Source: Nocardioides marmoribigeumensis
Lineage (GTDB): Bacteria > Actinomycetota > Actinomycetes > Propionibacteriales > Nocardioidaceae
Direction: 5' to 3'
NCBI RefSeq assembly: GCF_031458325.1
Contig: NZ_JAVDYG010000001.1
Location: 3,906,001 to 3,970,000 of the forward strand
DNA length: 64,000 nucleotides
How positions within the stretch are numbered: the stretch's first letter is position 1; each line of letters starts with the position of its first letter. Position numbers and translations under genes: made by a program. The notes below the pieces were generated by a model. The model was given only the letters and a program-made list of their open reading frames with translations, was not told the origin of the DNA and made no database searches. Shown one piece after another: positions 1 through 64,000 of this stretch.

Positions 1-1
1 C

Positions 2-775
2 CTGCGCGTCCTGACCGGCCTGACGCCCGCCGACGGCGGCACCACGAGCATCGGGGGGCGGCGCTACTCCGACTTCCCCAACCCGGGGCGCCACGTCGGG
101 GTCCTGCTCGACGCCTCCGCCCAGCACGGTGGCCGCACCGGTCGCGAGGTGCTCGCGGTCGGGGCCGCCACGATGGGACTCCCGTCCGGCCGGGTGGAGG
201 AGATGCTGGCCCTGGTCGGGCTGTCCGACCAGGAGGCCAAGCGCCGGGTGAAGAACTACTCCCTCGGCATGCGGCAGCGCCTCGGCATCGCCCACGCGCT
301 CCTGGGCGACCCCTCCGTGCTGGTGCTCGACGAGCCGGCCAACGGCCTCGACCCGGCCGGCATCCACTGGATGCGGCAGATGCTGCAGTACTTCGCCTCC
401 CGCGGCGGCACGGTCCTGCTCTCCTCCCACCTGCTCCACGAGGTCGAGCAGGTCGCCGACGACCTGGTGATGATCGGGCGCGGCCGGGTGGTGGCGCAGG
501 GGAGCACGCGCGACCTGCTCACCACCCAGGGCGCCTACGCCGCCGCCGCCGACTCCGAGGGGCAGACCGCGCTGGCCGACGCGCTGGCTCGCGCCGGCCA
601 CGACGTACGCCCGCACGGCAGCGGGCTGACCACCGACGCCGACCCCGCCGACGTGGGTCGCCTGGCGCTGCAGTCGCAGGTCGCGCTGATGGAGCTGCGC
701 GGGGCCGACGGCGCCGGGCTCGAGGAGCTGTTCCTGCAGCTGACCGCCGACACCGCGAGGGAGGACGTGCTGTGA
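2..775 (+). CDS. ABC transporter ATP-binding protein, 5' truncated by the window edge
   Basis: The frame is open from base 2, so the start codon and the Walker A loop lie outside the window; 257 codons remain. The ABC signature YSLGMRQRLGIA, the Walker B stretch VLVLDEPANGLDP and the H-loop SSHLLHEVEQ are all present, so the nucleotide-binding half is otherwise intact. The C-terminal extension of about 80 residues after the H-loop is typical of drug/antibiotic (DrrA/CcmA-like) exporter ATPases. The gene overlaps the next by a GTGA, which makes it the energising subunit of the permease at 772. Substrate cannot be told from the sequence. Confidence 0.95.
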   Translation: MRVLTGLTPADGGTTSIGGRRYSDFPNPGRHVGVLLDASAQHGGRTGREVLAVGAATMGLPSGRVEEMLALVGLSDQEAKRRVKNYSLGMRQRLGIAHALLGDPSVLVLDEPANGLDPAGIHWMRQMLQYFASRGGTVLLSSHLLHEVEQVADDLVMIGRGRVVAQGSTRDLLTTQGAYAAAADSEGQTALADALARAGHDVRPHGSGLTTDADPADVGRLALQSQVALMELRGADGAGLEELFLQLTADTAREDVL

Positions 776-1584
776 CGAGCACGAGCACGACCGGGTCGAC
801 GGTGAGCCTGCCGGAGGACCGCGACGCCCACGTCCCGCTCGCGCGACTGGTCAAGGTCGAGATGCGCAAGATGCTCGACACCAGAGCCGGCTTCTGGCTG
901 CTCGTGGTGATCGCGCTGCTGACGGTCGCCGCGATCGGTCTGTTCGCGGTCTTCGCCCCCGACCAGGACCGCACCTTCGACAGCTTCCTCGGGGGTGCGG
1001 CGACGCCGCAGGGCTTCCTGCTCCCGGTGCTCGGCGTCCTGCTGGTCACCAGCGAGTGGGGCCAGCGGGCGGCGCTCGCCACGTTCACGCTGGTCCCCGT
1101 GCGGGCCCGTGTCGTGGCCGCCAAGGTGCTCGCCGCGCTCGTGATCGGCACCGCCGCCGTGCTCGTCGCGGTCGTCGTGGCCGCTCTGGTGACCGCGGTC
1201 CGCGGCGGCAGCAACGCGTGGGACGCCGCCGGCACCTCGGTGCTCGACGCGACCTGGATGTTCGCCCTCCTGCAGGCGCTCGGCATCCTCCAGGGGCTGG
1301 CCTTCGGCATGCTCTTCCTCAACAGCGCCGCGGCGATCGTGGTCTTCTTCGTGGTCCCGATCGTGAGCAGCGTGGTGTTCAACCTCGTCCCCGCGCTGCA
1401 GGACGTCGCGCCGTGGGTCGACCTCGGCTCCGCGCAGGCCGAGTGGGGCGGCGGGGGACCGGTCGGCAACCAGGGGCCGCCGACGGCCGAGGCGTGGGCG
1501 CAGCTCGGCACCGCCGGCCTGATCTGGATCGTGCTCCCGCTGGTGCTCGGAGGGCTGCGCATCCTGCGCAGCGAGGTGAAGTAG
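772..1584 (+). CDS. ABC-2 type transporter permease
   Basis: This 270-residue protein starts with a GTG that overlaps the stop of the ATPase gene (GTGA), indicating translational coupling. A polar N-terminus of about 35 residues ending in KVEMRKMLDTRAG precedes roughly six hydrophobic segments, including LLVVIALLTVAAIGLFAVF and the pair around residues 110-135, as in ABC-2 permeases related to DrrB and Gld-type exporters. With the preceding ATPase it forms a complete half-transporter operon. The exported substrate is unknown. Confidence 0.88.
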   Translation: MTSTSTTGSTVSLPEDRDAHVPLARLVKVEMRKMLDTRAGFWLLVVIALLTVAAIGLFAVFAPDQDRTFDSFLGGAATPQGFLLPVLGVLLVTSEWGQRAALATFTLVPVRARVVAAKVLAALVIGTAAVLVAVVVAALVTAVRGGSNAWDAAGTSVLDATWMFALLQALGILQGLAFGMLFLNSAAAIVVFFVVPIVSSVVFNLVPALQDVAPWVDLGSAQAEWGGGGPVGNQGPPTAEAWAQLGTAGLIWIVLPLVLGGLRILRSEVK

Positions 1585-1592
1585 CCGGTCGT

Positions 1593-1598
1593 TAGGGT
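1593..1598 (+). promoter_or_regulatory. leaderless -10 element of rph
   Basis: TAGGGT lies 7 bases before the rph ATG and there is no Shine-Dalgarno sequence between them. This is the usual arrangement of leaderless promoters in Actinobacteria (TANNNT, transcript starting at or next to the A of ATG). The same arrangement is seen before metG, rpiB, add, the PP2C gene and the PrsW gene in this window. Confidence 0.55.
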
Positions 1599-1605
1599 CG
1601 GGCCC

Positions 1606-2361
1606 ATGGCCCACACCCCCTCTGCGCCCCCGTCCGAGCCACAGCCTCGTGTCGACGGCCGCGCCGACGACGAGCTCCGCCCGATCACCCTGACCCGCGG
1701 CTGGCTCGACCACGCCGCCGGCTCGGTCCTGGTCGAGTTCGGCCGCACCCGCGTGCTGTGCGCGGCCTCGGCCTCCGAGGGCGTGCCGCGCTGGCGCAAG
1801 GGCTCGGGCCTCGGCTGGGTCACCGCGGAGTACGCCATGCTCCCGTCCTCGACCCACACCCGCTCCGACCGGGAGTCGGTCAAGGGCCGCATCGGCGGCC
1901 GCACCCACGAGATCTCCCGGCTGATCGGCCGCTCGCTGCGCGCGGTCATCGACTACAAGGCCCTGGGCGAGAACACGATCACCCTCGACTGCGACGTGCT
2001 GCAGGCTGACGGCGGCACGCGCACCGCCGCGATCACCGGGGCGTACGTCGCCCTGGCCGACGCCTGCGGCTGGCTCGGGTCCCGCGGGGCGCTGAAGGGC
2101 ACCCCCCTGACCGGGTCGGTCGCCGCGGTCTCGGTCGGGATCATCGACGGCGTGCCGCGGCTCGACCTGCCCTACGAGGAGGACGTGCGCGCCGAGACCG
2201 ACATGAACATCGTGATGACCGGCGACGGCCGCTTCGTCGAGGTGCAGGGCACTGCCGAGGCCGACCCGTTCGACCGCGCGATGCTCGACTCGCTGCTCGA
2301 CCTCGGGGCCAAGGGGTGCGCCGACCTCACCGTCATCCAGCGCGAGGCGCTCGGTGGCTGA
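1606..2361 (+). CDS. rph: ribonuclease PH
   Basis: RNase PH is a phosphate-dependent 3'-5' exoribonuclease that trims tRNA precursors. The 251-residue product has the family length and landmarks: [22 protein letters not shown] near the N-terminus, the [21 protein letters not shown] stretch with the substrate-binding arginines, the [20 protein letters not shown] block, and the [20 protein letters not shown] metal-binding region. It starts at an ATG seven bases after a TAGGGT box, so it is probably translated from a leaderless mRNA. It overlaps rdgB by 8 bases, an arrangement conserved in many actinobacteria. Confidence 0.97.
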
Positions 2362-3004
2362 CTCACCTCGCGTGTTCCTCGCCACCCGCAACACCGGCAA
2401 GCTCGCCGAGATGCAGCGCATCCTGAGCCGTCACGTGCCCGGGGTGGAGGTGCTCGGCCTCGACGACGTGCCGCCGTACGACGAGCCGGCGGAGACCGAG
2501 CCGACCTTCGAGGGCAACGCCCGGATCAAGGCGCTGGCCGGTCTCGCCGCCACCGGGCTGCCGTCGCTGGCCGACGACAGCGGGCTCGCCGTCGACGCGC
2601 TCAACGGCATGCCGGGCGTGCTGTCGGCCCGGTGGGCCGGGGTGTCCGGCGAACGGGTGGAGAAGGACCGGGCCAACAACGACCTGCTGCTCTCCCAGCT
2701 GGCCGACGTGCCCGACGAGCGGCGTGGTGCGGCGTTCCACTGCTGCGTGGTGCTCGCGGTGCCCTCCGCGTCGGGCGAGCCGGCCGTGCACGCGGTCGAC
2801 GGGGTCATGCGGGGCCGGGTGATCCGGTCGCTGCGCGGCACCGGGGGCTTCGGCTACGACGTGCTGTTCTGCGCCGACGGCCACGACGTGACGACCGCCG
2901 AGCTCCCGCCCGAGGAGAAGGACGCGATCTCCCACCGCGGCAAGGCCCTGCGCGAGATCGCCCCGGTGGTCGCCGCGGTGCTGTCCTCGGGGCCGGACGC
3001 CTGA
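2354..3004 (+). CDS. rdgB: dITP/XTP pyrophosphatase (RdgB/HAM1 family)
   Basis: This enzyme hydrolyses non-canonical purine triphosphates (XTP, ITP, dITP) and keeps them out of nucleic acids. The 216-residue sequence carries the family hallmarks [17 protein letters not shown] at the N-terminus, FEGNARIKA, and the metal-binding [23 protein letters not shown] block, followed by GGFGYDVLF and SHRGKAL near the C-terminus. The GTG start at 2354 lies within the last codons of rph, so the two genes are co-transcribed and probably translationally coupled. Confidence 0.96.
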
Positions 3005-3070
3005 GCCTCTACCCTCGAGCGGGGCTCCTGGCCGCGCGCTCGGCGGGCGGCGCCCGGCCGTCGTACGCCG

Positions 3071-3148
3071 TGGTGCGCCCGGCGAGACTCGAACTCGCAC
3101 TGCACAGGACCTAAACCTGTTGCCTCCTGCCAATTGGGCTACGGGCGC
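3071..3148 (-). tRNA. tRNA with UAG (Leu) anticodon but type I (short) variable loop
   Basis: Read on the minus strand, the 75-nt body forms a full cloverleaf: a perfect 7-bp acceptor stem (GCGCCCG with CGGGCGC), T8 A9, a D arm with GG in the loop, an anticodon stem ACAGG/CCTGT closing the loop TTTAGGT, a variable loop of only 5 nt (GCAGT), a T arm GCGAG-TTCGAGT-CTCGC and discriminator A; CCA is encoded (3071-3073). The anticodon is UAG, which reads the leucine codon CUA, and G37 follows it as expected. Bacterial leucine tRNAs normally have a long (type II) variable arm, so the identity is uncertain even though the gene looks intact. It lies between rdgB and bcp. Confidence 0.85.
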
Positions 3149-3172
3149 GCGGTGCCGAGTTTGTCACGGGCC

Positions 3173-3640
3173 TCACTCCAGGCCGAGGTCCCGCTTGAGC
3201 TTGGCGACGTGGCCGGTCGCCTTGACGTTGTACTGCGCCACCTCGATGTCGCCGTCCTCGCCGACGACGAAGGTCGAGCGGATCACGCCCTGGACGGTCT
3301 TGCCGTACATCTGCTTCTCGCCGAACGCGCCCCACGCGGTGAGGACCTCCTTGGAGGGGTCGGAGAGCAGGGTGATCGTGAGGCCGTCCTTCTCGCGGAA
3401 CTTCGCGAGCTTCTCGGGCTTGTCGGGGGAGATGCCGAGCACCGTGTAGCCCTTGCCCTGCAGCGAGTCGAGCGAGTCGGAGAAGTCGCAGGCCTGCTTG
3501 GTGCAGCCCGGAGTCATCGCGGCGGGGTAGAAGTAGACGATCACCTTCTGCCCGCGCAGGCCGGAGAGGGTGACCTCCTCGCCGGCGTCGTTCGTGAGGG
3601 TGAAGTCGGGGGCCGGGGTGCCGGGCTCGAGGCGGCTCAT
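3173..3640 (-). CDS. bcp: thioredoxin-dependent thiol peroxidase (BCP-type peroxiredoxin)
   Basis: The 155-residue product is an atypical 2-Cys peroxiredoxin that reduces hydrogen peroxide and organic hydroperoxides in the cytoplasm. The catalytic motif YPAAMTPGCTKQACDF carries the peroxidatic cysteine (in TPGCT) and the resolving cysteine five residues later, the BCP/PrxQ pattern. It begins MSRLEPGTPAPDF and ends shortly after the conserved arginine region (GVIRSTFVV). It is transcribed divergently from the metal importer at 3727; both could be affected by the inverted repeat at 3664-3688. Confidence 0.95.
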   Translation of the reverse strand: MSRLEPGTPAPDFTLTNDAGEEVTLSGLRGQKVIVYFYPAAMTPGCTKQACDFSDSLDSLQGKGYTVLGISPDKPEKLAKFREKDGLTITLLSDPSKEVLTAWGAFGEKQMYGKTVQGVIRSTFVVGEDGDIEVAQYNVKATGHVAKLKRDLGLE

Positions 3641-3663
3641 CGGTGCTCTCCTGCGAGGGTCTG

Positions 3664-3688
3664 CTTGTTGCGAACGATGTGCAACAAG
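3664..3688. promoter_or_regulatory. inverted repeat resembling a Nur (nickel regulator) operator
   Basis: CTTGTTGC and GCAACAAG form a perfect 8-bp inverted repeat separated by 9 bases, in the divergent bcp-cbiM promoter region about 40 bases before the cbiM start. The core TTGC-N9-GCAA has the spacing I recall for the Nur box of Streptomyces (a Fur-family, nickel-responsive repressor). Its position fits repression of the downstream importer by metal, which would favour nickel over cobalt as substrate. The assignment rests on a remembered consensus, not on a search. Confidence 0.55.
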
Positions 3689-3726
3689 GTAGGTTCGGGG
3701 TCGACGCCAACCTAACGGAGGCCCGC

Positions 3727-4431
3727 ATGCACGTCCCCGACGGATTTCTCGACGCCCCGACCTCGGTGGCGACCGCAGGAGTCGCCGTCGTCGGTGTGGG
3801 GCTGGCCCTCCGGGGCGCCCGCCGCGAGCTCGACGAGCTCACCACGCCTCTGGCCGGGCTGGTCGCGAGCTTCGTCTTCGCCGCCCAGATGCTCAACTTC
3901 CCGGTCGGCGCGGGCACGAGCGGCCACCTCCTCGGCGGAGCGCTCGCGGCCGCGCTCGTGGGCCCGTGGACCGGCGTGCTCTGCCTGTCCACGGTGTTGC
4001 TCGTCCAGGCGTTCCTCTTCGCCGACGGCGGCATCACCGCGCTCGGCACCAACATCACGCTCATGGGCCTGGTCGGTGTCGGTGTCGGCTGGCTCGTCCT
4101 CCGCGGCCTGCAGACCGTCCTGCCCAGGCGCACCTCCCTGGTCGCACCGCTCAGCGCCGTCGCCGCGTTCGTCTCCGTGCCGGTCGCGGCGCTCGCGTTC
4201 GTGGGCCTGTACGCCGTCGGCGGCGCCGCCCCGGTGCCCCTCGACACCCTCACGACGGCCATGCTCGGCTGGCACGTGCTCATCGGGCTGGGCGAGGCGG
4301 CGATCACCGGGCTGGTCGTCGGCAGCGTCGTCGCGGTCCGTCCCGACCTGGTCTACGCCGCCCGCCCGACCCTGGCCGCCCGCGAGCTCGAGGTGCGTCC
4401 CGGGCTGGCCCGTGCGAGCGAGGTCGGATGA
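3727..4431 (+). CDS. cbiM: ECF-type nickel/cobalt importer, substrate-binding S component (CbiM/NikM)
   Basis: CbiM is the membrane subunit that captures Ni2+ or Co2+ through its N-terminus. I chose the ATG at 3727, although the frame is open further upstream, because it gives MHVPDGFLDAPTS: the Met-His start is the metal-binding element of the family, and ACGGAGG lies 6 bases upstream. The 234-residue protein has about seven hydrophobic segments and the FAAQMLNFPVGAGTSGHLLGG block with a conserved asparagine and histidine. It overlaps the next gene by ATGA and heads a four-gene operon. No cobalamin genes are nearby, so nickel supply (for a Ni enzyme elsewhere) is as likely as cobalt. Confidence 0.93.
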   Translation: MHVPDGFLDAPTSVATAGVAVVGVGLALRGARRELDELTTPLAGLVASFVFAAQMLNFPVGAGTSGHLLGGALAAALVGPWTGVLCLSTVLLVQAFLFADGGITALGTNITLMGLVGVGVGWLVLRGLQTVLPRRTSLVAPLSAVAAFVSVPVAALAFVGLYAVGGAAPVPLDTLTTAMLGWHVLIGLGEAAITGLVVGSVVAVRPDLVYAARPTLAARELEVRPGLARASEVG

Positions 4432-4739
4432 GGCACCTCCCGCTGCGCGTCCTGGCCGGTCTCGCGCTCGTCGTCGTGCTGCTGCTGGGCGGGGTGGTCA
4501 GCTACTACGCCTCCTCCTCCCCCGACGGGCTGGGCCGCGTCGCCCAGGACCACGGCATCACCAGGGCCGAGAAGGACCACGTCGCCGAGGACTCCCCGCT
4601 GGCCGGCTACACGGTGCGCGGCGTCGGCGACGACCGGCTCTCCCGAGGCGTCGCCGGCGTGGTCGGGGTCGGTGTGGTGCTCCTGCTCGGCACCGGCCTG
4701 ACCCGCGTCGTACGCCGGCGCGCGGACGCGCGGTCCTGA
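4428..4739 (+). CDS. PDGLE-domain protein, CbiN/NikN-like small subunit of the metal ECF importer
   Basis: This 103-residue protein has a hydrophobic N-terminal segment (LRVLAGLALVVVLLLGGVVSYYA), the PDGLGRVAQDHGI motif that names the PDGLE domain, and a second hydrophobic segment near the C-terminus followed by an arginine-rich tail. Proteins of this type take the place of CbiN as the auxiliary subunit of nickel/cobalt ECF transporters. It starts at an ATGA overlap with cbiM and ends one base before cbiQ, so it belongs to the same transcription unit. Confidence 0.85.
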   Translation: MRHLPLRVLAGLALVVVLLLGGVVSYYASSSPDGLGRVAQDHGITRAEKDHVAEDSPLAGYTVRGVGDDRLSRGVAGVVGVGVVLLLGTGLTRVVRRRADARS

Positions 4740-4740
4740 G

Positions 4741-5393
4741 GTGGGCGCCGGACACGGCCACCGGGTGCACTTCCACGGGCACTCCCCGCTGCACCGCGCT
4801 CGACCCGAGCGCAAGGTGCTCGCCGTCGTCCTCGGCATGCTCCTGGTGGTCGCGACGCCCCACGGCTGGTGGCCGGCGTTCGCGCTCTACGCGGCCCTCC
4901 TCCTGGGCCTGGTCGCCCTGTCGCGGGTGCCCGTCGGCTACCTCGCGCCCCGGCTCCTCGTCGAGCTGCCGTTCCTCGTCTTCGCGCTCGTGCTGCCGTT
5001 CGTCGCGACGGGGGAGCGCGTCGAGGTGCTCGGCCTCGACGTGAGCCGCCCCGGTCTCGTGGCCGCGGGCACCCTGGTGGTCAAGGGCACCCTCGGCGTG
5101 CTCGCCGCGTTGCTGCTCGCGGCGACCACCGAGCCGCGCGACATCCTGCGGGGCCTCGAGCGCCTGCGCGTCCCGGCGCCGATCGTGCAGATCATGTCGT
5201 TCATGGTCCGCTACCTCGACGTGGTCACCTCCGACATGGCACGGATGCGCATCGCGTTGCAGGCAAGGGGCTTCGAGGCCCGCAACCCGCGCCACTGGCC
5301 GGTGCTCGCGCGGTCGGCGGGGGCGCTGTTCATCCGCTCCTACGAGCGCGGCGAACGCGTCCACCTCGCGATGCTCTCGAGGGGGCACAGGCC

Positions 5394-5397
<4 letters not shown>
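4741..5397 (+). CDS. cbiQ: ECF transporter transmembrane T component (CbiQ)
   Basis: CbiQ is the membrane coupling subunit that connects the S component to the ATPase. The 218-residue sequence starts at GTG (one base after the previous stop) with a histidine-rich leader (HGHRVHFHGHSPLHR) that may help to bind metal. It has five or so hydrophobic segments and the cytoplasmic coupling motifs: ALQARGFEARNP and, at the C-terminus, MLSRGHRP, the two Ala/Ser-Arg-Gly boxes characteristic of T components. It overlaps cbiO by GTGA. Confidence 0.93.
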
Positions 5398-6164
<767 letters not shown>

Positions 6165-6214
6165 CCTCTGACCGTCGTACGCCCCCGCCGGCCACCGCCG
6201 CTAGGAGACCCACA

Positions 6215-6457
6215 GTGAGCCAGCCCGACCGCATCGAGCAGGACATGGAGGAGACGCGGGCCCGGCTCGCGGCGACGATCGACCAGCTGGTCGACCGGAC
6301 CAACCCCAAGAACGTCGTCAAGCGCGAGGTCAACGCGGTCAAGCGCACCTTCGTCGACGAGCAGGGCAACCCGCGCACCGAGAACATCCTCAAGGTCGTC
6401 GGCGGCGTCGCCGGCTTCGTCGTCGTGCTGGTCGTGATCCGGAAGGTCACCCACTGA
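6215..6457 (+). CDS. DUF3618 small membrane protein
   Basis: The 80-residue product starts with MSQPDRIEQDMEETRARLAATIDQLVDRTNPKNVVKREV, which is the DUF3618 pattern: a short amphipathic helix rich in E and R followed by NPK. A single membrane helix (VVGGVAGFVVVLVVIRKV) ends the protein. The function of the family is not known to me; such genes are common in actinobacteria beside peroxiredoxin or chaperone genes. TAGCCT at 6162-6167 could be its -10 box, and a GGAG lies before the GTG start. The stop overlaps a possible CTG start of the next gene. Confidence 0.85.
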   Translation: MSQPDRIEQDMEETRARLAATIDQLVDRTNPKNVVKREVNAVKRTFVDEQGNPRTENILKVVGGVAGFVVVLVVIRKVTH

Positions 6458-6471
6458 AGACGCCGATCCGG

Positions 6472-6771
6472 ATGCTGCACGACCGGGTCCTGGTCCAGCT
6501 GGACAACGAGGCCGGGGAGCGTCGCTCGTCCGGTGGCATCGTCATCCCGGCCACGGCGGCGGTCGGCAACCGGCGCCTGGCGTGGGCACGCGTCGTCGCG
6601 GTCGGTCCGCACGCCCGGGCCGTCGAGGTCGGCGACCGGGTGCTGTTCGACCCCGACGAGAAGGCCGAGGTCGACGTCAGCGGCGAGGGCTACATCCTCA
6701 TGCGCGAGCGCGACGTCCACGCGGTCGCCGCGACCCGGGTCGACGACAGCGAGACCGGGCTCTACCTCTGA
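6472..6771 (+). CDS. GroES-family co-chaperonin-like protein
   Basis: The 99-residue product (from ATG 6472) has the GroES fold signature: MLHDRVLVQLDNEAGERRSSGGIVIP, with the mobile-loop position, then GDRVLFDPDEKAEVDVSGEGYILMRERDVHAV. It is not accompanied by groEL, so it is likely a paralogue rather than the housekeeping GroES. The true start may be a CTG at 6454 that overlaps the DUF3618 stop (CTGA) and would add MKTPIR; no SD sequence favours the ATG. It ends just before the palindromic element at 6773. Confidence 0.85.
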   Translation: MLHDRVLVQLDNEAGERRSSGGIVIPATAAVGNRRLAWARVVAVGPHARAVEVGDRVLFDPDEKAEVDVSGEGYILMRERDVHAVAATRVDDSETGLYL

Positions 6772-6772
6772 G

Positions 6773-6860
6773 TCAGTTTCACTAGGTACCTAGTGAAACT
6801 GATACTTCCCGAGCGAAGTTTCGCTCGGGAGGCGACAACGTCACTAGGTACCTAGTGAAA
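6773..6860. repeat. palindromic element, copy 1 (palindrome - hairpin - palindrome)
   Basis: The element begins with a perfect 30-bp palindrome (6773-6802, centred on CACTAGGTACCTAGTG), continues with an 11-bp stem, 2-nt loop hairpin (6807-6830, CCCGAGCGAA-gt-TTCGCTCGGG) and ends with a second copy of the palindrome (18 bp perfect, 6841-6858). It occupies the whole gap between the stop codons of two convergent genes (6771 and 6868). Two further copies are at 47821-48149 and 51684-51773. It may act as a bidirectional terminator or be a REP-like or miniature mobile element; no open frame of its own is seen. Confidence 0.9.
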
Positions 6861-6867
6861 CCGCAGC

Positions 6868-7857
6868 TCACCCCCGCCGGGCGTAGGTGCGGTGCGACAT
6901 CCCCGGCAGCGGGTCACGGTTGAGGCCGGCGAGCTCTTCGAGGTCGCTGCGGGCGGGCCGCCAGGACGCGGCGCCGACGTTGCGGGCGACCTGGTCGGGC
7001 CGGGAGACCCCGGCGATGACGCTGCCGACGCCCGCCTGGGCGAGCAGGCCGCTGACGGCCAGGGTGAGCAGGTCGATCGCGCGGGAGTCGGCGAAGGCCT
7101 GGAGCGCGTCGATCCGGTCGAAGTCGGCGTTCTGGAGGCGGCGCCGCTGTCCCTCGGCCGAGAGCCGGCTGCCGGTGGGGGCGTCCTCGCCACGCTCGTA
7201 CTTGCCGGTGAGCAGACCGTAGGCGAGCGGGAAGTAGGGCAGCACGCTGAGGCCCAGGGCCCGGCACGCGGGGAGCAGCTCGTCCTCGGCGACGCGGTTG
7301 TAGAGGGAGTACTCGTTCTGCGCGCTGATGTAGCCGGGCACCCCGAGCTGTCGCGCCACGTGGTGGGCGTCGGCGACCTCCCAGGCCGCGAAGTTCGAGC
7401 AGCCGATGTAGCGCACCTTGCCCTCGACCACGAGCTCGCCGAGCGCGCTCAGGGTCTCCTCCATCGGCGTGACCAGGTCGGGCTGGTGCAGCTGGTAGAG
7501 GTCGATGTGATCGGTCTGCAGCCGGCGCAGGGATGCCTCCACTGCACGTCGGACGTAGCGGCGGGAGGCGCGCGCCCCGTGGTCGGGGCCGTTGGCGCCA
7601 TCCATGTCCATGCCGAACTTCGTCGCGACGACGACGTCCTGCCGGCGGCCCTGCAACGCGCGTCCCAGCATCTCCTCGCTGAGCCCGCGGCCGTAGGTGT
7701 CGGCGGTGTCGAAGAAGTTGACCCCCGCGTCGAGGGCGGCGTCGACGATGTCGTCGACGGTGTCCTGGTCGATGCGGGTGCCGAAGGCGTTGCACCCGAT
7801 CCCGACCATCGACACGACGAGGCCGGAGTCGCCGAGGGGCTGGTAGTCCACCATCAC
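6868..7857 (-). CDS. aldo/keto reductase
   Basis: This 329-residue NADPH-dependent oxidoreductase of the AKR superfamily has the TIM-barrel catalytic residues: D in FFDTADTYGRG, Y four residues later, K in ATKFGMDMDG and H in LYQLHQPD, plus the SNFAAWEV block after strand 6. The arrangement resembles the YajO/Tas-like and Kv-beta-related group. GTG 7857 and ATG 7854 are both possible starts; the ATG overlaps the stop of the lipoprotein gene, so the two are likely an operon. Substrate is unknown. Confidence 0.92.
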   Translation of the reverse strand: MMVDYQPLGDSGLVVSMVGIGCNAFGTRIDQDTVDDIVDAALDAGVNFFDTADTYGRGLSEEMLGRALQGRRQDVVVATKFGMDMDGANGPDHGARASRRYVRRAVEASLRRLQTDHIDLYQLHQPDLVTPMEETLSALGELVVEGKVRYIGCSNFAAWEVADAHHVARQLGVPGYISAQNEYSLYNRVAEDELLPACRALGLSVLPYFPLAYGLLTGKYERGEDAPTGSRLSAEGQRRRLQNADFDRIDALQAFADSRAIDLLTLAVSGLLAQAGVGSVIAGVSRPDQVARNVGAASWRPARSDLEELAGLNRDPLPGMSHRTYARRG

Positions 7858-8282
7858 TTCACCAGGACGCGAGCCACGAGCGTGTCGGACTCGTGCTCCT
7901 CGATGTCGACCTGACCCGGCTGCTTGAGCTCGATCTCCAGGCGCGTGTTGCCGGGCTTGAACTCGAGCTGCTGCTCGGGGGAGGAGTGCACGTGCAGCTC
8001 GCCGGCGCGGTCGGAGGTGATCTCGACGACCAGGGTGTCGCCCGCCTTGGCGTCGATCTGCTGGTTGGCCGGGTCGATCGTGTCGCCGCTGACGGTGAGC
8101 TCGAGCGTGGGGCCCGCCGGCGCCTCGGAGGACGGGGGCGGAGCGGTCGAGCTCGCGCCGCCGGCGGTGCTCGCGGCCGGCGCGGGGGTCGCGGCGGGCT
8201 CGTCGTCGCCGCAGGCGGTGAGCGACAGCGCCAGACCGAGGGAGGCGATAACCAACAGGGTGCGCGGGTGGCGGAGGGTCAT
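7854..8282 (-). CDS. secreted lipoprotein, cupredoxin-like domain
   Basis: The ATG at 8282 gives a 142-residue protein with a clear lipoprotein signal: MTLRHPRTLLVIASLGLALSL followed by the lipobox LTAC, so cysteine 21-23 would be lipidated. A low-complexity A/P/S/T linker follows and then a beta-rich domain of about 80 residues (from TLELTVSGDTIDPANQQI to the C-terminus) that looks like a cupredoxin-type fold (alternating strands, GDTLVVEI, GELHVHSS). The complete copper ligand set (His-Cys-His-Met) is not visible, so metal binding is doubtful. It is co-transcribed with the aldo/keto reductase. Confidence 0.8.
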   Translation of the reverse strand: MTLRHPRTLLVIASLGLALSLTACGDDEPAATPAPAASTAGGASSTAPPPSSEAPAGPTLELTVSGDTIDPANQQIDAKAGDTLVVEITSDRAGELHVHSSPEQQLEFKPGNTRLEIELKQPGQVDIEEHESDTLVARVLVK

Positions 8283-8452
8283 GCCGCCCATCTTGGCGGA
8301 CGGGCGGGGGCGGAACACAGCGGGTCGCGGTCTAGACCGGAGCGTCGGCGGAAGATTGAGTGAATGTCCGGCCGGGGACCTTTGGCCCAAGACCTGACCC
8401 CTCCAGGTCCTCCGCCCGTCCCCACCGGGTGCGCAGGAAAGGTTGTCGTCCC

Positions 8453-8593
8453 ATGCTCTCTGCCGCGATCCAGCACAAGCAGCTCACCGCCGTCTCCCGG
8501 CCCGTCGTCCCGGCCCAGCGCAAGAGCGACGCCTTCACGGCGTACGCCGCGGTGCACGAGCTCGGCCGCTCGATCCACCAGCCGGCCAAGTAG
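8453..8593 (+). CDS. small protein of 46 residues, function unknown
   Basis: An ATG at 8453 follows AGGAAAGG at 8434-8441 and opens a 46-codon frame beginning MLSAAIQHKQLTAVSRPVV and ending HELGRSIHQPAK. No signal peptide, membrane segment or known domain is visible. The good ribosome binding site and the start codon in a gap between a divergent and a convergent gene make it more likely than chance, but its amino acid composition is not decisive. I do not recognise it. Confidence 0.45.
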   Translation: MLSAAIQHKQLTAVSRPVVPAQRKSDAFTAYAAVHELGRSIHQPAK

Positions 8594-8609
8594 CGCGCCC
8601 GACCGGGCC

Positions 8610-9059
8610 TCATCCGGCGGGCGGGCGGTCGGCCCGCTTGCTCCGGATGCCCTCGTCGCTGCAGTAGCCCTCGCCCGAACGCTTGCGGCACACCAGCCCG
8701 ACGAGCAGCCCGGCTTCGTCGACGACGGCGAGGCGACGCGCGCCCACGGCGAGCATGCGGTCCGGCAGGAGGTCGACCGGCAGCTCGGCCGGCACGGTGC
8801 GCCCCTGGAGGGTGCCGGCGTGGACCGCCGCCTCGGCGTCGTCGCGGCCCTCGAGGTCCGCGCGGACCAGCGTCGAGAGCAGCAGCCCGTCGCCGTCGAC
8901 GACCAGCGCCAGGTGGACGTGCCCGCCCGCCAGGAACCGGCGTACGTCGCCCACGGTCGCCCCCGGCGGGTGCACCGTGGGGTGGTGCACCGCGACGTCG
9001 GCCGCGGTGGCGGGTGACGGCGAGCCCGTCGAGGCGGGCAGCGAGGTGGGCAAGGTCAC
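8610..9059 (-). CDS. CBS-domain pair protein
   Basis: From the GTG at 9059 this is a 149-residue soluble protein made of two CBS motifs: the first around PTVHPPGATVGDVRRFLAGGHVHLALVVDGDG and LLSTLVRADL, the second around AVGARRLAVVDEAGLLVGLVCRK. CBS pairs bind adenosine nucleotides and sense energy state or ionic strength. The C-terminal tail (SGEGYCSDEGIRSKRAD) contains a cysteine and is unlike common CBS proteins. The frame is open upstream but codons before 9059 overlap the opposite gene at 9117 and are not supported. Confidence 0.8.
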   Translation of the reverse strand: MTLPTSLPASTGSPSPATAADVAVHHPTVHPPGATVGDVRRFLAGGHVHLALVVDGDGLLLSTLVRADLEGRDDAEAAVHAGTLQGRTVPAELPVDLLPDRMLAVGARRLAVVDEAGLLVGLVCRKRSGEGYCSDEGIRSKRADRPPAG

Positions 9060-9116
9060 CCACCCACCGTGCCACAGGGCGGTCGGAGGCCTGACGGGTG
9101 AGGCGACAATGGAGGG

Positions 9117-9473
9117 GTGGACCGACCCGCAGCACCCCCGCGCCGACGGGGACTCCTCGACCCCGACGACCTGCGCGGGAGCCACCTGCGCTCCCAGGGC
9201 ACGCAGGCCGACCTCGACCGCGTCCGCCGCTGGGTCCTCTCGGTGCTGCTGGTCTCGACGATCCTCCACCTCGCGGCCGGCACCGCCGCGCTCGCGGCCT
9301 TCAGGGACGACCTGTCCGGTCTCGGCCAGGTCGTGCTGCTCGGCCTCTCGGCCTGCGTCGGGGTCATCGCCGTGGTCGCCGGGCGCCTGATCCACGAGCG
9401 CCGGCCGCTGAGCACCTGGCTGGTCCTCGGGCTGGTCCCGGCCCTCGTGGGCACCTGGCTCACCCTGTCGTGA
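9117..9473 (+). CDS. small integral membrane protein, function unknown
   Basis: This 118-residue protein starts with a GTG and has a polar N-terminal part of about 38 residues (with GLLDPDDLRGSHLRSQGTQADLDRVRR), followed by three hydrophobic helices (WVLSVLLVSTILHLAAGTAA, VVLLGLSACVGVIAVVAG, LVLGLVPALVGTWLTL). I recognise no family. It lies divergently to the CBS gene and just ahead of the SDR gene. Confidence 0.65.
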   Translation: MDRPAAPPRRRGLLDPDDLRGSHLRSQGTQADLDRVRRWVLSVLLVSTILHLAAGTAALAAFRDDLSGLGQVVLLGLSACVGVIAVVAGRLIHERRPLSTWLVLGLVPALVGTWLTLS

Positions 9474-9505
9474 GGGTCGAGGTCGCCTGCGGCACCATGG
9501 ACCGC

Positions 9506-10276
9506 ATGCCGAACCCGACCTCCCGCACCGCCGTCGTCACCGGCGCCAGCAGCGGCATCGGTGCCGCCACCGCGCGTCATCTCGCTGCCGAGGGCTTCCA
9601 CGTCGTCTGCGCGGCGCGCCGGGCCGACCGGGTCGAGGCCCTCGCCCGCGAGATCGGCGGCACCTCCGTGACCTGCGACGTCACCGACGCCGACCAGGTG
9701 GCCGCGCTGGCCACGGCGGTCGGCCCCCGGGTCGACGTGCTGGTCAACAACGCCGGTGGTGCGTTCGGCGCCGCGCCGGTGGCCGAGGCCGACGTCGACC
9801 AGTGGCGGGCGATGTACGAGGTCAACGTGATCGGCCTAATCCAGGTCACCCGCGCGCTGCTCCCGGCCCTGGTCGCCAGCGGGGCCGGGGTGATCCTCAA
9901 CGTGGGCTCGACCGCCGGACGCATCGCCTACGAGAACGGCGGCGGCTACACCGCCGCCAAGCACGGCACCCAGGTGGTGACCGAGACGCTGCGCCTCGAG
10001 CTGTGGGACCAGCCGGTGCGCGTGTGCGAGGTCGCGCCCGGCATGGTGAGGACCGAGGAGTTCGCCCTGGTGCGCTTCGACGGCGACCAGGACAAGGCCG
10101 ACGCGGTGTACGCCGGCGTGGCGGAGCCGCTGACCGCCGACGACGTGGCCGACGCGATCACCTGGATGGTGACCCGGCCCCCGCACGTCAACGTTGACGA
10201 GCTGGTGATCCGTCCTCGCGCCCAGGCCGCGCAGCACAAGGTGCACCGGGTCCTGGACGGTCGGGGCGGGAGCTAG
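9506..10276 (+). CDS. short-chain dehydrogenase/reductase (YdfG-like)
   Basis: The 256-residue product is a classical SDR: the cofactor motif TGASSGIG at residues 11-18, NNAGG in the middle, a serine in NVGSTAGR and the catalytic Y-x3-K in YTAAKHG. CAARRADRV after the second strand has basic residues suggesting NADP. The C-terminal HVNVDELVIRP block is typical of the YdfG/serine 3-dehydrogenase group. ATG 9497 is an alternative start three codons upstream. The stop codon overlaps that of the convergent GNAT gene. Confidence 0.92.
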   Translation: MPNPTSRTAVVTGASSGIGAATARHLAAEGFHVVCAARRADRVEALAREIGGTSVTCDVTDADQVAALATAVGPRVDVLVNNAGGAFGAAPVAEADVDQWRAMYEVNVIGLIQVTRALLPALVASGAGVILNVGSTAGRIAYENGGGYTAAKHGTQVVTETLRLELWDQPVRVCEVAPGMVRTEEFALVRFDGDQDKADAVYAGVAEPLTADDVADAITWMVTRPPHVNVDELVIRPRAQAAQHKVHRVLDGRGGS

Positions 10277-11301
10277 ACAGTGACCTCGCCGTGCCACGAC
10301 TCGGTGACGTGGTCCAGGGTCCAGCCCATCGAGGTGTAGAGGCCGTCGGCGCCGGTGGGGGAGTCGGCGTCGACCTCGAGGTCCACCCGGTTGCGGCCCC
10401 GCTCGTGGGCGTCCTTGATCACGGTGTGGAGCAGCGCCTTGGCGACCCCGCGGCCGCGGGCGCGACGGTGGACCCCGATGTACTCGACGTAGCTGCCGTG
10501 GTGGCCGGAGGCGTCCTCGCCCAGGACCGAGGCGACCAGCGCGCCGCCGGGCACCAGCTGGCCCTCGACCTCGACCTCGGCGACCCACCAGTGGTCCCAG
10601 CGGTGACCGGGGTCCTCGCGCAGCCGCTGGACGAACTCGGGGAAGCTCTCGCGATAGCTGTTGAAGTGATCGGCGAACGACTCCTCGAGCATCAGGTGCA
10701 CCACCTGGATGTCGGCTGCGACCGGCTGGCCGTCGTCGTGCTTGGCCACCCGGCGTACGACGACGCCCTCGCGCGGTCCGGGCAGGCCGTCGGCGTCGTC
10801 GACAGGGCGCGTGAGGTGCAGCCACGTGCGCTTCTTGGCGTAGCCCGCGCCGGTGAGCCAGCGCTTGAGCCGCTCGTCGGCGGCGTAGGGGCTCGCGTCG
10901 AGCTGGGTCGACCCCAGCTGGCGCAGCACGGCCACGGCCCGGGCCACGTCGGCCATCCAGGCGAGCAGGGCCGCGGCGACCCGGTCGCCCTCGGGCAGGT
11001 CGGGGCGCACGGTGAGGTCGACCATCGTGCGGCCGGCTGCGCGGTCGTGCACCGACGCCCAGGCCTGGGCCCGGTCGTCGGCATCGAGGACGACGAGCTG
11101 GCGCCGGGTCCACGACCCGCTGCCCACGACCAGCGCCGCGACCGTCTCCTGCTCGACCCTGCCCTCGCCGCGGAAGGCGTGGAGGACCGAGGTCGCCAGC
11201 TCGGCGAGGGCCGGCACGTCGTCGGCGCCGGGGGGCCGGGCGCTCCAACCGGGCGGGAGGTCCAGCTCGGGGACGGCGTGCAGCGGGTCGACGTCGTTCA
11301 C
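10273..11301 (-). CDS. tandem-GNAT N-acetyltransferase
   Basis: From GTG 11301 the protein has 342 residues and two GNAT folds, the second with a clear acetyl-CoA loop (YIGVHRRARGRGVAKALLHTVI) followed by GADGLYTSMGW, the usual C-terminal strand. Length and tandem layout resemble mycothiol synthase (MshD) and related actinobacterial acetyltransferases, but I see no specific reason to call it MshD. Upstream codons of the open frame run into tRNA-Lys and its terminator and are therefore excluded. Confidence 0.85.
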   Translation of the reverse strand: MNDVDPLHAVPELDLPPGWSARPPGADDVPALAELATSVLHAFRGEGRVEQETVAALVVGSGSWTRRQLVVLDADDRAQAWASVHDRAAGRTMVDLTVRPDLPEGDRVAAALLAWMADVARAVAVLRQLGSTQLDASPYAADERLKRWLTGAGYAKKRTWLHLTRPVDDADGLPGPREGVVVRRVAKHDDGQPVAADIQVVHLMLEESFADHFNSYRESFPEFVQRLREDPGHRWDHWWVAEVEVEGQLVPGGALVASVLGEDASGHHGSYVEYIGVHRRARGRGVAKALLHTVIKDAHERGRNRVDLEVDADSPTGADGLYTSMGWTLDHVTESWHGEVTV

Positions 11302-11339
11302 CCGTCCGAGTCTGTCAGCACCACGACCCGGGGAAAGCA

Positions 11340-11370
11340 ACAGGCCAGGACCGCGAAGGTCCTGGCCTGT
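11340..11370 (-). terminator. rho-independent-like terminator of tRNA-Lys
   Basis: A 13-bp perfect stem (ACAGGCCAGGACC with GGTCCTGGCCTGT) with a 5-nt loop lies 8 bases downstream of the 3' end of the minus-strand tRNA-Lys, followed in that direction by TTGCTTTCC. It fits a tRNA terminator. Confidence 0.75.
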
Positions 11371-11377
11371 CTGGTAG

Positions 11378-11450
<73 letters not shown>

Positions 11451-11576
11451 GTGAAGCGGGTCAAAGATTACCAGCGGGCCAGGGTGAGGTGAAATCGGGG
11501 GCGGGCCCACCCATCCGAGGCGAGGATGGGGGCGAACAACGGGCGAGAGGTGCGAGGGCACCTCCGAGGAGGCGGC

Positions 11577-12173
11577 ATGAGCGACAGCGCGCGCAACGAG
11601 CGCACCGACCTGCGGGTCGTGCGCACCGGCGCCGGCGACGACGTGTCCGAGCTGCTCGGACGGGTCGCCCGCGGCGACTCCGAGGCGTTCGCCGGGCTGT
11701 ACGACGCGCTGAACGGCTCGGTCTACGGGCTCGCCCGCCGAGTGGTCCGTGACCCGGAGCGGGCCGAGGACGTCGCGCAGGAGGTGTTCCTCGAGGTGTG
11801 GCGCAAGGCCCCGACCTACGAGTCCTCCAAGGGCACCGCCAAGACGTGGATCCTCACGATCGCCCACCGCCGCGCGGTCGACGCCGTACGCCGCAACGAG
11901 GCGTCGCGGAAGTACGAGGCCCGGACGGTGGTCGACGACGTGCAGCACGACGCCCCCGGTGACGAGCTGATCGGCCGCGAGGAGCAGAAGCAGGTGCGCG
12001 ACTGCCTGCAGACCCTCACCGACCTGCAGCTCGAGTCGGTCCAGCTGGCCTACTACCAGGGCTACACCTACAGCGAGGTCGCCACGCTGCTCGACAAGCC
12101 CCTCCCCACGATCAAGACCCGGATGCGTGACGGACTGATCCGCCTCCGGGACTGCATGGAGGTGTCGGCATGA
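11577..12173 (+). CDS. ECF-type RNA polymerase sigma factor (SigK-like)
   Basis: The 198-residue protein has sigma region 2 (DSEAFAGLYDALNGSVYGLARRVVRDPERAEDVAQEVFLEVWRKA) and region 4 (LESVQLAYYQGYTYSEVATLLDKPLPTIKTRMRDGL), with the PLPTIKTR helix-turn-helix typical of SigK. I chose ATG 11577 over 11526 because GAGGAGG lies 6-12 bases upstream. It overlaps the anti-sigma gene by ATGA, so the pair is translated together and the factor is probably held inactive by its partner. Confidence 0.92.
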   Translation: MSDSARNERTDLRVVRTGAGDDVSELLGRVARGDSEAFAGLYDALNGSVYGLARRVVRDPERAEDVAQEVFLEVWRKAPTYESSKGTAKTWILTIAHRRAVDAVRRNEASRKYEARTVVDDVQHDAPGDELIGREEQKQVRDCLQTLTDLQLESVQLAYYQGYTYSEVATLLDKPLPTIKTRMRDGLIRLRDCMEVSA

Positions 12174-12904
12174 GCATCGACGTCCACACGCTGTCCGGCG
12201 CCTATGCGCTCGACGCGCTGACCACCGAGGAGGCCGAGGAGTTCGAGGCTCACCTCCAGGGCTGCGGGGCCTGCCGCACCGAGGTCGCCGAGTTCCGCGA
12301 GGTGGTGGCCGCCATGGGCGCCCAGTCGTGGGCGGCGAGCCCGCGCCACCTGCGCGCCGAGGTGCTCGGCGCCGCCGAGCGCGCCGCGCAGGAGCGTCCG
12401 CCGGCCCGCGTCGAGGGGACCCCGGTGGTCGACCTCGCCACCCGTCGCCGCCGCTCGCCCGCGCTGATGCTGGCCGTCGCGGTCGCCGTGGTCGCCGCCG
12501 CCGTCGGTGGCTTCATCGGGGTCCGCACCCTGGGGGCGCAGGACGCGCAGACGGTGCCGCTGGCAGCGCCGGCGCAGGTGGTCTTCAACGCCTCGGATGC
12601 CAGCCAGCTGGCGGTCAAGACCTCCAACGGCGGCACGCTGCACGTGGCGATCTCCCAGGCCCGCAAGGAGATGGCCGTCGACGCCCGGGACCTGCCGCGC
12701 CTCGACCGGCAGCACGTCTACCAGCTCTGGGCGGTGCACAACGGCATCACGACCAGCGCCGCGGTGCTCGGCGCCGACACCACCGGTGCGGCCATGGGCC
12801 TGCCGGGGGAGGACACCCAGATCGCGGTGACGGTCGAGCCCGGCACGGGGTCCAAGCAGCCGACCAGCCAGCCGATCGCCACGGTCGACCCCTCGTCGAT
12901 CTGA
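12170..12904 (+). CDS. anti-sigma factor (RskA family)
   Basis: This 244-residue single-pass membrane protein binds the SigK-like factor. The N-terminal anti-sigma domain (ALDALTTEEAEEFEAHLQGCGACRTEVAEF) carries the H-x3-C-x2-C zinc motif, one membrane helix (ALMLAVAVAVVAAAVGGFIGV) follows at about residue 100, and the extracytoplasmic C-terminal half matches RskA (LDRQHVYQLWAVHNG, then a repeat of short strands). Membrane anti-sigmas of this type are usually released by regulated proteolysis. It is the second gene of a two-gene operon. Confidence 0.92.
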   Translation: MSIDVHTLSGAYALDALTTEEAEEFEAHLQGCGACRTEVAEFREVVAAMGAQSWAASPRHLRAEVLGAAERAAQERPPARVEGTPVVDLATRRRRSPALMLAVAVAVVAAAVGGFIGVRTLGAQDAQTVPLAAPAQVVFNASDASQLAVKTSNGGTLHVAISQARKEMAVDARDLPRLDRQHVYQLWAVHNGITTSAAVLGADTTGAAMGLPGEDTQIAVTVEPGTGSKQPTSQPIATVDPSSI

Positions 12905-12926
12905 GCACGACCGGACGCACCCGGGG

Positions 12927-14528
12927 CTACTCGTCCCGGGTGCGGTCCTTCTTGCCGAGGATCTCCAGGAGCGCCATGGCCGCGTTGTGACCGGCGACGC
13001 CGCTGACCCCGCCGCCGCGGGCCGCGCCCGACCCGGCCATCAGCACGTTGTCGACGTGGGTGGCGACGCCCCAGGCGTGGGCGGGGGTGTCGGGTGCGGC
13101 GCGGTTGGTCGACCACGGCCAGCTCAGGTCGCCGTGCCAGATGTGCCCGCCGGGCATGGCCAGCGCCGCCTCGACGTCCTGGGGGGCCATCGCCTCCAGG
13201 CAGGGGTTGCCGTTCTCGTCGAGGGAGATCAGGTTCTCGATCGGCTCCTCGAGGTAGACGTTGATCGCGTCGAGGATGCGCAGCACCGTCTCGTCGCGCT
13301 GCGCCTCGACGTGCCCGGAGTAGAGCCGCGCCGGCGCGTGCAGCCCGAAGAACGTGAACGCGTGCATGCCCTCCATCGCCAGGGTGCCCATCACCGAGGG
13401 GTCGGTCAGCGAGTGGCAGTAGAGCTCGCCCGGCGGGAACTCCGGGATGTCGCCCTCCTGCGCCTCGACGTAGGCTTGCTGCAGCTGGTCGTAGCTCTCA
13501 CCGACGTGGAAGGTGCCGTTGAACGCCAGCGGCGGCGAGACGCCGGACCGCAGCCGGGGGAGGCGGTCGAGCAGCATGTTGACCTTGATCTGCGAGCCCT
13601 CGGGCCGCGGGCCGGGGTTCTCGCCGAGCAGCAGGTGCATCACCCAGGGCGCGACGTTGCCGAGCACCCAGTCGCACTCCACGACGTGGGACTCGCCGCC
13701 GTGCTGGAACTGCACCTGGGCGTGCCTGCCGTCGCTGCGGACCCGCTGCGCGAAGGCCCGGGTGAGCACCTCGGCCCCGCGCTTCCACGCCGCCCGCTCG
13801 ATCGAGGAGGAGAGGGCGCCCATGCCTCCGATCGGCACGCGCCAGTCCCCCGTGCCGTTGCCGACGTGGTGGTAGAGGAAGGTGCGGTTCTGCCGCAGGT
13901 CGGGGTCGTGCAGGTCGGCGAAGGTGCCGATCACGCCGTCGGTCGCGACGGTGCCGCGGACCAGGTCGTCGGCGAACACCTCCTCGACGGTCGCGCCGAG
14001 CGGCTGCTCGACGACCCAGCGCCACACGTCCTCGCCGAGGCGTTGGCGCATCTTGTTCCTGGCGACCATCGGCTCGAGCATGGAGGGGGCGAGCACCTGT
14101 GCCATCTCGGCGAGCCGGCCGTGGAAGGACTGCCACCGCTCGTACTCCCGGCTCGACCCCGTCAGCGCCTGGAACGAGTCGGCCGTCTGCTGGCCCGGGT
14201 TGCTCTCGATGAGCAGCCCGGTGTGCTGACCGCGCCGGATGGTCGGGGTGTACGACGCGGTGCGCCGCGTGCGGAACTGCGCGTCGAGGCCCAGGTCCTT
14301 GCTGATCTGGTCGGGGAACAGGCTGACCAGGTAGGAGAACCGCGACAGCTTGGCGGGCCGACCGGGGAACAGCTCCTGGGACACCGCCGCGCCCCCGGTG
14401 GTGCCGAGCCGCTCCAGCACGAGGACCGAGAGTCCGGCCTCGGCGAGGTAGGCCGCTGAGACGAGGCCGTTGTGGCCGGCTCCGACCACGACGACGTCGT
14501 ACCGGGGGAGCTTGTGAGGAGCGGACAT
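12927..14528 (-). CDS. phytoene desaturase-like FAD/NAD(P)-dependent oxidoreductase
   Basis: From ATG 14528 the protein has 533 residues. The N-terminus holds the dinucleotide-binding fold VVVVGAGHNGLVSAAYLAEAG with E about 30 residues later (VLVLERLGTTGG), and the C-terminus the flavin-binding closing motif (NVLMAGSGAARGGGVSGVAGHNAA). This is the amine oxidase/phytoene desaturase group, widespread in actinobacteria as uncharacterised FAD enzymes (related to human PYROXD2). No carotenoid genes are nearby, so a carotenoid role is unsupported. Confidence 0.88.
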   Translation of the reverse strand: MSAPHKLPRYDVVVVGAGHNGLVSAAYLAEAGLSVLVLERLGTTGGAAVSQELFPGRPAKLSRFSYLVSLFPDQISKDLGLDAQFRTRRTASYTPTIRRGQHTGLLIESNPGQQTADSFQALTGSSREYERWQSFHGRLAEMAQVLAPSMLEPMVARNKMRQRLGEDVWRWVVEQPLGATVEEVFADDLVRGTVATDGVIGTFADLHDPDLRQNRTFLYHHVGNGTGDWRVPIGGMGALSSSIERAAWKRGAEVLTRAFAQRVRSDGRHAQVQFQHGGESHVVECDWVLGNVAPWVMHLLLGENPGPRPEGSQIKVNMLLDRLPRLRSGVSPPLAFNGTFHVGESYDQLQQAYVEAQEGDIPEFPPGELYCHSLTDPSVMGTLAMEGMHAFTFFGLHAPARLYSGHVEAQRDETVLRILDAINVYLEEPIENLISLDENGNPCLEAMAPQDVEAALAMPGGHIWHGDLSWPWSTNRAAPDTPAHAWGVATHVDNVLMAGSGAARGGGVSGVAGHNAAMALLEILGKKDRTRDE

Positions 14529-14563
14529 CGCGCACAACGTACCGGAGGAGGTCACCGCAGCGA

Positions 14564-15358
14564 TTGAAGGCGGCGACGTCGGGCATCCTCGTCCCCGTGG
14601 CCGGGACCGACGCGACGACGCTCCCCTCCGACCGCGAGGCGAGGCGCCACCGGTGGGAGGACCTCACCACCTGGCCCCTCATGCTCGCCGCGCTGGTCTT
14701 CCTCGTGGCCTACGCCTGGCCGATCCTCGACCCGACGCTGCCGACGGCGGTGGACCGCCTCGCCGCGGTCGTGATGCGCGGCACGTGGCTGGTGTTCCTG
14801 ACCGACTACGTGGTCCGCCTCCGCCTGGCCCACGACCGACCGGCGTTCGTGCGTCACCACCCGCTCGACCTGCTCAGCGTGGCGGTCCCGGTCCTGCGGC
14901 CGCTGCAGCTGCTGCGGGTCGTCACCGTGCTGGACCGGGCGATCGGGCGCCGGCTCGGCAGCCGCGTCGCGATGTACGCCGTGGCGGTCACGACCGCTGC
15001 CGTGGGTCTCGGCGCGCTCGCCATCCTCGACGCCGAGCGGGACGCCCCCGGGGCGACCATCACCTCCTTCGGCGACGCGCTGTGGTGGGCGTGGGCGACG
15101 GTGACGACGGTCGGGTACGGCGACCGCTACCCCGTCACGACCGCCGGGCGAGGCGTTGCTGCAGTCCTCATGCTCTGCGGCATCGCGCTGCTCGGCCTGG
15201 TCACCGCGTCACTCGCCTCGTTCCTCGTCGACCGCTACCAGGACGAGGACGAGGAGGAGGACCAGGCGCGCGACGACGCGCGCTTCGCCGCGCTGCACGA
15301 CGAGCTGCGCGAGCTGCGGGCCGAGATCCGCGCGCTGCGCCGGCCCGAGTCGCTCTGA
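14564..15358 (+). CDS. voltage-gated-type potassium channel
   Basis: The 264-residue protein has six hydrophobic segments and a pore loop with the K+ selectivity filter TTVGYGD, followed by a final helix and a charged, coiled-coil-like tail (QDEDEEEDQARDDARFAALHDELRELRAEIRAL). The S4-like segment (LQLLRVVTVLDRAIGRRLGSR) has several arginines. The start is TTG 14564, 12 bases after GGAGGAGG; GTG 14597 is an alternative. The acidic C-terminal stretch may be a soluble assembly domain. It stands alone, divergent from the FAD enzyme. Confidence 0.88.
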   Translation: MKAATSGILVPVAGTDATTLPSDREARRHRWEDLTTWPLMLAALVFLVAYAWPILDPTLPTAVDRLAAVVMRGTWLVFLTDYVVRLRLAHDRPAFVRHHPLDLLSVAVPVLRPLQLLRVVTVLDRAIGRRLGSRVAMYAVAVTTAAVGLGALAILDAERDAPGATITSFGDALWWAWATVTTVGYGDRYPVTTAGRGVAAVLMLCGIALLGLVTASLASFLVDRYQDEDEEEDQARDDARFAALHDELRELRAEIRALRRPESL

Positions 15359-15378
15359 GGTCCCTGCGGCACGCGACA

Positions 15379-15418
15379 CCCCACCGGTCGGCCCTGGTGC
15401 CAGGACCGAACGGTGGGG
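15379..15418. terminator. strong hairpin between convergent genes
   Basis: CCCCACCG (15379-15386) pairs with CGGTGGGG (15411-15418), and inside it CGG/CCG and CCTGG-TG-CCAGG pair again, giving a long interrupted stem just downstream of the K+ channel stop. A second hairpin CGTCCGT/ACGGACG follows at 15433-15454. Both sit between convergent genes and could end transcription in either direction. The rest of 15359-15534 shows nothing else. Confidence 0.6.
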
Positions 15419-15534
15419 TGGCGACCCAGTTGCGTCCGTCCCCCTCGACGGACGTCGTGCCGGGTGGCGTCCCCCACGAACGCGGTGCACCCGGGGCCCG
15501 GGCGACTGGTGGCTCCCGGACCTGCGGTCGACGG

Positions 15535-16071
15535 TCAACGTGGGCGACCGCGCGACCGCGCTCGGGGACCCTTCCCAGACGTGGCTGCGGTGCGGGGTCC
15601 AGGGCCCCCCGAGGGTCGCCGGTCGCGTGCGTCGAAGACGGCCCACAGGCCGTCGACGCGTCCGGGCCGGGTGGTGACCCCCCCGTCCATCGAGAGGAGC
15701 CCGAGGATGCCCTGACCAGGGGGGCGGTCGACCAGGGTGGCGTGATCCACCTCGGCGACCGGAGCGCCCTCGCCGCTGTCGCCGCTGTCGGTGCTGTCGG
15801 TGCCGGCCGGGGTCTCGTCGATGGTCAGCCGCACGACGGAGTCGGCACGCGAGAGGGTCAGCAGCAGGCCGGAGCGCCCGCGCTGCAGGACGTCCCGTGC
15901 CAGGACGGCGGCGACCAGGCCGGCGGGGGAGACGAGGTGGAAGATCCCGTGGCGCGTGAGCTGCCCCGACACGAACGACCGCGTCTCGTGGCCGGACGAG
16001 CCACCGTCGACCTGCAGTCGGTGGGTCCAGTGCTCGGCGGAACCGTCGATCGGCTCGACTGGGCGCGTCAT
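15535..16071 (-). CDS. RsbW/anti-sigma-like HATPase-fold protein with degenerate ATP site
   Basis: The 178-residue product (ATG 16071) lines up with RsbW-type histidine-kinase-like ATPases of actinobacteria: a segment GHETRSFVSGQLTRHGIFHLVSPAGLVAAVLARDVLQRG at the place of the first helices and N-box, strands LLLTLSRADSVVRLTIDE, then GILGLLSMDGGVTTR and LWAVFDA at the end. The N-box pattern E-x3-N-A is absent (LARDVLQRGRSG) and the G-box is weak, so ATP binding is doubtful. It lies next to two GAF-ANTAR genes, which suggests a stress-signalling group. Confidence 0.6.
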   Translation of the reverse strand: MTRPVEPIDGSAEHWTHRLQVDGGSSGHETRSFVSGQLTRHGIFHLVSPAGLVAAVLARDVLQRGRSGLLLTLSRADSVVRLTIDETPAGTDSTDSGDSGEGAPVAEVDHATLVDRPPGQGILGLLSMDGGVTTRPGRVDGLWAVFDARDRRPSGGPGPRTAATSGKGPRARSRGRPR

Positions 16072-16266
16072 GGCGGTCCTCGGGAAGGGGGCAGGGCGAG
16101 GCTCGCGAACGCAGGGTCCGGGCAGACGAGGGCCGTCCGGTCACACTACCTGCCGGACGGCGGATCCAGGTCGATCCACGCGGCTCCAACAGGTGGTCCA
16201 GACCGGGTCAGGGGTAGGGTGGGCACGCGCGCGTCCGTCGACACGCCGGGCTCTGCGAGGACCGAG

Positions 16267-16989
16267 GTGACTGTGCGCTCCACCAGCCAGATCGTCGCCG
16301 CGCTGTACGACAAGCGTGTCGACGGCACCTCGTTGACCGACCTGCTCTGCGTCGACTGCACGAGCGACCTCAGCCTGAAGGGCGCCACCCTCTCGGTCGG
16401 GGACCACACGGGGCTGGTCGCGGTCGTCGGCGCCTCGGACCCCGTGCTCCGGCGCCTGGAGGAGCGACAGGTCGAGCTCGCCGAGGGGCCGGCCGCCGAC
16501 GCCGCGCGCTCCGGCGCGCCCTCGGTGCACCACCAGCTGGACGACGCCGCGACCGCCCGCTGGCCGACGTACGCCCCGATGGCGCTCGAGGCCGGGGTCG
16601 GCACGATCGTCGCCTGGCCGCTCTCGGTGGTGGCCGTGCGGGTCGGGGCGCTGGCGATGTACGCCGGCTCGCCGGGGCCGCTGGAGACCAGCGGTGCCAC
16701 GGCGTCGGTCCGGACCTGGGTCGACGCCGCGACCGCGATCCTGCTCGACCTCCAGGAGGCCGAGACCGACCCGTCGAGCGTCGGCGGGCTCGCCTCCTCC
16801 CTCGACTACACCGCGGAGATCCACCAGGCCACCGGCTTCGTCTCGGTCACCGCCGGCGTGCGGCTCGACGACGCGCTCGAGCTGATGCGCGCCCGGGCGT
16901 TCGCCACGGAGCGGACACTGCTGCAGGTGGCGCGAGACGTCCTCGCGGCGCGACTCGTGATCGCCGATCCGGGTGCTCACGATGAGTGA
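16267..16989 (+). CDS. GAF and ANTAR domain protein
   Basis: From GTG 16267 the 240-residue product has a GAF-like sensor part (residues about 10-165, with IVAWPLSVVAVRVGALAMYAG) and a C-terminal ANTAR RNA-binding domain (LDYTAEIHQATGFVSVTAGVRLDDALELMRARAFATERTLLQVARDVL). ANTAR proteins bind paired hairpins in mRNA leaders and prevent termination. The longer open frame upstream covers an opposite gene and is discarded. It is followed 39 bases later by a second GAF-ANTAR gene. Confidence 0.85.
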   Translation: MTVRSTSQIVAALYDKRVDGTSLTDLLCVDCTSDLSLKGATLSVGDHTGLVAVVGASDPVLRRLEERQVELAEGPAADAARSGAPSVHHQLDDAATARWPTYAPMALEAGVGTIVAWPLSVVAVRVGALAMYAGSPGPLETSGATASVRTWVDAATAILLDLQEAETDPSSVGGLASSLDYTAEIHQATGFVSVTAGVRLDDALELMRARAFATERTLLQVARDVLAARLVIADPGAHDE

Positions 16990-17028
16990 CGGGGCGCCCC
17001 ACGGGGCACCTCACGGTTTGGAGGCACG

Positions 17029-17745
17029 ATGACCGACCAACGCCTGGCCCACGTCTTCGTCGAGCTCGCCGACACCCTCGTCGACGAGTTCGACGCGGTG
17101 GACTTCCTGTCCACCCTGGTCGAGCGCAGCATCGAGCTCCTCGACGCCGATGCGGCCGGGGTGATCCTGCGTGGTGCTCGCGGGACGCTCCACGTGGTCG
17201 CGGTGAGCAGCGAGCGGGTCGAGGTGCTCGAGCTGTTCGAGGTCCAGAACGAGGAGGGCCCGTGCCTGGACTGCCTGACCGGCGGCGAGCCCGTGGTCAA
17301 CGTCGACCTCGTCGAGGCCCAGGCGCGCTGGCCGCGCTTCACCCGCGTCGCTGAGCAGCTCGGCTTCACCTCGACCCATGCGCTGCCGCTCCGGCTGCGC
17401 GAGACCAACCTGGGCGCGATGAACCTCTTCCAGACCCGCCGGACGCCGCTGAGCTCCGACGACCTGCTGATCGGGCAGGCGCTGGCCGACATCGCGACGA
17501 TCGGGCTGCTGCAGGAGCGAGCCGTCCGCGAGTCGGCCCTCCTCGCCCACCAGCTGCAGTCGGCGCTCAGCAGCCGGGTGTCGATCGAGCAGGCCAAGGG
17601 GGTCCTGCTGGCGCGCGAGCAGATGCCCGTGGAGTCCGGCTTCGAGCTGATGCGCTCCTACAGCCGGCGCGGCCGTCTGCCGATGCGCCAGGTCGCGCAG
17701 CGGGTGATCGACGGCGAGCTCACGGCCGAGGACCTGCGGCTCTGA
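17029..17745 (+). CDS. GAF and ANTAR domain protein
   Basis: The 238-residue protein has a well-preserved GAF domain (VDFLSTLVERSIELLDADAAGVILRG to LGAMNLFQT, with the NEEGPCLDCLTGGEPV loop) and an ANTAR domain (LSSRVSIEQAKGVLLAREQMPVESGFELMRSYSRRGRLPMRQVAQRVI). GGAGGC lies 8 bases before the ATG. It is a paralogue of the preceding gene and closer to the family consensus. Its RNA targets cannot be seen here. Confidence 0.92.
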   Translation: MTDQRLAHVFVELADTLVDEFDAVDFLSTLVERSIELLDADAAGVILRGARGTLHVVAVSSERVEVLELFEVQNEEGPCLDCLTGGEPVVNVDLVEAQARWPRFTRVAEQLGFTSTHALPLRLRETNLGAMNLFQTRRTPLSSDDLLIGQALADIATIGLLQERAVRESALLAHQLQSALSSRVSIEQAKGVLLAREQMPVESGFELMRSYSRRGRLPMRQVAQRVIDGELTAEDLRL

Positions 17746-17762
17746 GCGCCGGCCGGGGGAGA

Positions 17763-17789
17763 GACCCGGACACGCGAGGACCCCGGGTC
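17763..17789. terminator. hairpin at the convergent gap 17745/17788
   Basis: GACCCGG and CCGGGTC form a 7-bp stem with a 13-nt loop between the stop codons of two convergent genes, overlapping the last codon of the nuclease. There is no T-run, so termination is only a suggestion. Confidence 0.35.
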
Positions 17790-18480
17790 AGCAGGCCCTC
17801 CAGATGCCGCGCGGGGCGGAGCGCGCGTCGCTCTGGGCGCGCCGGTAGGAGGTGACGCGCTCGAACGGCGTGCCGGCGTACACGTAGACCGTGGCCCAGC
17901 CGAGCCACACCTGGGTGCGGTTCATGTCGCGGCCCGTGGAGCGCTTGACCACGTAGCGCAGCAGGCGGCCGTAGCGGTCGACCCGGTCCTGGGTCGGGTC
18001 GCTGACCAGCTTGACCGGGGTGCCGGTGGGCAGCTTCCGCTTCAGCGACCTCGACGCCGCCCGGCCGCCGCACTCCACGCCGCCGTAGACCTCGGGGGTG
18101 TCGATGCCGACCAGGCGGACCCGGCGCTGCGCCCCGGAGTGGAGCCGGACGTCGATGGTGTCGCCGTCGACGACCTTGGTGACGCGGCCGTACTGCACCA
18201 GGCGCGCGGGCCGGGTGGACCCGCTGGTCGAGCCGCTCGTCGACCCGCCGGAGGAGCCGCACGGGCACGGCAGCGAGTCGCAGGCGCGCCCGTCGTCGTC
18301 GGCGTCGAGCCGGTAGGGGTCGCTGCGCGGCCCGCCGGCGTCGAGGTAGACCTTCTGGGCCTGGGCCTGCGTGGAGAAGTCCGAGCAGTCGTAGTCCAGG
18401 GCGGCGGCCGGCCCGGCGCCGGCGAGCGTGGAGAGCACACCGGCGACCAGGGCGACGACCAGGACGAGGGAGCGACGCAC
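17788..18480 (-). CDS. secreted Excalibur-domain thermonuclease (SNase-like)
   Basis: From GTG 18480 the protein has 230 residues. A signal peptide (RRSLVLVVALVAGVLSTLAGAGPAAA) is followed by an Excalibur calcium-binding domain (DYDCSDFSTQAQAQKVYLDAGG... DADDDGRACDSLP), a [11 protein letters not shown] linker and a staphylococcal-nuclease domain: VTKVVDGDTIDV, VRLVGIDTPE, then YGRLLRYV with the catalytic arginine region. It should degrade DNA or RNA outside the cell in a calcium-dependent way. It starts 2 bases after the stop of another Excalibur gene, so both are expressed together. Confidence 0.9.
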   Translation of the reverse strand: MRRSLVLVVALVAGVLSTLAGAGPAAALDYDCSDFSTQAQAQKVYLDAGGPRSDPYRLDADDDGRACDSLPCPCGSSGGSTSGSTSGSTRPARLVQYGRVTKVVDGDTIDVRLHSGAQRRVRLVGIDTPEVYGGVECGGRAASRSLKRKLPTGTPVKLVSDPTQDRVDRYGRLLRYVVKRSTGRDMNRTQVWLGWATVYVYAGTPFERVTSYRRAQSDARSAPRGIWRAC

Positions 18481-18482
18481 GG

Positions 18483-18764
18483 TCAGGCCTCGCAAGCCGT
18501 GCCGTCGCGGTCGCGGTCCAGACGCGTGTAGTTGCGCCAGTAGATCGCCTTGGCGCGGTCGCCGTACGCCGGGCGACCGTAACCGGCGCGCACCTGTCGC
18601 ATCGCTGCGGTGTAGGACCTGGCCACGCCGTGCTTGAAGTCGTGGTGCAGCGCCGAACAGCTGGAGTAGTAGCGACCCGCGGCGTGGGCCGGGGCGGCGG
18701 TGACGGTGAGGGTGCCGGCGGTCAGTGCGACGGCGGCGAGAACGGTCTTGCCTGAGGTGAACAC
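18483..18764 (-). CDS. secreted small Excalibur-domain protein
   Basis: The GTG at 18764 follows GGGAG by 7 bases and opens a 93-residue protein: a signal peptide (VLAAVALTAGTLTVTAAPAHA) and one Excalibur domain (YYSSCSALHHDFKHGVARSYTAAM ... LDRDRDGTACEA) with the D-x-D-x-DG calcium loop and two cysteines. The product is extracellular and likely binds calcium. Co-transcription with the nuclease suggests a joint extracellular role, which is not known. Confidence 0.85.
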   Translation of the reverse strand: MFTSGKTVLAAVALTAGTLTVTAAPAHAAGRYYSSCSALHHDFKHGVARSYTAAMRQVRAGYGRPAYGDRAKAIYWRNYTRLDRDRDGTACEA

Positions 18765-18910
18765 GAGTCTCCCGAGAAGGACGTGACGGGTGGGTCGACA
18801 CAACGGTAGAAATCGGGCCGGGTTTTCTCCACAGGTCAATGGTCCTCATGCGGATGGAGTCCGACCTCCACCGAACGGTCCACCCCGAAGGGCCAGGGGT
18901 GCTCGGGTGC

Positions 18911-19303
18911 TCAGCCGCCCAGCAGGACGTGGAGCACGCGCGGGAGCCGTCGGACCTCGAGCTTGTCGACGCACTGCAGGATGCCGACGTTGAGCGCCGC
19001 CTCGACCACCCCGGGGTTGAGGGCGGCCGAGAACAGCACGACCACCTGGTTGGGCCGGTGGGCGAGCATGCGCACGGCCGTCTCCAGCCCCGTCGTGCCC
19101 GGCATGCGCTCGTCGAGGACCACGGCCGAGGGAGGGGGGTCGAGCGCGACGAACTGCTCCACGGCGTCCAGACCGTCGACCGCCTCGCCCACGATCTCGA
19201 ACCCCTGGTGCTCCAGCGTCGCGCGGACCACGTCGCGGACCGCGGGGTCGTCGTCGACGATGAGCACGGTGGGCGTGGAGGGCACCGCCGGCGTGGCCGT
19301 CAT
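18911..19303 (-). CDS. single-domain response regulator (receiver only)
   Basis: From ATG 19303 the 130-residue product is a lone receiver domain: acidic pair in VLIVDDDPAV, phospho-acceptor D in AVVLDERMPGTTG, S in VVLFSAAL and K in CVDKLE. No output domain and no kinase gene lie next to it. The threonine/serine position and lysine are intact, so it should be phosphorylated and act by protein contact. The 145 bases upstream of its 3' end (18765-18910) contain no gene. Confidence 0.88.
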   Translation of the reverse strand: MTATPAVPSTPTVLIVDDDPAVRDVVRATLEHQGFEIVGEAVDGLDAVEQFVALDPPPSAVVLDERMPGTTGLETAVRMLAHRPNQVVVLFSAALNPGVVEAALNVGILQCVDKLEVRRLPRVLHVLLGG

Positions 19304-19403
19304 GAGGGGGACACTAGCGGTGGCGGAGGGCGTACGGCGGCAAGTGCGCACGACCGGTGCGGACGACCAGCGCGGCCGGTCGGTCCCTCCCGCCCGGGCC
19401 CGT

Positions 19404-20081
19404 TCAGGTGCGGGTGGGTCTCAGGGTGAGCACGGTGCGGCCCGTGCCGCTGACGAGCACCTCGACCGAGGCGATGTCCGCGACGTCGGCAGCCGTGGCC
19501 GCCTCGAGCCGCGTCTCCCGGTCGGGCACGCCGCGCCACGTCGCGACCTGCTCGGTCGAGCCGTCGCGGGTCCGGACGACCAGGGCGTAGGACGGTGAGC
19601 CCTCGCCCCAGTCGCCGCCGCGGTAGGTGCAGGCCAGCCGCATCCGGGTGCCCCACGCGACGTCCTCGAGCGACACGGTGGCGCTGAGCCGGTCCTGGTC
19701 GACCTGCGTCATCGCCTGCATCCGTGCCGGCACCGGGGACGAGGAGGAGCCGACGAGCAGCACCGCGCTCACGACGGCGATCATCACGGCGGCTGCGGCT
19801 GCTCCCGTCGCGGCGAGGAGGCGCACCCGGCGACCGCGCCGTCGTACCTCCTCCAGCAGGTGGGGGAGCATCGTCTCGGGCAGGACCGGCGAGGCCTCGG
19901 GGCCGGCGTAGGCGGGCTCGTCGACCTGCGAGAGCAGCGCGGGCAGGCCGGCGAGGTCGGCGACGGCGCGGGTGCAGCTCGCGCACCCGGTCAGGTGCTC
20001 CTCGAAGGCGCGACGCTCCGCGGGGCCGAGGGCCCCGAGGACGTAGGCCGCGTCGTCGTGCGAGAACGGGTCGGTGCTCAT
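19404..20081 (-). CDS. anti-sigma factor with zinc-finger domain
   Basis: The 225-residue protein starts at an ATGA overlap with the sigma gene. The N-terminal zinc-finger domain (DDAAYVLGALGPAERRAFEEHLTGCASCTRAVADLAGL) has H-x3-C-x2-C, one membrane helix (LLAATGAAAAAVMIAVVSAVLLVG) follows near residue 110, and the outer part (about 100 residues) is a beta-rich domain ending VLVSGTGRTVLTLRPTRT. It should sequester the sigma factor encoded just upstream. Confidence 0.9.
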   Translation of the reverse strand: MSTDPFSHDDAAYVLGALGPAERRAFEEHLTGCASCTRAVADLAGLPALLSQVDEPAYAGPEASPVLPETMLPHLLEEVRRRGRRVRLLAATGAAAAAVMIAVVSAVLLVGSSSSPVPARMQAMTQVDQDRLSATVSLEDVAWGTRMRLACTYRGGDWGEGSPSYALVVRTRDGSTEQVATWRGVPDRETRLEAATAADVADIASVEVLVSGTGRTVLTLRPTRT

Positions 20082-20587
20082 CGGCTCACCCCCAGCTCCT
20101 CGAGCGCCAGGCGGAGCGCCCGCAGGGCGTAGTGGGTGCGGGACTTCACCGTCCCCTCCGCGATGCCGAGGCGGCGGGCGGCCTCGGCGACCGAGCGGCC
20201 GTCGAAGTAGCACTCGCGCAGCACCTGGCGATGGTCGGGCGAGAGCCGCGTCATCGCCTCGGCGACGACCCACGACTGCAACAGCTGGTCGACGTGGTCC
20301 TGCTGCTCGGTCTCGGGGACCTCCGCGGTGATCGTCTCGGGGTGGCTGCGCCGGGAGCGCCACTGGTCGATGACCAGGTTGCGCGCGACGGTGAACAGCC
20401 ACGCTCGGGTCTGCGCCGAGGACCTCGACAGGACGTCCGGGTGCTGCCAGGCCCGCAGGAGCGTGTCCTGGCAGACGTCCTGGGCCCGGGCCGCGTCGCC
20501 CATGGTCAGGTGCAGGCAGTAGCGCCACAGGTCCGCCGCGTGCTCGTCGTGCAGCGCCTGCATCAGCCGTTCCTGCTGCCTGGGCAA
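20078..20587 (-). CDS. ECF-type RNA polymerase sigma factor (SigL-like)
   Basis: The 169-residue factor has region 2 (LWRYCLHLTMGDAARAQDVCQDTLLRAWQHPDVL, then AWLFTVARNLVIDQWRSRR) and region 4 (LSPDHRQVLRECYFDGRSVAEAARRLGIAEGTVKSRTHYALRAL). I place the start at TTG 20587 because GGGAGG lies 7 bases upstream; ATG 20563 is the next option. It is paired with the anti-sigma gene that follows. Confidence 0.9.
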   Translation of the reverse strand: MPRQQERLMQALHDEHAADLWRYCLHLTMGDAARAQDVCQDTLLRAWQHPDVLSRSSAQTRAWLFTVARNLVIDQWRSRRSHPETITAEVPETEQQDHVDQLLQSWVVAEAMTRLSPDHRQVLRECYFDGRSVAEAARRLGIAEGTVKSRTHYALRALRLALEELGVSR

Positions 20588-20628
20588 CGCACCTCCCGTC
20601 GCTGCGCTCGTCCGGCCATTGTGCGTGC

Positions 20629-21018
20629 TCAACCGTGGGCCCGGCGGGTTCCGCCGGCGGTGAGGTGGCCGAGGTGTCCCTCGCGCACCAGGCCGTAGGC
20701 CCCGCACGCCACGGCGACGACCTCGCTCACCGCGGCGACCCAGGCGTACCAGCTCCAGCTGGTGTGGATGCCGAAGAGGCTGCCGTTGACCGCGACGAGG
20801 AAGGCCCCGAGCGTCGCAGCTCCGAAGCCGGCGAGCAGGAACAGCGGCACCCAGTGGTGCCAGCGCACGAGCAGCACCGCGATGACCAGGCCCGCGGCCA
20901 CGTTGACCACGAACAGCGCACCCACCGTTCCCTGGTCCTTGACGCCGTCGACCCACAGGTAGAGGTGGACGAGGGCGGACACCACCGCCGCTGCGGCACC
21001 GATCGTTCGAGTGTTCAT
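20629..21018 (-). CDS. four-helix membrane protein, function unknown
   Basis: The 129-residue product has four hydrophobic helices (around VVSALVHLYLWV, GALFVVNVAAGLVIAVLLV, WVPLFLLAGFGAATLGAFLVAV and WYAWVAAVSEVVAVACGAYGLV) and a short charged tail. This resembles small DoxX-like or DUF-type membrane proteins, but I cannot name a family. It lies between the cluster gene at 21068 and the sigma factor on the same strand. Confidence 0.75.
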   Translation of the reverse strand: MNTRTIGAAAAVVSALVHLYLWVDGVKDQGTVGALFVVNVAAGLVIAVLLVRWHHWVPLFLLAGFGAATLGAFLVAVNGSLFGIHTSWSWYAWVAAVSEVVAVACGAYGLVREGHLGHLTAGGTRRAHG

Positions 21019-21067
21019 GGGGACCTCCGATCCGCTGCTCTGGACACGGTCCGCAGGGCCGCGCGGT

Positions 21068-23164
21068 TCACCGTCGGCGCGTCGGTTCGGCGAAGGCGGC
21101 CAGGAACCGGTCGCGGAAGGCGTCCATCCGCCACACCGGGGCCTGCCGGCTCGGCAGCAGCCCGGGCTCCCAGCCCCACCCCGCCGCCCGGCGTACGACG
21201 GCAGGGTCCTTGGCGATCAGGGTCACCGGCACGTCGTAGCCGGGGTGGGCGCCGCTGACGTAGTGGTGCGGCTGGTGGTCGCCGAGCATCACGACGACCA
21301 GGTCGCCCCCGGACCGGGCCAGGAAGGAGACGACGGTGCGCAGCGTGTACTCCACGGACCGGCCGTACGCCGACCGCACGCGCCGGGTGTCCGCGAGGAC
21401 CTCCGCGGCGCTCTCGCCCTGCTGGGGCATGCCGTGGAACACCGAGCCGTCGCCGACCCGGTCCCAGGGGACCAGACGCGGCAGGGGTGCCCAGGGGTGG
21501 TGGCTGGAGACCAGGTCGATCTCGGCCATGACCGGACGCCGGTCGCCGGGGGTCAGCTCGTGGCGGGCGAACCAGTCCAGCGTGTACTGGTCGGGCACGG
21601 GCGCATAGCCGAAGCGTGGCCCGCGGTAGCCCACGTCGCGGGAGTCGTGCAGCTGGTCGACGCCGTAGAAGTGCTCGCCGGCGGGCCAGTCCTCGGTGTC
21701 GGCGGGCACATCGAGCAAGGTGCGCCAGCCCGCTCGGTCGAAGGCGGTGGAGAGCGTGAGGCGTCGCGTCGCGAGCAGCTGCTCGTAGCGTCGCTGGCCC
21801 GAGACCCACAGGCCCGACTGGACGCTCGCGTGGGCCAGCCAGCTGCCCGCGCCGAAGGTCGGTGAGGTCAGGAACCCGCTGCGGGAGCGGTAGCCCGCGG
21901 CACCGAGGCGCCGCGACCCCGCGGCGAGGACGGCACGGATCCCCGGGGCGTAGGAGCTGTCCTGCACCGCGGAGCGGCCGTAGCTCTCCACGAAGACCAG
22001 CAGCACGTCCTTCCCGCGCAGCCCCTGGAGCAGGTGGTCGCCCGGGACGGACCCGAACGGGTCCCTGGCGATCTGCGCGGCGAAGACGCCCCGGTCGTGC
22101 AGGTCCGCCCGCGCGGTGCGCACCTCGGCCACGGCCAGCCGCGCCGACGCCGACGACAGGCCGCCCGCGCCCAGCGGGGCGGTCACCAGCGCGACCGCGG
22201 CGAGGCCGAGGACGGCTCGCGTGGCGGGGAGCGGGTGGCGCCGGGCGAGCGCGCAGGTCCGCACCGTCGCGAGCGGCACCAGGACGACCGCCGTGACCGC
22301 GGCGACCACCGCGCCGACGGCGGCAGCCCGGGCGGCGAGGCCGCCGACGGAGTCGCTCAGCACGCCCACTGCCGACGGGAGGTAGGTCCAGTCGGCGACG
22401 GGGCGGAAGTCGCGGTCGAGCACGGCGCGGAAGCCGAGGTCGAGCACCTTGAGGACCAGCAGCAGGCCCCCGACCGCTCCGACCGTCACGGCCAGCGCGC
22501 GGCCGACCCGACCGGGCAGCACCAGCACGAGCGCGACCAGGACGAGTGCCTCCACCGGCACGCGGGTCACGGTCGGGAGGGCGGGGGCGGCCCACACCAG
22601 CGCGACGGCGAGCCCGTCGAGGATGGTCGGCCCGGCCCCGGCACCGGTGAGCCGCTCCACGACCTCGGTGCCGAAGGAGACCACCAGGAGGGCGAGCGCC
22701 ACGGCGACGACGGCGAGGGCGCCGACCCGCGGGAGGAATCCGGTTGCGGCGGCCAGGAGCGCGACCCCCTGGAGAGCCGCGACCACCTTGCGCCAGTACG
22801 CCGGCCGCAGCGGTCCGCGCAGCGGCGGGCAGACGGCCTGGGCCAGGAGGAGGGCGTAGCGCGCCGCTCCGACCGCCAGCACCCACCATCCCAGCGACGT
22901 CGCGACGTAGGTGCTCAGGGCGAGGACGAGCAGTGCGTCGGTCTCCGCGTCGAAGTGAGCCCCTCGGGCCGTCACCGTGCCGGTGCGGCGCGCGACGTGC
23001 CCGTCGACCGCGTCGAGGGGCAGCGCGACGGCCGCCAGCAGGCACAGGACCGGGCGGGCGTCGTGGCCTGCCACCGCAACGAGGGCCAGCACCGCGACCG
23101 CGAGCGCCAGCACCAGGCGCGCCGCCGTGACGCGGTCCGCGGGAGTCGGGTGAACCGGGCGCAC
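21068..23164 (-). CDS. fusion of a CDP-alcohol phosphotransferase and an alkaline-phosphatase-fold (sulfatase/LtaS-like) domain
   Basis: The 698-residue membrane protein has two enzymatic halves. Residues about 10-190 are a CDP-alcohol phosphatidyltransferase with the complete motif D51-x2-D54-G55-x2-A58-R59-x8-G68-x3-D72-x3-D76, which transfers a phospho group from a CDP-alcohol to a second alcohol. After a block of further membrane helices, residues about 370-690 form an alkaline-phosphatase-superfamily domain related to sulfatases and lipoteichoic acid synthase (VLLVFVESYGRSAV, SPTFGAGSW, MAEIDLVSSHHPW, VMLGDHQPHH). The gene is divergent from the operon at 23250 and shares its 85-base promoter gap. 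Substrates are unknown; lipid head-group synthesis plus modification or hydrolysis is the natural guess. Confidence 0.88.
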   Translation of the reverse strand: MRPVHPTPADRVTAARLVLALAVAVLALVAVAGHDARPVLCLLAAVALPLDAVDGHVARRTGTVTARGAHFDAETDALLVLALSTYVATSLGWWVLAVGAARYALLLAQAVCPPLRGPLRPAYWRKVVAALQGVALLAAATGFLPRVGALAVVAVALALLVVSFGTEVVERLTGAGAGPTILDGLAVALVWAAPALPTVTRVPVEALVLVALVLVLPGRVGRALAVTVGAVGGLLLVLKVLDLGFRAVLDRDFRPVADWTYLPSAVGVLSDSVGGLAARAAAVGAVVAAVTAVVLVPLATVRTCALARRHPLPATRAVLGLAAVALVTAPLGAGGLSSASARLAVAEVRTARADLHDRGVFAAQIARDPFGSVPGDHLLQGLRGKDVLLVFVESYGRSAVQDSSYAPGIRAVLAAGSRRLGAAGYRSRSGFLTSPTFGAGSWLAHASVQSGLWVSGQRRYEQLLATRRLTLSTAFDRAGWRTLLDVPADTEDWPAGEHFYGVDQLHDSRDVGYRGPRFGYAPVPDQYTLDWFARHELTPGDRRPVMAEIDLVSSHHPWAPLPRLVPWDRVGDGSVFHGMPQQGESAAEVLADTRRVRSAYGRSVEYTLRTVVSFLARSGGDLVVVMLGDHQPHHYVSGAHPGYDVPVTLIAKDPAVVRRAAGWGWEPGLLPSRQAPVWRMDAFRDRFLAAFAEPTRRR

Positions 23165-23249
23165 GGCACCTCCGTGTGGTGGGAGAGGACTCCTCCTCCA
23201 CGACGGACCAGGGCCGCTCGCGGTTCACCGGCGACCACCAGGAGCAGGG

Positions 23250-24254
23250 ATGACACGGACGGCACGTGCGCTGTGGGTCACCGGCCCCTGCCGGTGCGAG
23301 ATCCGGTCGGAGCCGCTGCCCGAGCCCGGCGCGGCCGACGTGCTCGTGCGCACGCGCTTCTCGGCGGTCAGCCGTGGCACCGAGCGGCTCGTGCTGCGCG
23401 GCGGGGTGCCGGCGGACCAGCGCGAGCGCATGCGGGCACCGCACCAGGTCGGGGACTTCCCCTGGCCGGTGAAGTACGGCTACCTCAGCGTCGGCGTGGT
23501 CGTCGCCGGTGCTCCGGACCTGGTCGGGCGGGACGTCTTCTGCCTGCACCCGCACCAGACGGCGTACGTCGTGCCCGCGCGGGACGTGACCCCGCTGCCG
23601 GAGGGCGTGCCCGCACGACGCGGGGTGCTGGTAGGTGCGGTCGAGACCGCGGTCAACGCGCTGTGGGACGTGCCGCCGCTGCTCGGCGACCGGGTGACGG
23701 TGGTCGGGGCGGGCATGGTCGGCTGCGCGGCCGCCCGGCTGCTCGCCGGGGTCCCGGGCGTCGAGGTGACCCTGGTGGACCTCGACGCCTCACGCGGCGC
23801 GGTCGCGGAGACGCTCGGGGTCCGCTTCGCCCTCCCGGAAGCAGCGCCGGGGGAGCAGGACCTGGTCCTGCACGCCAGCGCGACACCGGAGGGGCTCGCC
23901 CTCGCGCTCGGCCTGCTCACCACGGGCGGCACGGTCACCGAGCTCAGCTGGTACGGCGACCGGGTCGTCCCGCTGCCGCTCGGCGGCGACTTCCACTCGC
24001 GACGGCTGGCCCTGCGCTCGACCCAGGTCGGCACCGTCTCGCCCACGGCTCGGTCGCGGTGGGACCACGCCGGCCGCCGCTCGCTCGCGCTCGACCTGCT
24101 CCGCGACCCGGCGTACGACGCGCTTCTCACCGGCACGACGTCGTTCGAGGACCTGCCGGACCTGATGGCGCGGGTCGCGCAGGGCGCTCCGGGGATCTGC
24201 CGGACGATCGCCTACGACGGGGAGGACGCGGATGTTCAGCCTGACCGTGCGTGA
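23250..24254 (+). CDS. MDR-superfamily dehydrogenase (zinc-less)
   Basis: This 334-residue oxidoreductase has the MDR layout: an N-terminal GroES-like domain (DVLVRTRFSAVSRGTERLVLRG, GYLSVGVVVAG) and a Rossmann fold (VTVVGAGMVGCAAARLLAG, LVDLDASRG). Catalytic zinc cysteine/histidine ligands are not visible, as in the sugar-type dehydrogenases next to PTPS homologues in other actinobacteria. It is the first gene of an operon; AGGAGCAGGG lies just before the ATG, and the next gene starts inside its last codons. Confidence 0.85.
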   Translation: MTRTARALWVTGPCRCEIRSEPLPEPGAADVLVRTRFSAVSRGTERLVLRGGVPADQRERMRAPHQVGDFPWPVKYGYLSVGVVVAGAPDLVGRDVFCLHPHQTAYVVPARDVTPLPEGVPARRGVLVGAVETAVNALWDVPPLLGDRVTVVGAGMVGCAAARLLAGVPGVEVTLVDLDASRGAVAETLGVRFALPEAAPGEQDLVLHASATPEGLALALGLLTTGGTVTELSWYGDRVVPLPLGGDFHSRRLALRSTQVGTVSPTARSRWDHAGRRSLALDLLRDPAYDALLTGTTSFEDLPDLMARVAQGAPGICRTIAYDGEDADVQPDRA

Positions 24255-24621
24255 CCGGATGATGGTGGCCCACAGCCTGGCCGACCCGTTCTTCGGGGCG
24301 GCCCAGCGCCTGCACGGCGCGACGTACGTCGTCGAGCTGACCCTGTGGGCGGACCGGCTCGACCAGCACGGCGTGGTCGCGGACCTCGGGGTGGTCGCGA
24401 GCGGGTTGCGAGCCGTCCTCGCCGGCCTGGAGCTGCGCAACCTCGACGACGAGCCGTCGCTCGCCGGTGTCCTCACCACGACCGAGGTGCTGGCCCGCGA
24501 GGTCGCCGACCGGTGCGCGGCGCGCCTCGCGGTCGGCCCCCACGTCACCGAGGTCGAGGCCGTGCTGCGCGAGTCCGACGTGGCGTGGGCGTCCTACCGC
24601 CGGCCGGCACGGGAGGCGTGA
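24232..24621 (+). CDS. 6-pyruvoyl-tetrahydropterin synthase (PTPS/QueD) homologue with incomplete zinc triad
   Basis: The 129-residue protein has the T-fold pattern of PTPS: VAHSLADPFFGAAQRLHGATYVVEL at residues 12-36, an LxxVLxGLELRNLDD middle strand region and EVEAVLRESDVAWASY at the C-terminus with the conserved glutamate. Typical family members have HGHNY; here it is HGATY, so the third zinc histidine (position 30) is alanine, and the catalytic cysteine is also missing. It overlaps the dehydrogenase by 23 bases. Its substrate is likely a pterin or a related pyrimidine, but not the classical reaction. Confidence 0.82.
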   Translation: MFSLTVRDRMMVAHSLADPFFGAAQRLHGATYVVELTLWADRLDQHGVVADLGVVASGLRAVLAGLELRNLDDEPSLAGVLTTTEVLAREVADRCAARLAVGPHVTEVEAVLRESDVAWASYRRPAREA

Positions 24622-25697
24622 TGCAGGTGCACCTGGTCGTGCCGGGCTCGGTCGTCGACCCGGGACGGCCCAGCGGCGGCAACGTGTACGACGCCGAGCT
24701 CGCCCACGCGCTCCGGGCTGCCGGTGTGCGCGTGGGGGAGCACCCGGTGCCGGGGCGGTGGCCGGGTCGCGGAGAGGAGGGCGCCCTGGCTCGGGTGCTC
24801 GGACAGGTCCCGGACGGCGAGGTGGTGGTCCTCGACGGGCTGGTCGGGTCGGCCGCGGCCGACGCGCTCGCCGCCGTCCGTCGTCGCCTCACCGTGCTGG
24901 TGCTGGTCCACCTGCCCCTGGGGCTGGACGCGACCGTGCCTCCGGTCGTGGCAGCGCAGGAGCGACGCGCGCTGAGCGCTGCTGCGGGTGTGGTCGCCAC
25001 GAGCGGCTGGACCCGGGACTGGCTGACGACCGCCTACGGCCTCGACGCGGTCCACGTCGCGCGGCCGGGCGCTCGGCACGCACCACCGGCCCGGCGGGGC
25101 ACGGGAGGCGCGCTGCTCTGCCTCGGAGCCGTCGTCCCGGCCAAGGGCCAGGACGTGCTGGTGGAGGCGCTGGCCGGGCTGCGCGACCTTCCCTGGACGT
25201 GCCGCGTGGTCGGGCCGCGGGACCTCGACCCCCGCTTCGTCCGGCGGGTCGAGCGGCGCGTGCGCGAGGAGGGTCTCGACCGCCGGGTGCTGCTCCGGGG
25301 TCCCGTGCCCCACTCGCGCGTGGCCAGGCAGCTCGCGGCCACCGACCTGCTCGTGCAGCCCACCCGGCTCGAGACCTACGGGATGGCGACGACCGAGGCC
25401 CTGGCCCACGGCGTGCCCGTGGTCGCCTCGGACACCGGTGGCGTCGCGGAGGCGGTGGGCCGCACGGGGACCGGCGCGGTGCCGGGACTGCTCGTCCCGC
25501 CCGGTGACCCGACCACCCTGGCGGACGCCCTGCGTGCGTGGCTGACCGACCCAGCGGCCCGGGCACGACTGCGCGCCGCCGCGTCCGCCCGGCGCGTCGA
25601 CCTGCCCGCCTGGTCGGCCACCGCAGCGGCCGTCCTGCGAGCCGTCGACCGGGTGCGGGTGAACCGGACCGCCCCCGCCACCGTGGTCCGGTCATGA
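24621..25697 (+). CDS. GT4-type glycosyltransferase
   Basis: The 358-residue protein has the GT-B fold of family GT4: GGNVYDAELAHALRAAG at the N-terminus, a domain switch with LCLGAVVPAKGQDVLVEALAGL, and the nucleotide-sugar motif E-x7-E in TRLETYGMATTEALAHGVPVVASDTGGVAEAV. The ATG overlaps the PTPS stop by one base, so the two are translationally coupled. It probably glycosylates the intermediate made by the cluster; donor and acceptor are unknown. Confidence 0.9.
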   Translation: MQVHLVVPGSVVDPGRPSGGNVYDAELAHALRAAGVRVGEHPVPGRWPGRGEEGALARVLGQVPDGEVVVLDGLVGSAAADALAAVRRRLTVLVLVHLPLGLDATVPPVVAAQERRALSAAAGVVATSGWTRDWLTTAYGLDAVHVARPGARHAPPARRGTGGALLCLGAVVPAKGQDVLVEALAGLRDLPWTCRVVGPRDLDPRFVRRVERRVREEGLDRRVLLRGPVPHSRVARQLAATDLLVQPTRLETYGMATTEALAHGVPVVASDTGGVAEAVGRTGTGAVPGLLVPPGDPTTLADALRAWLTDPAARARLRAAASARRVDLPAWSATAAAVLRAVDRVRVNRTAPATVVRS

Positions 25698-26587
25698 GCC
25701 AGGCACTCCGCCTCGTCACCGGCGCCCCCGTCCTCGCGGTCCTCCTGGCGTACGTCGGCACCGAGCCCTTCGCGCGGGCGCTCGACGCGCTGACCGTGCC
25801 GGCCGTGGCGACTGCCCTCGCCGTCACCGCGCTGACCACCGCGTGCTGCGCGTGGCGCTGGACCTGGACCGCCCGCCACCTCGGGCTGGACCTCGACCTC
25901 CGCTCGGCGCTCGGCGCCTACTACCGCTCCCAGCTGCTCAACGTGGCGCTCCCGGGTGGCGTGCTGGGCGACGTGCATCGCGCGGTGCGCCACGGCGTGG
26001 ACGTCTCGGCGCTGCCCGGGGCCGCCCGCGCGGTGCTGTGGGAGCGGGCCGTCGGGCAGGTGCTGCTCGTCGGCGGCGCGGCCGTGGCGATGGCGTGGCT
26101 GCCCGCGCCGGCCCGCATGCCGGCGTACCTCGGTCTCGGGGTCGCCCTCGTCGTCGTCCTGGGCCTGCTCGGTCGGGCCGTCCTCAGGGTGCGGCGGGGC
26201 CGGCGCTCGGTGGCGTTCGGCGAGCTGCGCCGCCTCGCGGTGACCGGTCTCTGGCTGCCGCTGGTGCTCTCGGCGGTCGCCGTGCTGGGCCACGTGCTGG
26301 TCCTCCTGACCGCGGCGAGGGCCGCCGGGGTCGCGCTGCCCGCCCCGGCCGCCGTACCCCTGCTGCTGACGGTCCTGCTCGGCTCCTCCCTGCCGCTCGG
26401 CGTCGCGGGCTGGGGCCCGCGCGAGGGCACCGCGGCATGGGTGTTCTCCGCGGCCGGGCTCGGTGCGGCCGGCGGGGTGACCGTGGCCGCGCTCTCCGGA
26501 GTCCTCACCTTCCTCGCCGTGCTCCCGGGGGCAGTGCTCCTGCTGGCCGACGCCATGCCCCGACCCGTCCGCTGGAGGCACGCATGA
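25694..26587 (+). CDS. flippase-like membrane protein (LPG synthase TM domain, YbhN family)
   Basis: The 297-residue product starts by an ATGA overlap with the glycosyltransferase and has about eight hydrophobic segments. The middle YYRSQLLNVALPGGVLGDVHRAVRHG and the C-terminal LPLGVAGWGPREGTAAW blocks are the conserved motifs of the lysylphosphatidylglycerol-synthase transmembrane/UPF0104 family. Members are thought to move lipid-linked intermediates across the membrane, which would fit a cluster that also encodes a CDP-alcohol phosphotransferase and a glycosyltransferase. Confidence 0.85.
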   Translation: MSQALRLVTGAPVLAVLLAYVGTEPFARALDALTVPAVATALAVTALTTACCAWRWTWTARHLGLDLDLRSALGAYYRSQLLNVALPGGVLGDVHRAVRHGVDVSALPGAARAVLWERAVGQVLLVGGAAVAMAWLPAPARMPAYLGLGVALVVVLGLLGRAVLRVRRGRRSVAFGELRRLAVTGLWLPLVLSAVAVLGHVLVLLTAARAAGVALPAPAAVPLLLTVLLGSSLPLGVAGWGPREGTAAWVFSAAGLGAAGGVTVAALSGVLTFLAVLPGAVLLLADAMPRPVRWRHA

Positions 26588-27294
26588 CCCGGCCCTACGT
26601 GCTGCTCAGCTGCAGCCTCAGCCTCGACGGCTACCTTGACAACGCCTCGGACCGACGGCTCGTGCTGTCCAACGCCGCCGACCTCGGACGGGTCGACCGG
26701 GTGCGGGCGGGCTGCGACGCGATCATGGTCGGGGCCGGCACGATCCGCAGCGACGACCCGCGCCTGGTGGTCCGCAGCCCCGATCTGCGTGCGGAGCGGC
26801 TCGCCCGCGGACTGCCGGAGACGCCCGCGAAGGTCACGCTCACCGACTCCGGCCGGCTCGACCCGCGGGCGAGCTTCTTCACCACCGGCGCGACCGAGAA
26901 GCTCGTCTTCGCCGGGACGTCGGCGGTGCCACGGGTCCGCACCCACCTCGCCGGGGCGGCCGCCGTGCTGGACGGCGGCCGCCGCGTCTCGATGGGGCGG
27001 GTGGTCGCGACGCTGCACGAGCGGGGCGTCAGGCGTCTGATGGTCGAGGGCGGGGGACAGGTGCACACCCAGCTCCTCACCCAGGGCCTCGCCGACGAGC
27101 TGCAGCTGGTCGTGGCGCCCCTGTTCGTCGGCGACTCCCGGGCGCCGCGCTTCGTCTCCGACGGGCGGTTCCCGTGGGACGAGCAGCACCGCGCCGAGCT
27201 GGCCGACGTACGCCGCATCGGGGACGTCGTGCTGCTGCGCTACGCGCTGTCGGAGCGGTTCAGCGACCTCGAGGAGCCGGTCCGTGCGGGCTGA
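26584..27294 (+). CDS. RibD C-terminal-type (DHFR-fold) reductase
   Basis: The 236-residue enzyme belongs to the family of 5-amino-6-ribosylaminouracil 5'-phosphate reductases: PYVLLSCSLSLDGYLD at the N-terminus, CDAIMVGAGTIRSDDPRLVVR, and RRLMVEGGGQVHTQLLTQGLADELQLVVAPLFVGD. The deaminase half of RibD is absent. In a cluster with a GTP cyclohydrolase II gene this would reduce a ring-opened GTP product, as in riboflavin synthesis but for another end product. It overlaps both neighbours (ATGA before, GTG of the ribA remnant inside its end). Confidence 0.9.
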   Translation: MTRPYVLLSCSLSLDGYLDNASDRRLVLSNAADLGRVDRVRAGCDAIMVGAGTIRSDDPRLVVRSPDLRAERLARGLPETPAKVTLTDSGRLDPRASFFTTGATEKLVFAGTSAVPRVRTHLAGAAAVLDGGRRVSMGRVVATLHERGVRRLMVEGGGQVHTQLLTQGLADELQLVVAPLFVGDSRAPRFVSDGRFPWDEQHRAELADVRRIGDVVLLRYALSERFSDLEEPVRAG

Positions 27295-27520
27295 GGTGCC
27301 CCACGCAGCGGTCCGCGCGGTGGTCCCGCTGCCGGTGCGGCTCGCCGACGGCACCGTGGTGACGTCCTCGTCGTCCTGCAGGACCTCGGGCTCGACACGT
27401 ACGACGCCAACCTCGCGCTCGGCCATGACCCCGGACGAGCGGGACTGCACCGTGGCTGCCCAGATGCTCCGGGCCCTCGGCGTCGGGTCGCTCGTGCTGC
27501 TGGACGTTGCCGACGTCTCG
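27284..27520 (+). pseudogene. GTP cyclohydrolase II (ribA-like) remnant with internal deletion and frameshift
   Basis: The GTG at 27284 lies inside the end of the RibD-type gene, as a last operon gene would. The N-terminus (RAEVPHAAVRAVVPLPVRLADGTVV) looks like a GCH II start, then one frame gives LQDLGLDTYDANLALGHD and, after a frameshift near 27425, the other frame gives PDERDCTVAAQMLRALGV, the adjoining C-terminal block of GCH II. The central half with the zinc cysteines and GTP site (about 110 residues) and the end of the protein are missing. The cluster therefore lacks a working copy of this enzyme here. Confidence 0.75.
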
Positions 27521-27535
27521 GGAGCGGGCCGGCAG

Positions 27536-27552
27536 CCGCCTCGACGAGGCGG
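27536..27552. terminator. short GC hairpin after the ribA remnant
   Basis: CCGCCTC-gac-GAGGCGG is a perfect 7-bp stem with a 3-nt loop, 15 bases after the last recognisable ribA codons. It could terminate the operon; no T-run follows. Confidence 0.4.
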
Positions 27553-27561
27553 TGAGGAGTG

Positions 27562-27590
27562 CGGACGACGAGGGCCCCCGACCTGCATCT
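27562..27590. repeat. 29-bp direct repeat, left copy (possible island boundary)
   Basis: This 29-bp sequence (starting CGGACGACGA and ending CGACCTGCATCT) recurs at 29732-29760 with one mismatch, 2170 bases away. The right copy is one half of the tRNA-His terminator hairpin, while this copy lacks the pairing half, so it looks like a displaced piece. The segment between the two has lower GC and gene types unlike the flanking operon. Confidence 0.75.
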
Positions 27591-27639
27591 GCGCCCCCGA
27601 AGTGCCCCTCACTTGCGCGCCGTTGCAACCGGCGGACGG

Positions 27640-28215
27640 TCACGCCACATGACCGACGACTGCGCCCGGTGGGGGAGAGGGTCGTGACTTCACCGGTTGG
27701 ATGCTCGAGACCACTGGCCGGGTCCAGAGGCGGACCGTCGTACTGACCGCTCCCTGCTCGTAGGGCTTGGGCGGCCCGAACGCGGTGTAGCCCAGCGCTT
27801 GCCAGAACGGTGCCGCGTGTTCGGCGTTGGTCTCCACGATGGCTGCTCGTAGCTGGGTGACTTCCGGCCATCCGTGGATCCAGTCCAGGAGGAGGTCGTG
27901 GGCCCGGCGGCCGATGCCTTGGCCCTGGTGCTGGGGGTGCACCTGAAGCAGGCCGATGTGGACGGTGCCAGCATCAGGCCACCCGCGCAGCAGGTCGATG
28001 AGCGCGACCAGGCCGGTGCCGCAGAACACGCCCAGCACGACCTTCTGGTCCGGAGCGAGGGTCGCCGGCCTTGCGGTCAGCAGGCGATGTGCCTCGTCCG
28101 GACCGGGTGGAGAGCCGCTGACGCGCTGGGTGTAGTCGGGGTCAGCTTCGATGAGCCTCTGAACCGCCGTGACGTCGCTCTCCTCGAGCCGGCGCAGCGT
28201 GAGCCCGTCGGTCAT
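27640..28215 (-). CDS. GNAT N-acetyltransferase
   Basis: The 191-residue protein is a single GNAT domain: LTLRRLEESDVTAVQRLIEADP at the start, the acetyl-CoA loop IGLLQVHPQHQGQGIGRRAHDLLLDW and the end strand NAEHAAPFWQALGYTAFG. It begins 1 codon into the overlap with the upstream tetR stop, so both are one operon. GC content is clearly lower than that of the surrounding core genes, which suggests transfer. Confidence 0.88.
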   Translation of the reverse strand: MTDGLTLRRLEESDVTAVQRLIEADPDYTQRVSGSPPGPDEAHRLLTARPATLAPDQKVVLGVFCGTGLVALIDLLRGWPDAGTVHIGLLQVHPQHQGQGIGRRAHDLLLDWIHGWPEVTQLRAAIVETNAEHAAPFWQALGYTAFGPPKPYEQGAVSTTVRLWTRPVVSSIQPVKSRPSPPPGAVVGHVA

Positions 28216-28832
28216 GCGCGGTCCTGCACGAGCCGGCCTAGAAGGATGGGGAGCATCTCACCTGGCTCTGGCCAGGGGAAGGCGGGCACGGCGTCCTGCA
28301 GAGACGCGTAGCCGTGGATCGCCACCCACAAGGCGGTGGCGTCAGTGAACGTCGTCGCGTCCGGCTCCGTGCCGGCGGTGCGGGCGACCGCACTGACAAG
28401 GGTGCCGAACGCCTGGGCGCCGAGAAGGTTCTCGGCTGCACGCGGCTCGGTCATCGCGGCGCGCGGGTTCGTCCGGTGCCGTCCGAACATGACGCGGTAG
28501 CGGTGGGGACGGTCGCGGGCGAACTCCAGGTAGGCCCGACAGACGGCCTGCAGGTGCTCCGCGGGCGAGGCGGAGCCGTCGGCTGCCTCGAGCGCCGCGT
28601 CGAGCTCGGCGAACGCGTCGGCCACGACCGCGGCGACGATTGCCTCGACGCTCTCGAAGTGTCCGTACACCGACGGGGCCGAGATGCCGACCTTGCGAGC
28701 CACTCCGCGCAACGTGATCGCATCTTCGCTGCCGGTCTCCTCGATCAGTGCGGTGGCGGCCGCCACGATGTCGCGGCGCAGCTTCTCGCCATGACCGCGC
28801 GGGTTCCTGGTTCTGCCTGGGTCCGAGTTCAC
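28212..28832 (-). CDS. TetR-family transcriptional regulator
   Basis: From GTG 28832 the protein has 206 residues. The helix-turn-helix lies at about 18-64 (LRRDIVAAATALIEETGSEDAITLRGVARKVGISAPSVYGHFESVEAIV), and the C-terminal ligand domain carries the WHG-type pattern (ALWVAIHGYASLQDAVPAFPW) of TetR_C_13. It is divergent from the TIGR03086 gene; the shared gap holds a 26-bp imperfect palindrome that is probably its operator. Confidence 0.92.
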   Translation of the reverse strand: MNSDPGRTRNPRGHGEKLRRDIVAAATALIEETGSEDAITLRGVARKVGISAPSVYGHFESVEAIVAAVVADAFAELDAALEAADGSASPAEHLQAVCRAYLEFARDRPHRYRVMFGRHRTNPRAAMTEPRAAENLLGAQAFGTLVSAVARTAGTEPDATTFTDATALWVAIHGYASLQDAVPAFPWPEPGEMLPILLGRLVQDRA

Positions 28833-28842
28833 GCGACGTACT

Positions 28843-28868
28843 TTACACCCGTAAGGCAACGGGCGTAA
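28843..28868. promoter_or_regulatory. candidate TetR operator
   Basis: TTACACCCGT and ACGGGCGTAA form an inverted repeat with one mismatch and a 6-base spacer, between the divergent tetR start (28832) and the start at 28902. The size and place are typical of a TetR self-regulatory site controlling both genes. Confidence 0.6.
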
Positions 28869-28901
28869 GGTTACGGCGATGACCACCGAGGGAGGACGCC
28901 C

Positions 28902-29498
28902 ATGAACGAGCCGTACGACGTCATTGACCGCATCGAGCGCAGCCTGGACATGACCCGCGCCATCGTCAGCCAGATCAGCGAGACCCAGTGGACCGAGCCC
29001 ACACCGTGCGCCGACTGGGACGTTCGCGAGGTCGTGAACCACACCGTGGGAGGCATGCGGATCTTCACCGCGGAGCTGACCGGGAACGACGCCGGGGCCG
29101 ACCACGAGGCCGACTGGCTCGGCGCCGACCCCGTGGGGCAGTTCCTCGATGCCGCGGCCGCCGACCGGTCCGCCTGGCGTCAGCCGGGCGCCTTGTCGAC
29201 CACCGTGCAGATCTCTTTGGGTGCGCTGCCCGGACCGATGGCGGCTGTCATCCACCTCACCGAGGTGCTCGTGCACGGCGTCGACCTGGCAGTCGCCACC
29301 GGAAGGGTGGACCTGATCGACCAGCAGCTCTGCGCCGACCTGCTCGCCACCATGCGCGCCATGGGTGTCGACGCCTACCGCATGCCCGGCGTGTTCGGTC
29401 CCGAGGTGGCCGCGCACCCAGGCGCCGCGCCGCACGACCAGCTCGCCGCTTTCCTCGGCCGAGACCTCGAGCGGATGAGCGCAGGTGTCGCCTCATGA
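28902..29498 (+). CDS. TIGR03086-type metal-binding protein (mycothiol maleylpyruvate isomerase/DinB fold)
   Basis: The 198-residue product follows the TIGR03086 pattern: MTRAIVSQISETQWTEPTPCADWDVREVVNHTVGG at residues 18-51 and HLTEVLVHGVDLAVATG in the second half, giving the three histidines of the DinB-like metal site. Such proteins may use mycothiol or another thiol, and are often regulated by an adjacent TetR protein, as here. Substrate unknown. Confidence 0.88.
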   Translation: MNEPYDVIDRIERSLDMTRAIVSQISETQWTEPTPCADWDVREVVNHTVGGMRIFTAELTGNDAGADHEADWLGADPVGQFLDAAAADRSAWRQPGALSTTVQISLGALPGPMAAVIHLTEVLVHGVDLAVATGRVDLIDQQLCADLLATMRAMGVDAYRMPGVFGPEVAAHPGAAPHDQLAAFLGRDLERMSAGVAS

Positions 29499-29612
29499 CC
29501 CCGGCCGAGACGCTCAGAGGGCCGAGCGCCTGGGACCTGGACTCGGTTCGTACGGGGCACTGGTGGCAGCCCTTCACCGGGGTCTGATGGTGCTGACCGG
29601 CCTGACCGTGCG

Positions 29613-29639
29613 GGGTGTGTCGGGTGTGTCGGGTGTGCC
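29613..29639. repeat. 9-bp tandem repeat, three copies
   Basis: GGGTGTGTC is repeated two and nearly three times. It lies in the gene-free stretch 29499-29796, which also contains another short tandem repeat and the right-hand 29-bp repeat. Confidence 0.8.
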
Positions 29640-29690
29640 ATCGGTCCGTGACTGCCCCTTCACAGCGCCCCTCAGATCGCGCCACCTGGG

Positions 29691-29720
29691 GGCGGCTGGG
29701 GGCGGCTGGGGGCGGCTGGG
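29691..29720. repeat. 10-bp tandem repeat (GGCGGCTGGG) x3
   Basis: Three perfect tandem copies of GGCGGCTGGG lie just before the tRNA-His terminator region. Nothing indicates coding in this stretch. Confidence 0.9.
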
Positions 29721-29731
29721 GGGCAACGCCC

Positions 29732-29760
29732 CGGACGACGAAGGCCCCCGACCTGCATCT
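29732..29760. repeat. 29-bp direct repeat, right copy
   Basis: This copy matches 27562-27590 at 28 of 29 bases. It forms the distal half of the tRNA-His terminator, so it is probably the original site. Confidence 0.75.
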
Positions 29761-29776
29761 CTGCGGGTCAGGGGCC
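29743..29776 (-). terminator. terminator hairpin of tRNA-His
   Basis: GGCCCCCGACC and GGTCAGGGGCC pair over 11 positions with one mismatch and a 12-nt loop, about 20 bases downstream of the minus-strand tRNA-His; TTCGTCGTC follows. Confidence 0.65.
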
Positions 29777-29796
29777 TGACGTCGCCCACTGGGCAG

Positions 29797-29873
29797 TGGG
29801 GTGAGTGACGGGACTTGAACCCGCGGCCACCTGGACCACAACCAGGTGCTCTACCAGCTGAGCTACACCCACC
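29797..29873 (-). tRNA. tRNA-His (GUG)
   Basis: On the minus strand: acceptor GTGGGTG/CACTCAC with an extra G at position -1 (29873), as needed by histidine tRNAs; D arm GCTC-AGCTGGTA-GAGC; anticodon arm CCTGG-TTGTGGT-CCAGG with anticodon GUG; T arm GCGGG-TTCAAGT-CCCGT; discriminator C and encoded CCA. Confidence 0.96.
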
Positions 29874-29938
29874 ATGGCTCCGATCCACCCGCAGAGCGAT
29901 CTGCGGAGGGCACGGAGCACGCAGAAGTGTACCGGCTC

Positions 29939-30586
29939 TCAGACCTCGGCCTGACCGGGGTCGGAGCCGTTCGCCGACGGCACCTCGGCAGCGCCCTCGG
30001 GGAGGCCCTGCGCGATCGCCTTGGCCTCGGCCGACGAGGGTCCGGGCGAGGGGGTGAAGATCGCGGCGCGGTAGTAGCGCAGCTCCTCGATCGACTCCTG
30101 GATGTCGGCCAGCGCGCGGTGGTTGCCGTGCTTGGCGGGCGCGGCGAAGTAGGCGCGGGGGTACCAGTGGCGGGCGAGCTCCTTGATCGAGGAGACGTCG
30201 ACGATGCGGTAGTGCAGGAACTCGTCGAGCTGAGGCATGTCGCGGGCCAGGAAGAGCCGGTCGGTGCCGACGCTGTTGCCCGCCAGCGGGGGACGGCTGC
30301 CGTCGGGGCACTGGTCACGGACGTAGGCGAGCACCTGCTCCTCGGCGTCGGCCAGCGTCGTGCCCTGGTCGAGCTCCTCGAGGAGGCCGGAGCTGGTGTG
30401 CATGTCGCGCACGAACGGCACCATCTGCTCCAGCGCCTCGGCGGGCGGCTTGATGATCAGGTCGACGCCCTCCCCGAGCACGTTGAGGTCGAAGTCGGTC
30501 ACCAGGGCGGCGATCTCGACCAGCGCGTCAGCAGTGGTGCTGAGGCCGGTCATCTCGCAGTCGATCCACACGAGTCGGTCATTCAT
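29939..30586 (-). CDS. orn: oligoribonuclease
   Basis: The 215-residue enzyme is a DEDDh 3'-5' exonuclease that degrades di- to oligoribonucleotides (including linear di-nucleotides). The DEDD motifs are visible: WIDCEMTGL at the start, GNSVGTDRLFLARDMP in the middle and HRALADIQESIEELRYYR near the end, plus the family-specific HYRIVDVSSIKELARHWYP. From ATG 30586 it is slightly longer than usual by an alanine/serine-rich tail of about 30 residues. It is divergent from add. Confidence 0.95.
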   Translation of the reverse strand: MNDRLVWIDCEMTGLSTTADALVEIAALVTDFDLNVLGEGVDLIIKPPAEALEQMVPFVRDMHTSSGLLEELDQGTTLADAEEQVLAYVRDQCPDGSRPPLAGNSVGTDRLFLARDMPQLDEFLHYRIVDVSSIKELARHWYPRAYFAAPAKHGNHRALADIQESIEELRYYRAAIFTPSPGPSSAEAKAIAQGLPEGAAEVPSANGSDPGQAEV

Positions 30587-30625
30587 CACCGGTGACCCTA
30601 CCCGGGCGCCTCCGGCCGACCCTCC

Positions 30626-30631
30626 TACTGT
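30626..30631 (+). promoter_or_regulatory. leaderless -10 element of add
   Basis: TACTGT lies 6 bases before the GTG start of add, without an SD sequence between, in line with the other leaderless starts in this window. Confidence 0.4.
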
Positions 30632-30637
30632 GAGGGC

Positions 30638-31666
30638 GTGACCCAGGACCGTCCCCTCGCGGACTTCATCGCCGGCCTGCCCAAGGCCGAGCTCCACGTG
30701 CACCACGTCGGCTCGGTCTCGCCACGCATCGTCGCCGAGCTCGCCGAGCGCCACCCCGGCACGGTGCCCTCGGACCCCGACGCGCTCAAGGAGTTCTTCA
30801 CCTTCCGCGACTTCGCGCACTTCGTCGAGGTCTACCTCGCCGTCGTCGCGCTGATCCGCGAGCCGGAGGACATCCGGATGATCACCTACGAGATCGCCGC
30901 CGACATGGCCGGCCAGGGCATCCGGTACGCCGAGCTCACCTGCACGCCGTACACCAACGTCAAGGCGGGCATCCCGATCGAGGCGTTCGTCGAGGCGATC
31001 GAGGACGCCCGCGTGGCCGCCGAGCGTGACCACCGCGTGCGCCTGCAGTGGTGCTACGACGTCCCCGGCGAGTTCGGGGTCGAGGCCGCGGCCGAGACCG
31101 TGACCTACCTCGACGCCGCTCCGTCGTCGCTGGTCGGCTTCGGGCTCGGCGGCCCCGAGATCGGCGTGCCCCGGCCGCAGTTCAAGCCCTACTTCGACGC
31201 GGCCCGCGCAGCGGGGCTGCACTCGGTGCCCCACGCCGGCGAGACGACCGGGCCGCAGACCATCTGGGACGCGTTGAACGACCTCGGCGCCGAGCGGATC
31301 GGGCACGGCACGTCGTGCACCCAGGACGCGGCGCTGCTGCAGCACCTGGTCGAGCAGCGCATCCCGCTCGAGGTGTGCCCGACCTCCAACATCGCCACGC
31401 GTGCGGTCGAGCACCTCGACCAGCACCCGATCAAGGAGATGGTGGCGGCCGGTGCGGTGGTGACGATCAACTCCGACGACCCGCCGATGTTCGGGACGTG
31501 GCTCAACCAGGAGTACGAGATCGCCGCCGACCTGCTCGACCTCGACGCCGACGGGGTCGCCGACCTCGCCCGGACGGCGGTCGACGTGTCGTTCCTCGAC
31601 GACGCCGGGAAGCGAGAGCTGCGGCGAGAGATCGACGACCACGCGACCGGCTGGGCGCAGCGCTGA
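30638..31666 (+). CDS. add: adenosine deaminase
   Basis: The 342-residue amidohydrolase converts adenosine (and perhaps related nucleosides) to inosine. Metal ligands are in AELHVHHVGS (H-x-H), a histidine in SVPHAGETTGP and the aspartate pair in INSDDPPMF; the catalytic glutamate is in HAGE. Actinobacterial adenosine deaminases of this clade carry HHVGS instead of HLDGS, and a role on a futalosine-like substrate cannot be excluded. It starts with a GTG close to a TACTGT box. Confidence 0.9.
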   Translation: MTQDRPLADFIAGLPKAELHVHHVGSVSPRIVAELAERHPGTVPSDPDALKEFFTFRDFAHFVEVYLAVVALIREPEDIRMITYEIAADMAGQGIRYAELTCTPYTNVKAGIPIEAFVEAIEDARVAAERDHRVRLQWCYDVPGEFGVEAAAETVTYLDAAPSSLVGFGLGGPEIGVPRPQFKPYFDAARAAGLHSVPHAGETTGPQTIWDALNDLGAERIGHGTSCTQDAALLQHLVEQRIPLEVCPTSNIATRAVEHLDQHPIKEMVAAGAVVTINSDDPPMFGTWLNQEYEIAADLLDLDADGVADLARTAVDVSFLDDAGKRELRREIDDHATGWAQR

Positions 31667-31670
31667 GGGC

Positions 31671-33341
31671 CTACTGGCCGAGCTCGACGCGCTGACCGAC
31701 GCGCAGGCGGCCGTCGACCTCGAAGGTCAGCTCGACGGCCCCCGTGACGAGTCCGGTGTCCTGGTCGACGTAGTGCAGGCGCAGGCTCATCGGCTTGAGG
31801 GGCGGGGAGTAGGGCGTCGAGAAGCGGTTGATCGTGGGCTGCTCCTCGACCCCGCCGGACGTGCCGAGCTGGTCGACGACCGTCCACGTGACCTTGTCGG
31901 TGTCGGTGTTCCACACCACGAAGGGACCGTCGGGGTCGTGCCAGTGGCCGTAGCTCACCGACCCGGGCGGCAGGTCCGGGATGCCGTCGTCCCAGGGCTG
32001 GTCCTCGTGGCCGCGGGTCGCGCGCAGCAGGTCGATGTCGTCGATGCCGAGGTAGCCGAGCATCGCGTCGGGCTGGTGCACCACCACGTGGACCGGCGTG
32101 CCCGGCTCCTGCTCGTCGACGACCTTGCGCACCTGGGCGCCGCGCTCGGTCGGTGAGACCCCCGACGGGTTGGTCACCATGCCGCCGAAGAGCGACTTGA
32201 AGTCCGGGTCGGCGCCGCCGGTGAAGGTCAGGCCGTCCACCTCGACCAGCTTGCGGTCGACGACGTCGGCGCCGAACTTCTTCAGCTGGTCGACCGTCGT
32301 GGTGGAGTCGTGGTCGCCCTTCGCCGCCACGACCGGGATCGTGGGGGAGGCCTCCGCCTCGCCGCGGACGAACCCCTCCTCGCCGACCGTGCCGTTGGAG
32401 CTGACGTCCCCGGAGATGGTGCGGGCGGCGAAGGCGTCCTTGCCCAGCAGACGCACGAGCTCGGCGTACAGCCCGCGACGGACGTGGGTGCCCACGAGGC
32501 TGCCCTGGGGGTCGGCCTCGGCGAGCACGACCACCTCGCCCTCGCGCGGCGCGAGCCGGCTGCTCGCGGCCGGGAGGACGCTCGCGATCGAGGCGGCGGC
32601 CTCCTCCTCGTAGTGCGCGCCGCGCTCCTTGAGTCGCCGGACGTTCTTCTCGATGAACGGCTGGACCTGCTCGGCCACCTCGCGGGCCTGGGGGCTGGTG
32701 AAGGACAGCTCCGGCCGGGCGTCGAGCGGGTAGAGCCGCGGGGCGGGGTCGCTGCCGGGCCACGTGGCGTACTGCACCGCGGCGAAGGCGCTCGAGCCGA
32801 CCAGCATCGCGGCGCCGGTGGCCGTCACGGCCAGGACGCGACGGCGCCGGTCGTAGCGGCTCAGCCGCGGCAGGAGGATCAGCGTCAGCACGACCCCGCC
32901 GGCCACACCCACGAGGCCGGCCCGGGTGAGGAAGCCCTCCTGGAACCGGTCGGTCAGCTGGCGGGCGTAGGCGCGCCCGACCGCCGCGGGATCGTTGAGG
33001 GACTGGGCGTTGACCTTGAGGAACGCCGGGTCGATGTACGACGCGAGGGTGCCGCCGGCGTCGGGCGGTCCGGTCACGCGCAGGTTGGCACCGAGCCCCA
33101 GCGGCCCCGTGCGGTCCCAGAACACCGAGCCGAGGACGCCGGTGTCGAGCACCGAGTAGCCGTTGTGGACCAGCGTGACCTCGACCGGGACCGTGCCGAG
33201 CCGGTCGGGGAAGCGCAAGCCCTCGACGGTGCGCTGGACGATGAGCGGGGCGGTGGCCAGGACGGTCAGGAGGCCCAGGCCGAGCGCCCACGCCGCCCAC
33301 CTCGCGGCTCGCCTGGTGCGGGTGCGGTCGCGTCCGGCCAT
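31671..33341 (-). CDS. membrane-anchored metallophosphoesterase
   Basis: The 556-residue protein has an N-terminal membrane helix (WAAWALGLGLLTVLATAPLIV), a second and third helix around residues 155-205, and an extracytoplasmic calcineurin-like domain: SGDVSSNG, VVAAKGDHDS, VHVVVHQPDAMLG and YGHWHDPDG supply the metal-binding D, N, H and GHxH elements (the first D-x-H motif is altered). It is a family often annotated only as a metallophosphoesterase; substrate is unknown. It ends 5 bases from the convergent add stop. Confidence 0.85.
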   Translation of the reverse strand: MAGRDRTRTRRAARWAAWALGLGLLTVLATAPLIVQRTVEGLRFPDRLGTVPVEVTLVHNGYSVLDTGVLGSVFWDRTGPLGLGANLRVTGPPDAGGTLASYIDPAFLKVNAQSLNDPAAVGRAYARQLTDRFQEGFLTRAGLVGVAGGVVLTLILLPRLSRYDRRRRVLAVTATGAAMLVGSSAFAAVQYATWPGSDPAPRLYPLDARPELSFTSPQAREVAEQVQPFIEKNVRRLKERGAHYEEEAAASIASVLPAASSRLAPREGEVVVLAEADPQGSLVGTHVRRGLYAELVRLLGKDAFAARTISGDVSSNGTVGEEGFVRGEAEASPTIPVVAAKGDHDSTTTVDQLKKFGADVVDRKLVEVDGLTFTGGADPDFKSLFGGMVTNPSGVSPTERGAQVRKVVDEQEPGTPVHVVVHQPDAMLGYLGIDDIDLLRATRGHEDQPWDDGIPDLPPGSVSYGHWHDPDGPFVVWNTDTDKVTWTVVDQLGTSGGVEEQPTINRFSTPYSPPLKPMSLRLHYVDQDTGLVTGAVELTFEVDGRLRVGQRVELGQ

Positions 33342-33493
33342 CCCTCCACGTTAGGGGCTCGGCCCAGGAGGACGAGGGCGAACGCGACGGGGAGCACCCG
33401 GATCCCGCCTCGTGGTGTGCCGGCGCCGGCCACATCCCACGTCAACCCGGCGCTGTCCGAGCTGCGCTGCGAGACGCGGCTGACCGCTGGCGG

Positions 33494-33570
33494 TGGCGCC
33501 CCCGGCAGGACTCGAACCCGCGCCACGCCGGGTAGAAACCGGCTGCTCTATCCACCTGAGCTACGGAGGC
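33494..33570 (-). tRNA. tRNA-Arg (UCU)
   Basis: On the minus strand: acceptor GCCTCCG/CGGGGGC, D arm GCTC-AGGTGGATA-GAGC, anticodon arm GCCGG-TTTCTAC-CCGGC with anticodon UCU (codon AGA), T arm GCGGG-TTCGAGT-CCTGC, discriminator G and encoded CCA. AGA is rare in such a GC-rich genome. Confidence 0.95.
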
Positions 33571-33629
33571 CTGAGGAGAACCCTAGCGAGGGACGGCGCG
33601 TTGTCGGTGGCTGCCGCCAGGGTCGACCC

Positions 33630-33858
33630 ATGGGGGGACACCACACCAAGGACAAGCGCAACGGCGACCTCGGGGCCGCCGAGGTCTACGGGCTCGCTCG
33701 AGGTCCAGTTGCGGTCGGGATGGTCCGACCGCCACGGGGTCCATCACGCGCCCCCGACGCGTCATCGGCAGAGCGTCGAGCTGCGGGTCACGCCGAGCCG
33801 CGACGGCCAGGTTGCGGGCGTCCTCCGGGGCGGCGACTTCCGGACCATGCCGGACTAG
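33630..33858 (+). pseudogene. remnant of a PD-(D/E)XK nuclease-like protein (group I intron-associated endonuclease family)
   Basis: One frame from ATG 33630 gives MGGHHTKDKRNGDLGAAEVYGL, which resembles the N-terminus HHTKxKGDLGVAK of this family; a second frame then gives LEVQLRSGWSDRHGVHHAP and, without the usual middle part, SVELRVTPSRDGQVAGVLRGGDFRTMPD with a stop, which resembles the family's C-terminus. A frameshift near 33695 and two deletions would explain it. It lies beside tRNA-Arg. The assignment rests on remembered family patterns. Confidence 0.5.
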
Positions 33859-34760
33859 GAGATCGCAGCCCGCCCGGCGGCGAGCAGCGCGTGCGTCACG
33901 GCCTCGACCGTGGGCGTGCGGCTGCGGCGGGTGAGGAGGAAGACCTCGCGCCCGACCGGCGCCTCGAGGGGGCGTACGACGACCCCGGGCGCCCCGAGGC
34001 CCAGCACCAGCTCGGGCAGCAGCGCACCCGCACCCGTGGTGCGCACGAGCTCGAGCAGGATGAGGAAGTCGTCGGAGGTGTGGCGCACGTCGGGCTCGAA
34101 CCCGCCGACCTGGCGGCACGCCCGCAGGTGCATCGCGTGGTGGCCCGTGCCGGGCTGGCAGGCCGCCCACGGCAGGTCGGCCAGGTCCGCGAGGGACACG
34201 TGGGTGTCGGCGGCGCGGGGGTGGTCGGCCGGGAGCACCACGTTGATCGGCTCGCGCAGCACGGTCTCGCGGCGCAGCTCGGGGTGGAGCGCGCGCGGCT
34301 GCTCCTCGTACTCGTCGCCGACCAGCACGTCGAGCTGGTGCAGCCGCAGGGCCGGCACCGCCTGCTCGACCTCGAGCTCGGTGGCCTCCACCCGGATGCC
34401 GGGGTGCTCGTCGGCCAGGTCGCGGATGGTGGGCGCGACGACGCGCAGGAAGGCCGACTGGAAGGCCGAGACCCGCACGGTGCCCTCGAGGCGCCCGGCG
34501 GCGACGGCGGCGACCTCGGCAGCGGCGGCCTCCGCGCCCTCGAGCAGGGTGTCGGCGTGGCCGACCAGCACGTGGCCGGCCTCGGTGAGGCGGACGTTGC
34601 GTCCGACGCGCTCGAGCAGCCGGGCCCCGGCCTCGCGCTCGAGGACGGCCAGCTGCTGGGAGACCGCCGAGGGCGTGTAGCCGAGGGCGCCGGCCGCGGC
34701 GTGGATCGTGCCGCGCACGTGCACCTCGCGCAGCAGGCGGAGACGGTGGAGGTCCAGCAT
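33855..34760 (-). CDS. LysR-family transcriptional regulator
   Basis: The 301-residue regulator has the LysR winged helix at its start (LDLHRLRLLREVHVRGTIHAAAGALGYTPSAVSQQLAVLEREAGARLLERVGRNVRLTEAG) and the substrate-binding fold after residue 90 (VRVSAFQSAFLRVVAPTIRDL to VVRPLEAPVGREVFLLTR). It is divergent from a DMT transporter gene, the normal arrangement for a LysR protein controlling its neighbour. Palindromes in the gap (34761-34814) may be its sites. Confidence 0.93.
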   Translation of the reverse strand: MLDLHRLRLLREVHVRGTIHAAAGALGYTPSAVSQQLAVLEREAGARLLERVGRNVRLTEAGHVLVGHADTLLEGAEAAAAEVAAVAAGRLEGTVRVSAFQSAFLRVVAPTIRDLADEHPGIRVEATELEVEQAVPALRLHQLDVLVGDEYEEQPRALHPELRRETVLREPINVVLPADHPRAADTHVSLADLADLPWAACQPGTGHHAMHLRACRQVGGFEPDVRHTSDDFLILLELVRTTGAGALLPELVLGLGAPGVVVRPLEAPVGREVFLLTRRSRTPTVEAVTHALLAAGRAAIS

Positions 34761-34814
34761 CCGTTCAGATTACCTTCACGATGTCGTGCAGCAACCCGAG
34801 GTGGACCTGAACGG
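34761..34814. promoter_or_regulatory. nested inverted repeats in the lysR/DMT gap
   Basis: CCGTTCAG (34761-34768) and CTGAACGG (34807-34814) are perfect inverted copies, and CACGA-tg-TCGTG (34777-34788) is a perfect palindrome between them. This is a reasonable recognition and activation site pair for the LysR protein. Confidence 0.45.
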
Positions 34815-34837
34815 TCGCGCGCCCCGACGCTGGACCC

Positions 34838-35752
34838 ATGGGACCCCTCGCCTGCCTGCTCTCCGCGGTCGGCTTCGGCCTCATGGCCGTCCTCGCGTCG
34901 CTGTCGTACGACGACGGGGTGGGGCTCGACGCGTTCCTCCTGGTGCGCTTCGGGCTGGCCGGCGTGGTGCTCGTGGCCCTCGCGCAGGCCCAGGGCCGGC
35001 TGCGCCACCTGACCCGTCGGACGGTCGTGACCGCGCTGCTCATGGGAGGCGTGGGCTACGTCGCGCAGGCGGGGCTCTACCTCTCCGCCCTGAGGTTCGT
35101 CGACGCCTCGCAGGTCGCGCTGGTCTTCTGCTGCTACCCCCTGCTGGTGATGGTCTCCGCCGTGCTGACCCGGCGCGAGCGGGCGTCCGGGCGACGCGTC
35201 GCGGCACTCGGGGTCGCCCTGGTCGGCGTCGCGCTGGTGCTCGGCGGCGCGGGCTCCTTCGACCCGGTCGGGTCCGCGCTCGCCTTCGGCGCGGCCGTCG
35301 TCTACACCGGCTACATCCTCGTGGGGGACCGCGTGAGGGCCGACCCGATCGCGTTCGCCGCCGTCGTGTGCTGCGGGGCGACCGGCACCCTGCTGGCCTC
35401 GTCGGCCGTGCGCGGGCTGCCCGACCTCGCCCTGGCGCCGCGCGCGTGGCTCTGGCTGGTCCTGGTGGCGCTGGCGTGCACCGTGGCGCCGATCATCGCC
35501 TTCTTCGTGGGGCTGGCCCGGGTCGGTCCGTCGGTGGCCTCCCTGCTCTCGCTGCTGGAGCCCGTCGTCACCGTGGGCAGCGCCGCGCTCGTGCTCGGCG
35601 AGGCGCTGGGCCCCTGGCAGGTGGCCGGCGGTGCGTGCGTGCTGGCGAGTGCCGCAGTCGTCCAGTGGCCCGCCCGTGCCAGGCGGCGCCGGTCACCTCT
35701 CGCCGTGGCGGGGTGGCCTGTTCAGGTGGAGCCTGCCACGATCGAGGGATGA
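34838..35752 (+). CDS. DMT-superfamily (EamA) transporter
   Basis: The 304-residue protein has ten hydrophobic segments in two EamA repeats (the first around FGLMAVLASLSYDDGVGLDAFLLVRFGLAGVVLVAL, the second from SALAFGAAVVYTGYILVGDR to SVASLLSLLEPVVTVGSAALVLGEALG), the layout of drug/metabolite exporters. It overlaps egtB by ATGA and is divergent from lysR. Substrate unknown; amino acid or metabolite export is typical. Confidence 0.9.
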   Translation: MGPLACLLSAVGFGLMAVLASLSYDDGVGLDAFLLVRFGLAGVVLVALAQAQGRLRHLTRRTVVTALLMGGVGYVAQAGLYLSALRFVDASQVALVFCCYPLLVMVSAVLTRRERASGRRVAALGVALVGVALVLGGAGSFDPVGSALAFGAAVVYTGYILVGDRVRADPIAFAAVVCCGATGTLLASSAVRGLPDLALAPRAWLWLVLVALACTVAPIIAFFVGLARVGPSVASLLSLLEPVVTVGSAALVLGEALGPWQVAGGACVLASAAVVQWPARARRRRSPLAVAGWPVQVEPATIEG

Positions 35753-37005
35753 GCGACTCGGACGCCCTGCTCGCCCGCTTCGACGAGGTCCGCGCCCACA
35801 CCGAGCGCCTCGCCGCCCCGCTGTCCCCCGAGGACCAGACGGTGCAGTCGATGCCCGACGTGTCGCCGACCAAGTGGCACCGCGCGCACGTCACCTGGTT
35901 CTTCGAGACCTTCCTGCTCGCCGAGGCCGACCCGGGCTTCACGCCCTTCCAGGACCAGTACTGGTTCCTGTTCAACAGCTACTACGAGGGCGTCGGGCCC
36001 CGCTACCAGCGCGCGATGCGGGGAGCGATCACCCGGCCGGGCGCGCACGACGTCGGTCTCTACCGCCGTCACGTCGACGACCGCGTGACCGACCTGCTCG
36101 CGCGGGTCGACGAGGGCACGCTGGACAAGGTCCGCCCCGTCCTCGAGCTCGGCTTCCACCACGAGCAGCAGCACCAGGAGCTGCTCCTGATGGACATCAA
36201 GCACGTGCTCAGCCTCAACCCCCTGCGCCCGGTGTACGCCGGGTCGCCGGCGGACCCGGGCGTGCCCGACCGCCTCCGCTGGGTCTCCTTCGAGGGCGGG
36301 CTGGTCGAGATCGGGCACGAGGGTCCCGGGGCCGGGTTCTCCTACGACAACGAGCTGCCCCGGCACGCGTCGTACGTCGGCCCCTACCGGCTCGCGGACC
36401 GGCTGGTCACCAACGGGGAGTGGCTGGCGTTCCTCGCCGACGGCGGCTACCACCGCCACGAGCTGTGGCTCTCCGACGGCTGGAGCAGGGTGCAGGCGGA
36501 GGGCTGGGAGGCGCCGCTCTACTGGACGCGTGCCGACGACGGGAGCTGGCTCGAGCACACGCTGCACGGCACGCACCCGGTCGACCCGGCGGCGCCGGTC
36601 TGCCACGTCAGCCACTACGAGGCCGACGCCTACGCGACCTGGGCGGGCAAGCGGCTGCCGACCGAGGCCGAGTGGGAGCACGCCGCGACGGTGTCGGGCG
36701 CGGTCGAGCCCGCGGTGAACGCGCTGCACCCGCGCGCGGCCGGGCCGGCGACGGGCGGCCTGCGGCAGATGCTGGGGGACTGCTGGGAGTGGACCGGCTC
36801 GGCCTACCTGCCCTACCCCGGGTTCCGGCCCGCCGAGGGCGCGATCGGGGAGTACAACGGCAAGTTCATGTCCGGCCAGATGGTGCTGCGCGGAGGCTGC
36901 GCGCTGACCCCGCCGGGCCACACCCGGGCGACCTACCGCAACTTCTACCCGCCCGGCGCGCGCTGGCCGGTGACCGGCGTGCGGCTCGCCGACGACGCCC
37001 GGTGA
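35749..37005 (+). CDS. egtB: EgtB-type hercynine oxygenase/ergothioneine-like sulfoxide synthase
   Basis: EgtB uses a non-haem iron to couple hercynine with a thiol (gamma-glutamylcysteine or cysteine). The 418-residue product has the N-terminal DinB-like domain with KWHRAH (H47) and HHEQQHQE (H138 and H142) as the iron ligands, and the C-terminal formylglycine-generating-like domain (YVGPYRLADRLVTNGEWLAFLADGGY, TWAGKRLPTEAEWEHAA, LRGGCALTPPGHTRATYRNFYPP). The other egt genes are not nearby. It overlaps the transporter before it and the HAD gene after it. Confidence 0.9.
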   Translation: MSDSDALLARFDEVRAHTERLAAPLSPEDQTVQSMPDVSPTKWHRAHVTWFFETFLLAEADPGFTPFQDQYWFLFNSYYEGVGPRYQRAMRGAITRPGAHDVGLYRRHVDDRVTDLLARVDEGTLDKVRPVLELGFHHEQQHQELLLMDIKHVLSLNPLRPVYAGSPADPGVPDRLRWVSFEGGLVEIGHEGPGAGFSYDNELPRHASYVGPYRLADRLVTNGEWLAFLADGGYHRHELWLSDGWSRVQAEGWEAPLYWTRADDGSWLEHTLHGTHPVDPAAPVCHVSHYEADAYATWAGKRLPTEAEWEHAATVSGAVEPAVNALHPRAAGPATGGLRQMLGDCWEWTGSAYLPYPGFRPAEGAIGEYNGKFMSGQMVLRGGCALTPPGHTRATYRNFYPPGARWPVTGVRLADDAR

Positions 37006-37610
37006 CGCCCTCGGCCGTGGTCTGGGACCTCGGCAACGTGCTCATCGACTGGCAGCCGGCGCTCGCCGTGGCGGAGGGCGTCGGTGACGACGAGGCCCGC
37101 CGGTTCCTCTCCGGCTTCGACTTCCTCGCCTGGAACCACCGGATGGACGCCGGGGAGACGACCTGGCAGGACGCGGAGGACGAGCTGGCCCGCACCCACC
37201 CGCAGTGGGCCGCGCACGCTCGCGCCTACCGCGCCCACTTCGCGCACTCGCTCGCCGGTGAGGTGCCCGGGACGCGGGCGCTGGTGGAGACCCTGCACGC
37301 CGCGGGCGTGCGCCAGTGGGGCCTGACCAACTGGTCGGAGGAGCTCTACCCCCACGCGCCGGGGCGGTTCGAGGTGCTGGCGCTCCTGGAGGACGTCGTC
37401 GTCTCCGGCCGGGAGCGGCTGGCCAAGCCCGACCCGCGGATCTTCGCGGTCCTCGTGGAGCGGACCGGGCTCGCCGCCGGTGACCTCGTCCTCGTCGACG
37501 ACCGGCCGGCCAACGTGGCGGCCGGGGTCGCGGCCGGGCTCCACGGCGTGGTGTTCACCGACGCCGACGCCCTCCGGGTGGACCTGCGCGCACTCGGCCT
37601 GCCGGCCTAG
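37002..37610 (+). CDS. HAD-superfamily hydrolase
   Basis: The 202-residue protein starts with a GTG overlapping the egtB stop. Motif I is VVWDLGNVLI (the D-x-G variant rather than D-x-D), motif II TN in WGLTNWSEE, motif III K in RLAKPDPRIF and motif IV the acidic pair in VLVDDRPANV. This resembles the YihX/haloacid-dehalogenase-like group of sugar phosphatases. The altered second aspartate (glycine) in motif I may reduce phosphatase activity. Confidence 0.88.
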   Translation: MTPSAVVWDLGNVLIDWQPALAVAEGVGDDEARRFLSGFDFLAWNHRMDAGETTWQDAEDELARTHPQWAAHARAYRAHFAHSLAGEVPGTRALVETLHAAGVRQWGLTNWSEELYPHAPGRFEVLALLEDVVVSGRERLAKPDPRIFAVLVERTGLAAGDLVLVDDRPANVAAGVAAGLHGVVFTDADALRVDLRALGLPA

Positions 37611-37620
37611 GGCGCCGGGC

Positions 37621-39033
37621 TCAGCGCAGGGACGCCATCCAGGCCTCGATCGCGTCGGGCTCGCGGGGGAGTGCCTCGGAGAGGTTGCGGGCACCGTCGG
37701 CGGTGACCAGGAGGTCGTCCTCGATGCGGATGCCGATGCCGCGCATCTCCTCCGGCACGAGCAGGTCGTCCTCCTGGAAGTAGAGCCCGGGCTCGACGGT
37801 CAGGCACATGCCCTCGGCCAGCTCGCCCTGGGTCGAAGCGTCGGCCGCGGCGCGGCCGCAGTCGTGGACGTCCATGCCGAGCATGTGGCTGGTGCTGTGC
37901 AGCGTCCAGCGCTTGTAGACCTGGCTCTCGGGCGCGAGCGCCTCCTCCGCCGAGCACGGCAGCAGCCCGAGGTCCTCCAGCCCGTGGGCCAGGACGGTCA
38001 TCGCGGCCTCGTGGGCGTCCTGGAACCGAGCGCCCGGACGCACCTTGTCGATGCCGGCCCGCTGGGCCTGCAGGACGAGCGCGTAGAGGTCGCGCTGCAG
38101 GGGGGTGAACCGACCGTCGACCGGCAGCGTGCGCGTGACGTCGGCGGTGTGGAGGCTGGTGGCCTCGACGCCCATGTCGAGCAGCACCAGCGTGCCGGGC
38201 GTGATCGGGCCGGTGTTGTCGATCCAGTGCAGCGTCGTCGCGTGACGACCGCCGCCGACGATCGAGTCGTAGCCGATGTCGTTGCCCATCGCGCGCGCCC
38301 GGCGGAAGAACGTGCCCTCGATCCAGCGCTCGCCGTGCCGCAGCGCGTTGTCCCACTCGCGCACCGCGTCCTCGAACCCGAGGGTGGTGATGTCGCAGGC
38401 CTCCTGGAGCCGCTCGACCTCCCACTCGTCCTTGACCAGGCGCAGCTCGGACAGGACACGGTCGAGCTCGGCGTCGCGGCCCTCGTCGCCGGGGACCAGC
38501 GCGTCGACCCGGGCGTCCACCCCGCGCAGCACCCGGGTCTTGGCGTCGCCGCGCAGGTCGTCCTCGAGGCGGTCGATGTGACGGCACTCGAGCCCGAGGG
38601 AGTCCGAGATCTCGCCCAGGGAGGGGCGCCGCCCGGCCCACAGCTCGCCGTACACCCGGTCGCGGAAGAACTCGTCGGTGTCGCGCGAGGAGCGCGGCCG
38701 CGCGTAGAGCACCGCCTCGCCCGCGGTCAGCACGAGGACGGCGTCGCTGGTCTGGTTGCCGGTCAGGTGGGTGTGCGCGGTGTGCGGCCGGAAGCGGAAG
38801 TCGGTGTCGTTGGACCGCTGCTTGTAGGTGCCCGCCGGGATGACCAGGCGCTCGTCGGGCAGCAGGTCGGCCAGCGCGGAGCGTCGGCGCGCGGCGTGGT
38901 CGGCGACCGGGTGGCGGGGCAGGTCCAGCTCGCGGTCGCCCCAGCCCGTGCGCATGAAGTCGGCATAGGCCGGTGCGACGGGGAGGTCGTGGGACTCGGT
39001 GCCGGGCGTCTGGTCCTGCTGCTCCTCGCTCAT
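37621..39033 (-). CDS. pepP: aminopeptidase P family protein (Xaa-Pro aminopeptidase)
   Basis: The 470-residue enzyme removes N-terminal residues ahead of proline. The N-terminal creatinase-like domain contains RSNDTDFRFRPHTAHTHLTGN, and the pita-bread metal site is complete: D in VLLDMGVEA, D in TADVTRTLP, H in LHSTSHMLGMD, E in LTVEPGLYF and E in GIRIEDDLLV. The start at 39033 overlaps the LuxR gene's stop (ATGA), so the two may be co-transcribed. Confidence 0.94.
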   Translation of the reverse strand: MSEEQQDQTPGTESHDLPVAPAYADFMRTGWGDRELDLPRHPVADHAARRRSALADLLPDERLVIPAGTYKQRSNDTDFRFRPHTAHTHLTGNQTSDAVLVLTAGEAVLYARPRSSRDTDEFFRDRVYGELWAGRRPSLGEISDSLGLECRHIDRLEDDLRGDAKTRVLRGVDARVDALVPGDEGRDAELDRVLSELRLVKDEWEVERLQEACDITTLGFEDAVREWDNALRHGERWIEGTFFRRARAMGNDIGYDSIVGGGRHATTLHWIDNTGPITPGTLVLLDMGVEATSLHTADVTRTLPVDGRFTPLQRDLYALVLQAQRAGIDKVRPGARFQDAHEAAMTVLAHGLEDLGLLPCSAEEALAPESQVYKRWTLHSTSHMLGMDVHDCGRAAADASTQGELAEGMCLTVEPGLYFQEDDLLVPEEMRGIGIRIEDDLLVTADGARNLSEALPREPDAIEAWMASLR

Positions 39034-40013
39034 CCCTCCACTCTAGATCGGGCGAGCCACGTCGCCGCCTGGGTGCGGTTGTCCAGGTCGAGCTTGGTGA
39101 GGATGCGGCTGACGTGGTTGCGCGCGGTCACCGGCGAGATCACCAGGCGCTCGGCGATCTCGCGGTTGGTCAGCCCCTCGGCGACGAGCGCGAGGACCTC
39201 GCGCTCGCGGGCCGAGAGCTCCGGGACGACCGGCGGCGCCGCTGCCGGCTGGGGCACCGTCGCCGGGGTCGTGCTCCTCGGCAGCACGGTGGCGGTCAGG
39301 CCGCCCGCCAGCAGCAGGGCCCCGAGGACGTCCAGGGCATCGGCACCCCGCGCCCAGACCAGGCGGCCGCCCACCGAGAGCGTGGCGAAGCCGGCCGCGG
39401 CCCAGAGCACCGGCGCGAGCCGCCCGCGGTCCTCGCGCCGCCGGGCCCGCAGCGCCACGGCGACGGGCACCAGCAGGAGCGGGGCCTGCAGCACCCAGTC
39501 CCCGAGGGCGTCCACGCGGCCGGCCCAGCCGACGGGCAGCAGGCCCAGCGGGTTGGGCTCGTTCGAGGAGTCCGAGGTGCCGGAGACCAGGCTCCACGCC
39601 CCGACCACCGCGACCTGGGCGGCCACCACGACCGCGACGACGAGGCGCCAGCGCGCGGAGGGCAGGCGCCCGTCCGGCAGCAGGACGAGGGTGAGCAGCG
39701 TGAGTGGCACGACGAGGGCCCCGGCGCGGTCGGCCAGCCAGGCCGCCCACGCATCGCCGTGCCCGGCCTCCAGCAGCTGGGTGGCCAGGCTCATCGCGAC
39801 GAAGAGCAGCGCGACGGTCTGCAGCAGCCAGCCCACCGGGTTGCGCGGTTGCAGGCCGGCGCAGAGGGCGCCGGGCACCGCGAGCGCGACCGAGACCAGC
39901 ACCAGCTTCCACAGCGCGGATTCCTGGCTCAGCGCGACCGCGACCAGGAGCGCGGACAGCACCAGCACGACAGCCGCCGTGGCGGCCGCGACCGGGAGGC
40001 GGACGGAGCGCAC
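39030..40013 (-). CDS. membrane-bound LuxR-type regulator
   Basis: The 327-residue protein has seven or eight hydrophobic helices in the first 250 residues and a LuxR helix-turn-helix at the C-terminus (VPELSAREREVLALVAEGLTNREIAERLVISPVTARNHVSRILTKLDLDNRTQAATWL). DNA binding directly from the membrane makes it a one-component sensor; its signal is unknown. A membrane-anchored LuxR domain with no kinase is less common than the soluble type. It is followed by pepP with an ATGA overlap. Confidence 0.88.
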   Translation of the reverse strand: MRSVRLPVAAATAAVVLVLSALLVAVALSQESALWKLVLVSVALAVPGALCAGLQPRNPVGWLLQTVALLFVAMSLATQLLEAGHGDAWAAWLADRAGALVVPLTLLTLVLLPDGRLPSARWRLVVAVVVAAQVAVVGAWSLVSGTSDSSNEPNPLGLLPVGWAGRVDALGDWVLQAPLLLVPVAVALRARRREDRGRLAPVLWAAAGFATLSVGGRLVWARGADALDVLGALLLAGGLTATVLPRSTTPATVPQPAAAPPVVPELSAREREVLALVAEGLTNREIAERLVISPVTARNHVSRILTKLDLDNRTQAATWLARSRVEG

Positions 40014-40023
40014 GCGACCAGTA

Positions 40024-40776
40024 TCAGGCGTCCTGGTCGACCTGTCTCCCGTCCCGGCGGGTGCTCGGGCCGGCCACCCAGGAGGCCTGCGGCAGCCGCA
40101 GCACGTGGACCCCCAGCCACGCGAGGGAGACGGCCAGGAGCAGGTGCGGCTCGAGCACGCCGTACGACGGGAGGAGGAAGTCCCACACCAGGAACGTCGC
40201 GAGCAGGACCAGCGGGACGCGCGGCAGCGACCGGCCGCGGAGCCCGGCCGCCACCAGGACGAGCAGCCCGAGGAAGGACCCGAGCAGGTGCGGCAGCAGG
40301 GCGGTCAGCATCGTCCCGGTGTGCTCGAGGTAGGCCTCGTTGAGCGCGACCGCGGACCCGGTGCCGATCGCGTCCGGGCCGACGGTGCCGGCCGCGTAGC
40401 CGAGGGCGACCACGTTGTGGAACCCCCACATCCCCCACAGCACCAGCAGCACGGCGACGGCGCTCAGGCGCGGTGCGGCGAAGCGGGTGAGATGGGCCAG
40501 GCCGAGCAGCCCGAGGGGCAGCACCCCGAGGCTCAGCAGGAGCAGCGTCTGCTCGGTCACGTGGACCGCCCGGTGGTCGGCGCCCCAGACGATCTGAGCG
40601 CTGAAGTCGTCCAGCTCGGGGACGAGGAGCTCCCCGGCGTACTGCGCGAGGCCGTTGGTCAGGGCGGCCAGGACCAGGCAGAGGCCCGCGCCGACCCGGG
40701 CGGCCGCCGACAGCGGTGGTCCCGACCCGGGAGCGGCCGGCCGGAGGTCGGCGGTGGTGGAGGAAGTGGTCGTCAT
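40024..40776 (-). CDS. integral membrane protein, function unknown
   Basis: From ATG 40776 the 250-residue protein has about seven hydrophobic helices after a polar N-terminus. A run of conserved-looking H/W residues (AQIVWGADHRAVHVTEQTL, GMWGFHNVVALGYAA, NEAYLEHTGTMLTALLPHLLGSFLG) suggests a haem- or metal-linked membrane protein, but I cannot name the family. It lies ten bases upstream of the membrane LuxR gene in the same direction and may be in its operon. Confidence 0.7.
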   Translation of the reverse strand: MTTTSSTTADLRPAAPGSGPPLSAAARVGAGLCLVLAALTNGLAQYAGELLVPELDDFSAQIVWGADHRAVHVTEQTLLLLSLGVLPLGLLGLAHLTRFAAPRLSAVAVLLVLWGMWGFHNVVALGYAAGTVGPDAIGTGSAVALNEAYLEHTGTMLTALLPHLLGSFLGLLVLVAAGLRGRSLPRVPLVLLATFLVWDFLLPSYGVLEPHLLLAVSLAWLGVHVLRLPQASWVAGPSTRRDGRQVDQDA

Positions 40777-40890
40777 GCCGTCACCGTGGGCGCCGGAGCC
40801 GGTGCGGCGCATGGTGCACGTGCACCAATCCGGCAGGTGAGCGCCGCCGCGCCCTCCTCACGGAGCGGGTTGGAGGGCAGAGGTGCTGGA

Positions 40891-40896
40891 TACGCT
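40891..40896 (+). promoter_or_regulatory. leaderless -10 element of the PrsW gene
   Basis: TACGCT lies 7 bases before the ATG at 40904, with no SD between. This supports the ATG 40904 over the earlier GTG 40883. Confidence 0.45.
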
Positions 40897-40903
40897 CCCA
40901 GGC

Positions 40904-42082
40904 ATGAGCCAGGCCTACGGACCCGCCGGGCGGACGTACGCCGGCCCGCCCGCGCGACCTGCGATCCCGCCGGCGGTGCGCAAGTACGGTCCCCGCGGCG
41001 CCCTGTTCGCCGTCGTCGTGTCGGTCGCGCTGCTGCTCGGGGCGCTGGTGATGGGGTTCGTGCTCGTCGCGAGCGGTGAGCCCCGGGCCATCGGGATCGG
41101 CATCGTGCTGGCGACCCTGCCCGTCGGGCCGCTGGTGGCGGCGTACTTCTGGCTCGACCGCTACGAGCCCGAGCCCACCCGCCTGCTGGTGCTGGCCTTC
41201 GCGTGGGGCGCCCTCGTGGCGACCGGCGCCGCGCTCGTCCTGCAGGCCGTCGAGCAGATGGTCAACAGCTCGGGCGAGCAGTTCTCCGCGATCGTGATGG
41301 CGCCGCTCACCGAGGAGGCCGCCAAGGGGTTCTTCGTGCTGCTCATGCTGTGGCTGCGCCGACACGTGATCGACGGGCTGGTGGACGCCCTCGTCTACGC
41401 CGGCCTGGTGGGCGTCGGGTTCGCGTTCACCGAGAACATCCTCTACTTCGCCGGCGCCTACACCGGTGGTCCCGACTTCGGTCCGGGCGGCATCGCCTCG
41501 GCCACCTCGCTGTTCGTGCTGCGCGGCGTCCTCAGCCCGTTCGCGCACCCGCTCTTCACCTCCGCGACCGCGCTGGGCGTCGCGGTCGCGGTGACCAGCC
41601 GCAGCGGCCTGCTGCGGCTCGCCGCACCGGTCGGCGGCTACCTCGCTGCCGTGGTGATGCACGCCTGGTGGAACGGCTCGGCGTTCCTCGGCGGCGGGCA
41701 GTACTTCCTGCTCACCTACGTCTTCGCGATGGTGCCCGGCTTCCTGGCGATGGTGTCGCTCGCGCTGTGGGGCCGGGCGCGCGAGGGCCGCCTGCTGGCG
41801 CGGGCGATGCACGACCTGACGCGCTACGGCTACCTCAGCCCGGCCGAGCTGCCGGCCCTGGTCTCCCTGCGGGCCCGCCGTGGAGCCCGGCGCCAGGCAG
41901 CGGCGCACGGGGGACCCGAGGCGGGACGGCTGGTGCGGGAGTACCAGCAGCAGGCCGTCGAGCTCGCCACGCTCCACAACCGGGTCATGCGGGGCACGGC
42001 TCCGGCCGGCTCCCTCGAGCGGGGGACGCTCATGCTCCAGCGGCTCACCGCCCTGCGCCTCGCCACGGGATGGCTCCGGTGA
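40904..42082 (+). CDS. PrsW-family intramembrane metalloprotease
   Basis: The 392-residue protein has about eight membrane helices and the PrsW/CPBP-like motifs: APLTEEAAKGFFVLL (E-E), FAFTENILYFAGAYTGG (F-x-E-N), LSPFAHPLFTSATALG (H-x-x-F) and VVMHAWWNGS (H-x-W-N). Such proteins cut transmembrane substrates; PrsW of Bacillus cuts an anti-sigma factor. Two membrane anti-sigma factors are encoded elsewhere in this window, a possible but untested link. A basic C-terminal tail of about 100 residues follows. Confidence 0.88.
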   Translation: MSQAYGPAGRTYAGPPARPAIPPAVRKYGPRGALFAVVVSVALLLGALVMGFVLVASGEPRAIGIGIVLATLPVGPLVAAYFWLDRYEPEPTRLLVLAFAWGALVATGAALVLQAVEQMVNSSGEQFSAIVMAPLTEEAAKGFFVLLMLWLRRHVIDGLVDALVYAGLVGVGFAFTENILYFAGAYTGGPDFGPGGIASATSLFVLRGVLSPFAHPLFTSATALGVAVAVTSRSGLLRLAAPVGGYLAAVVMHAWWNGSAFLGGGQYFLLTYVFAMVPGFLAMVSLALWGRAREGRLLARAMHDLTRYGYLSPAELPALVSLRARRGARRQAAAHGGPEAGRLVREYQQQAVELATLHNRVMRGTAPAGSLERGTLMLQRLTALRLATGWLR

Positions 42083-42149
42083 GCGGAGCGACCCAGATGG
42101 CAGAGGCGCGTGGCTCCGCCGCCGAGCGGAGCGAAGGCGGTGGACGCGC

Positions 42150-43835
42150 ATGACCTCGGACCAGGAGGCGGTCGAGGCGGTCGAGCGCCTGCGCGCCGCG
42201 CTCGCCGGAGCCACGCTGCCGCTCGACCTGCCCTCGGCCGCCGCGCGGCGCACCGAGCGCCAGGAGCTGCTCGACCAGCTCGAGGACTACGTCCTGCCGC
42301 GGCTGCGCCAGATCGAGGCCCCGCTGCTCGCGGTCGTCGGCGGCTCGACCGGTGCGGGCAAGTCGACGCTGGTCAACTCGTTGCTCGGGAGCCGGGTCAC
42401 CGAGCCCGGCGTGCTGCGGCCGACCACCCGCTCGCCCGTGCTCGCCTTCAACCCCGCCGACGCGCGGTGGTTCGACGCCGGCCGCATCCTGCCCGACCTG
42501 GCGCGGACCAGCGCCCCGACCCAGGACCCGGCGGCGCTGCAGCTGGTGCCGGTCGAGTCACTGCACGAGGGACTCGCCGTCCTCGACGCCCCCGACATCG
42601 ACTCGGTCGAGAGCCGCAACCGGACGCTGGCCTCCCAGCTGCTCGCCGCGGCCGACCTGTGGCTGTTCGTCACCTCGGCGGCCCGCTACGCCGACCAGGT
42701 GCCGTGGGACTTCCTCCGCGCCGCCGCCGAGCGCAGCACCGCCGTGGCGGTCGTGCTCGACCGCGTGCCGCCGGGCGCCGAGGACGAGGTCACCCAGCAC
42801 CTGCGTCAGATGCTCGCCGAGCGCGGCCTCGCCCGGTCCCCGCTGTTCACCGTGACCGAGTCGCCCGTCGACGGGTCCGGGCTCCTGCCCGCCGCCGCGG
42901 TCGCCCCCGTGCGGGAATGGCTGCACGGGCTGGCCGCCGACAGCGCGGCCCGCGCGGCCGTCGTACGCCAGACGCTGGAGGGGGCGATCCGCTCCGCCGC
43001 CTCACGGTCCGGGGCGCTGGCCGCCGCTCATGCCGAGCAGGTCGACACCGTCGAGCGCCTGCGGTCCGACGCGCGGCAGGCCTACCGCGCCGCCGTGACC
43101 CAGGTCGAGGAGGCCTCCGCCGACGGCACGCTGCTGCGCGGCGAGGTCCTGGCGCGGTGGCAGGAGTTCGTCGGCACCGGGGAGCTGCTGCGGTCCCTGG
43201 AGACCCGCGTCGGCTGGCTGCGCGACCGGGTGGGCGGCTGGGTGCGCGGCAAGCCCGTGCAGGCCGAGCGGGTCACGGTGGCGGTCGAGAGCGGGCTCGA
43301 GTCGCTGCTCGTCGAGCACGCCGAGTCCGCCGCCGAACAGGCGTCGTGGGCGTGGGGCTCCTCCGAGGCGGGGCGCGCGCTGCTGCCGCCCGAGCTCTCG
43401 CGGGCCTCCCGCGGGTTCCGCGCGGCGGCCGAGCGCGCGGTCCGCGACTGGCAGCAGGGGGTCCTCGACCTGGTGCGCAGCGAGGGTGCCGACAAGCGCT
43501 CGACCGCGCGCTTCCTGGCCTTCGGCGTCAACGGGCTGAGCGTCGCGCTGATGGTCGTGGTCTTCGCCCACACCGCCGGCATCACCGGCGCCGAGGCCGG
43601 CATCGCGGGTGGGAGCGCCGTCCTGGGACAGAAGCTGCTCGAGGCGGTGTTCGGCGACCAGGCCGTCCGCCGGCTCGCCGAGCACGCGCGACGGGACCTC
43701 GCCGCCCGCGTCACGGAGCTGTACGCCGCCGAGGCCGCGCGGTTCGACGAGGTGCTCGACGGGCTCGGTCTCGCCGGCGCCGACACCGAGGCCCTGTGGG
43801 AGGCCTCACGCAGCGTCGGGCGGGCCACGCCGTGA
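42150..43835 (+). CDS. dynamin-like GTPase, first of a pair
   Basis: The 561-residue protein has a P-loop GTPase domain (VVGGSTGAGKSTLVNSLLG, then VLDAPDIDSVESRNR as the G3 position and VVLDRVPPGAED at G4), a long helical middle region and a hydrophobic hairpin (FLAFGVNGLSVALMVVVFAHTAGITGAEAGIAGGSAVLG) at about 450-500. This layout recalls bacterial dynamins; in Streptomyces two adjacent dynamin genes act at division septa. It overlaps the second GTPase gene by GTGA. Confidence 0.85.
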   Translation: MTSDQEAVEAVERLRAALAGATLPLDLPSAAARRTERQELLDQLEDYVLPRLRQIEAPLLAVVGGSTGAGKSTLVNSLLGSRVTEPGVLRPTTRSPVLAFNPADARWFDAGRILPDLARTSAPTQDPAALQLVPVESLHEGLAVLDAPDIDSVESRNRTLASQLLAAADLWLFVTSAARYADQVPWDFLRAAAERSTAVAVVLDRVPPGAEDEVTQHLRQMLAERGLARSPLFTVTESPVDGSGLLPAAAVAPVREWLHGLAADSAARAAVVRQTLEGAIRSAASRSGALAAAHAEQVDTVERLRSDARQAYRAAVTQVEEASADGTLLRGEVLARWQEFVGTGELLRSLETRVGWLRDRVGGWVRGKPVQAERVTVAVESGLESLLVEHAESAAEQASWAWGSSEAGRALLPPELSRASRGFRAAAERAVRDWQQGVLDLVRSEGADKRSTARFLAFGVNGLSVALMVVVFAHTAGITGAEAGIAGGSAVLGQKLLEAVFGDQAVRRLAEHARRDLAARVTELYAAEAARFDEVLDGLGLAGADTEALWEASRSVGRATP

Positions 43836-45469
43836 GCCGGGTGGTGGACCGGCTGGTGGGCCGGGGCCCCTCGCTGCCCGACCGGGTGGCCGCGCTGCGG
43901 ACCGTGACCGAGCAGGGGCGCGGCAGGCTGCCGTCGGACCTGCTGGACGACGCCGCGGCCGTCGTACGCCGGGCGGGGGAGCGGCTCGCGCTCTCCGGCG
44001 ACCACACCGTCGTCGCGCTGGCCGGTGCGACCGGCTCCGGCAAGTCCTCGACGTTCAACGCGGTCGCGGGCGTCCCGCTCACGACCGTGGGCGTGCGGCG
44101 CCCGACGACCTCGACGACCACGGGCGTGGCGTGGGGGGCCGACGACCCGTCCACGCTGTGGGAGTGGCTCGAGGTGCCGCAGCGGCACCTGGTCCGTCCC
44201 GGGGACCCCGGCTGGAGCGACCGGCTCGACGGGCTGGTCCTGCTCGACCTGCCCGACCACGACTCGACCGAGGTCACGCACCACCTCGAGGTCGACCGGC
44301 TGGTCGCCATGGTGGACCTGATGGTGTGGGTGCTCGACCCCCAGAAGTACGCCGACAACGCCGTCCACGAGCGCTACCTGCGGCGCCTGTCCACCCACGC
44401 CGACGTGGTCGTGGTGACCCTCAACCACGTCGACTCGCTCTCGGCCGACCGCCGGCCCGACGTGCTCGCCGACCTGCGCAGGCGGCTGGTCGAGGACGGG
44501 CTGCCCCAGGTGCCCGTCGTCGCGACGTCCGCCGCCACCGGTGAGGGCATCGAGGACCTGCGCTCGCTGGTGGCGGCCCGTGTGCGCGACAAGAAGGCCG
44601 CCGCCCAGCGGCTGCGCGCCGACGTGGTCGGCGTCGGCTCGGCCCTCCAGGTCGCCCACGGCTCCGCGTCCCCGGGGGCGATCAAGCGGCCCGCGCGCGC
44701 TGAGCTGGTCGACGCCTTCGCCGACGCCGCCGGGGTCGAGACGGTCTCCTCCGCGGTCGAGCGGGCCGTGGTGCACCGCGGGGGTCGCCACACCGGCTGG
44801 CCCGTGACCGCCTGGCTCTCCCGGCTGCGCCCCGACCCCCTCAAGCGGCTCCACCTCGACCTGGGCGAGCAGGGCAAGCAGCTCACCGCGCTCGGTCGGG
44901 CCTCGGTCCCCGAGCCCACCCGGGTGCAGCGGGCACGCGTCGACACCGCCGTGCGCTCGGCCGCCGACGCGGTGGTCGGAGGGCTCGCGCCGGCGTGGGC
45001 GACCGCCGTACGCCGGGCCTCGACGTCGCGCCTGGAGGACCTCAACGACGCGCTCGACCGCGCGGTGGTGGGCACCGACCTCGGGGTCGCCCGCACCCCG
45101 CTGTGGTGGCGGTTCGCCCGGCTGCTCCAGGTGGTGCTCGCCCTCGCGCTGGTCGTGGGTGCGCTGTGGCTGCTGGCGCTGTTCGTCCTCGACTACCTCC
45201 AGGTGCCCGAGCCGCCGGCTCCGGTCCGCTACGGCCTGCCCCTCCCGACCTGGCTCCTCGTCCTCGGCGCCGGGGGAGGGGTGGCCCTGGGGATCGTGGG
45301 CCGGTTCGTCAACGGGCTGGTCGCCCGGTCCCGTGCGGCGCGAGCGCGCCGGCGCCTGCGTGAGTCGATCGGCGGGGTCGTCGACGACCTCGTCGTGGCG
45401 CCGGTCGACCGCGAGCTCGCCGCCCACCACGCGGTGGGCGACGCACTGGCGGTGGTCACCGCCCGCTGA
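43832..45469 (+). CDS. dynamin-like/YfjP-family GTPase, second of a pair
   Basis: The 545-residue protein starts at GTG 43832 inside the stop of the first GTPase. G1 is LAGATGSGKSSTFNAVAG, G3 is LLDLPDHDSTEV, G4 is VTLNHVDSLS, so nucleotide binding should be intact. Two membrane helices (VVLALALVVGALWLLALFVLDYL and WLLVLGAGGGVALGIVGRFV) lie near the C-terminus. Two unequal membrane-associated GTPases made together suggest a heteromeric membrane-remodelling unit. Confidence 0.88.
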   Translation: MSRVVDRLVGRGPSLPDRVAALRTVTEQGRGRLPSDLLDDAAAVVRRAGERLALSGDHTVVALAGATGSGKSSTFNAVAGVPLTTVGVRRPTTSTTTGVAWGADDPSTLWEWLEVPQRHLVRPGDPGWSDRLDGLVLLDLPDHDSTEVTHHLEVDRLVAMVDLMVWVLDPQKYADNAVHERYLRRLSTHADVVVVTLNHVDSLSADRRPDVLADLRRRLVEDGLPQVPVVATSAATGEGIEDLRSLVAARVRDKKAAAQRLRADVVGVGSALQVAHGSASPGAIKRPARAELVDAFADAAGVETVSSAVERAVVHRGGRHTGWPVTAWLSRLRPDPLKRLHLDLGEQGKQLTALGRASVPEPTRVQRARVDTAVRSAADAVVGGLAPAWATAVRRASTSRLEDLNDALDRAVVGTDLGVARTPLWWRFARLLQVVLALALVVGALWLLALFVLDYLQVPEPPAPVRYGLPLPTWLLVLGAGGGVALGIVGRFVNGLVARSRAARARRRLRESIGGVVDDLVVAPVDRELAAHHAVGDALAVVTAR

Positions 45470-45604
45470 CCGGTCCTCGGGCCGGTTCGCGTCCCCAGGG
45501 CGACCGGGCGTCGGGCCGTGCACAGGCCGGCGGCAGCGTCCGTCGTACGACGGTCAGGAGCGGTTGGCTCGCCCTGTCCGTTCCCGACCGATGAGGAGCC
45601 ACCC

Positions 45605-46081
45605 ATGAACGACACCCACATCACCCTGCACGGCTGGGTCGGCGGCGAGGTCCGCCACCGCGACGTCAAGGGGGTGAGCCTCTCGACCCTCCGGGTCGGC
45701 GTGACGCCCCGCGTGCGGCGCAACGGCGAGTGGGCCGACGGCGAGACCACGTGGTACACCGTGACCGCCTGGCGCGCCCTGGCCGAGCGGGTCCGCGACT
45801 CGGTCGTGGTCGGCGACGCGGTCATCGTGCACGGCCGCCTCTCCACGCGCACCTGGACCGACGACAAGGGCCAGCCGGTGACCACGCTGGAGGTGGAGGC
45901 GGTCTACATGGGTCACGACATGAGCCGGGGCACCTCGACGTTCCGCAAGGCGCAGCGACCCGAGACCGTCGACGGCGACCTCGAGCAGGAGGTGGCGGCG
46001 ATGGTCGCCGAGACCGCCGCCGAGGCCCCTGCCATGACCAGCTGGGGGCCGACCGGCGCGGTGCGCGAGCCGGCCGCCTGA
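45605..46081 (+). CDS. ssb: single-stranded DNA-binding protein (accessory SSB)
   Basis: The 158-residue protein has an OB fold (ITLHGWVGGEVRHRDVKGVSLSTLRVGVTPRV, TTWYTVTAWRALAERVRDSVVVGDAVIVHGRL, LEVEAVYMGHDMSRGTSTF) of the SSB family. It lacks the acidic DDIPF tip that housekeeping SSBs use to bind partners and ends in VREPAA, so it is probably an additional SSB of the SsbB type. GAGGAG lies 8 bases before the ATG. It precedes ettA. Confidence 0.88.
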   Translation: MNDTHITLHGWVGGEVRHRDVKGVSLSTLRVGVTPRVRRNGEWADGETTWYTVTAWRALAERVRDSVVVGDAVIVHGRLSTRTWTDDKGQPVTTLEVEAVYMGHDMSRGTSTFRKAQRPETVDGDLEQEVAAMVAETAAEAPAMTSWGPTGAVREPAA

Positions 46082-46114
46082 ACCCCGCCCTGGGGGCGAG
46101 GGGGTGGCGGCCCG

Positions 46115-46120
46115 TAGGCT
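46115..46120 (+). promoter_or_regulatory. -10 element of ettA
   Basis: TAGGCT lies 9 bases before the ATG of ettA with no SD between, so this too may be a (near-)leaderless start. Confidence 0.45.
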
Positions 46121-46129
46121 GGGCGGACC

Positions 46130-47812
46130 ATGTCTGAGTACGTCTTCACGCTGCGCAATGTCCGCAAGGCCCACGGTGACAAGGTCGTCCTCGACAACGT
46201 CACCCTCTCGTTCCTCCACGGCGCCAAGATCGGCGTCGTCGGACCCAACGGCACCGGCAAGTCGTCGCTGCTGAGGATCATGGCCGGTCTCGACCAGGCC
46301 AACAACGGCGACGCGATCCTCGACCCGGGCGCGACCGTCGGCATGCTCCAGCAGGAGCCGCCGCTGACCGAGGGCCGCACCGTCCTGGAGAACATCGAGG
46401 AGGCGGTCGGCGACATCAAGGCCAAGCTCGACCGCTTCAACGCGATCTCCGAGGAGATGTCCTCCCCGGACGCCGACTTCGACAAGCTGCTCGCCGAGAT
46501 GGGCGACCTGCAGACCGACCTCGACCACGCGAGCGCGTGGGACCTCGACAGCCGGCTCGACCAGGCGATGGACGCGCTGCGCTGCCCGCCCCCGGACGCG
46601 ATCGTCGACCACCTGTCCGGTGGCGAGCGCCGCCGGGTCGCGCTGTGCAAGCTGCTGCTCCAGCAGCCCGACCTGCTGCTCCTCGACGAGCCGACCAACC
46701 ACCTCGACGCCGAGTCCGTGCAGTGGCTCGAGGGCCACCTCGCCTCCTACCCCGGCGCCGTCCTGGCCGTCACCCACGACCGGTACTTCCTCGACAACGT
46801 CGCCAGCTGGATCCTCGAGCTCGACCGCGGCCGTACGCACCCCTACGAGGGCAACTACACGACCTACCTCGAGACCAAGAAGGACCGCCTCAAGGTCGAG
46901 GGCGCCAAGGACGCCAAGCGCGCCAAGATGCTCGAGCGCGAGCTCGAGTGGGTGCGCTCCAACGCCAAGGCCCGCCAGACCAAGAGCAAGTCGCGTCTGG
47001 CGCGCTACGAGGAGATGGCGGCCGAGGCCGACCGGATGCGCAAGATCGACACCTCCGAGATCAACATCCCGGCCGGTCCCCGCCTCGGCGACGTGGTCCT
47101 CGAGGCCCACGACCTCAAGAAGGGCTTCGACGACCGCGTGCTCATGCACGACGTCACCTTCACGCTGCCCAGGGCTGGCATCGTCGGCGTGATCGGTCCC
47201 AACGGCGTCGGCAAGACCACGCTGTTCCGGATGATCACCGGCGAGGAGAAGCCCGACGGCGGCGAGCTGCGCGTGGGTCAGACGGTGAAGATCTCCTACG
47301 TCGACCAGAGCCGTGGGGGCATCGACCCCAACAAGAACGTCTGGGAGGTCGTCTCCGACGGCCTGGACTTCATCAAGGTCGCCAACTTCGAGATGAACTC
47401 CCGTGCCTATGTCGCCTCGTTCGGCTTCAAGGGGCCGGACCAGCAGAAGAAGGCCGGCGTCCTGTCGGGCGGTGAGCGCAACCGCCTCAACCTGGCGCTG
47501 ACGCTCAAGATGGGCGGCAACATGCTGCTCCTGGACGAGCCGACCAACGACCTCGACGTCGAGACGCTGCAGTCCCTGGAGGACGCGCTCCTGGAGTTCC
47601 CGGGCTGCGCGGTCATCACCTCCCACGACCGCTGGTTCCTCGACCGCACCGCCACCCACATCCTCGCCTGGGAGGGCGACGACGAGGACGAGGGCAAGTG
47701 GTTCTGGTTCGAGGGCAACTTCGCCGCCTACGAGGCCAACAAGGTCGAGCGGCTCGGCCCCGACGCCGCCCGCCCCCACCGCGTCACCCACCGCCGCCTC
47801 ACCCGCGACTGA
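46130..47812 (+). CDS. ettA: ABC-F protein EttA, energy-dependent translational throttle
   Basis: EttA binds the ribosomal E site and links translation to the ATP/ADP ratio. The 560-residue protein has two ABC domains: GPNGTGKSS with LSGGERRRVALCKLLL and LLLLDEPTNHLDAESVQWLE, then GPNGVGKTT with LSGGERNRLNLALTLK and LLLDEPTNDLDVETLQSLE; the linker has the charged helices LKVEGAKDAKRAKMLERELEW. Length and the start MSEYVFTLRNVRKAHGDK agree with EttA. It ends 9 bases before palindromic element copy 2. Confidence 0.97.
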   Translation: MSEYVFTLRNVRKAHGDKVVLDNVTLSFLHGAKIGVVGPNGTGKSSLLRIMAGLDQANNGDAILDPGATVGMLQQEPPLTEGRTVLENIEEAVGDIKAKLDRFNAISEEMSSPDADFDKLLAEMGDLQTDLDHASAWDLDSRLDQAMDALRCPPPDAIVDHLSGGERRRVALCKLLLQQPDLLLLDEPTNHLDAESVQWLEGHLASYPGAVLAVTHDRYFLDNVASWILELDRGRTHPYEGNYTTYLETKKDRLKVEGAKDAKRAKMLERELEWVRSNAKARQTKSKSRLARYEEMAAEADRMRKIDTSEINIPAGPRLGDVVLEAHDLKKGFDDRVLMHDVTFTLPRAGIVGVIGPNGVGKTTLFRMITGEEKPDGGELRVGQTVKISYVDQSRGGIDPNKNVWEVVSDGLDFIKVANFEMNSRAYVASFGFKGPDQQKKAGVLSGGERNRLNLALTLKMGGNMLLLDEPTNDLDVETLQSLEDALLEFPGCAVITSHDRWFLDRTATHILAWEGDDEDEGKWFWFEGNFAAYEANKVERLGPDAARPHRVTHRRLTRD

Positions 47813-47820
47813 TCGGGTCC

Positions 47821-48149
47821 AGTTTCACTAGGTACCTAGTGAATTTCTCACTCCCCGAGCGTTGCAACGCTCGGGGAGTGACAGTTTTGCCGGAGGAACG
47901 GTGACGCAGGAGCATCCTGGGTCGCGCGCCACTCGCCCTGGGTCCCGCCTCGGTGTCACCCGACACGAGGTACGACGGCGGGGCCGACCGTGCCCGACCG
48001 TGCCCGACCGTGCCCGCCAGCAGTGCCCGCCGGCCGGGCGCGCGCCGCTCACCGAGCCCACTGGCCGGCGTACCGCGGCGGAATTGGTACTTCCCGAGCG
48101 TTGCATCGCTCGGGAAGTACCAAAGTCACTAGGTACCTAGTGAAACTGA
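47821..48149. repeat. palindromic element, copy 2 (doubled, with an inner segment)
   Basis: The element starts with the 20-bp palindrome (47824-47843), followed by a 34-bp perfect palindromic hairpin (47848-47881, centred on GCGTTGCAACGC), then about 200 bp of unique sequence, then a second hairpin (48084-48123, TTGGTACTTCCCGAGCG with its complement) and the second palindrome (48126-48143). It fills the gap between convergent ettA and thiolase (stops at 47812 and 48155). The inner part has three tandem GACCGTGCCC units (about 47988-48017) but no supported gene. It differs from copies 1 and 3 in having two hairpins. Confidence 0.9.
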
Positions 48150-48154
48150 GCCCG

Positions 48155-49372
48155 TCAGCCCAGGCGCTCGAGGATGAGGGCCATGCCCTGGCCCCCACCC
48201 ACGCACATGGTGATAAGGCCCGTGGACTTGTCGTGGCTCTGCAGGGAGTTGAGCATCGTGGCCTGCAGGCGGGCGCCGGTCATGCCGAAGGGGTGGCCGA
48301 TCGCGATGGCGCCACCGTTGACGTTGAGCTTGTCGAGGTCGACGCCGAGATCCTGGTAGGACGGCACGACCTGGGCTGCGAAGGCCTCGTTGATCTCGAC
48401 CAGGTCGATGTCGTCGATCGTCATGCCGGCGTGCTTGAGCGCCTGGCGCGAGGCCTCGACCGGGCCGAGACCCATGATCTCCGGCGACAGGCCGGTCAGG
48501 CCGGTGGAGACGATGCGCGCCAGCGGGGTCAGCCCGAGCTCGGCGGCCCGGGTGTCGCTCATGATCACGACCGCGGCGGCGCCGTCGTTGAGCGGGCAGC
48601 AGTTGCCGGCGGTGACGACGCCGTCGGGGCGGAAGACCGGCTGGAGCTGCGAGACCGCCTCGTAGGTCACGCCGGCGCGCGGGCCGTCGTCGGTCGAGGC
48701 GGTCGAGCCGTCGGGCAGGGTGACCGGGCTGATCTCGCGGGCCCAGAAGCCCTCGTTGATCGACTTCTCGGCGAGGTTCTGGCTGCGCACGCCGAACTCG
48801 TCGAGCTCCTTGCGCGAGAGGCCGCGCATGCGGGCGACGTTCTCGGCGGTCTGGCCCATCGCGATGTAGGCGTCGGGCAGCTGACCGTCCTCGCGCGGGT
48901 CGTGCCAGTCCTTGCCGCCCTCGGCGTACTCCTTGGTGCGCGCGGCGGCGTCGTCGAACTTCGGGTTGCGCGTGTCGGGCAGGTGGTCGGAGGTGCCCTT
49001 GGCGAAGCGGGAGACCGTCTCGACGCCGGCGCTGACGTAGACGTCGCCCTCGCCGGCCTTGATCGCGTGGAACGCCATGCGCGTGGTCTGCACCGACGAG
49101 GAGCAGTAGCGCGTGATCGTCGTGCCGGGCACCTGGTCGAGCCCGAGCAGCACCGAGACGATGCGGCCCATGTTGTTGCCGGACTCGCCGCCCGGCAGTC
49201 CGCAGCCCAGGATCAGGTCGTCGATCGTGGTGGGGTCGAGCGCCGGCACCTTGTCGAGCGCCGCCTGCACCATCTGCGCGGTGAGGTCGTCGGGACGCAT
49301 GTCCTTCAACGAGCCCTTGTTGGCGCGGCCGATGGGGGAGCGGGCGGCAGAGACGATGACGGCCTCGGGCAT
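48155..49372 (-). CDS. acetyl-CoA C-acyltransferase (thiolase)
   Basis: The 405-residue protein has the thiolase catalytic triad: nucleophilic cysteine in [15 protein letters not shown], histidine in [12 protein letters not shown] and the second cysteine in [10 protein letters not shown], with the family start [16 protein letters not shown]. Start is ATG 49372. It may act in beta-oxidation or in acetoacetyl-CoA formation; no partner beta-oxidation genes are adjacent, but a double-hotdog thioesterase is divergent next to it. Confidence 0.94.
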
Positions 49373-49466
49373 GGGGTGACTCCTCGGGTCGGGGACACGG
49401 GCCACCTCGGCCCGGACCACCAGCCTAGTGAGCGGCCCTGCGAGCCCGACAGGGTGACCTGCGACG

Positions 49467-50405
49467 ATGAGGTCCGTGACCGACGAGACACCCCTCCCGC
49501 CGCACGTGTACGCCTGCCCGCTGCGCTGGGCCGACATGGACACGCTCGGCCACGTCAACAACGTCACCTACGTCGACTACCTCCAGGAGGCGCGGGTCGA
49601 CCTGCTCCGCGCGCTGGCCGCCGAGGCCGGCCCCGAGGTCGGCCCGCTGCCCGCGGTGTTCGTCGCGCGGCACGAGGTGCAGTACCTCTCGAGCCTGGTC
49701 TTCCGCCCCCAGCCGGTGCACGTCGCGATGCAGGTCAGCGAGGTGCGCGCGGCGTCGTACACCCTGGACAGCGAGGTGTACGACGAGCGCGACGGCGAGC
49801 GCCACACCTACCTCCGCGCCCGGTCGGCGCTCGTGCACGTCGACCCGGCGACCCAGCAGGTGCGCCGCATCTCGCCGGCCGAGAAGGCGCTGCTCGGCAG
49901 GCACCGCGGCCCCGACCCGGCGGAGCGGCTCGCCCCGCTGCTGCCGGACGTCGAGGTGCCGCCGCACGCGTCGACGTACGACGTCCACGTGCGTTTCTCC
50001 GACGTCGACCCCAACCAGCACGTGAACAACGTGACCTACTTCGAGTACTTCCAGGAGGCCCGGATCGGGCTGGTGACCCGGCTGAGCGGGGTGCACTTCG
50101 ACGACCAGGGCGGCGAGCGACCGAGCCCGCTCGGGTCGCAGGGACTCGGCCTCGTGGTCGGGCGCGTCGACGTGGACTACCGCGAGCCCCTGGTGCTGCG
50201 CGCGGAGCCCTACACGCTGCGCACGTGGGTCGAGCGGGTCGGCCGCTCGAGCTTCGTGATCCAGGGCGCGGTCGTGGAGGACGGGCGCGTGCTGAGCCGG
50301 GGGCGCACGGTGATGGTCGTCATCGACCAGGGCACCGGACGCTCGACGCCGATCCCGGACCCCAACCGAGCCGTCCTCGAGTCGGCCGCCGCCAGGGGCG
50401 AGTGA
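49467..50405 (+). CDS. tandem hotdog acyl-CoA thioesterase
   Basis: The 312-residue protein contains two 4HBT hotdog domains, each with the signature RWADMDTLGHVNNVTYVDYLQEAR (residues about 20-43) and RFSDVDPNQHVNNVTYFEYFQEAR (residues about 175-198). Such proteins hydrolyse acyl-CoA to free acid and CoA. ATG 49467 or GTG 49476 could be the start. It ends one base before the convergent globin gene. Confidence 0.92.
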   Translation: MRSVTDETPLPPHVYACPLRWADMDTLGHVNNVTYVDYLQEARVDLLRALAAEAGPEVGPLPAVFVARHEVQYLSSLVFRPQPVHVAMQVSEVRAASYTLDSEVYDERDGERHTYLRARSALVHVDPATQQVRRISPAEKALLGRHRGPDPAERLAPLLPDVEVPPHASTYDVHVRFSDVDPNQHVNNVTYFEYFQEARIGLVTRLSGVHFDDQGGERPSPLGSQGLGLVVGRVDVDYREPLVLRAEPYTLRTWVERVGRSSFVIQGAVVEDGRVLSRGRTVMVVIDQGTGRSTPIPDPNRAVLESAAARGE

Positions 50406-50810
50406 TCAGGCGTTGCGCATGAACTGCGCGGCGTAGGTGACGTAGCCCCACAGGCGCGCGTCCTGGTCCTCGGTCAGACCGACCTCGTCGAGCGCGGCCC
50501 GGAAGTGGGTCAGCCAGTGCTCCTGGGCGGTCTCGTCGACCGTGAAGGGCGCGTGGCGCATGCGCAGGCGCGGGTGGCCGCGCTCCTCGGAGTAGGTGTT
50601 GGGCCCACCCCAGTACTGCACCAGGAAGAGCAGGAACCGCCGTCGCGCCGAGCCGTCGGCCAGGTCGGCCTCGGGGTACATCGGGCGGAGCACCTCGTCG
50701 GTCTCGACCCCGTCGTAGAACCGGTTCACGATGCGCTCGAACGTCTCCATGCCGCCGACCTCGTCGTAGAAGGACGGCTCGGGGGCAGGAGGGGTCTGGG
50801 CGTCGCTCAC
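50406..50810 (-). CDS. glbO: group II truncated haemoglobin
   Basis: The 134-residue product has the features of GlbO: FYDEVGGMETFERIVNRFYDGVETDEVLRPMYPE with the B10 tyrosine and CD1 tyrosine, the proximal histidine in RLRMRHAPF and a tryptophan at G8 (EHWLTHF). The protein binds O2 or NO and probably protects respiration. It is convergent with the thioesterase. Confidence 0.94.
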   Translation of the reverse strand: MSDAQTPPAPEPSFYDEVGGMETFERIVNRFYDGVETDEVLRPMYPEADLADGSARRRFLLFLVQYWGGPNTYSEERGHPRLRMRHAPFTVDETAQEHWLTHFRAALDEVGLTEDQDARLWGYVTYAAQFMRNA

Positions 50811-50952
50811 GGTCCCATTGTCCCCACCGGCCCAGGGGCGCGGTCACGGGGGCGTGAGGGAGATCTCGGCCCCCGAGGCCCGGATCGGGCGGCGGGCGCG
50901 CGCACCGCCGCTAGGCTGGACAAGGACCGACCCCGGACGTGATGGGACCCGC

Positions 50953-51315
50953 ATGACCGACCGTACGACGCCCCGCCGCCGCCCTGCGCGCCTGTCCCGC
51001 ACGGCGCTCCTCGCCGCGGCGGTCCTCGCGAGCTCGCTCGTCGCGACCCCGGCCTGGGCCGCCCCGCCGGCCACCTGGACCGACCCCGACAACCCGGGTC
51101 TGGCCCAGGCGCTGCTCACCCTGGGTGGCTGGGTGGTCGGGATCATCGCGGTCATCGCGCTGCTGACCTACCTGCCGTCGATGATCCGCGGCAGCAGGGG
51201 CGAGGGCACCCTCACCTTCTCCGAGAAGTCGGAGTGGTTCGGCGGGCCCCGCACCGGTGTGGACCACGAGGCCGACGAGCCCCAGGGGACCGGAGGCGCA
51301 AGTGCCCGGTGGTGA
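50953..51315 (+). CDS. secretory or membrane protein of 120 residues, function unknown
   Basis: The start at ATG 50953 (after a TAGGCT box at 50910 and a leader) gives a protein with an N-terminal signal-like segment (TALLAAAVLASSLVATPAWA) and a second hydrophobic helix (ALLTLGGWVVGIIAVIALLTYLP), then a short charged tail (GSRGEGTLTFSEKSEWFGGP). I do not recognise the family; similar genes precede DUF5130 genes in actinobacteria. It overlaps the next gene by 14 bases. Confidence 0.75.
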   Translation: MTDRTTPRRRPARLSRTALLAAAVLASSLVATPAWAAPPATWTDPDNPGLAQALLTLGGWVVGIIAVIALLTYLPSMIRGSRGEGTLTFSEKSEWFGGPRTGVDHEADEPQGTGGASARW

Positions 51316-51682
51316 CGGTTTCAACAGCTCGCAGCGCGCCGCGATCGACAAGGCGATCCGCGACGCCGAGACGACCTGCCGCTTCGAGTTCTCGGTGTAC
51401 GTCGGCCGCTCGACCGGCGAGCCCCGCGCCTACGCCACGCGGCTGCACGCCACGCTGGTCAAGCCCGACTGCTCGGTGCTGATCCTGGTCGACCCGATGG
51501 GCCACGCCCTCGAGGTGGTCACCGGGTCCGAGGTGCGGCGCAACCTGACCGACGTGGAGGTCGACCTCGCGGTCGCCCAGATGCAGGCCGACCTGGCCGA
51601 GGGGCGGCTCGTCGACGGCCTCGTGCGCGGGATCAACCAGCTCGCGTCGTACGCCCGGAAGCCCAACTCGCTGCACGGCTGA
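51302..51682 (+). CDS. DUF5130 protein (TPM-like domain)
   Basis: From GTG 51302 (GGAGG lies 6-11 bases upstream) the product has 126 residues: FNSSQRAAIDKAIRDAETTCRFEFSVYVG, then LHATLVKPDCSVLILVDPMGHALEVVTGSEVRRNLTDVEV and a C-terminal helix DGLVRGINQLASYARK. This is the DUF5130 pattern, related to the TPM phosphatase-like domain. The function is unknown. It ends one base before palindromic element copy 3. Confidence 0.82.
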   Translation: MPGGDGFNSSQRAAIDKAIRDAETTCRFEFSVYVGRSTGEPRAYATRLHATLVKPDCSVLILVDPMGHALEVVTGSEVRRNLTDVEVDLAVAQMQADLAEGRLVDGLVRGINQLASYARKPNSLHG

Positions 51683-51683
51683 G

Positions 51684-51773
51684 TCAGTTTCACTAGGTAC
51701 CTAGTGACACTGACACTCCCCGAGCGAAACTTCGCTCGGGAAGCGACAAGATCACTAGGTACCTAGTGAAACC
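51684..51773. repeat. palindromic element, copy 3
   Basis: A 30-bp palindrome with one mismatched pair (51684-51713), a 10-bp hairpin (51719-51740, CCCGAGCGAA-ac-TTCGCTCGGG) and an 18-bp palindrome (51752-51769) repeat the structure of copy 1. Again it fills the whole gap between convergent genes (stops at 51682 and 51780). The loop sequences of copies 1 and 3 are different while the stems are kept. Confidence 0.9.
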
Positions 51774-51779
51774 GCACCC

Positions 51780-54329
<2,550 letters not shown>

Positions 54330-54422
54330 GAGGGCCATGCTCGCACTGGCCGCCAGGACCCTTGCTCCGGGGTGAGCCGCGAGTCGCCCCGGCGCGGTCG
54401 GCGTCTGGGGCATCCTGGGTCC

Positions 54423-57718
<3,296 letters not shown>

Positions 57719-57756
57719 TCGGCGTCGTCCTTCCCTCGGGCCCCTCGCGGGACGTG

Positions 57757-57808
57757 ACTGGTGCTGATCGGGTGCTGATCGGGTGCTGGCGGGTGCTGGT
57801 CGAGTGCT
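57757..57808. repeat. tandem repeat of about 11 bp (GGTGCTGATCG-like), five copies
   Basis: The divergent promoter region between the kinase gene and the reductase gene contains five imperfect copies of GGTGCTG plus 3-4 bases. It could be a cluster of binding sites or only low-complexity drift. Confidence 0.65.
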
Positions 57809-57920
57809 GCCCGGGGCGCGCCCGGGCCTCGGTCCACCATGCCCTGTCGACGTGCGGGGATGCATCTTCACCGGTGTCGGAAGTGCCACATCCAGCGTGT
57901 CCGGGGCCCTCGACGGGAAT

Positions 57921-57934
57921 ATTGACACGTCAAT
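57921..57934. promoter_or_regulatory. short inverted repeat in front of the reductase gene
   Basis: ATTGAC-ac-GTCAAT is a perfect 6-bp inverted repeat with a 2-base spacer, 9 bases before the ATG at 57943, and contains a TTGAC that may be part of the promoter. A repressor bound here would cover the start region. Confidence 0.4.
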
Positions 57935-57942
57935 CAGGGGAT

Positions 57943-58605
57943 ATGACTGGCATGACCAGCACCCACGTCGCGAGCACCCCGACCACCTCCGACCGCCAGG
58001 AGGTGACGTTCTGGTTCGACCCGCTGTGCCCCTGGGCCTGGATGTCGTCGCGCTGGCTGCTCGAGGCGGCGAAGGTCCGTGACCTCGACCCGCGCTTCCA
58101 GGTGATGAGCCTGGCCGTGCTCAACGAGGGGCGCGAGGAGCTGCCGGAGGAGTACCGCGAGTTCCTCCAGCACGCGTGGGGGCCGGTGCGGGTGTGCATC
58201 GCCGCAGCCGAGCAGCACGGCGACGAGGTCCTCCTCCCGCTCTACACCGCCCTCGGCAACCGCATCCACGTCGCCGGCCGCAACAGCCCCGAGGAGCGCC
58301 CCGCGGTGATCGCCGAGGCGCTGGCCGAGGTCGGGCTGCCCGCCTCCCTCGCCGAGGCGGCGGACTCCGACGAGCACGACGACGCGCTGCGCCAGTCCCA
58401 CAAGCGGGGCATCTCGCTGGTGGGCGAGGACGTCGGCACGCCGGTGATCGCGGTCGACGACGTGGCGTTCTTCGGTCCCGTCGTGACGCCCGCGCCCAAG
58501 GGCGAGGACGCCGGCCGGCTCTGGGACGGGGTCGTCCTGGTCGCGGGCACGCCCGGGTTCTACGAGCTCAAGCGCAGCCGGGAGAAGGGCCCCGACTTCA
58601 GCTGA
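57943..58605 (+). CDS. mycothiol-dependent reductase (DsbA-fold, Rv2466c-like)
   Basis: The 220-residue protein has the DsbA/HCCA-isomerase-like fold with [33 protein letters not shown] at the start, in which CPWA replaces the CxxC motif; this is the pattern of mycobacterial Rv2466c, a mycothiol-dependent nitroreductase. The end ([21 protein letters not shown]) carries the cis-proline. AGGGG lies a few bases before the ATG at 57943; ATG 57952 is an alternative. It may also detoxify thiol adducts. Confidence 0.88.
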
Positions 58606-58616
58606 CCCGGCCTCAA

Positions 58617-58622
58617 TAGGAT
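58617..58622 (+). promoter_or_regulatory. leaderless -10 element of metG
   Basis: TAGGAT lies 7 bases before the ATG of metG and no SD is present between. Confidence 0.5.
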
Positions 58623-58629
58623 CGGGCCC

Positions 58630-60429
58630 ATGACCCACGTCCTCTCTGCTGTGGCCTGGCCCTACGCCAACGGCCCCCGTCACATCGGCCACGTGGCCGG
58701 GTTCGGGGTGCCGTCCGACGTCTTCAGCCGCTACATGCGCATGGCGGGTCACGACGTGCTCATGGTCTCCGGCACCGACGAGCACGGCACCCCGATCCTG
58801 ATCGCCGCCGACGAGGCCGGCGTGACGCCGCAGGAGCTCGCCGACCGCAACCACCGGCTCATCGCCGAGGACCTGTGCCACCTGGGCGTGACCTACGACC
58901 TCTACACCCGCACGACGACGCGCAACCACTACGCCGTGGTGCAGGACCTGTTCACCGGGGTCTACGACAACGGCTACTTCGTCGAGCGCACGACGTACGG
59001 CGCGATCTCGCCCTCGACCGGCCGGACCCTCCCCGACCGCTACATCGAGGGCACCTGCCCGATCTGCGGCGCCCCGGGCGCGCGGGGTGACCAGTGCGAC
59101 ACCTGCGGCAACCAGCTCGACCCGCACGACCTGATCGACCCGGTCTCCAAGATCAACGGGGAGACGCCGGAGTTCATCGAGACCCAGCACTTCTTCCTCG
59201 ACCTGCCCGCGCTCGCCGACGCGCTGGCGGAGTGGCTCGACGAGCGGGAGGCGAGCGGCACCTGGCGACCCAACGTCATCCGCTTCAGCCAGAACATCCT
59301 CAAGGAGATCCGCCCGCGGGCGATGACCCGCGACATCGACTGGGGCATCCCGGTGCCGCTGGAGGGCTGGCGCGACAACCCGACCAAGCGGCTCTACGTC
59401 TGGTTCGACGCCGTCATCGGCTACTTCTCCGCGAGCGTGGAGTGGGCCCGGCGGACCGGCGACCCGGAGCGGTGGCGCGACTGGTGGAACGACCCCGAGG
59501 CGCTGTCCTACTACTTCATGGGCAAGGACAACATCACCTTCCACTCCCAGATCTGGCCCGCCGAGCTGCTCGCCTACTCCGGCAAGGGCGACAAGGGCGG
59601 TGAGCCCGGCAAGTTCGGGCGGCTCAACCTGCCGACCGAGGTGGTCTCCAGCGAGTTCCTCACCATGGAGGGCCGCAAGTTCTCCTCCTCCAAGCGGGTC
59701 GTGATCTACGTGCGCGACATGCTCGCGCGCTACCAGGTCGACGCGTTCCGCTACTTCGTGGCCGCCGCCGGGCCGGAGAACCAGGACGCCGACTTCACCT
59801 GGGCGGAGTTCGTGCGCCGCACCAACGACGAGCTCGTCGCCGGCTGGGGCAACCTGGTCAACCGCACCGCCAACCTCATCGCCAAGAACTTCGGCGAGGT
59901 CCCCGCGCCCGGTGAGCTGACCGACGCCGACCGCGAGCTGCTCGCCCGCACGGAGGCGGCGTTCGGCACCGTCGGCGACCTGATCGGCCGGCACCGCCAG
60001 AAGCAGGCGATCGGTGAGGCGATGCGCACCGTCGCCGAGGTCAACAAGTACGTCTCGGACTCCGAGCCCTGGAAGCTCAAGGGTGACGACCAGCGCGACC
60101 GCCTGGCGACCGTGCTCTTCGTCGCCGCGCAGGCCGCTGCCGACTGCAACGTGCTGCTGAGCCCGTTCCTCCCGCACTCGGCCAACCGGGTCGACGAGGT
60201 CTTCGGCGGCGCCGGCGACCTCCAGCCGATGCCCCGCATCGAGGAGGTCGAGGACCTCGACGGTGGCCCCGGCTACCCCGTGATCACCGGGGAGTACGCC
60301 GGCGCCGCCGCCTGGGCGCGTCGTGAGCTGGTCCCCGGCACGCCCGTGGGCAAGCCGACGCCGGTCTTCACCAAGCTCGACACCGCCGTGGTCGACGAGG
60401 AGCTGGAGCGCCTCGAGGCGCAGGGATGA
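58630..60429 (+). CDS. metG: methionyl-tRNA synthetase
   Basis: The 599-residue enzyme charges tRNA-Met. The class I HIGH-like motif is [16 protein letters not shown] (residues about 10-25), the zinc-knuckle is [18 protein letters not shown], and the KMSKS-like loop is RKFSSSKRV at about 355. The start ATG 58630 lies seven bases after TAGGAT and without an SD. It overlaps the esterase gene by ATGA. Confidence 0.97.
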
Positions 60430-61331
60430 GCCGGGACCCCCGGCTGCACCCCCAGGCGCTCGCCGCCCTGGTCGAGGCCGAGGACCTCGACCCGCTCGCG
60501 ACCGTGCCCGACGACGAGATCGCCGAGGTGCGCGAGGAGCAGCGCGAGGCCGGTCTCGCCGAGCCCAAGGAGCCCGTCCACGAGGTGCGCGACCTCGAGG
60601 TCGGGGGAGTCCCGTGCCGGCTGCACCGCCCGTCGGCGGGCACGCTCCCGGTGGTCCTCTACCTCCACGGCGGCGGCTTCGTCCTCGGCGACCTCGAGAC
60701 CCACGACGCCCAGGCGCGACGGCTCGCCAACCGCACGGGCTGGGCGGTCCTGGCCGCCGACTACCGCCGCCCGCCCGAGCACCGCTTCCCGGCGGCCCTG
60801 GACGACTCGGTCGCGGCGCTCGACGGCCTGCTCACCGACGCCGACGCCCTCGGCCTCGACCCGGCCCGGGTGGTCGTGGCCGGTGACAGCGCGGGCGGCA
60901 ACCTGGCGGTCGGCGTGGCCCGTCGGCGGCCCGGCACCCTCGCCGGGGCGCTGCTGGTCTACCCCTTCCTCGACCCGGAGACCGCCTCGGCGTCGTACTC
61001 CTCGCTCGACGGCGGCCTCGACCGGGCCGACGCGCGATGGTTCTGGGACCACTACGCCCCCGACGGCGTCGACCGGGCCGACCCCGACCTCGCGCCGCTG
61101 CGCGCGACCGACCTGGGGTCGCTCCCGCCCACGCTGGTCCAGGTCGCCGAGTGCGACACCCTCGCCGACGAGGTGGAGGCCTTCGTGAGGCTCGCCCGGT
61201 CCCAGGGTGCGCAGGTGGAGGACACCCTCCACGCCGGGATGATCCACGGCTTCTGGCGGCGCCCCGCGGAGTTCGACGCGGCCGAGGTGGCCCTCGACGA
61301 GGCCGCACGCTGGCTGGCCCGGCTCGGCTGA
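60426..61331 (+). CDS. alpha/beta hydrolase of the hormone-sensitive lipase family
   Basis: The 301-residue esterase has the oxyanion motif [13 protein letters not shown], nucleophile GDSAGGN, acid in [10 protein letters not shown] and histidine in GMIHGFWRR, all in the order of the HSL/family IV lipases. The ATG overlaps the metG stop by ATGA, so it is translated with it. Substrate unknown. Confidence 0.92.
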
Positions 61332-61337
61332 CAGGAT
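61332..61337 (+). promoter_or_regulatory. leaderless -10 element of rpiB
   Basis: CAGGAT lies 6 bases before the ATG of rpiB, as in the other leaderless starts of the window, though the first base differs from the consensus TANNNT. Confidence 0.4.
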
Positions 61338-61343
61338 TCGCCC

Positions 61344-61862
61344 ATGCGCGTGCACATCGGCTCCGACCACGCCGGCCTCGAGCTCAAGGACCACCTCGTC
61401 GCCTGGCTCGCGGAGCAGGGCTACGAGCCGGTCGACCACGGCCCCTTCGTCTACGACGCCCTGGACGACTACCCCGTCTTCTGCCTCCGGGCGGGGGAGG
61501 GCGTCGCGGCCGACCGGGCGCAGGGCCTCGACAGCCTCGGCGTGGTGATCGGCGGGTCGGGCAACGGTGAGCAGATGGCCGCCAACAAGGTCCCGGGCAT
61601 CCGCGCGGCGCTGGTGTGGAGCGAGCAGACCGCCGCCCTGGCGCGCGAGCACAACGACGCGCAGGTGGTCTCCGTCGGTGGGCGCATGCACACGATCGAG
61701 GAGATGACCCGGTTCGTCGAGGTCTTCCTGACCACCCCGTTCACCCACGACGAGCGCCACGTGCGTCGCATCGGCCTCATGGCCGACTACGAGCGCACCC
61801 ACGAGCTGCCCCCGCTGCCGGAGTCCGCGCGTCCCGGCAGCGCCGGCGTCGGCGATGCCTGA
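61344..61862 (+). CDS. rpiB: ribose-5-phosphate isomerase B
   Basis: The 172-residue enzyme interconverts ribose 5-phosphate and ribulose 5-phosphate. The start MRVHIGSDHAGLELKDHL, the VVIGGSGNGEQMAANKVPGIRAAL block with the active-site serine/glutamate region, HNDAQVVSVGGRMHTIEEM and HVRRI agree with the RpiB family; as in other actinobacteria, the catalytic position corresponds to GSGNGE rather than Cys. It overlaps the glycosylase gene by 8 bases. Confidence 0.94.
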   Translation: MRVHIGSDHAGLELKDHLVAWLAEQGYEPVDHGPFVYDALDDYPVFCLRAGEGVAADRAQGLDSLGVVIGGSGNGEQMAANKVPGIRAALVWSEQTAALAREHNDAQVVSVGGRMHTIEEMTRFVEVFLTTPFTHDERHVRRIGLMADYERTHELPPLPESARPGSAGVGDA

Positions 61863-62700
61863 GGGTCACACCCTCCGCCGGCTCGCGGTCCGTCTGACCG
61901 ACGCCTTCGCCGGTCACCCGGTCCGCGTCAGCAGTCCCCAGGGCCGCTTCGAGGCCGAGGCCCGGCTGCTCGACGGCACCGTGCTCGAGCGGGCGGACTC
62001 GGCCGGCAAGCACCTGTTCGTCGAGCTCGCGGGAGAGCGGGTCGTCCACGTCCACCTCGGTCTCATCGGCGCCTTCGACGTCGTCGAGGGACCGGCCCCG
62101 GCGCCGGTGGGTGCCGTGCGGCTGCGCCTGGAGCGCGGCGGCGCCCACCCGACGTACGCCGACCTGCGCGGAGCGATCGTGTGCGACCTGGTGACGCCGG
62201 AGGAGGCCGCAGCCGTCCGGGCCAGGCTGGGCCCGGACCCCCTCCGGGCCGACGCCGACCCCGACCGGGCCTGGCAGCGCATCCGGCGCAGCGAGCGGAG
62301 CATCGGTGACCTCCTCATGGACCAGGCGGTCGTGGCGGGGGTCGGCAACGTCTACCGCGCTGAGGTGCTCTTCCGGCAGCGCATCCACCCGCTGAGGCCC
62401 GGGCGCCGGCTCACGCGCGCCCAGTTCCGTGCAGTCTGGGACGACCTGGTGCTCCTCATGGCCGAGGGGGTGCGGACCGGCCGGATCGACACGGTGAGGC
62501 CCGAGCACACGCCGGAGGTGATGGGACGTGACCCCCGTCGCGACGACCACGGCGGGGAGGTCTACGTCTACCGCCGGCAGGGTCAGCCGTGCTGGGTCTG
62601 CGGGTCACGGATCCGCACCGAGACGCTCAACGGGCGCAACTCCTTCTGGTGCCCACGGTGCCAGCGCCGTCCCCGGCAGGACGCGGGTCGCACCCGATAG
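61855..62700 (+). CDS. Fpg/Nei-family DNA glycosylase (endonuclease VIII type)
   Basis: The 281-residue enzyme removes oxidised bases and nicks DNA. The N-terminus is MPEGHTLRRLA, with the catalytic Pro2-Glu3; the H2TH part is in LMDQAVVAGVGNVYRAEVLFRQRIHPLRPG and the zinc finger is CWVCGSRIRTETLNGRNSFWCPRC. The GH after PE (not LPE) places it with the Nei-type rather than Fpg. It probably forms an operon with rpiB. Confidence 0.93.
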   Translation: MPEGHTLRRLAVRLTDAFAGHPVRVSSPQGRFEAEARLLDGTVLERADSAGKHLFVELAGERVVHVHLGLIGAFDVVEGPAPAPVGAVRLRLERGGAHPTYADLRGAIVCDLVTPEEAAAVRARLGPDPLRADADPDRAWQRIRRSERSIGDLLMDQAVVAGVGNVYRAEVLFRQRIHPLRPGRRLTRAQFRAVWDDLVLLMAEGVRTGRIDTVRPEHTPEVMGRDPRRDDHGGEVYVYRRQGQPCWVCGSRIRTETLNGRNSFWCPRCQRRPRQDAGRTR

Positions 62701-62703
62701 GGT
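62698..62703 (+). promoter_or_regulatory. leaderless -10 element of the PP2C gene
   Basis: TAGGGT overlaps the stop of the glycosylase gene and lies 6 bases before the GTG at 62710. Confidence 0.45.
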
Positions 62704-62709
62704 CGAGCG

Positions 62710-63852
62710 GTGATCACAGGCCTGAGGGACGGCTCGGGCCGTTGGCTCCGGGGCGACGAGCGAGGTCTGCGGATCGGTCTCTACGCCGCGGTGGCCGTCG
62801 TCGGCCTCGCGATGCTCGCTGCTCCGGACGACGTGGGCGCGATCGTGCTCATGGTGCCGCTGCTGGCCGGGGCCCTGCTGCTCCCCCCGCGGCGCATCCC
62901 CCCCTTCGTCCTCACCGTCATCGCCGTCCTGGCGGTGCAGACCCTGATCTCGTTCGAGGAGTCGATCCCGACCCGCCGGGTCGTGGCCTTCGTGGCCGCG
63001 CTCGGCATGGCGGCGCTGGTGCTGGGGTTCAACCGTCGCCGCAGCAGCCTGGGGGTGGCCGGCTACGCCTCGGACGCGCTGCTGACCGAGCTGCGCGCAC
63101 GGCTGGGGCGCCAGGCGGTCATGCCCGCGCTGCCCGCGGGCTGGCGGGCCGAGAGCCACCTCCGTGCCGCCGGCGGCACGCAGTTCGCGGGTGACTTCGT
63201 GCTCACCCACCTCGAACCCGACGAGCGCCTGCGGCTGCTCGTGGTGGACGTGTCGGGCAAGGGGGTGGCGGCAGGTCCCAAGTCGCTGCTCCTCTCGGGT
63301 GCCTTCGGCAGCCTGCTGGCCTCGACCGAGCCGGCGGAGTTCCTCTCCGAGGCCAACCACTACGTCTGGCGCCAGGACTGGCCCGAGGGGTTCGCCACCG
63401 CCGTCCAGCTCACGCTCGACCTCACCACCGGCGACTTCGTCCTGCGGTCAGCCGGGCACCCGCCGACCGTGCAGCTGCACGCCGGGAGCGGTCGCTGGAC
63501 GGTGCACGAGGGCTACGAGGGCGCTGTCCTCGGCCTGCTCGAGGACGAGACGTACGACGCGGTGGTCGGCCGGATGATGCCGGGCGACGTGCTCCTGCTG
63601 TTCACCGACGGCATGGTCGAGGCGCCGGGCCGCGACATGTCGGTGGGCCTGGACCGGTTGCTCGGCGAGGTCGAGCGCACCGTGCACCGCCGTGACGACG
63701 GGTTCGCCCACGACCTGGTGGAGCGGCTGGGGGCGCAGGGTGACGACTGTGCCCTGGTGGTCGTGACCCGGTCGCCCCACGTGGCGGCGGGGCCTGGGGC
63801 GCTCGCCCTGGAGCACCGCATCGGCGGTGCCCCTGGAGGTCCCGGGTCCTAG
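62710..63852 (+). CDS. membrane-anchored PP2C-type phosphatase (SpoIIE domain)
   Basis: The 380-residue protein has four hydrophobic helices in the first 100 residues, then a SpoIIE/RsbU-type phosphatase domain: GGTQFAGDFVLTHL, LLVVDVSGKGVAAGPKSLL with the metal aspartate, LVLRSAGHPPTVQL and LLLFTDGMVEAPGRDM, ending with DDCALVVVTR. Such enzymes dephosphorylate anti-anti-sigma proteins. No anti-anti-sigma gene is adjacent, but an RsbW-like gene lies at 15.5 kb. Confidence 0.9.
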   Translation: MITGLRDGSGRWLRGDERGLRIGLYAAVAVVGLAMLAAPDDVGAIVLMVPLLAGALLLPPRRIPPFVLTVIAVLAVQTLISFEESIPTRRVVAFVAALGMAALVLGFNRRRSSLGVAGYASDALLTELRARLGRQAVMPALPAGWRAESHLRAAGGTQFAGDFVLTHLEPDERLRLLVVDVSGKGVAAGPKSLLLSGAFGSLLASTEPAEFLSEANHYVWRQDWPEGFATAVQLTLDLTTGDFVLRSAGHPPTVQLHAGSGRWTVHEGYEGAVLGLLEDETYDAVVGRMMPGDVLLLFTDGMVEAPGRDMSVGLDRLLGEVERTVHRRDDGFAHDLVERLGAQGDDCALVVVTRSPHVAAGPGALALEHRIGGAPGGPGS

Positions 63853-63864
63853 GGCCCTGGCCGG

Positions 63865-63878
63865 CCGCCGACCGGCGG
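63865..63878 (+). terminator. possible terminator after the PP2C gene
   Basis: CCGCCG-ac-CGGCGG is a 6-bp stem 13 bases after the stop, followed by AGCGTCTT. The stretch to 63985 also contains the 7-bp inverted repeat GTGGGAC/GTCCCAC (63937-63965) in the leader of the next gene. Confidence 0.35.
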
Positions 63879-63985
63879 AGCGTCTTGACCTCGTCGGGCT
63901 ATGTCGGCCCCCGGGATGTCGTCCTACGTTCGAGAAGTGGGACTCGGCTCAACGCACGGTCCCACCACTCCAAGGGGGATCCACC

Positions 63986-64000
63986 ATGACCATCTCACCG
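63986..64000 (+). CDS. start of a further gene, cut by the window end
   Basis: ATG 63986 follows AAGGGGGAT by 6-14 bases, a good ribosome binding site, and opens a frame MTISP that runs off the end. Only five codons are visible, so nothing can be said about the product. Confidence 0.6.

Follow-up and report, generated by a model that had tools for sequence, protein, structure and literature searches.

The analysed window is a stretch of 64,000 nucleotides (C1:3,906,001-3,970,000) from a one-contig 4.44 Mb genome, here referred to as G000. Its family is probably Nocardioidaceae, as weakly suggested by the best named relatives obtained with an antisense frame. It holds six exact copies of a 16-bp palindrome, CACTAGGTACCTAGTG, where 0.04 are expected and none of 100 shuffles reached six. 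Here we refer to this core as palA. The six copies make up three elements, which are located where the preliminary description had placed them: element 1 (6,777-6,860), element 2 (47,823-48,145) and element 3 (51,688-51,771), lying in convergent gaps bounded by gene ends at 6771 and 6868, 47812 and 48155, and 51682 and 51780, respectively. Gene calls come from a hexamer model of our own, for which G000 and its congener G002 served as training genomes and which was applied likewise to the other genomes. An Rfam scan of the window returned four tRNAs only.

Table 1. Parts of the three palindrome elements (positions in the window).
Feature	Position	Strand	Remarks
palA, left copy, element 1 (TTTCACTAGGTACCTAGTGAAA)	6777..6798		extended palindrome 6773-6802
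40-bp hairpin spacer, element 1 (CCCGAGCGAA..TTCGCTCGGG)	6799..6838		
palA, right copy, element 1 (S form)	6839..6860		core 6842-6857; outer left bases imperfect
palA, outer end, left half of long-form element 2	47823..47844		10 bp past gene ending 47812
Hairpin spacer, left half of element 2	47845..47884	+	H+ orientation
Interior of element 2	47885..48083		orthologous site in congeners G002, G003 has nuclease gene
Hairpin spacer, right half of element 2	48084..48123	-	H- orientation
palA, outer end, right half of element 2	48124..48145		core 48127-48142; 9 bp from end of reverse-strand gene at 48155
palA, left copy, element 3 (S form)	51688..51709		core 51691-51706
Hairpin spacer, element 3	51710..51749		
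palA, right copy, element 3	51750..51771		core 51753-51768

A common palindrome-hairpin-palindrome design had been described for all three. This holds for elements 1 and 3, which consist of palA, a 40-bp hairpin and a second palA (S form) with a core spacing of 62 bp, and whose RNA folds lie 10-14 sd below those of shuffles; element 2, however, is made of two facing halves, palA-hairpin and hairpin-palA, 199 bp apart (long form). The two self-complementary flanking copies were also borne out as far as the six exact cores go, but in the right-hand copies of palA the palindrome is imperfect at the outer bases. The 40-bp spacer is a hairpin in which, across 83 spacers from two species, most paired positions are conserved and the loop is variable. 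Two-sided exchanges were detected in its stem, at positions 9/32 (T-A in 51 spacers, C-G in 19) and 4/37 (G-C in 49, T-A in 11); since the copies are related, these are not independent events, and the earlier claim of a kept stem with a varying loop stands with that reservation. Within the gene-less interior of element 2, a short tandem repeat of GTGCCCGACC occupies 47,987-48,020.

The search for further copies that the preliminary description had proposed revealed 56 exact palA in the G000 genome, against 0 for a reversed control sequence. Among 57 relatives, exact palA was found in the congener G002 only (19 copies), with 0 in the 56 others. BLAST with element 1 gave 81 rows in G000 and 88 in G002, and no rows in G001, G003 and G004; when grouped, the copies formed 40 pieces (G000) and 44 pieces (G002). 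Three forms were distinguished, namely S (palA-hairpin-palA), H (a palA-hairpin half) and long (facing halves), and typing anchored on the hairpin gave, for G000, 22 elements of the S form and 18 H halves, and for G002 15 and 28, respectively. By eye, a second GTACG-containing motif (palB) was seen internal to H halves.

Inside the window, the elements lie only between convergent genes, as had been claimed, but strict confinement to such gaps is ruled out by the genome-wide counts, at which 21 of 40 pieces in G000 and 29 of 44 in G002 are found in convergent gaps (background gaps, 86/520 and 81/445). A better rule for the placement is that palA faces a stop codon. A stop codon faces the palindrome within 30 bp in 44/62 cases in G000 and 44/59 in G002. 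The background in the same element-rich regions is 5% for random positions, and 35-37% when only those outside genes are taken. At the same distance and over both species, the palA end of H halves faces a stop in 37/46 and the inner end in 11/46, while 35 of the 37 S elements have a stop on at least one side. At four places (G000:1,667,805; 1,810,804; 2,449,820; 3,586,158) the gene calls extend into palA, so the palindrome's own TAG may serve as the stop codon, which suggests insertion into gene ends.

Two arrangements of facing halves were set apart from the others. At G000:2,091,932-2,093,424 (L036), two H halves face each other with a sigma-factor-like gene, so labelled from our own reading of its sequence, and a neighbour between them; it is possibly an element carrying other genes. 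The region G002 736,492-737,584, considered as a long-form copy, has a methyltransferase gene inside and was read as two separate halves.

The long form was also found with a gene. In G000, the long copy at 333,967-335,199 has a single gene inside, encoding 315 aa, and the long copy at 999,472-1,000,754 of G002 has a single gene whose product is 64% identical to it. G000 and G002 are the two genomes at which this gene, a predicted nuclease, was seen between palA ends, and likewise the only ones with exact palA among those compared. The G002 long copy is flanked by the same two genes as element 2 of the window (proteins 95% and 87% identical), and a related gene of G003 (56% identical, with different ends) lies at the same orthologous site. 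Thus, element 2 occupies a site at which two congeners carry the gene, and represents the form without it, with both ends retained. No convincing gene remnant was detected in its interior with a protein query made of P0001 to P0003 run together, a feature of the query that affects the choice of start and this remnant search only. Neither an AbiEii toxin partner nor a DDE transposase lies between the ends of the G000 long copy or its G002 homologue, the sole gene being one with AbiEi_4 and a Vsr-like fold. G002 has additional AbiEi-nuclease-like genes, each with different inverted ends of its own, at 3,805,423-3,806,309 (L170/L176), where the gene is split across two matches and may be broken, and at 3,478,897-3,479,769 (L174).

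Pfam places an AbiEi_4 winged helix at the N terminus of the encoded protein and in 29 of 32 homologues; of the 32, 3 matched MTES_1575 and 2 matched DUF559; MTES_1575 is given as a Vsr-family REase in the accessible part of PMC3710099. The AlphaFold model (pLDDT 92) retrieved AbiEi (6y8q, E 1e-5) and Rv2827c (1zel, E 6e-5) with Foldseek, followed by weak matches (E 0.06 each) to the catalytic domain of I-Bth0305I (3r3p, TM 0.77 by target) and to Vsr (1vsr, TM 0.43 by target); the AbaSI profile match was also weak (E 0.38). From the fold alone, the C terminus is predicted to be a Vsr/EDxHD-type endonuclease domain. Residues E206, D238, E249 and D251 are invariant across the 32 proteins. The gene has a pN of 0.245 and a pS of 0.432 (pN/pS 0.57, corrected dN/dS about 0.46), values by which it is evolving under constraint. 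No NCBIfam match was obtained and PADLOC gave the AbiEi label alone, while a plasmid search returned 2 remote protein matches, annotated as hypothetical protein. In one family, 156 of 196 genomes have relatives of the nuclease, with 1-5 per genome (protein search, E up to 1e-20).

Inverted ends around these related genes were scored as the best ungapped inverted repeat between 620-bp flanks. Among 30 family loci, which are the best matches and not a random sample, 27 scored above 25, with 26 of these reaching at least 33, and 3 scored 25 or less. On the other hand, only one of 400 random genes, drawn from 657 with 80 named loci as a source, exceeded 25 (95th percentile 18); it scored 30 and is the gene in L036 between two element copies. 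Across the phylum, again among the best matches and with L328 omitted because it is our own gene again, 19 of 29 loci scored above 25 (17/27 outside the family) and 10 did not. A control of mismatched flanks contained orthologous loci, which spoiled it with scores as high as 399, and the 400 random genes took its place.

The strong arms are 33-110 bp long and mostly run from a palindrome into a hairpin, often centred on TTGCAA, with some imperfect. The palindrome differs by genome (GCAGGAATCCCCGGTCGACCGGGGATTCCTGC, GACTCCCCGCTCGAGCGGGGAGTC, TTCGCTACACGTGTAGCGAA, GAGTTTCACCGGGTACCCGGTGAAACTC and others), and outside the family a neat palindrome is often absent from the inverted ends. From our own reading of the gene lists, the nuclease gene lies between convergent neighbours at 29 of the 30 family loci, and the arrangement is mixed outside the family. 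Thirteen AbiEi/nuclease loci of G000-G004 were scanned with wider flanks. The ten beyond the three close ones had scores between 14 and 63, in some cases owing to tandem units, with L173, L177 and L178 at 18 or less; the wider flanks make these ten not comparable with the control, and they were not counted. Inverted blocks that resemble tandem short units, e.g. GCCGAGTCGGCGCTTGTGCACGC, flank more remote AbiEi/nuclease-like genes at L171, L172 and L175 (G001, G003), and look like another layout of the association between gene and repeat.

The end repeats of other genomes are dispersed as well. Rows matching the genome's own end repeat numbered 47 in G200, 96 in G209, 33 in G017 (another genus) and 24 in G521 (another family), where both strands are counted and one place can yield two rows. 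Across genomes, the G200 query matched in 6 of 20 including itself (G171 24 rows, G190 22), the G209 query in 5 of 13 including itself (G202 14 rows), the G017 query in G017 alone out of 8, and the G521 query in 6 of 7, which are genomes of genus g36 (G529 34 rows, G600 32). Of the copies returned as loci and examined, a facing stop within 60 bp was present in 20/20 from G017, 10/12 from G209, 4/5 from G200 and 26/27 from g36, figures that stand without a random control and exclude the genes' own ends (L234, L304, L306, L206, L358, L364), the contig-end L257, L322 and L327. One G209 copy is inside a called gene, and one further g36 copy is on a short locus. At L351, L349 and L346 (genus g36, family f7), an end repeat of the GCGAGCGTGCGTGT type was seen in several genomes, dispersed and mostly after stop codons.

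The nuclease gene has conserved sites and a conserved orientation in six site groups, which suits vertical inheritance as much as mobility. An apparent flip of the gene between orthologous sites was an artefact of unoriented loci, as the orientation was the same in every pair tested. The two ends of one locus have a similarity of 0.82 (21 loci), compared with 0.73 for same-site ends in other species (34 pairs), even with gaps allowed in the cross-species comparison only, which favours cross-species similarity. The greater likeness of ends within a locus, together with dispersed copies that match the local ends, suggests concerted change.

Turnover is faster for the short copies than for the nuclease gene. 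The comparison of sites used 28% of G002, enriched for that genome's own elements, in which 14 of 37 G000 sites were comparable through adjacent orthologous genes; 4 of the 14 are occupied in both species and 10 are unoccupied in G002. At 6 of these 10, the gene pair is adjacent with no palindrome, and the other 4 show additional genes or protein matches that are weak. In six aligned site pairs (five adjacent-pair sites and one weak), no target-site duplication was readable, the flanks having strongly diverged.

As no Y1 transposase matched in the seven genomes searched and the product of the flanked gene combines an AbiEi part with a predicted Vsr-type nuclease, we take the window elements as members of the nuclease's system. 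They are probably gene-less, non-autonomous members of a nuclease-centred palindrome family of the REPIN/RAYT-like kind, with a gene-bearing form of about 1.2 kb, and we infer that the nuclease moves the repeats. The gene-bearing form would read palA-hairpin-inner sequence, one gene, then inner sequence-hairpin-palA. By analogy with AbiEi, which binds inverted repeats at its own promoter (according to the accessible part of PMC3985639), the AbiEi-Vsr protein may recognise its own palindrome and would cut at or near it; short derivatives could then be copied to other places when the hairpin-forming ends are repaired or replicated. S forms would result when the whole stretch from one end hairpin to the other is lost, and H forms when one end is lost. 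Copies would survive mainly just past stop codons because they do least harm there, and those surviving may then act as 3′ hairpins, with transcription termination as a possible side effect.

Perhaps the repeats are instead host bidirectional terminators spread by recombination, with the nuclease gene just one more gene fenced by terminators. The strong folds, the position just past stops, the palA end of H halves turned toward the stop and the enrichment in convergent gaps would all suit such a role. We consider it unlikely, since a scan of 6500-7200 around element 1 found no intrinsic terminator (GC hairpin with a T run), and terminators leave unexplained why one gene family in many genera has species-varying inverted flanks that match dispersed copies of the same genome, as well as the sister-species gene pairs without an element. 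Somewhat less likely still, the palindromes are binding sites at which the AbiEi-like protein organises the chromosome or regulates genes, and not products of mobility. An AbiEi-type winged helix together with perfect palindromes fits this, as does the reported binding of AbiEi to inverted repeats at a promoter (PMC3985639, as far as accessible), but the sites are mostly at 3′ ends, with only 3/40 (G000) and 3/44 (G002) pieces in divergent gaps, the 40-bp hairpin accompanies each typed copy, 10 of the 14 comparable sites are unoccupied in the sister species, and a conserved nuclease domain is needless for an operator. It is very improbable that a RAYT moves them as ordinary REPs, or that they are MITEs belonging to a DDE transposase, with the nuclease a bystander. 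They do resemble REPINs and TIRtrons (in the available text of PMC3733652 and PMC8049555), but no gene other than the nuclease lies between the ends in G000 or its G002 homologue, and the RAYT that had been suggested as a thing to look for was rejected on the absence of PF01797 (Y1 transposase) matches in 7/7 genomes, with a control search finding it in 5/14 known genomes. Of the earlier suggestion of REP-like sequences or transposase targets, this much stands: the repeats are dispersed and species-specific, and they share their sequence with the ends of an element that carries a gene. The enzyme itself is no RAYT.

Taken further, the elements may belong to a new class of mobile element widespread in Actinobacteria, an independent invention of the REPIN/RAYT kind in which an AbiEi-Vsr nuclease of restriction type reads its own palindrome, keeps its ends and the genome-wide hairpin derivatives in step while the palindrome changes in sequence, and places them after stops; on this wider proposal our judgement is evenly balanced. 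The preliminary description knew of no described family with such a structure, and our literature search, covering few subscription journals and no bioRxiv, agrees: it returned no paper with the palA palindrome and none combining DUF559 with inverted repeats, and in the text available from it nothing was recognised as linking a nuclease to palindromic repeats. The enzyme class is visible to Pfam as AbiEi_4 only and is tied to inverted repeats that vary by species. If the nuclease does mobilise the repeats, the class would be new among mobile elements and would provide a natural set of co-diverging nuclease-palindrome pairs from which to learn how AbiEi-type domains read DNA. Some of the palindromes at 3′ ends in actinobacterial genomes, which could be mistaken for host terminators, may also find their explanation here.

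Compared with known systems, the elements resemble MITEs in being short gene-less derivatives with the ends of a gene-bearing element, but the gene-bearing copy is without a DDE transposase and a target-site duplication was not seen in the diverged flanks. AbiEi antitoxins and Rv2827c share the N-terminal AbiEi_4 domain (29/32) and fold (6y8q, 1zel), whereas here there is no second gene between the ends and the C-terminal domain is nuclease-like. I-Bth0305I, an EDxHD homing endonuclease, has a similar predicted catalytic fold (3r3p, TM 0.77 by target length, E 0.06) and is likewise a nuclease joined to DNA-binding parts; it forms a dimer on a target almost 60 bp long, as stated in the accessible portion of PMC3943268. 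Unlike the EDxHD homing endonucleases, the nuclease here lies outside any intron or intein, with inverted palindromic flanks and dispersed gene-less derivatives.

The REP/REPIN-RAYT systems (REPtrons, TIRtrons) differ in that their flanked gene is a Y1/HUH transposase and not a predicted AbiEi-Vsr nuclease, and in that the outer palindrome here stands apart from an additional hairpin further in. By eye, neither a GTAG nor a CGTC tag was noticed in the listed palA copies; the CGTC REPs are a class without a known mover in what could be consulted of PMC3733652. Reported copy numbers of E. coli REPINs are 69-235, whereas tens are found here. On the other hand, as far as the accessible text of PMC3733652 and PMC8049555 goes, both consist of short palindromic repeats located between genes, often where the neighbours are convergent or in tandem, with inverted doublets as a main form and single halves as well, and in both a vertically inherited gene of low copy number has the repeats, or terminal inverted repeats, on either side. 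Dispersed palindromic intergenic repeats of the REPIN type are thus present in two species, as 37 S elements and 46 H halves.
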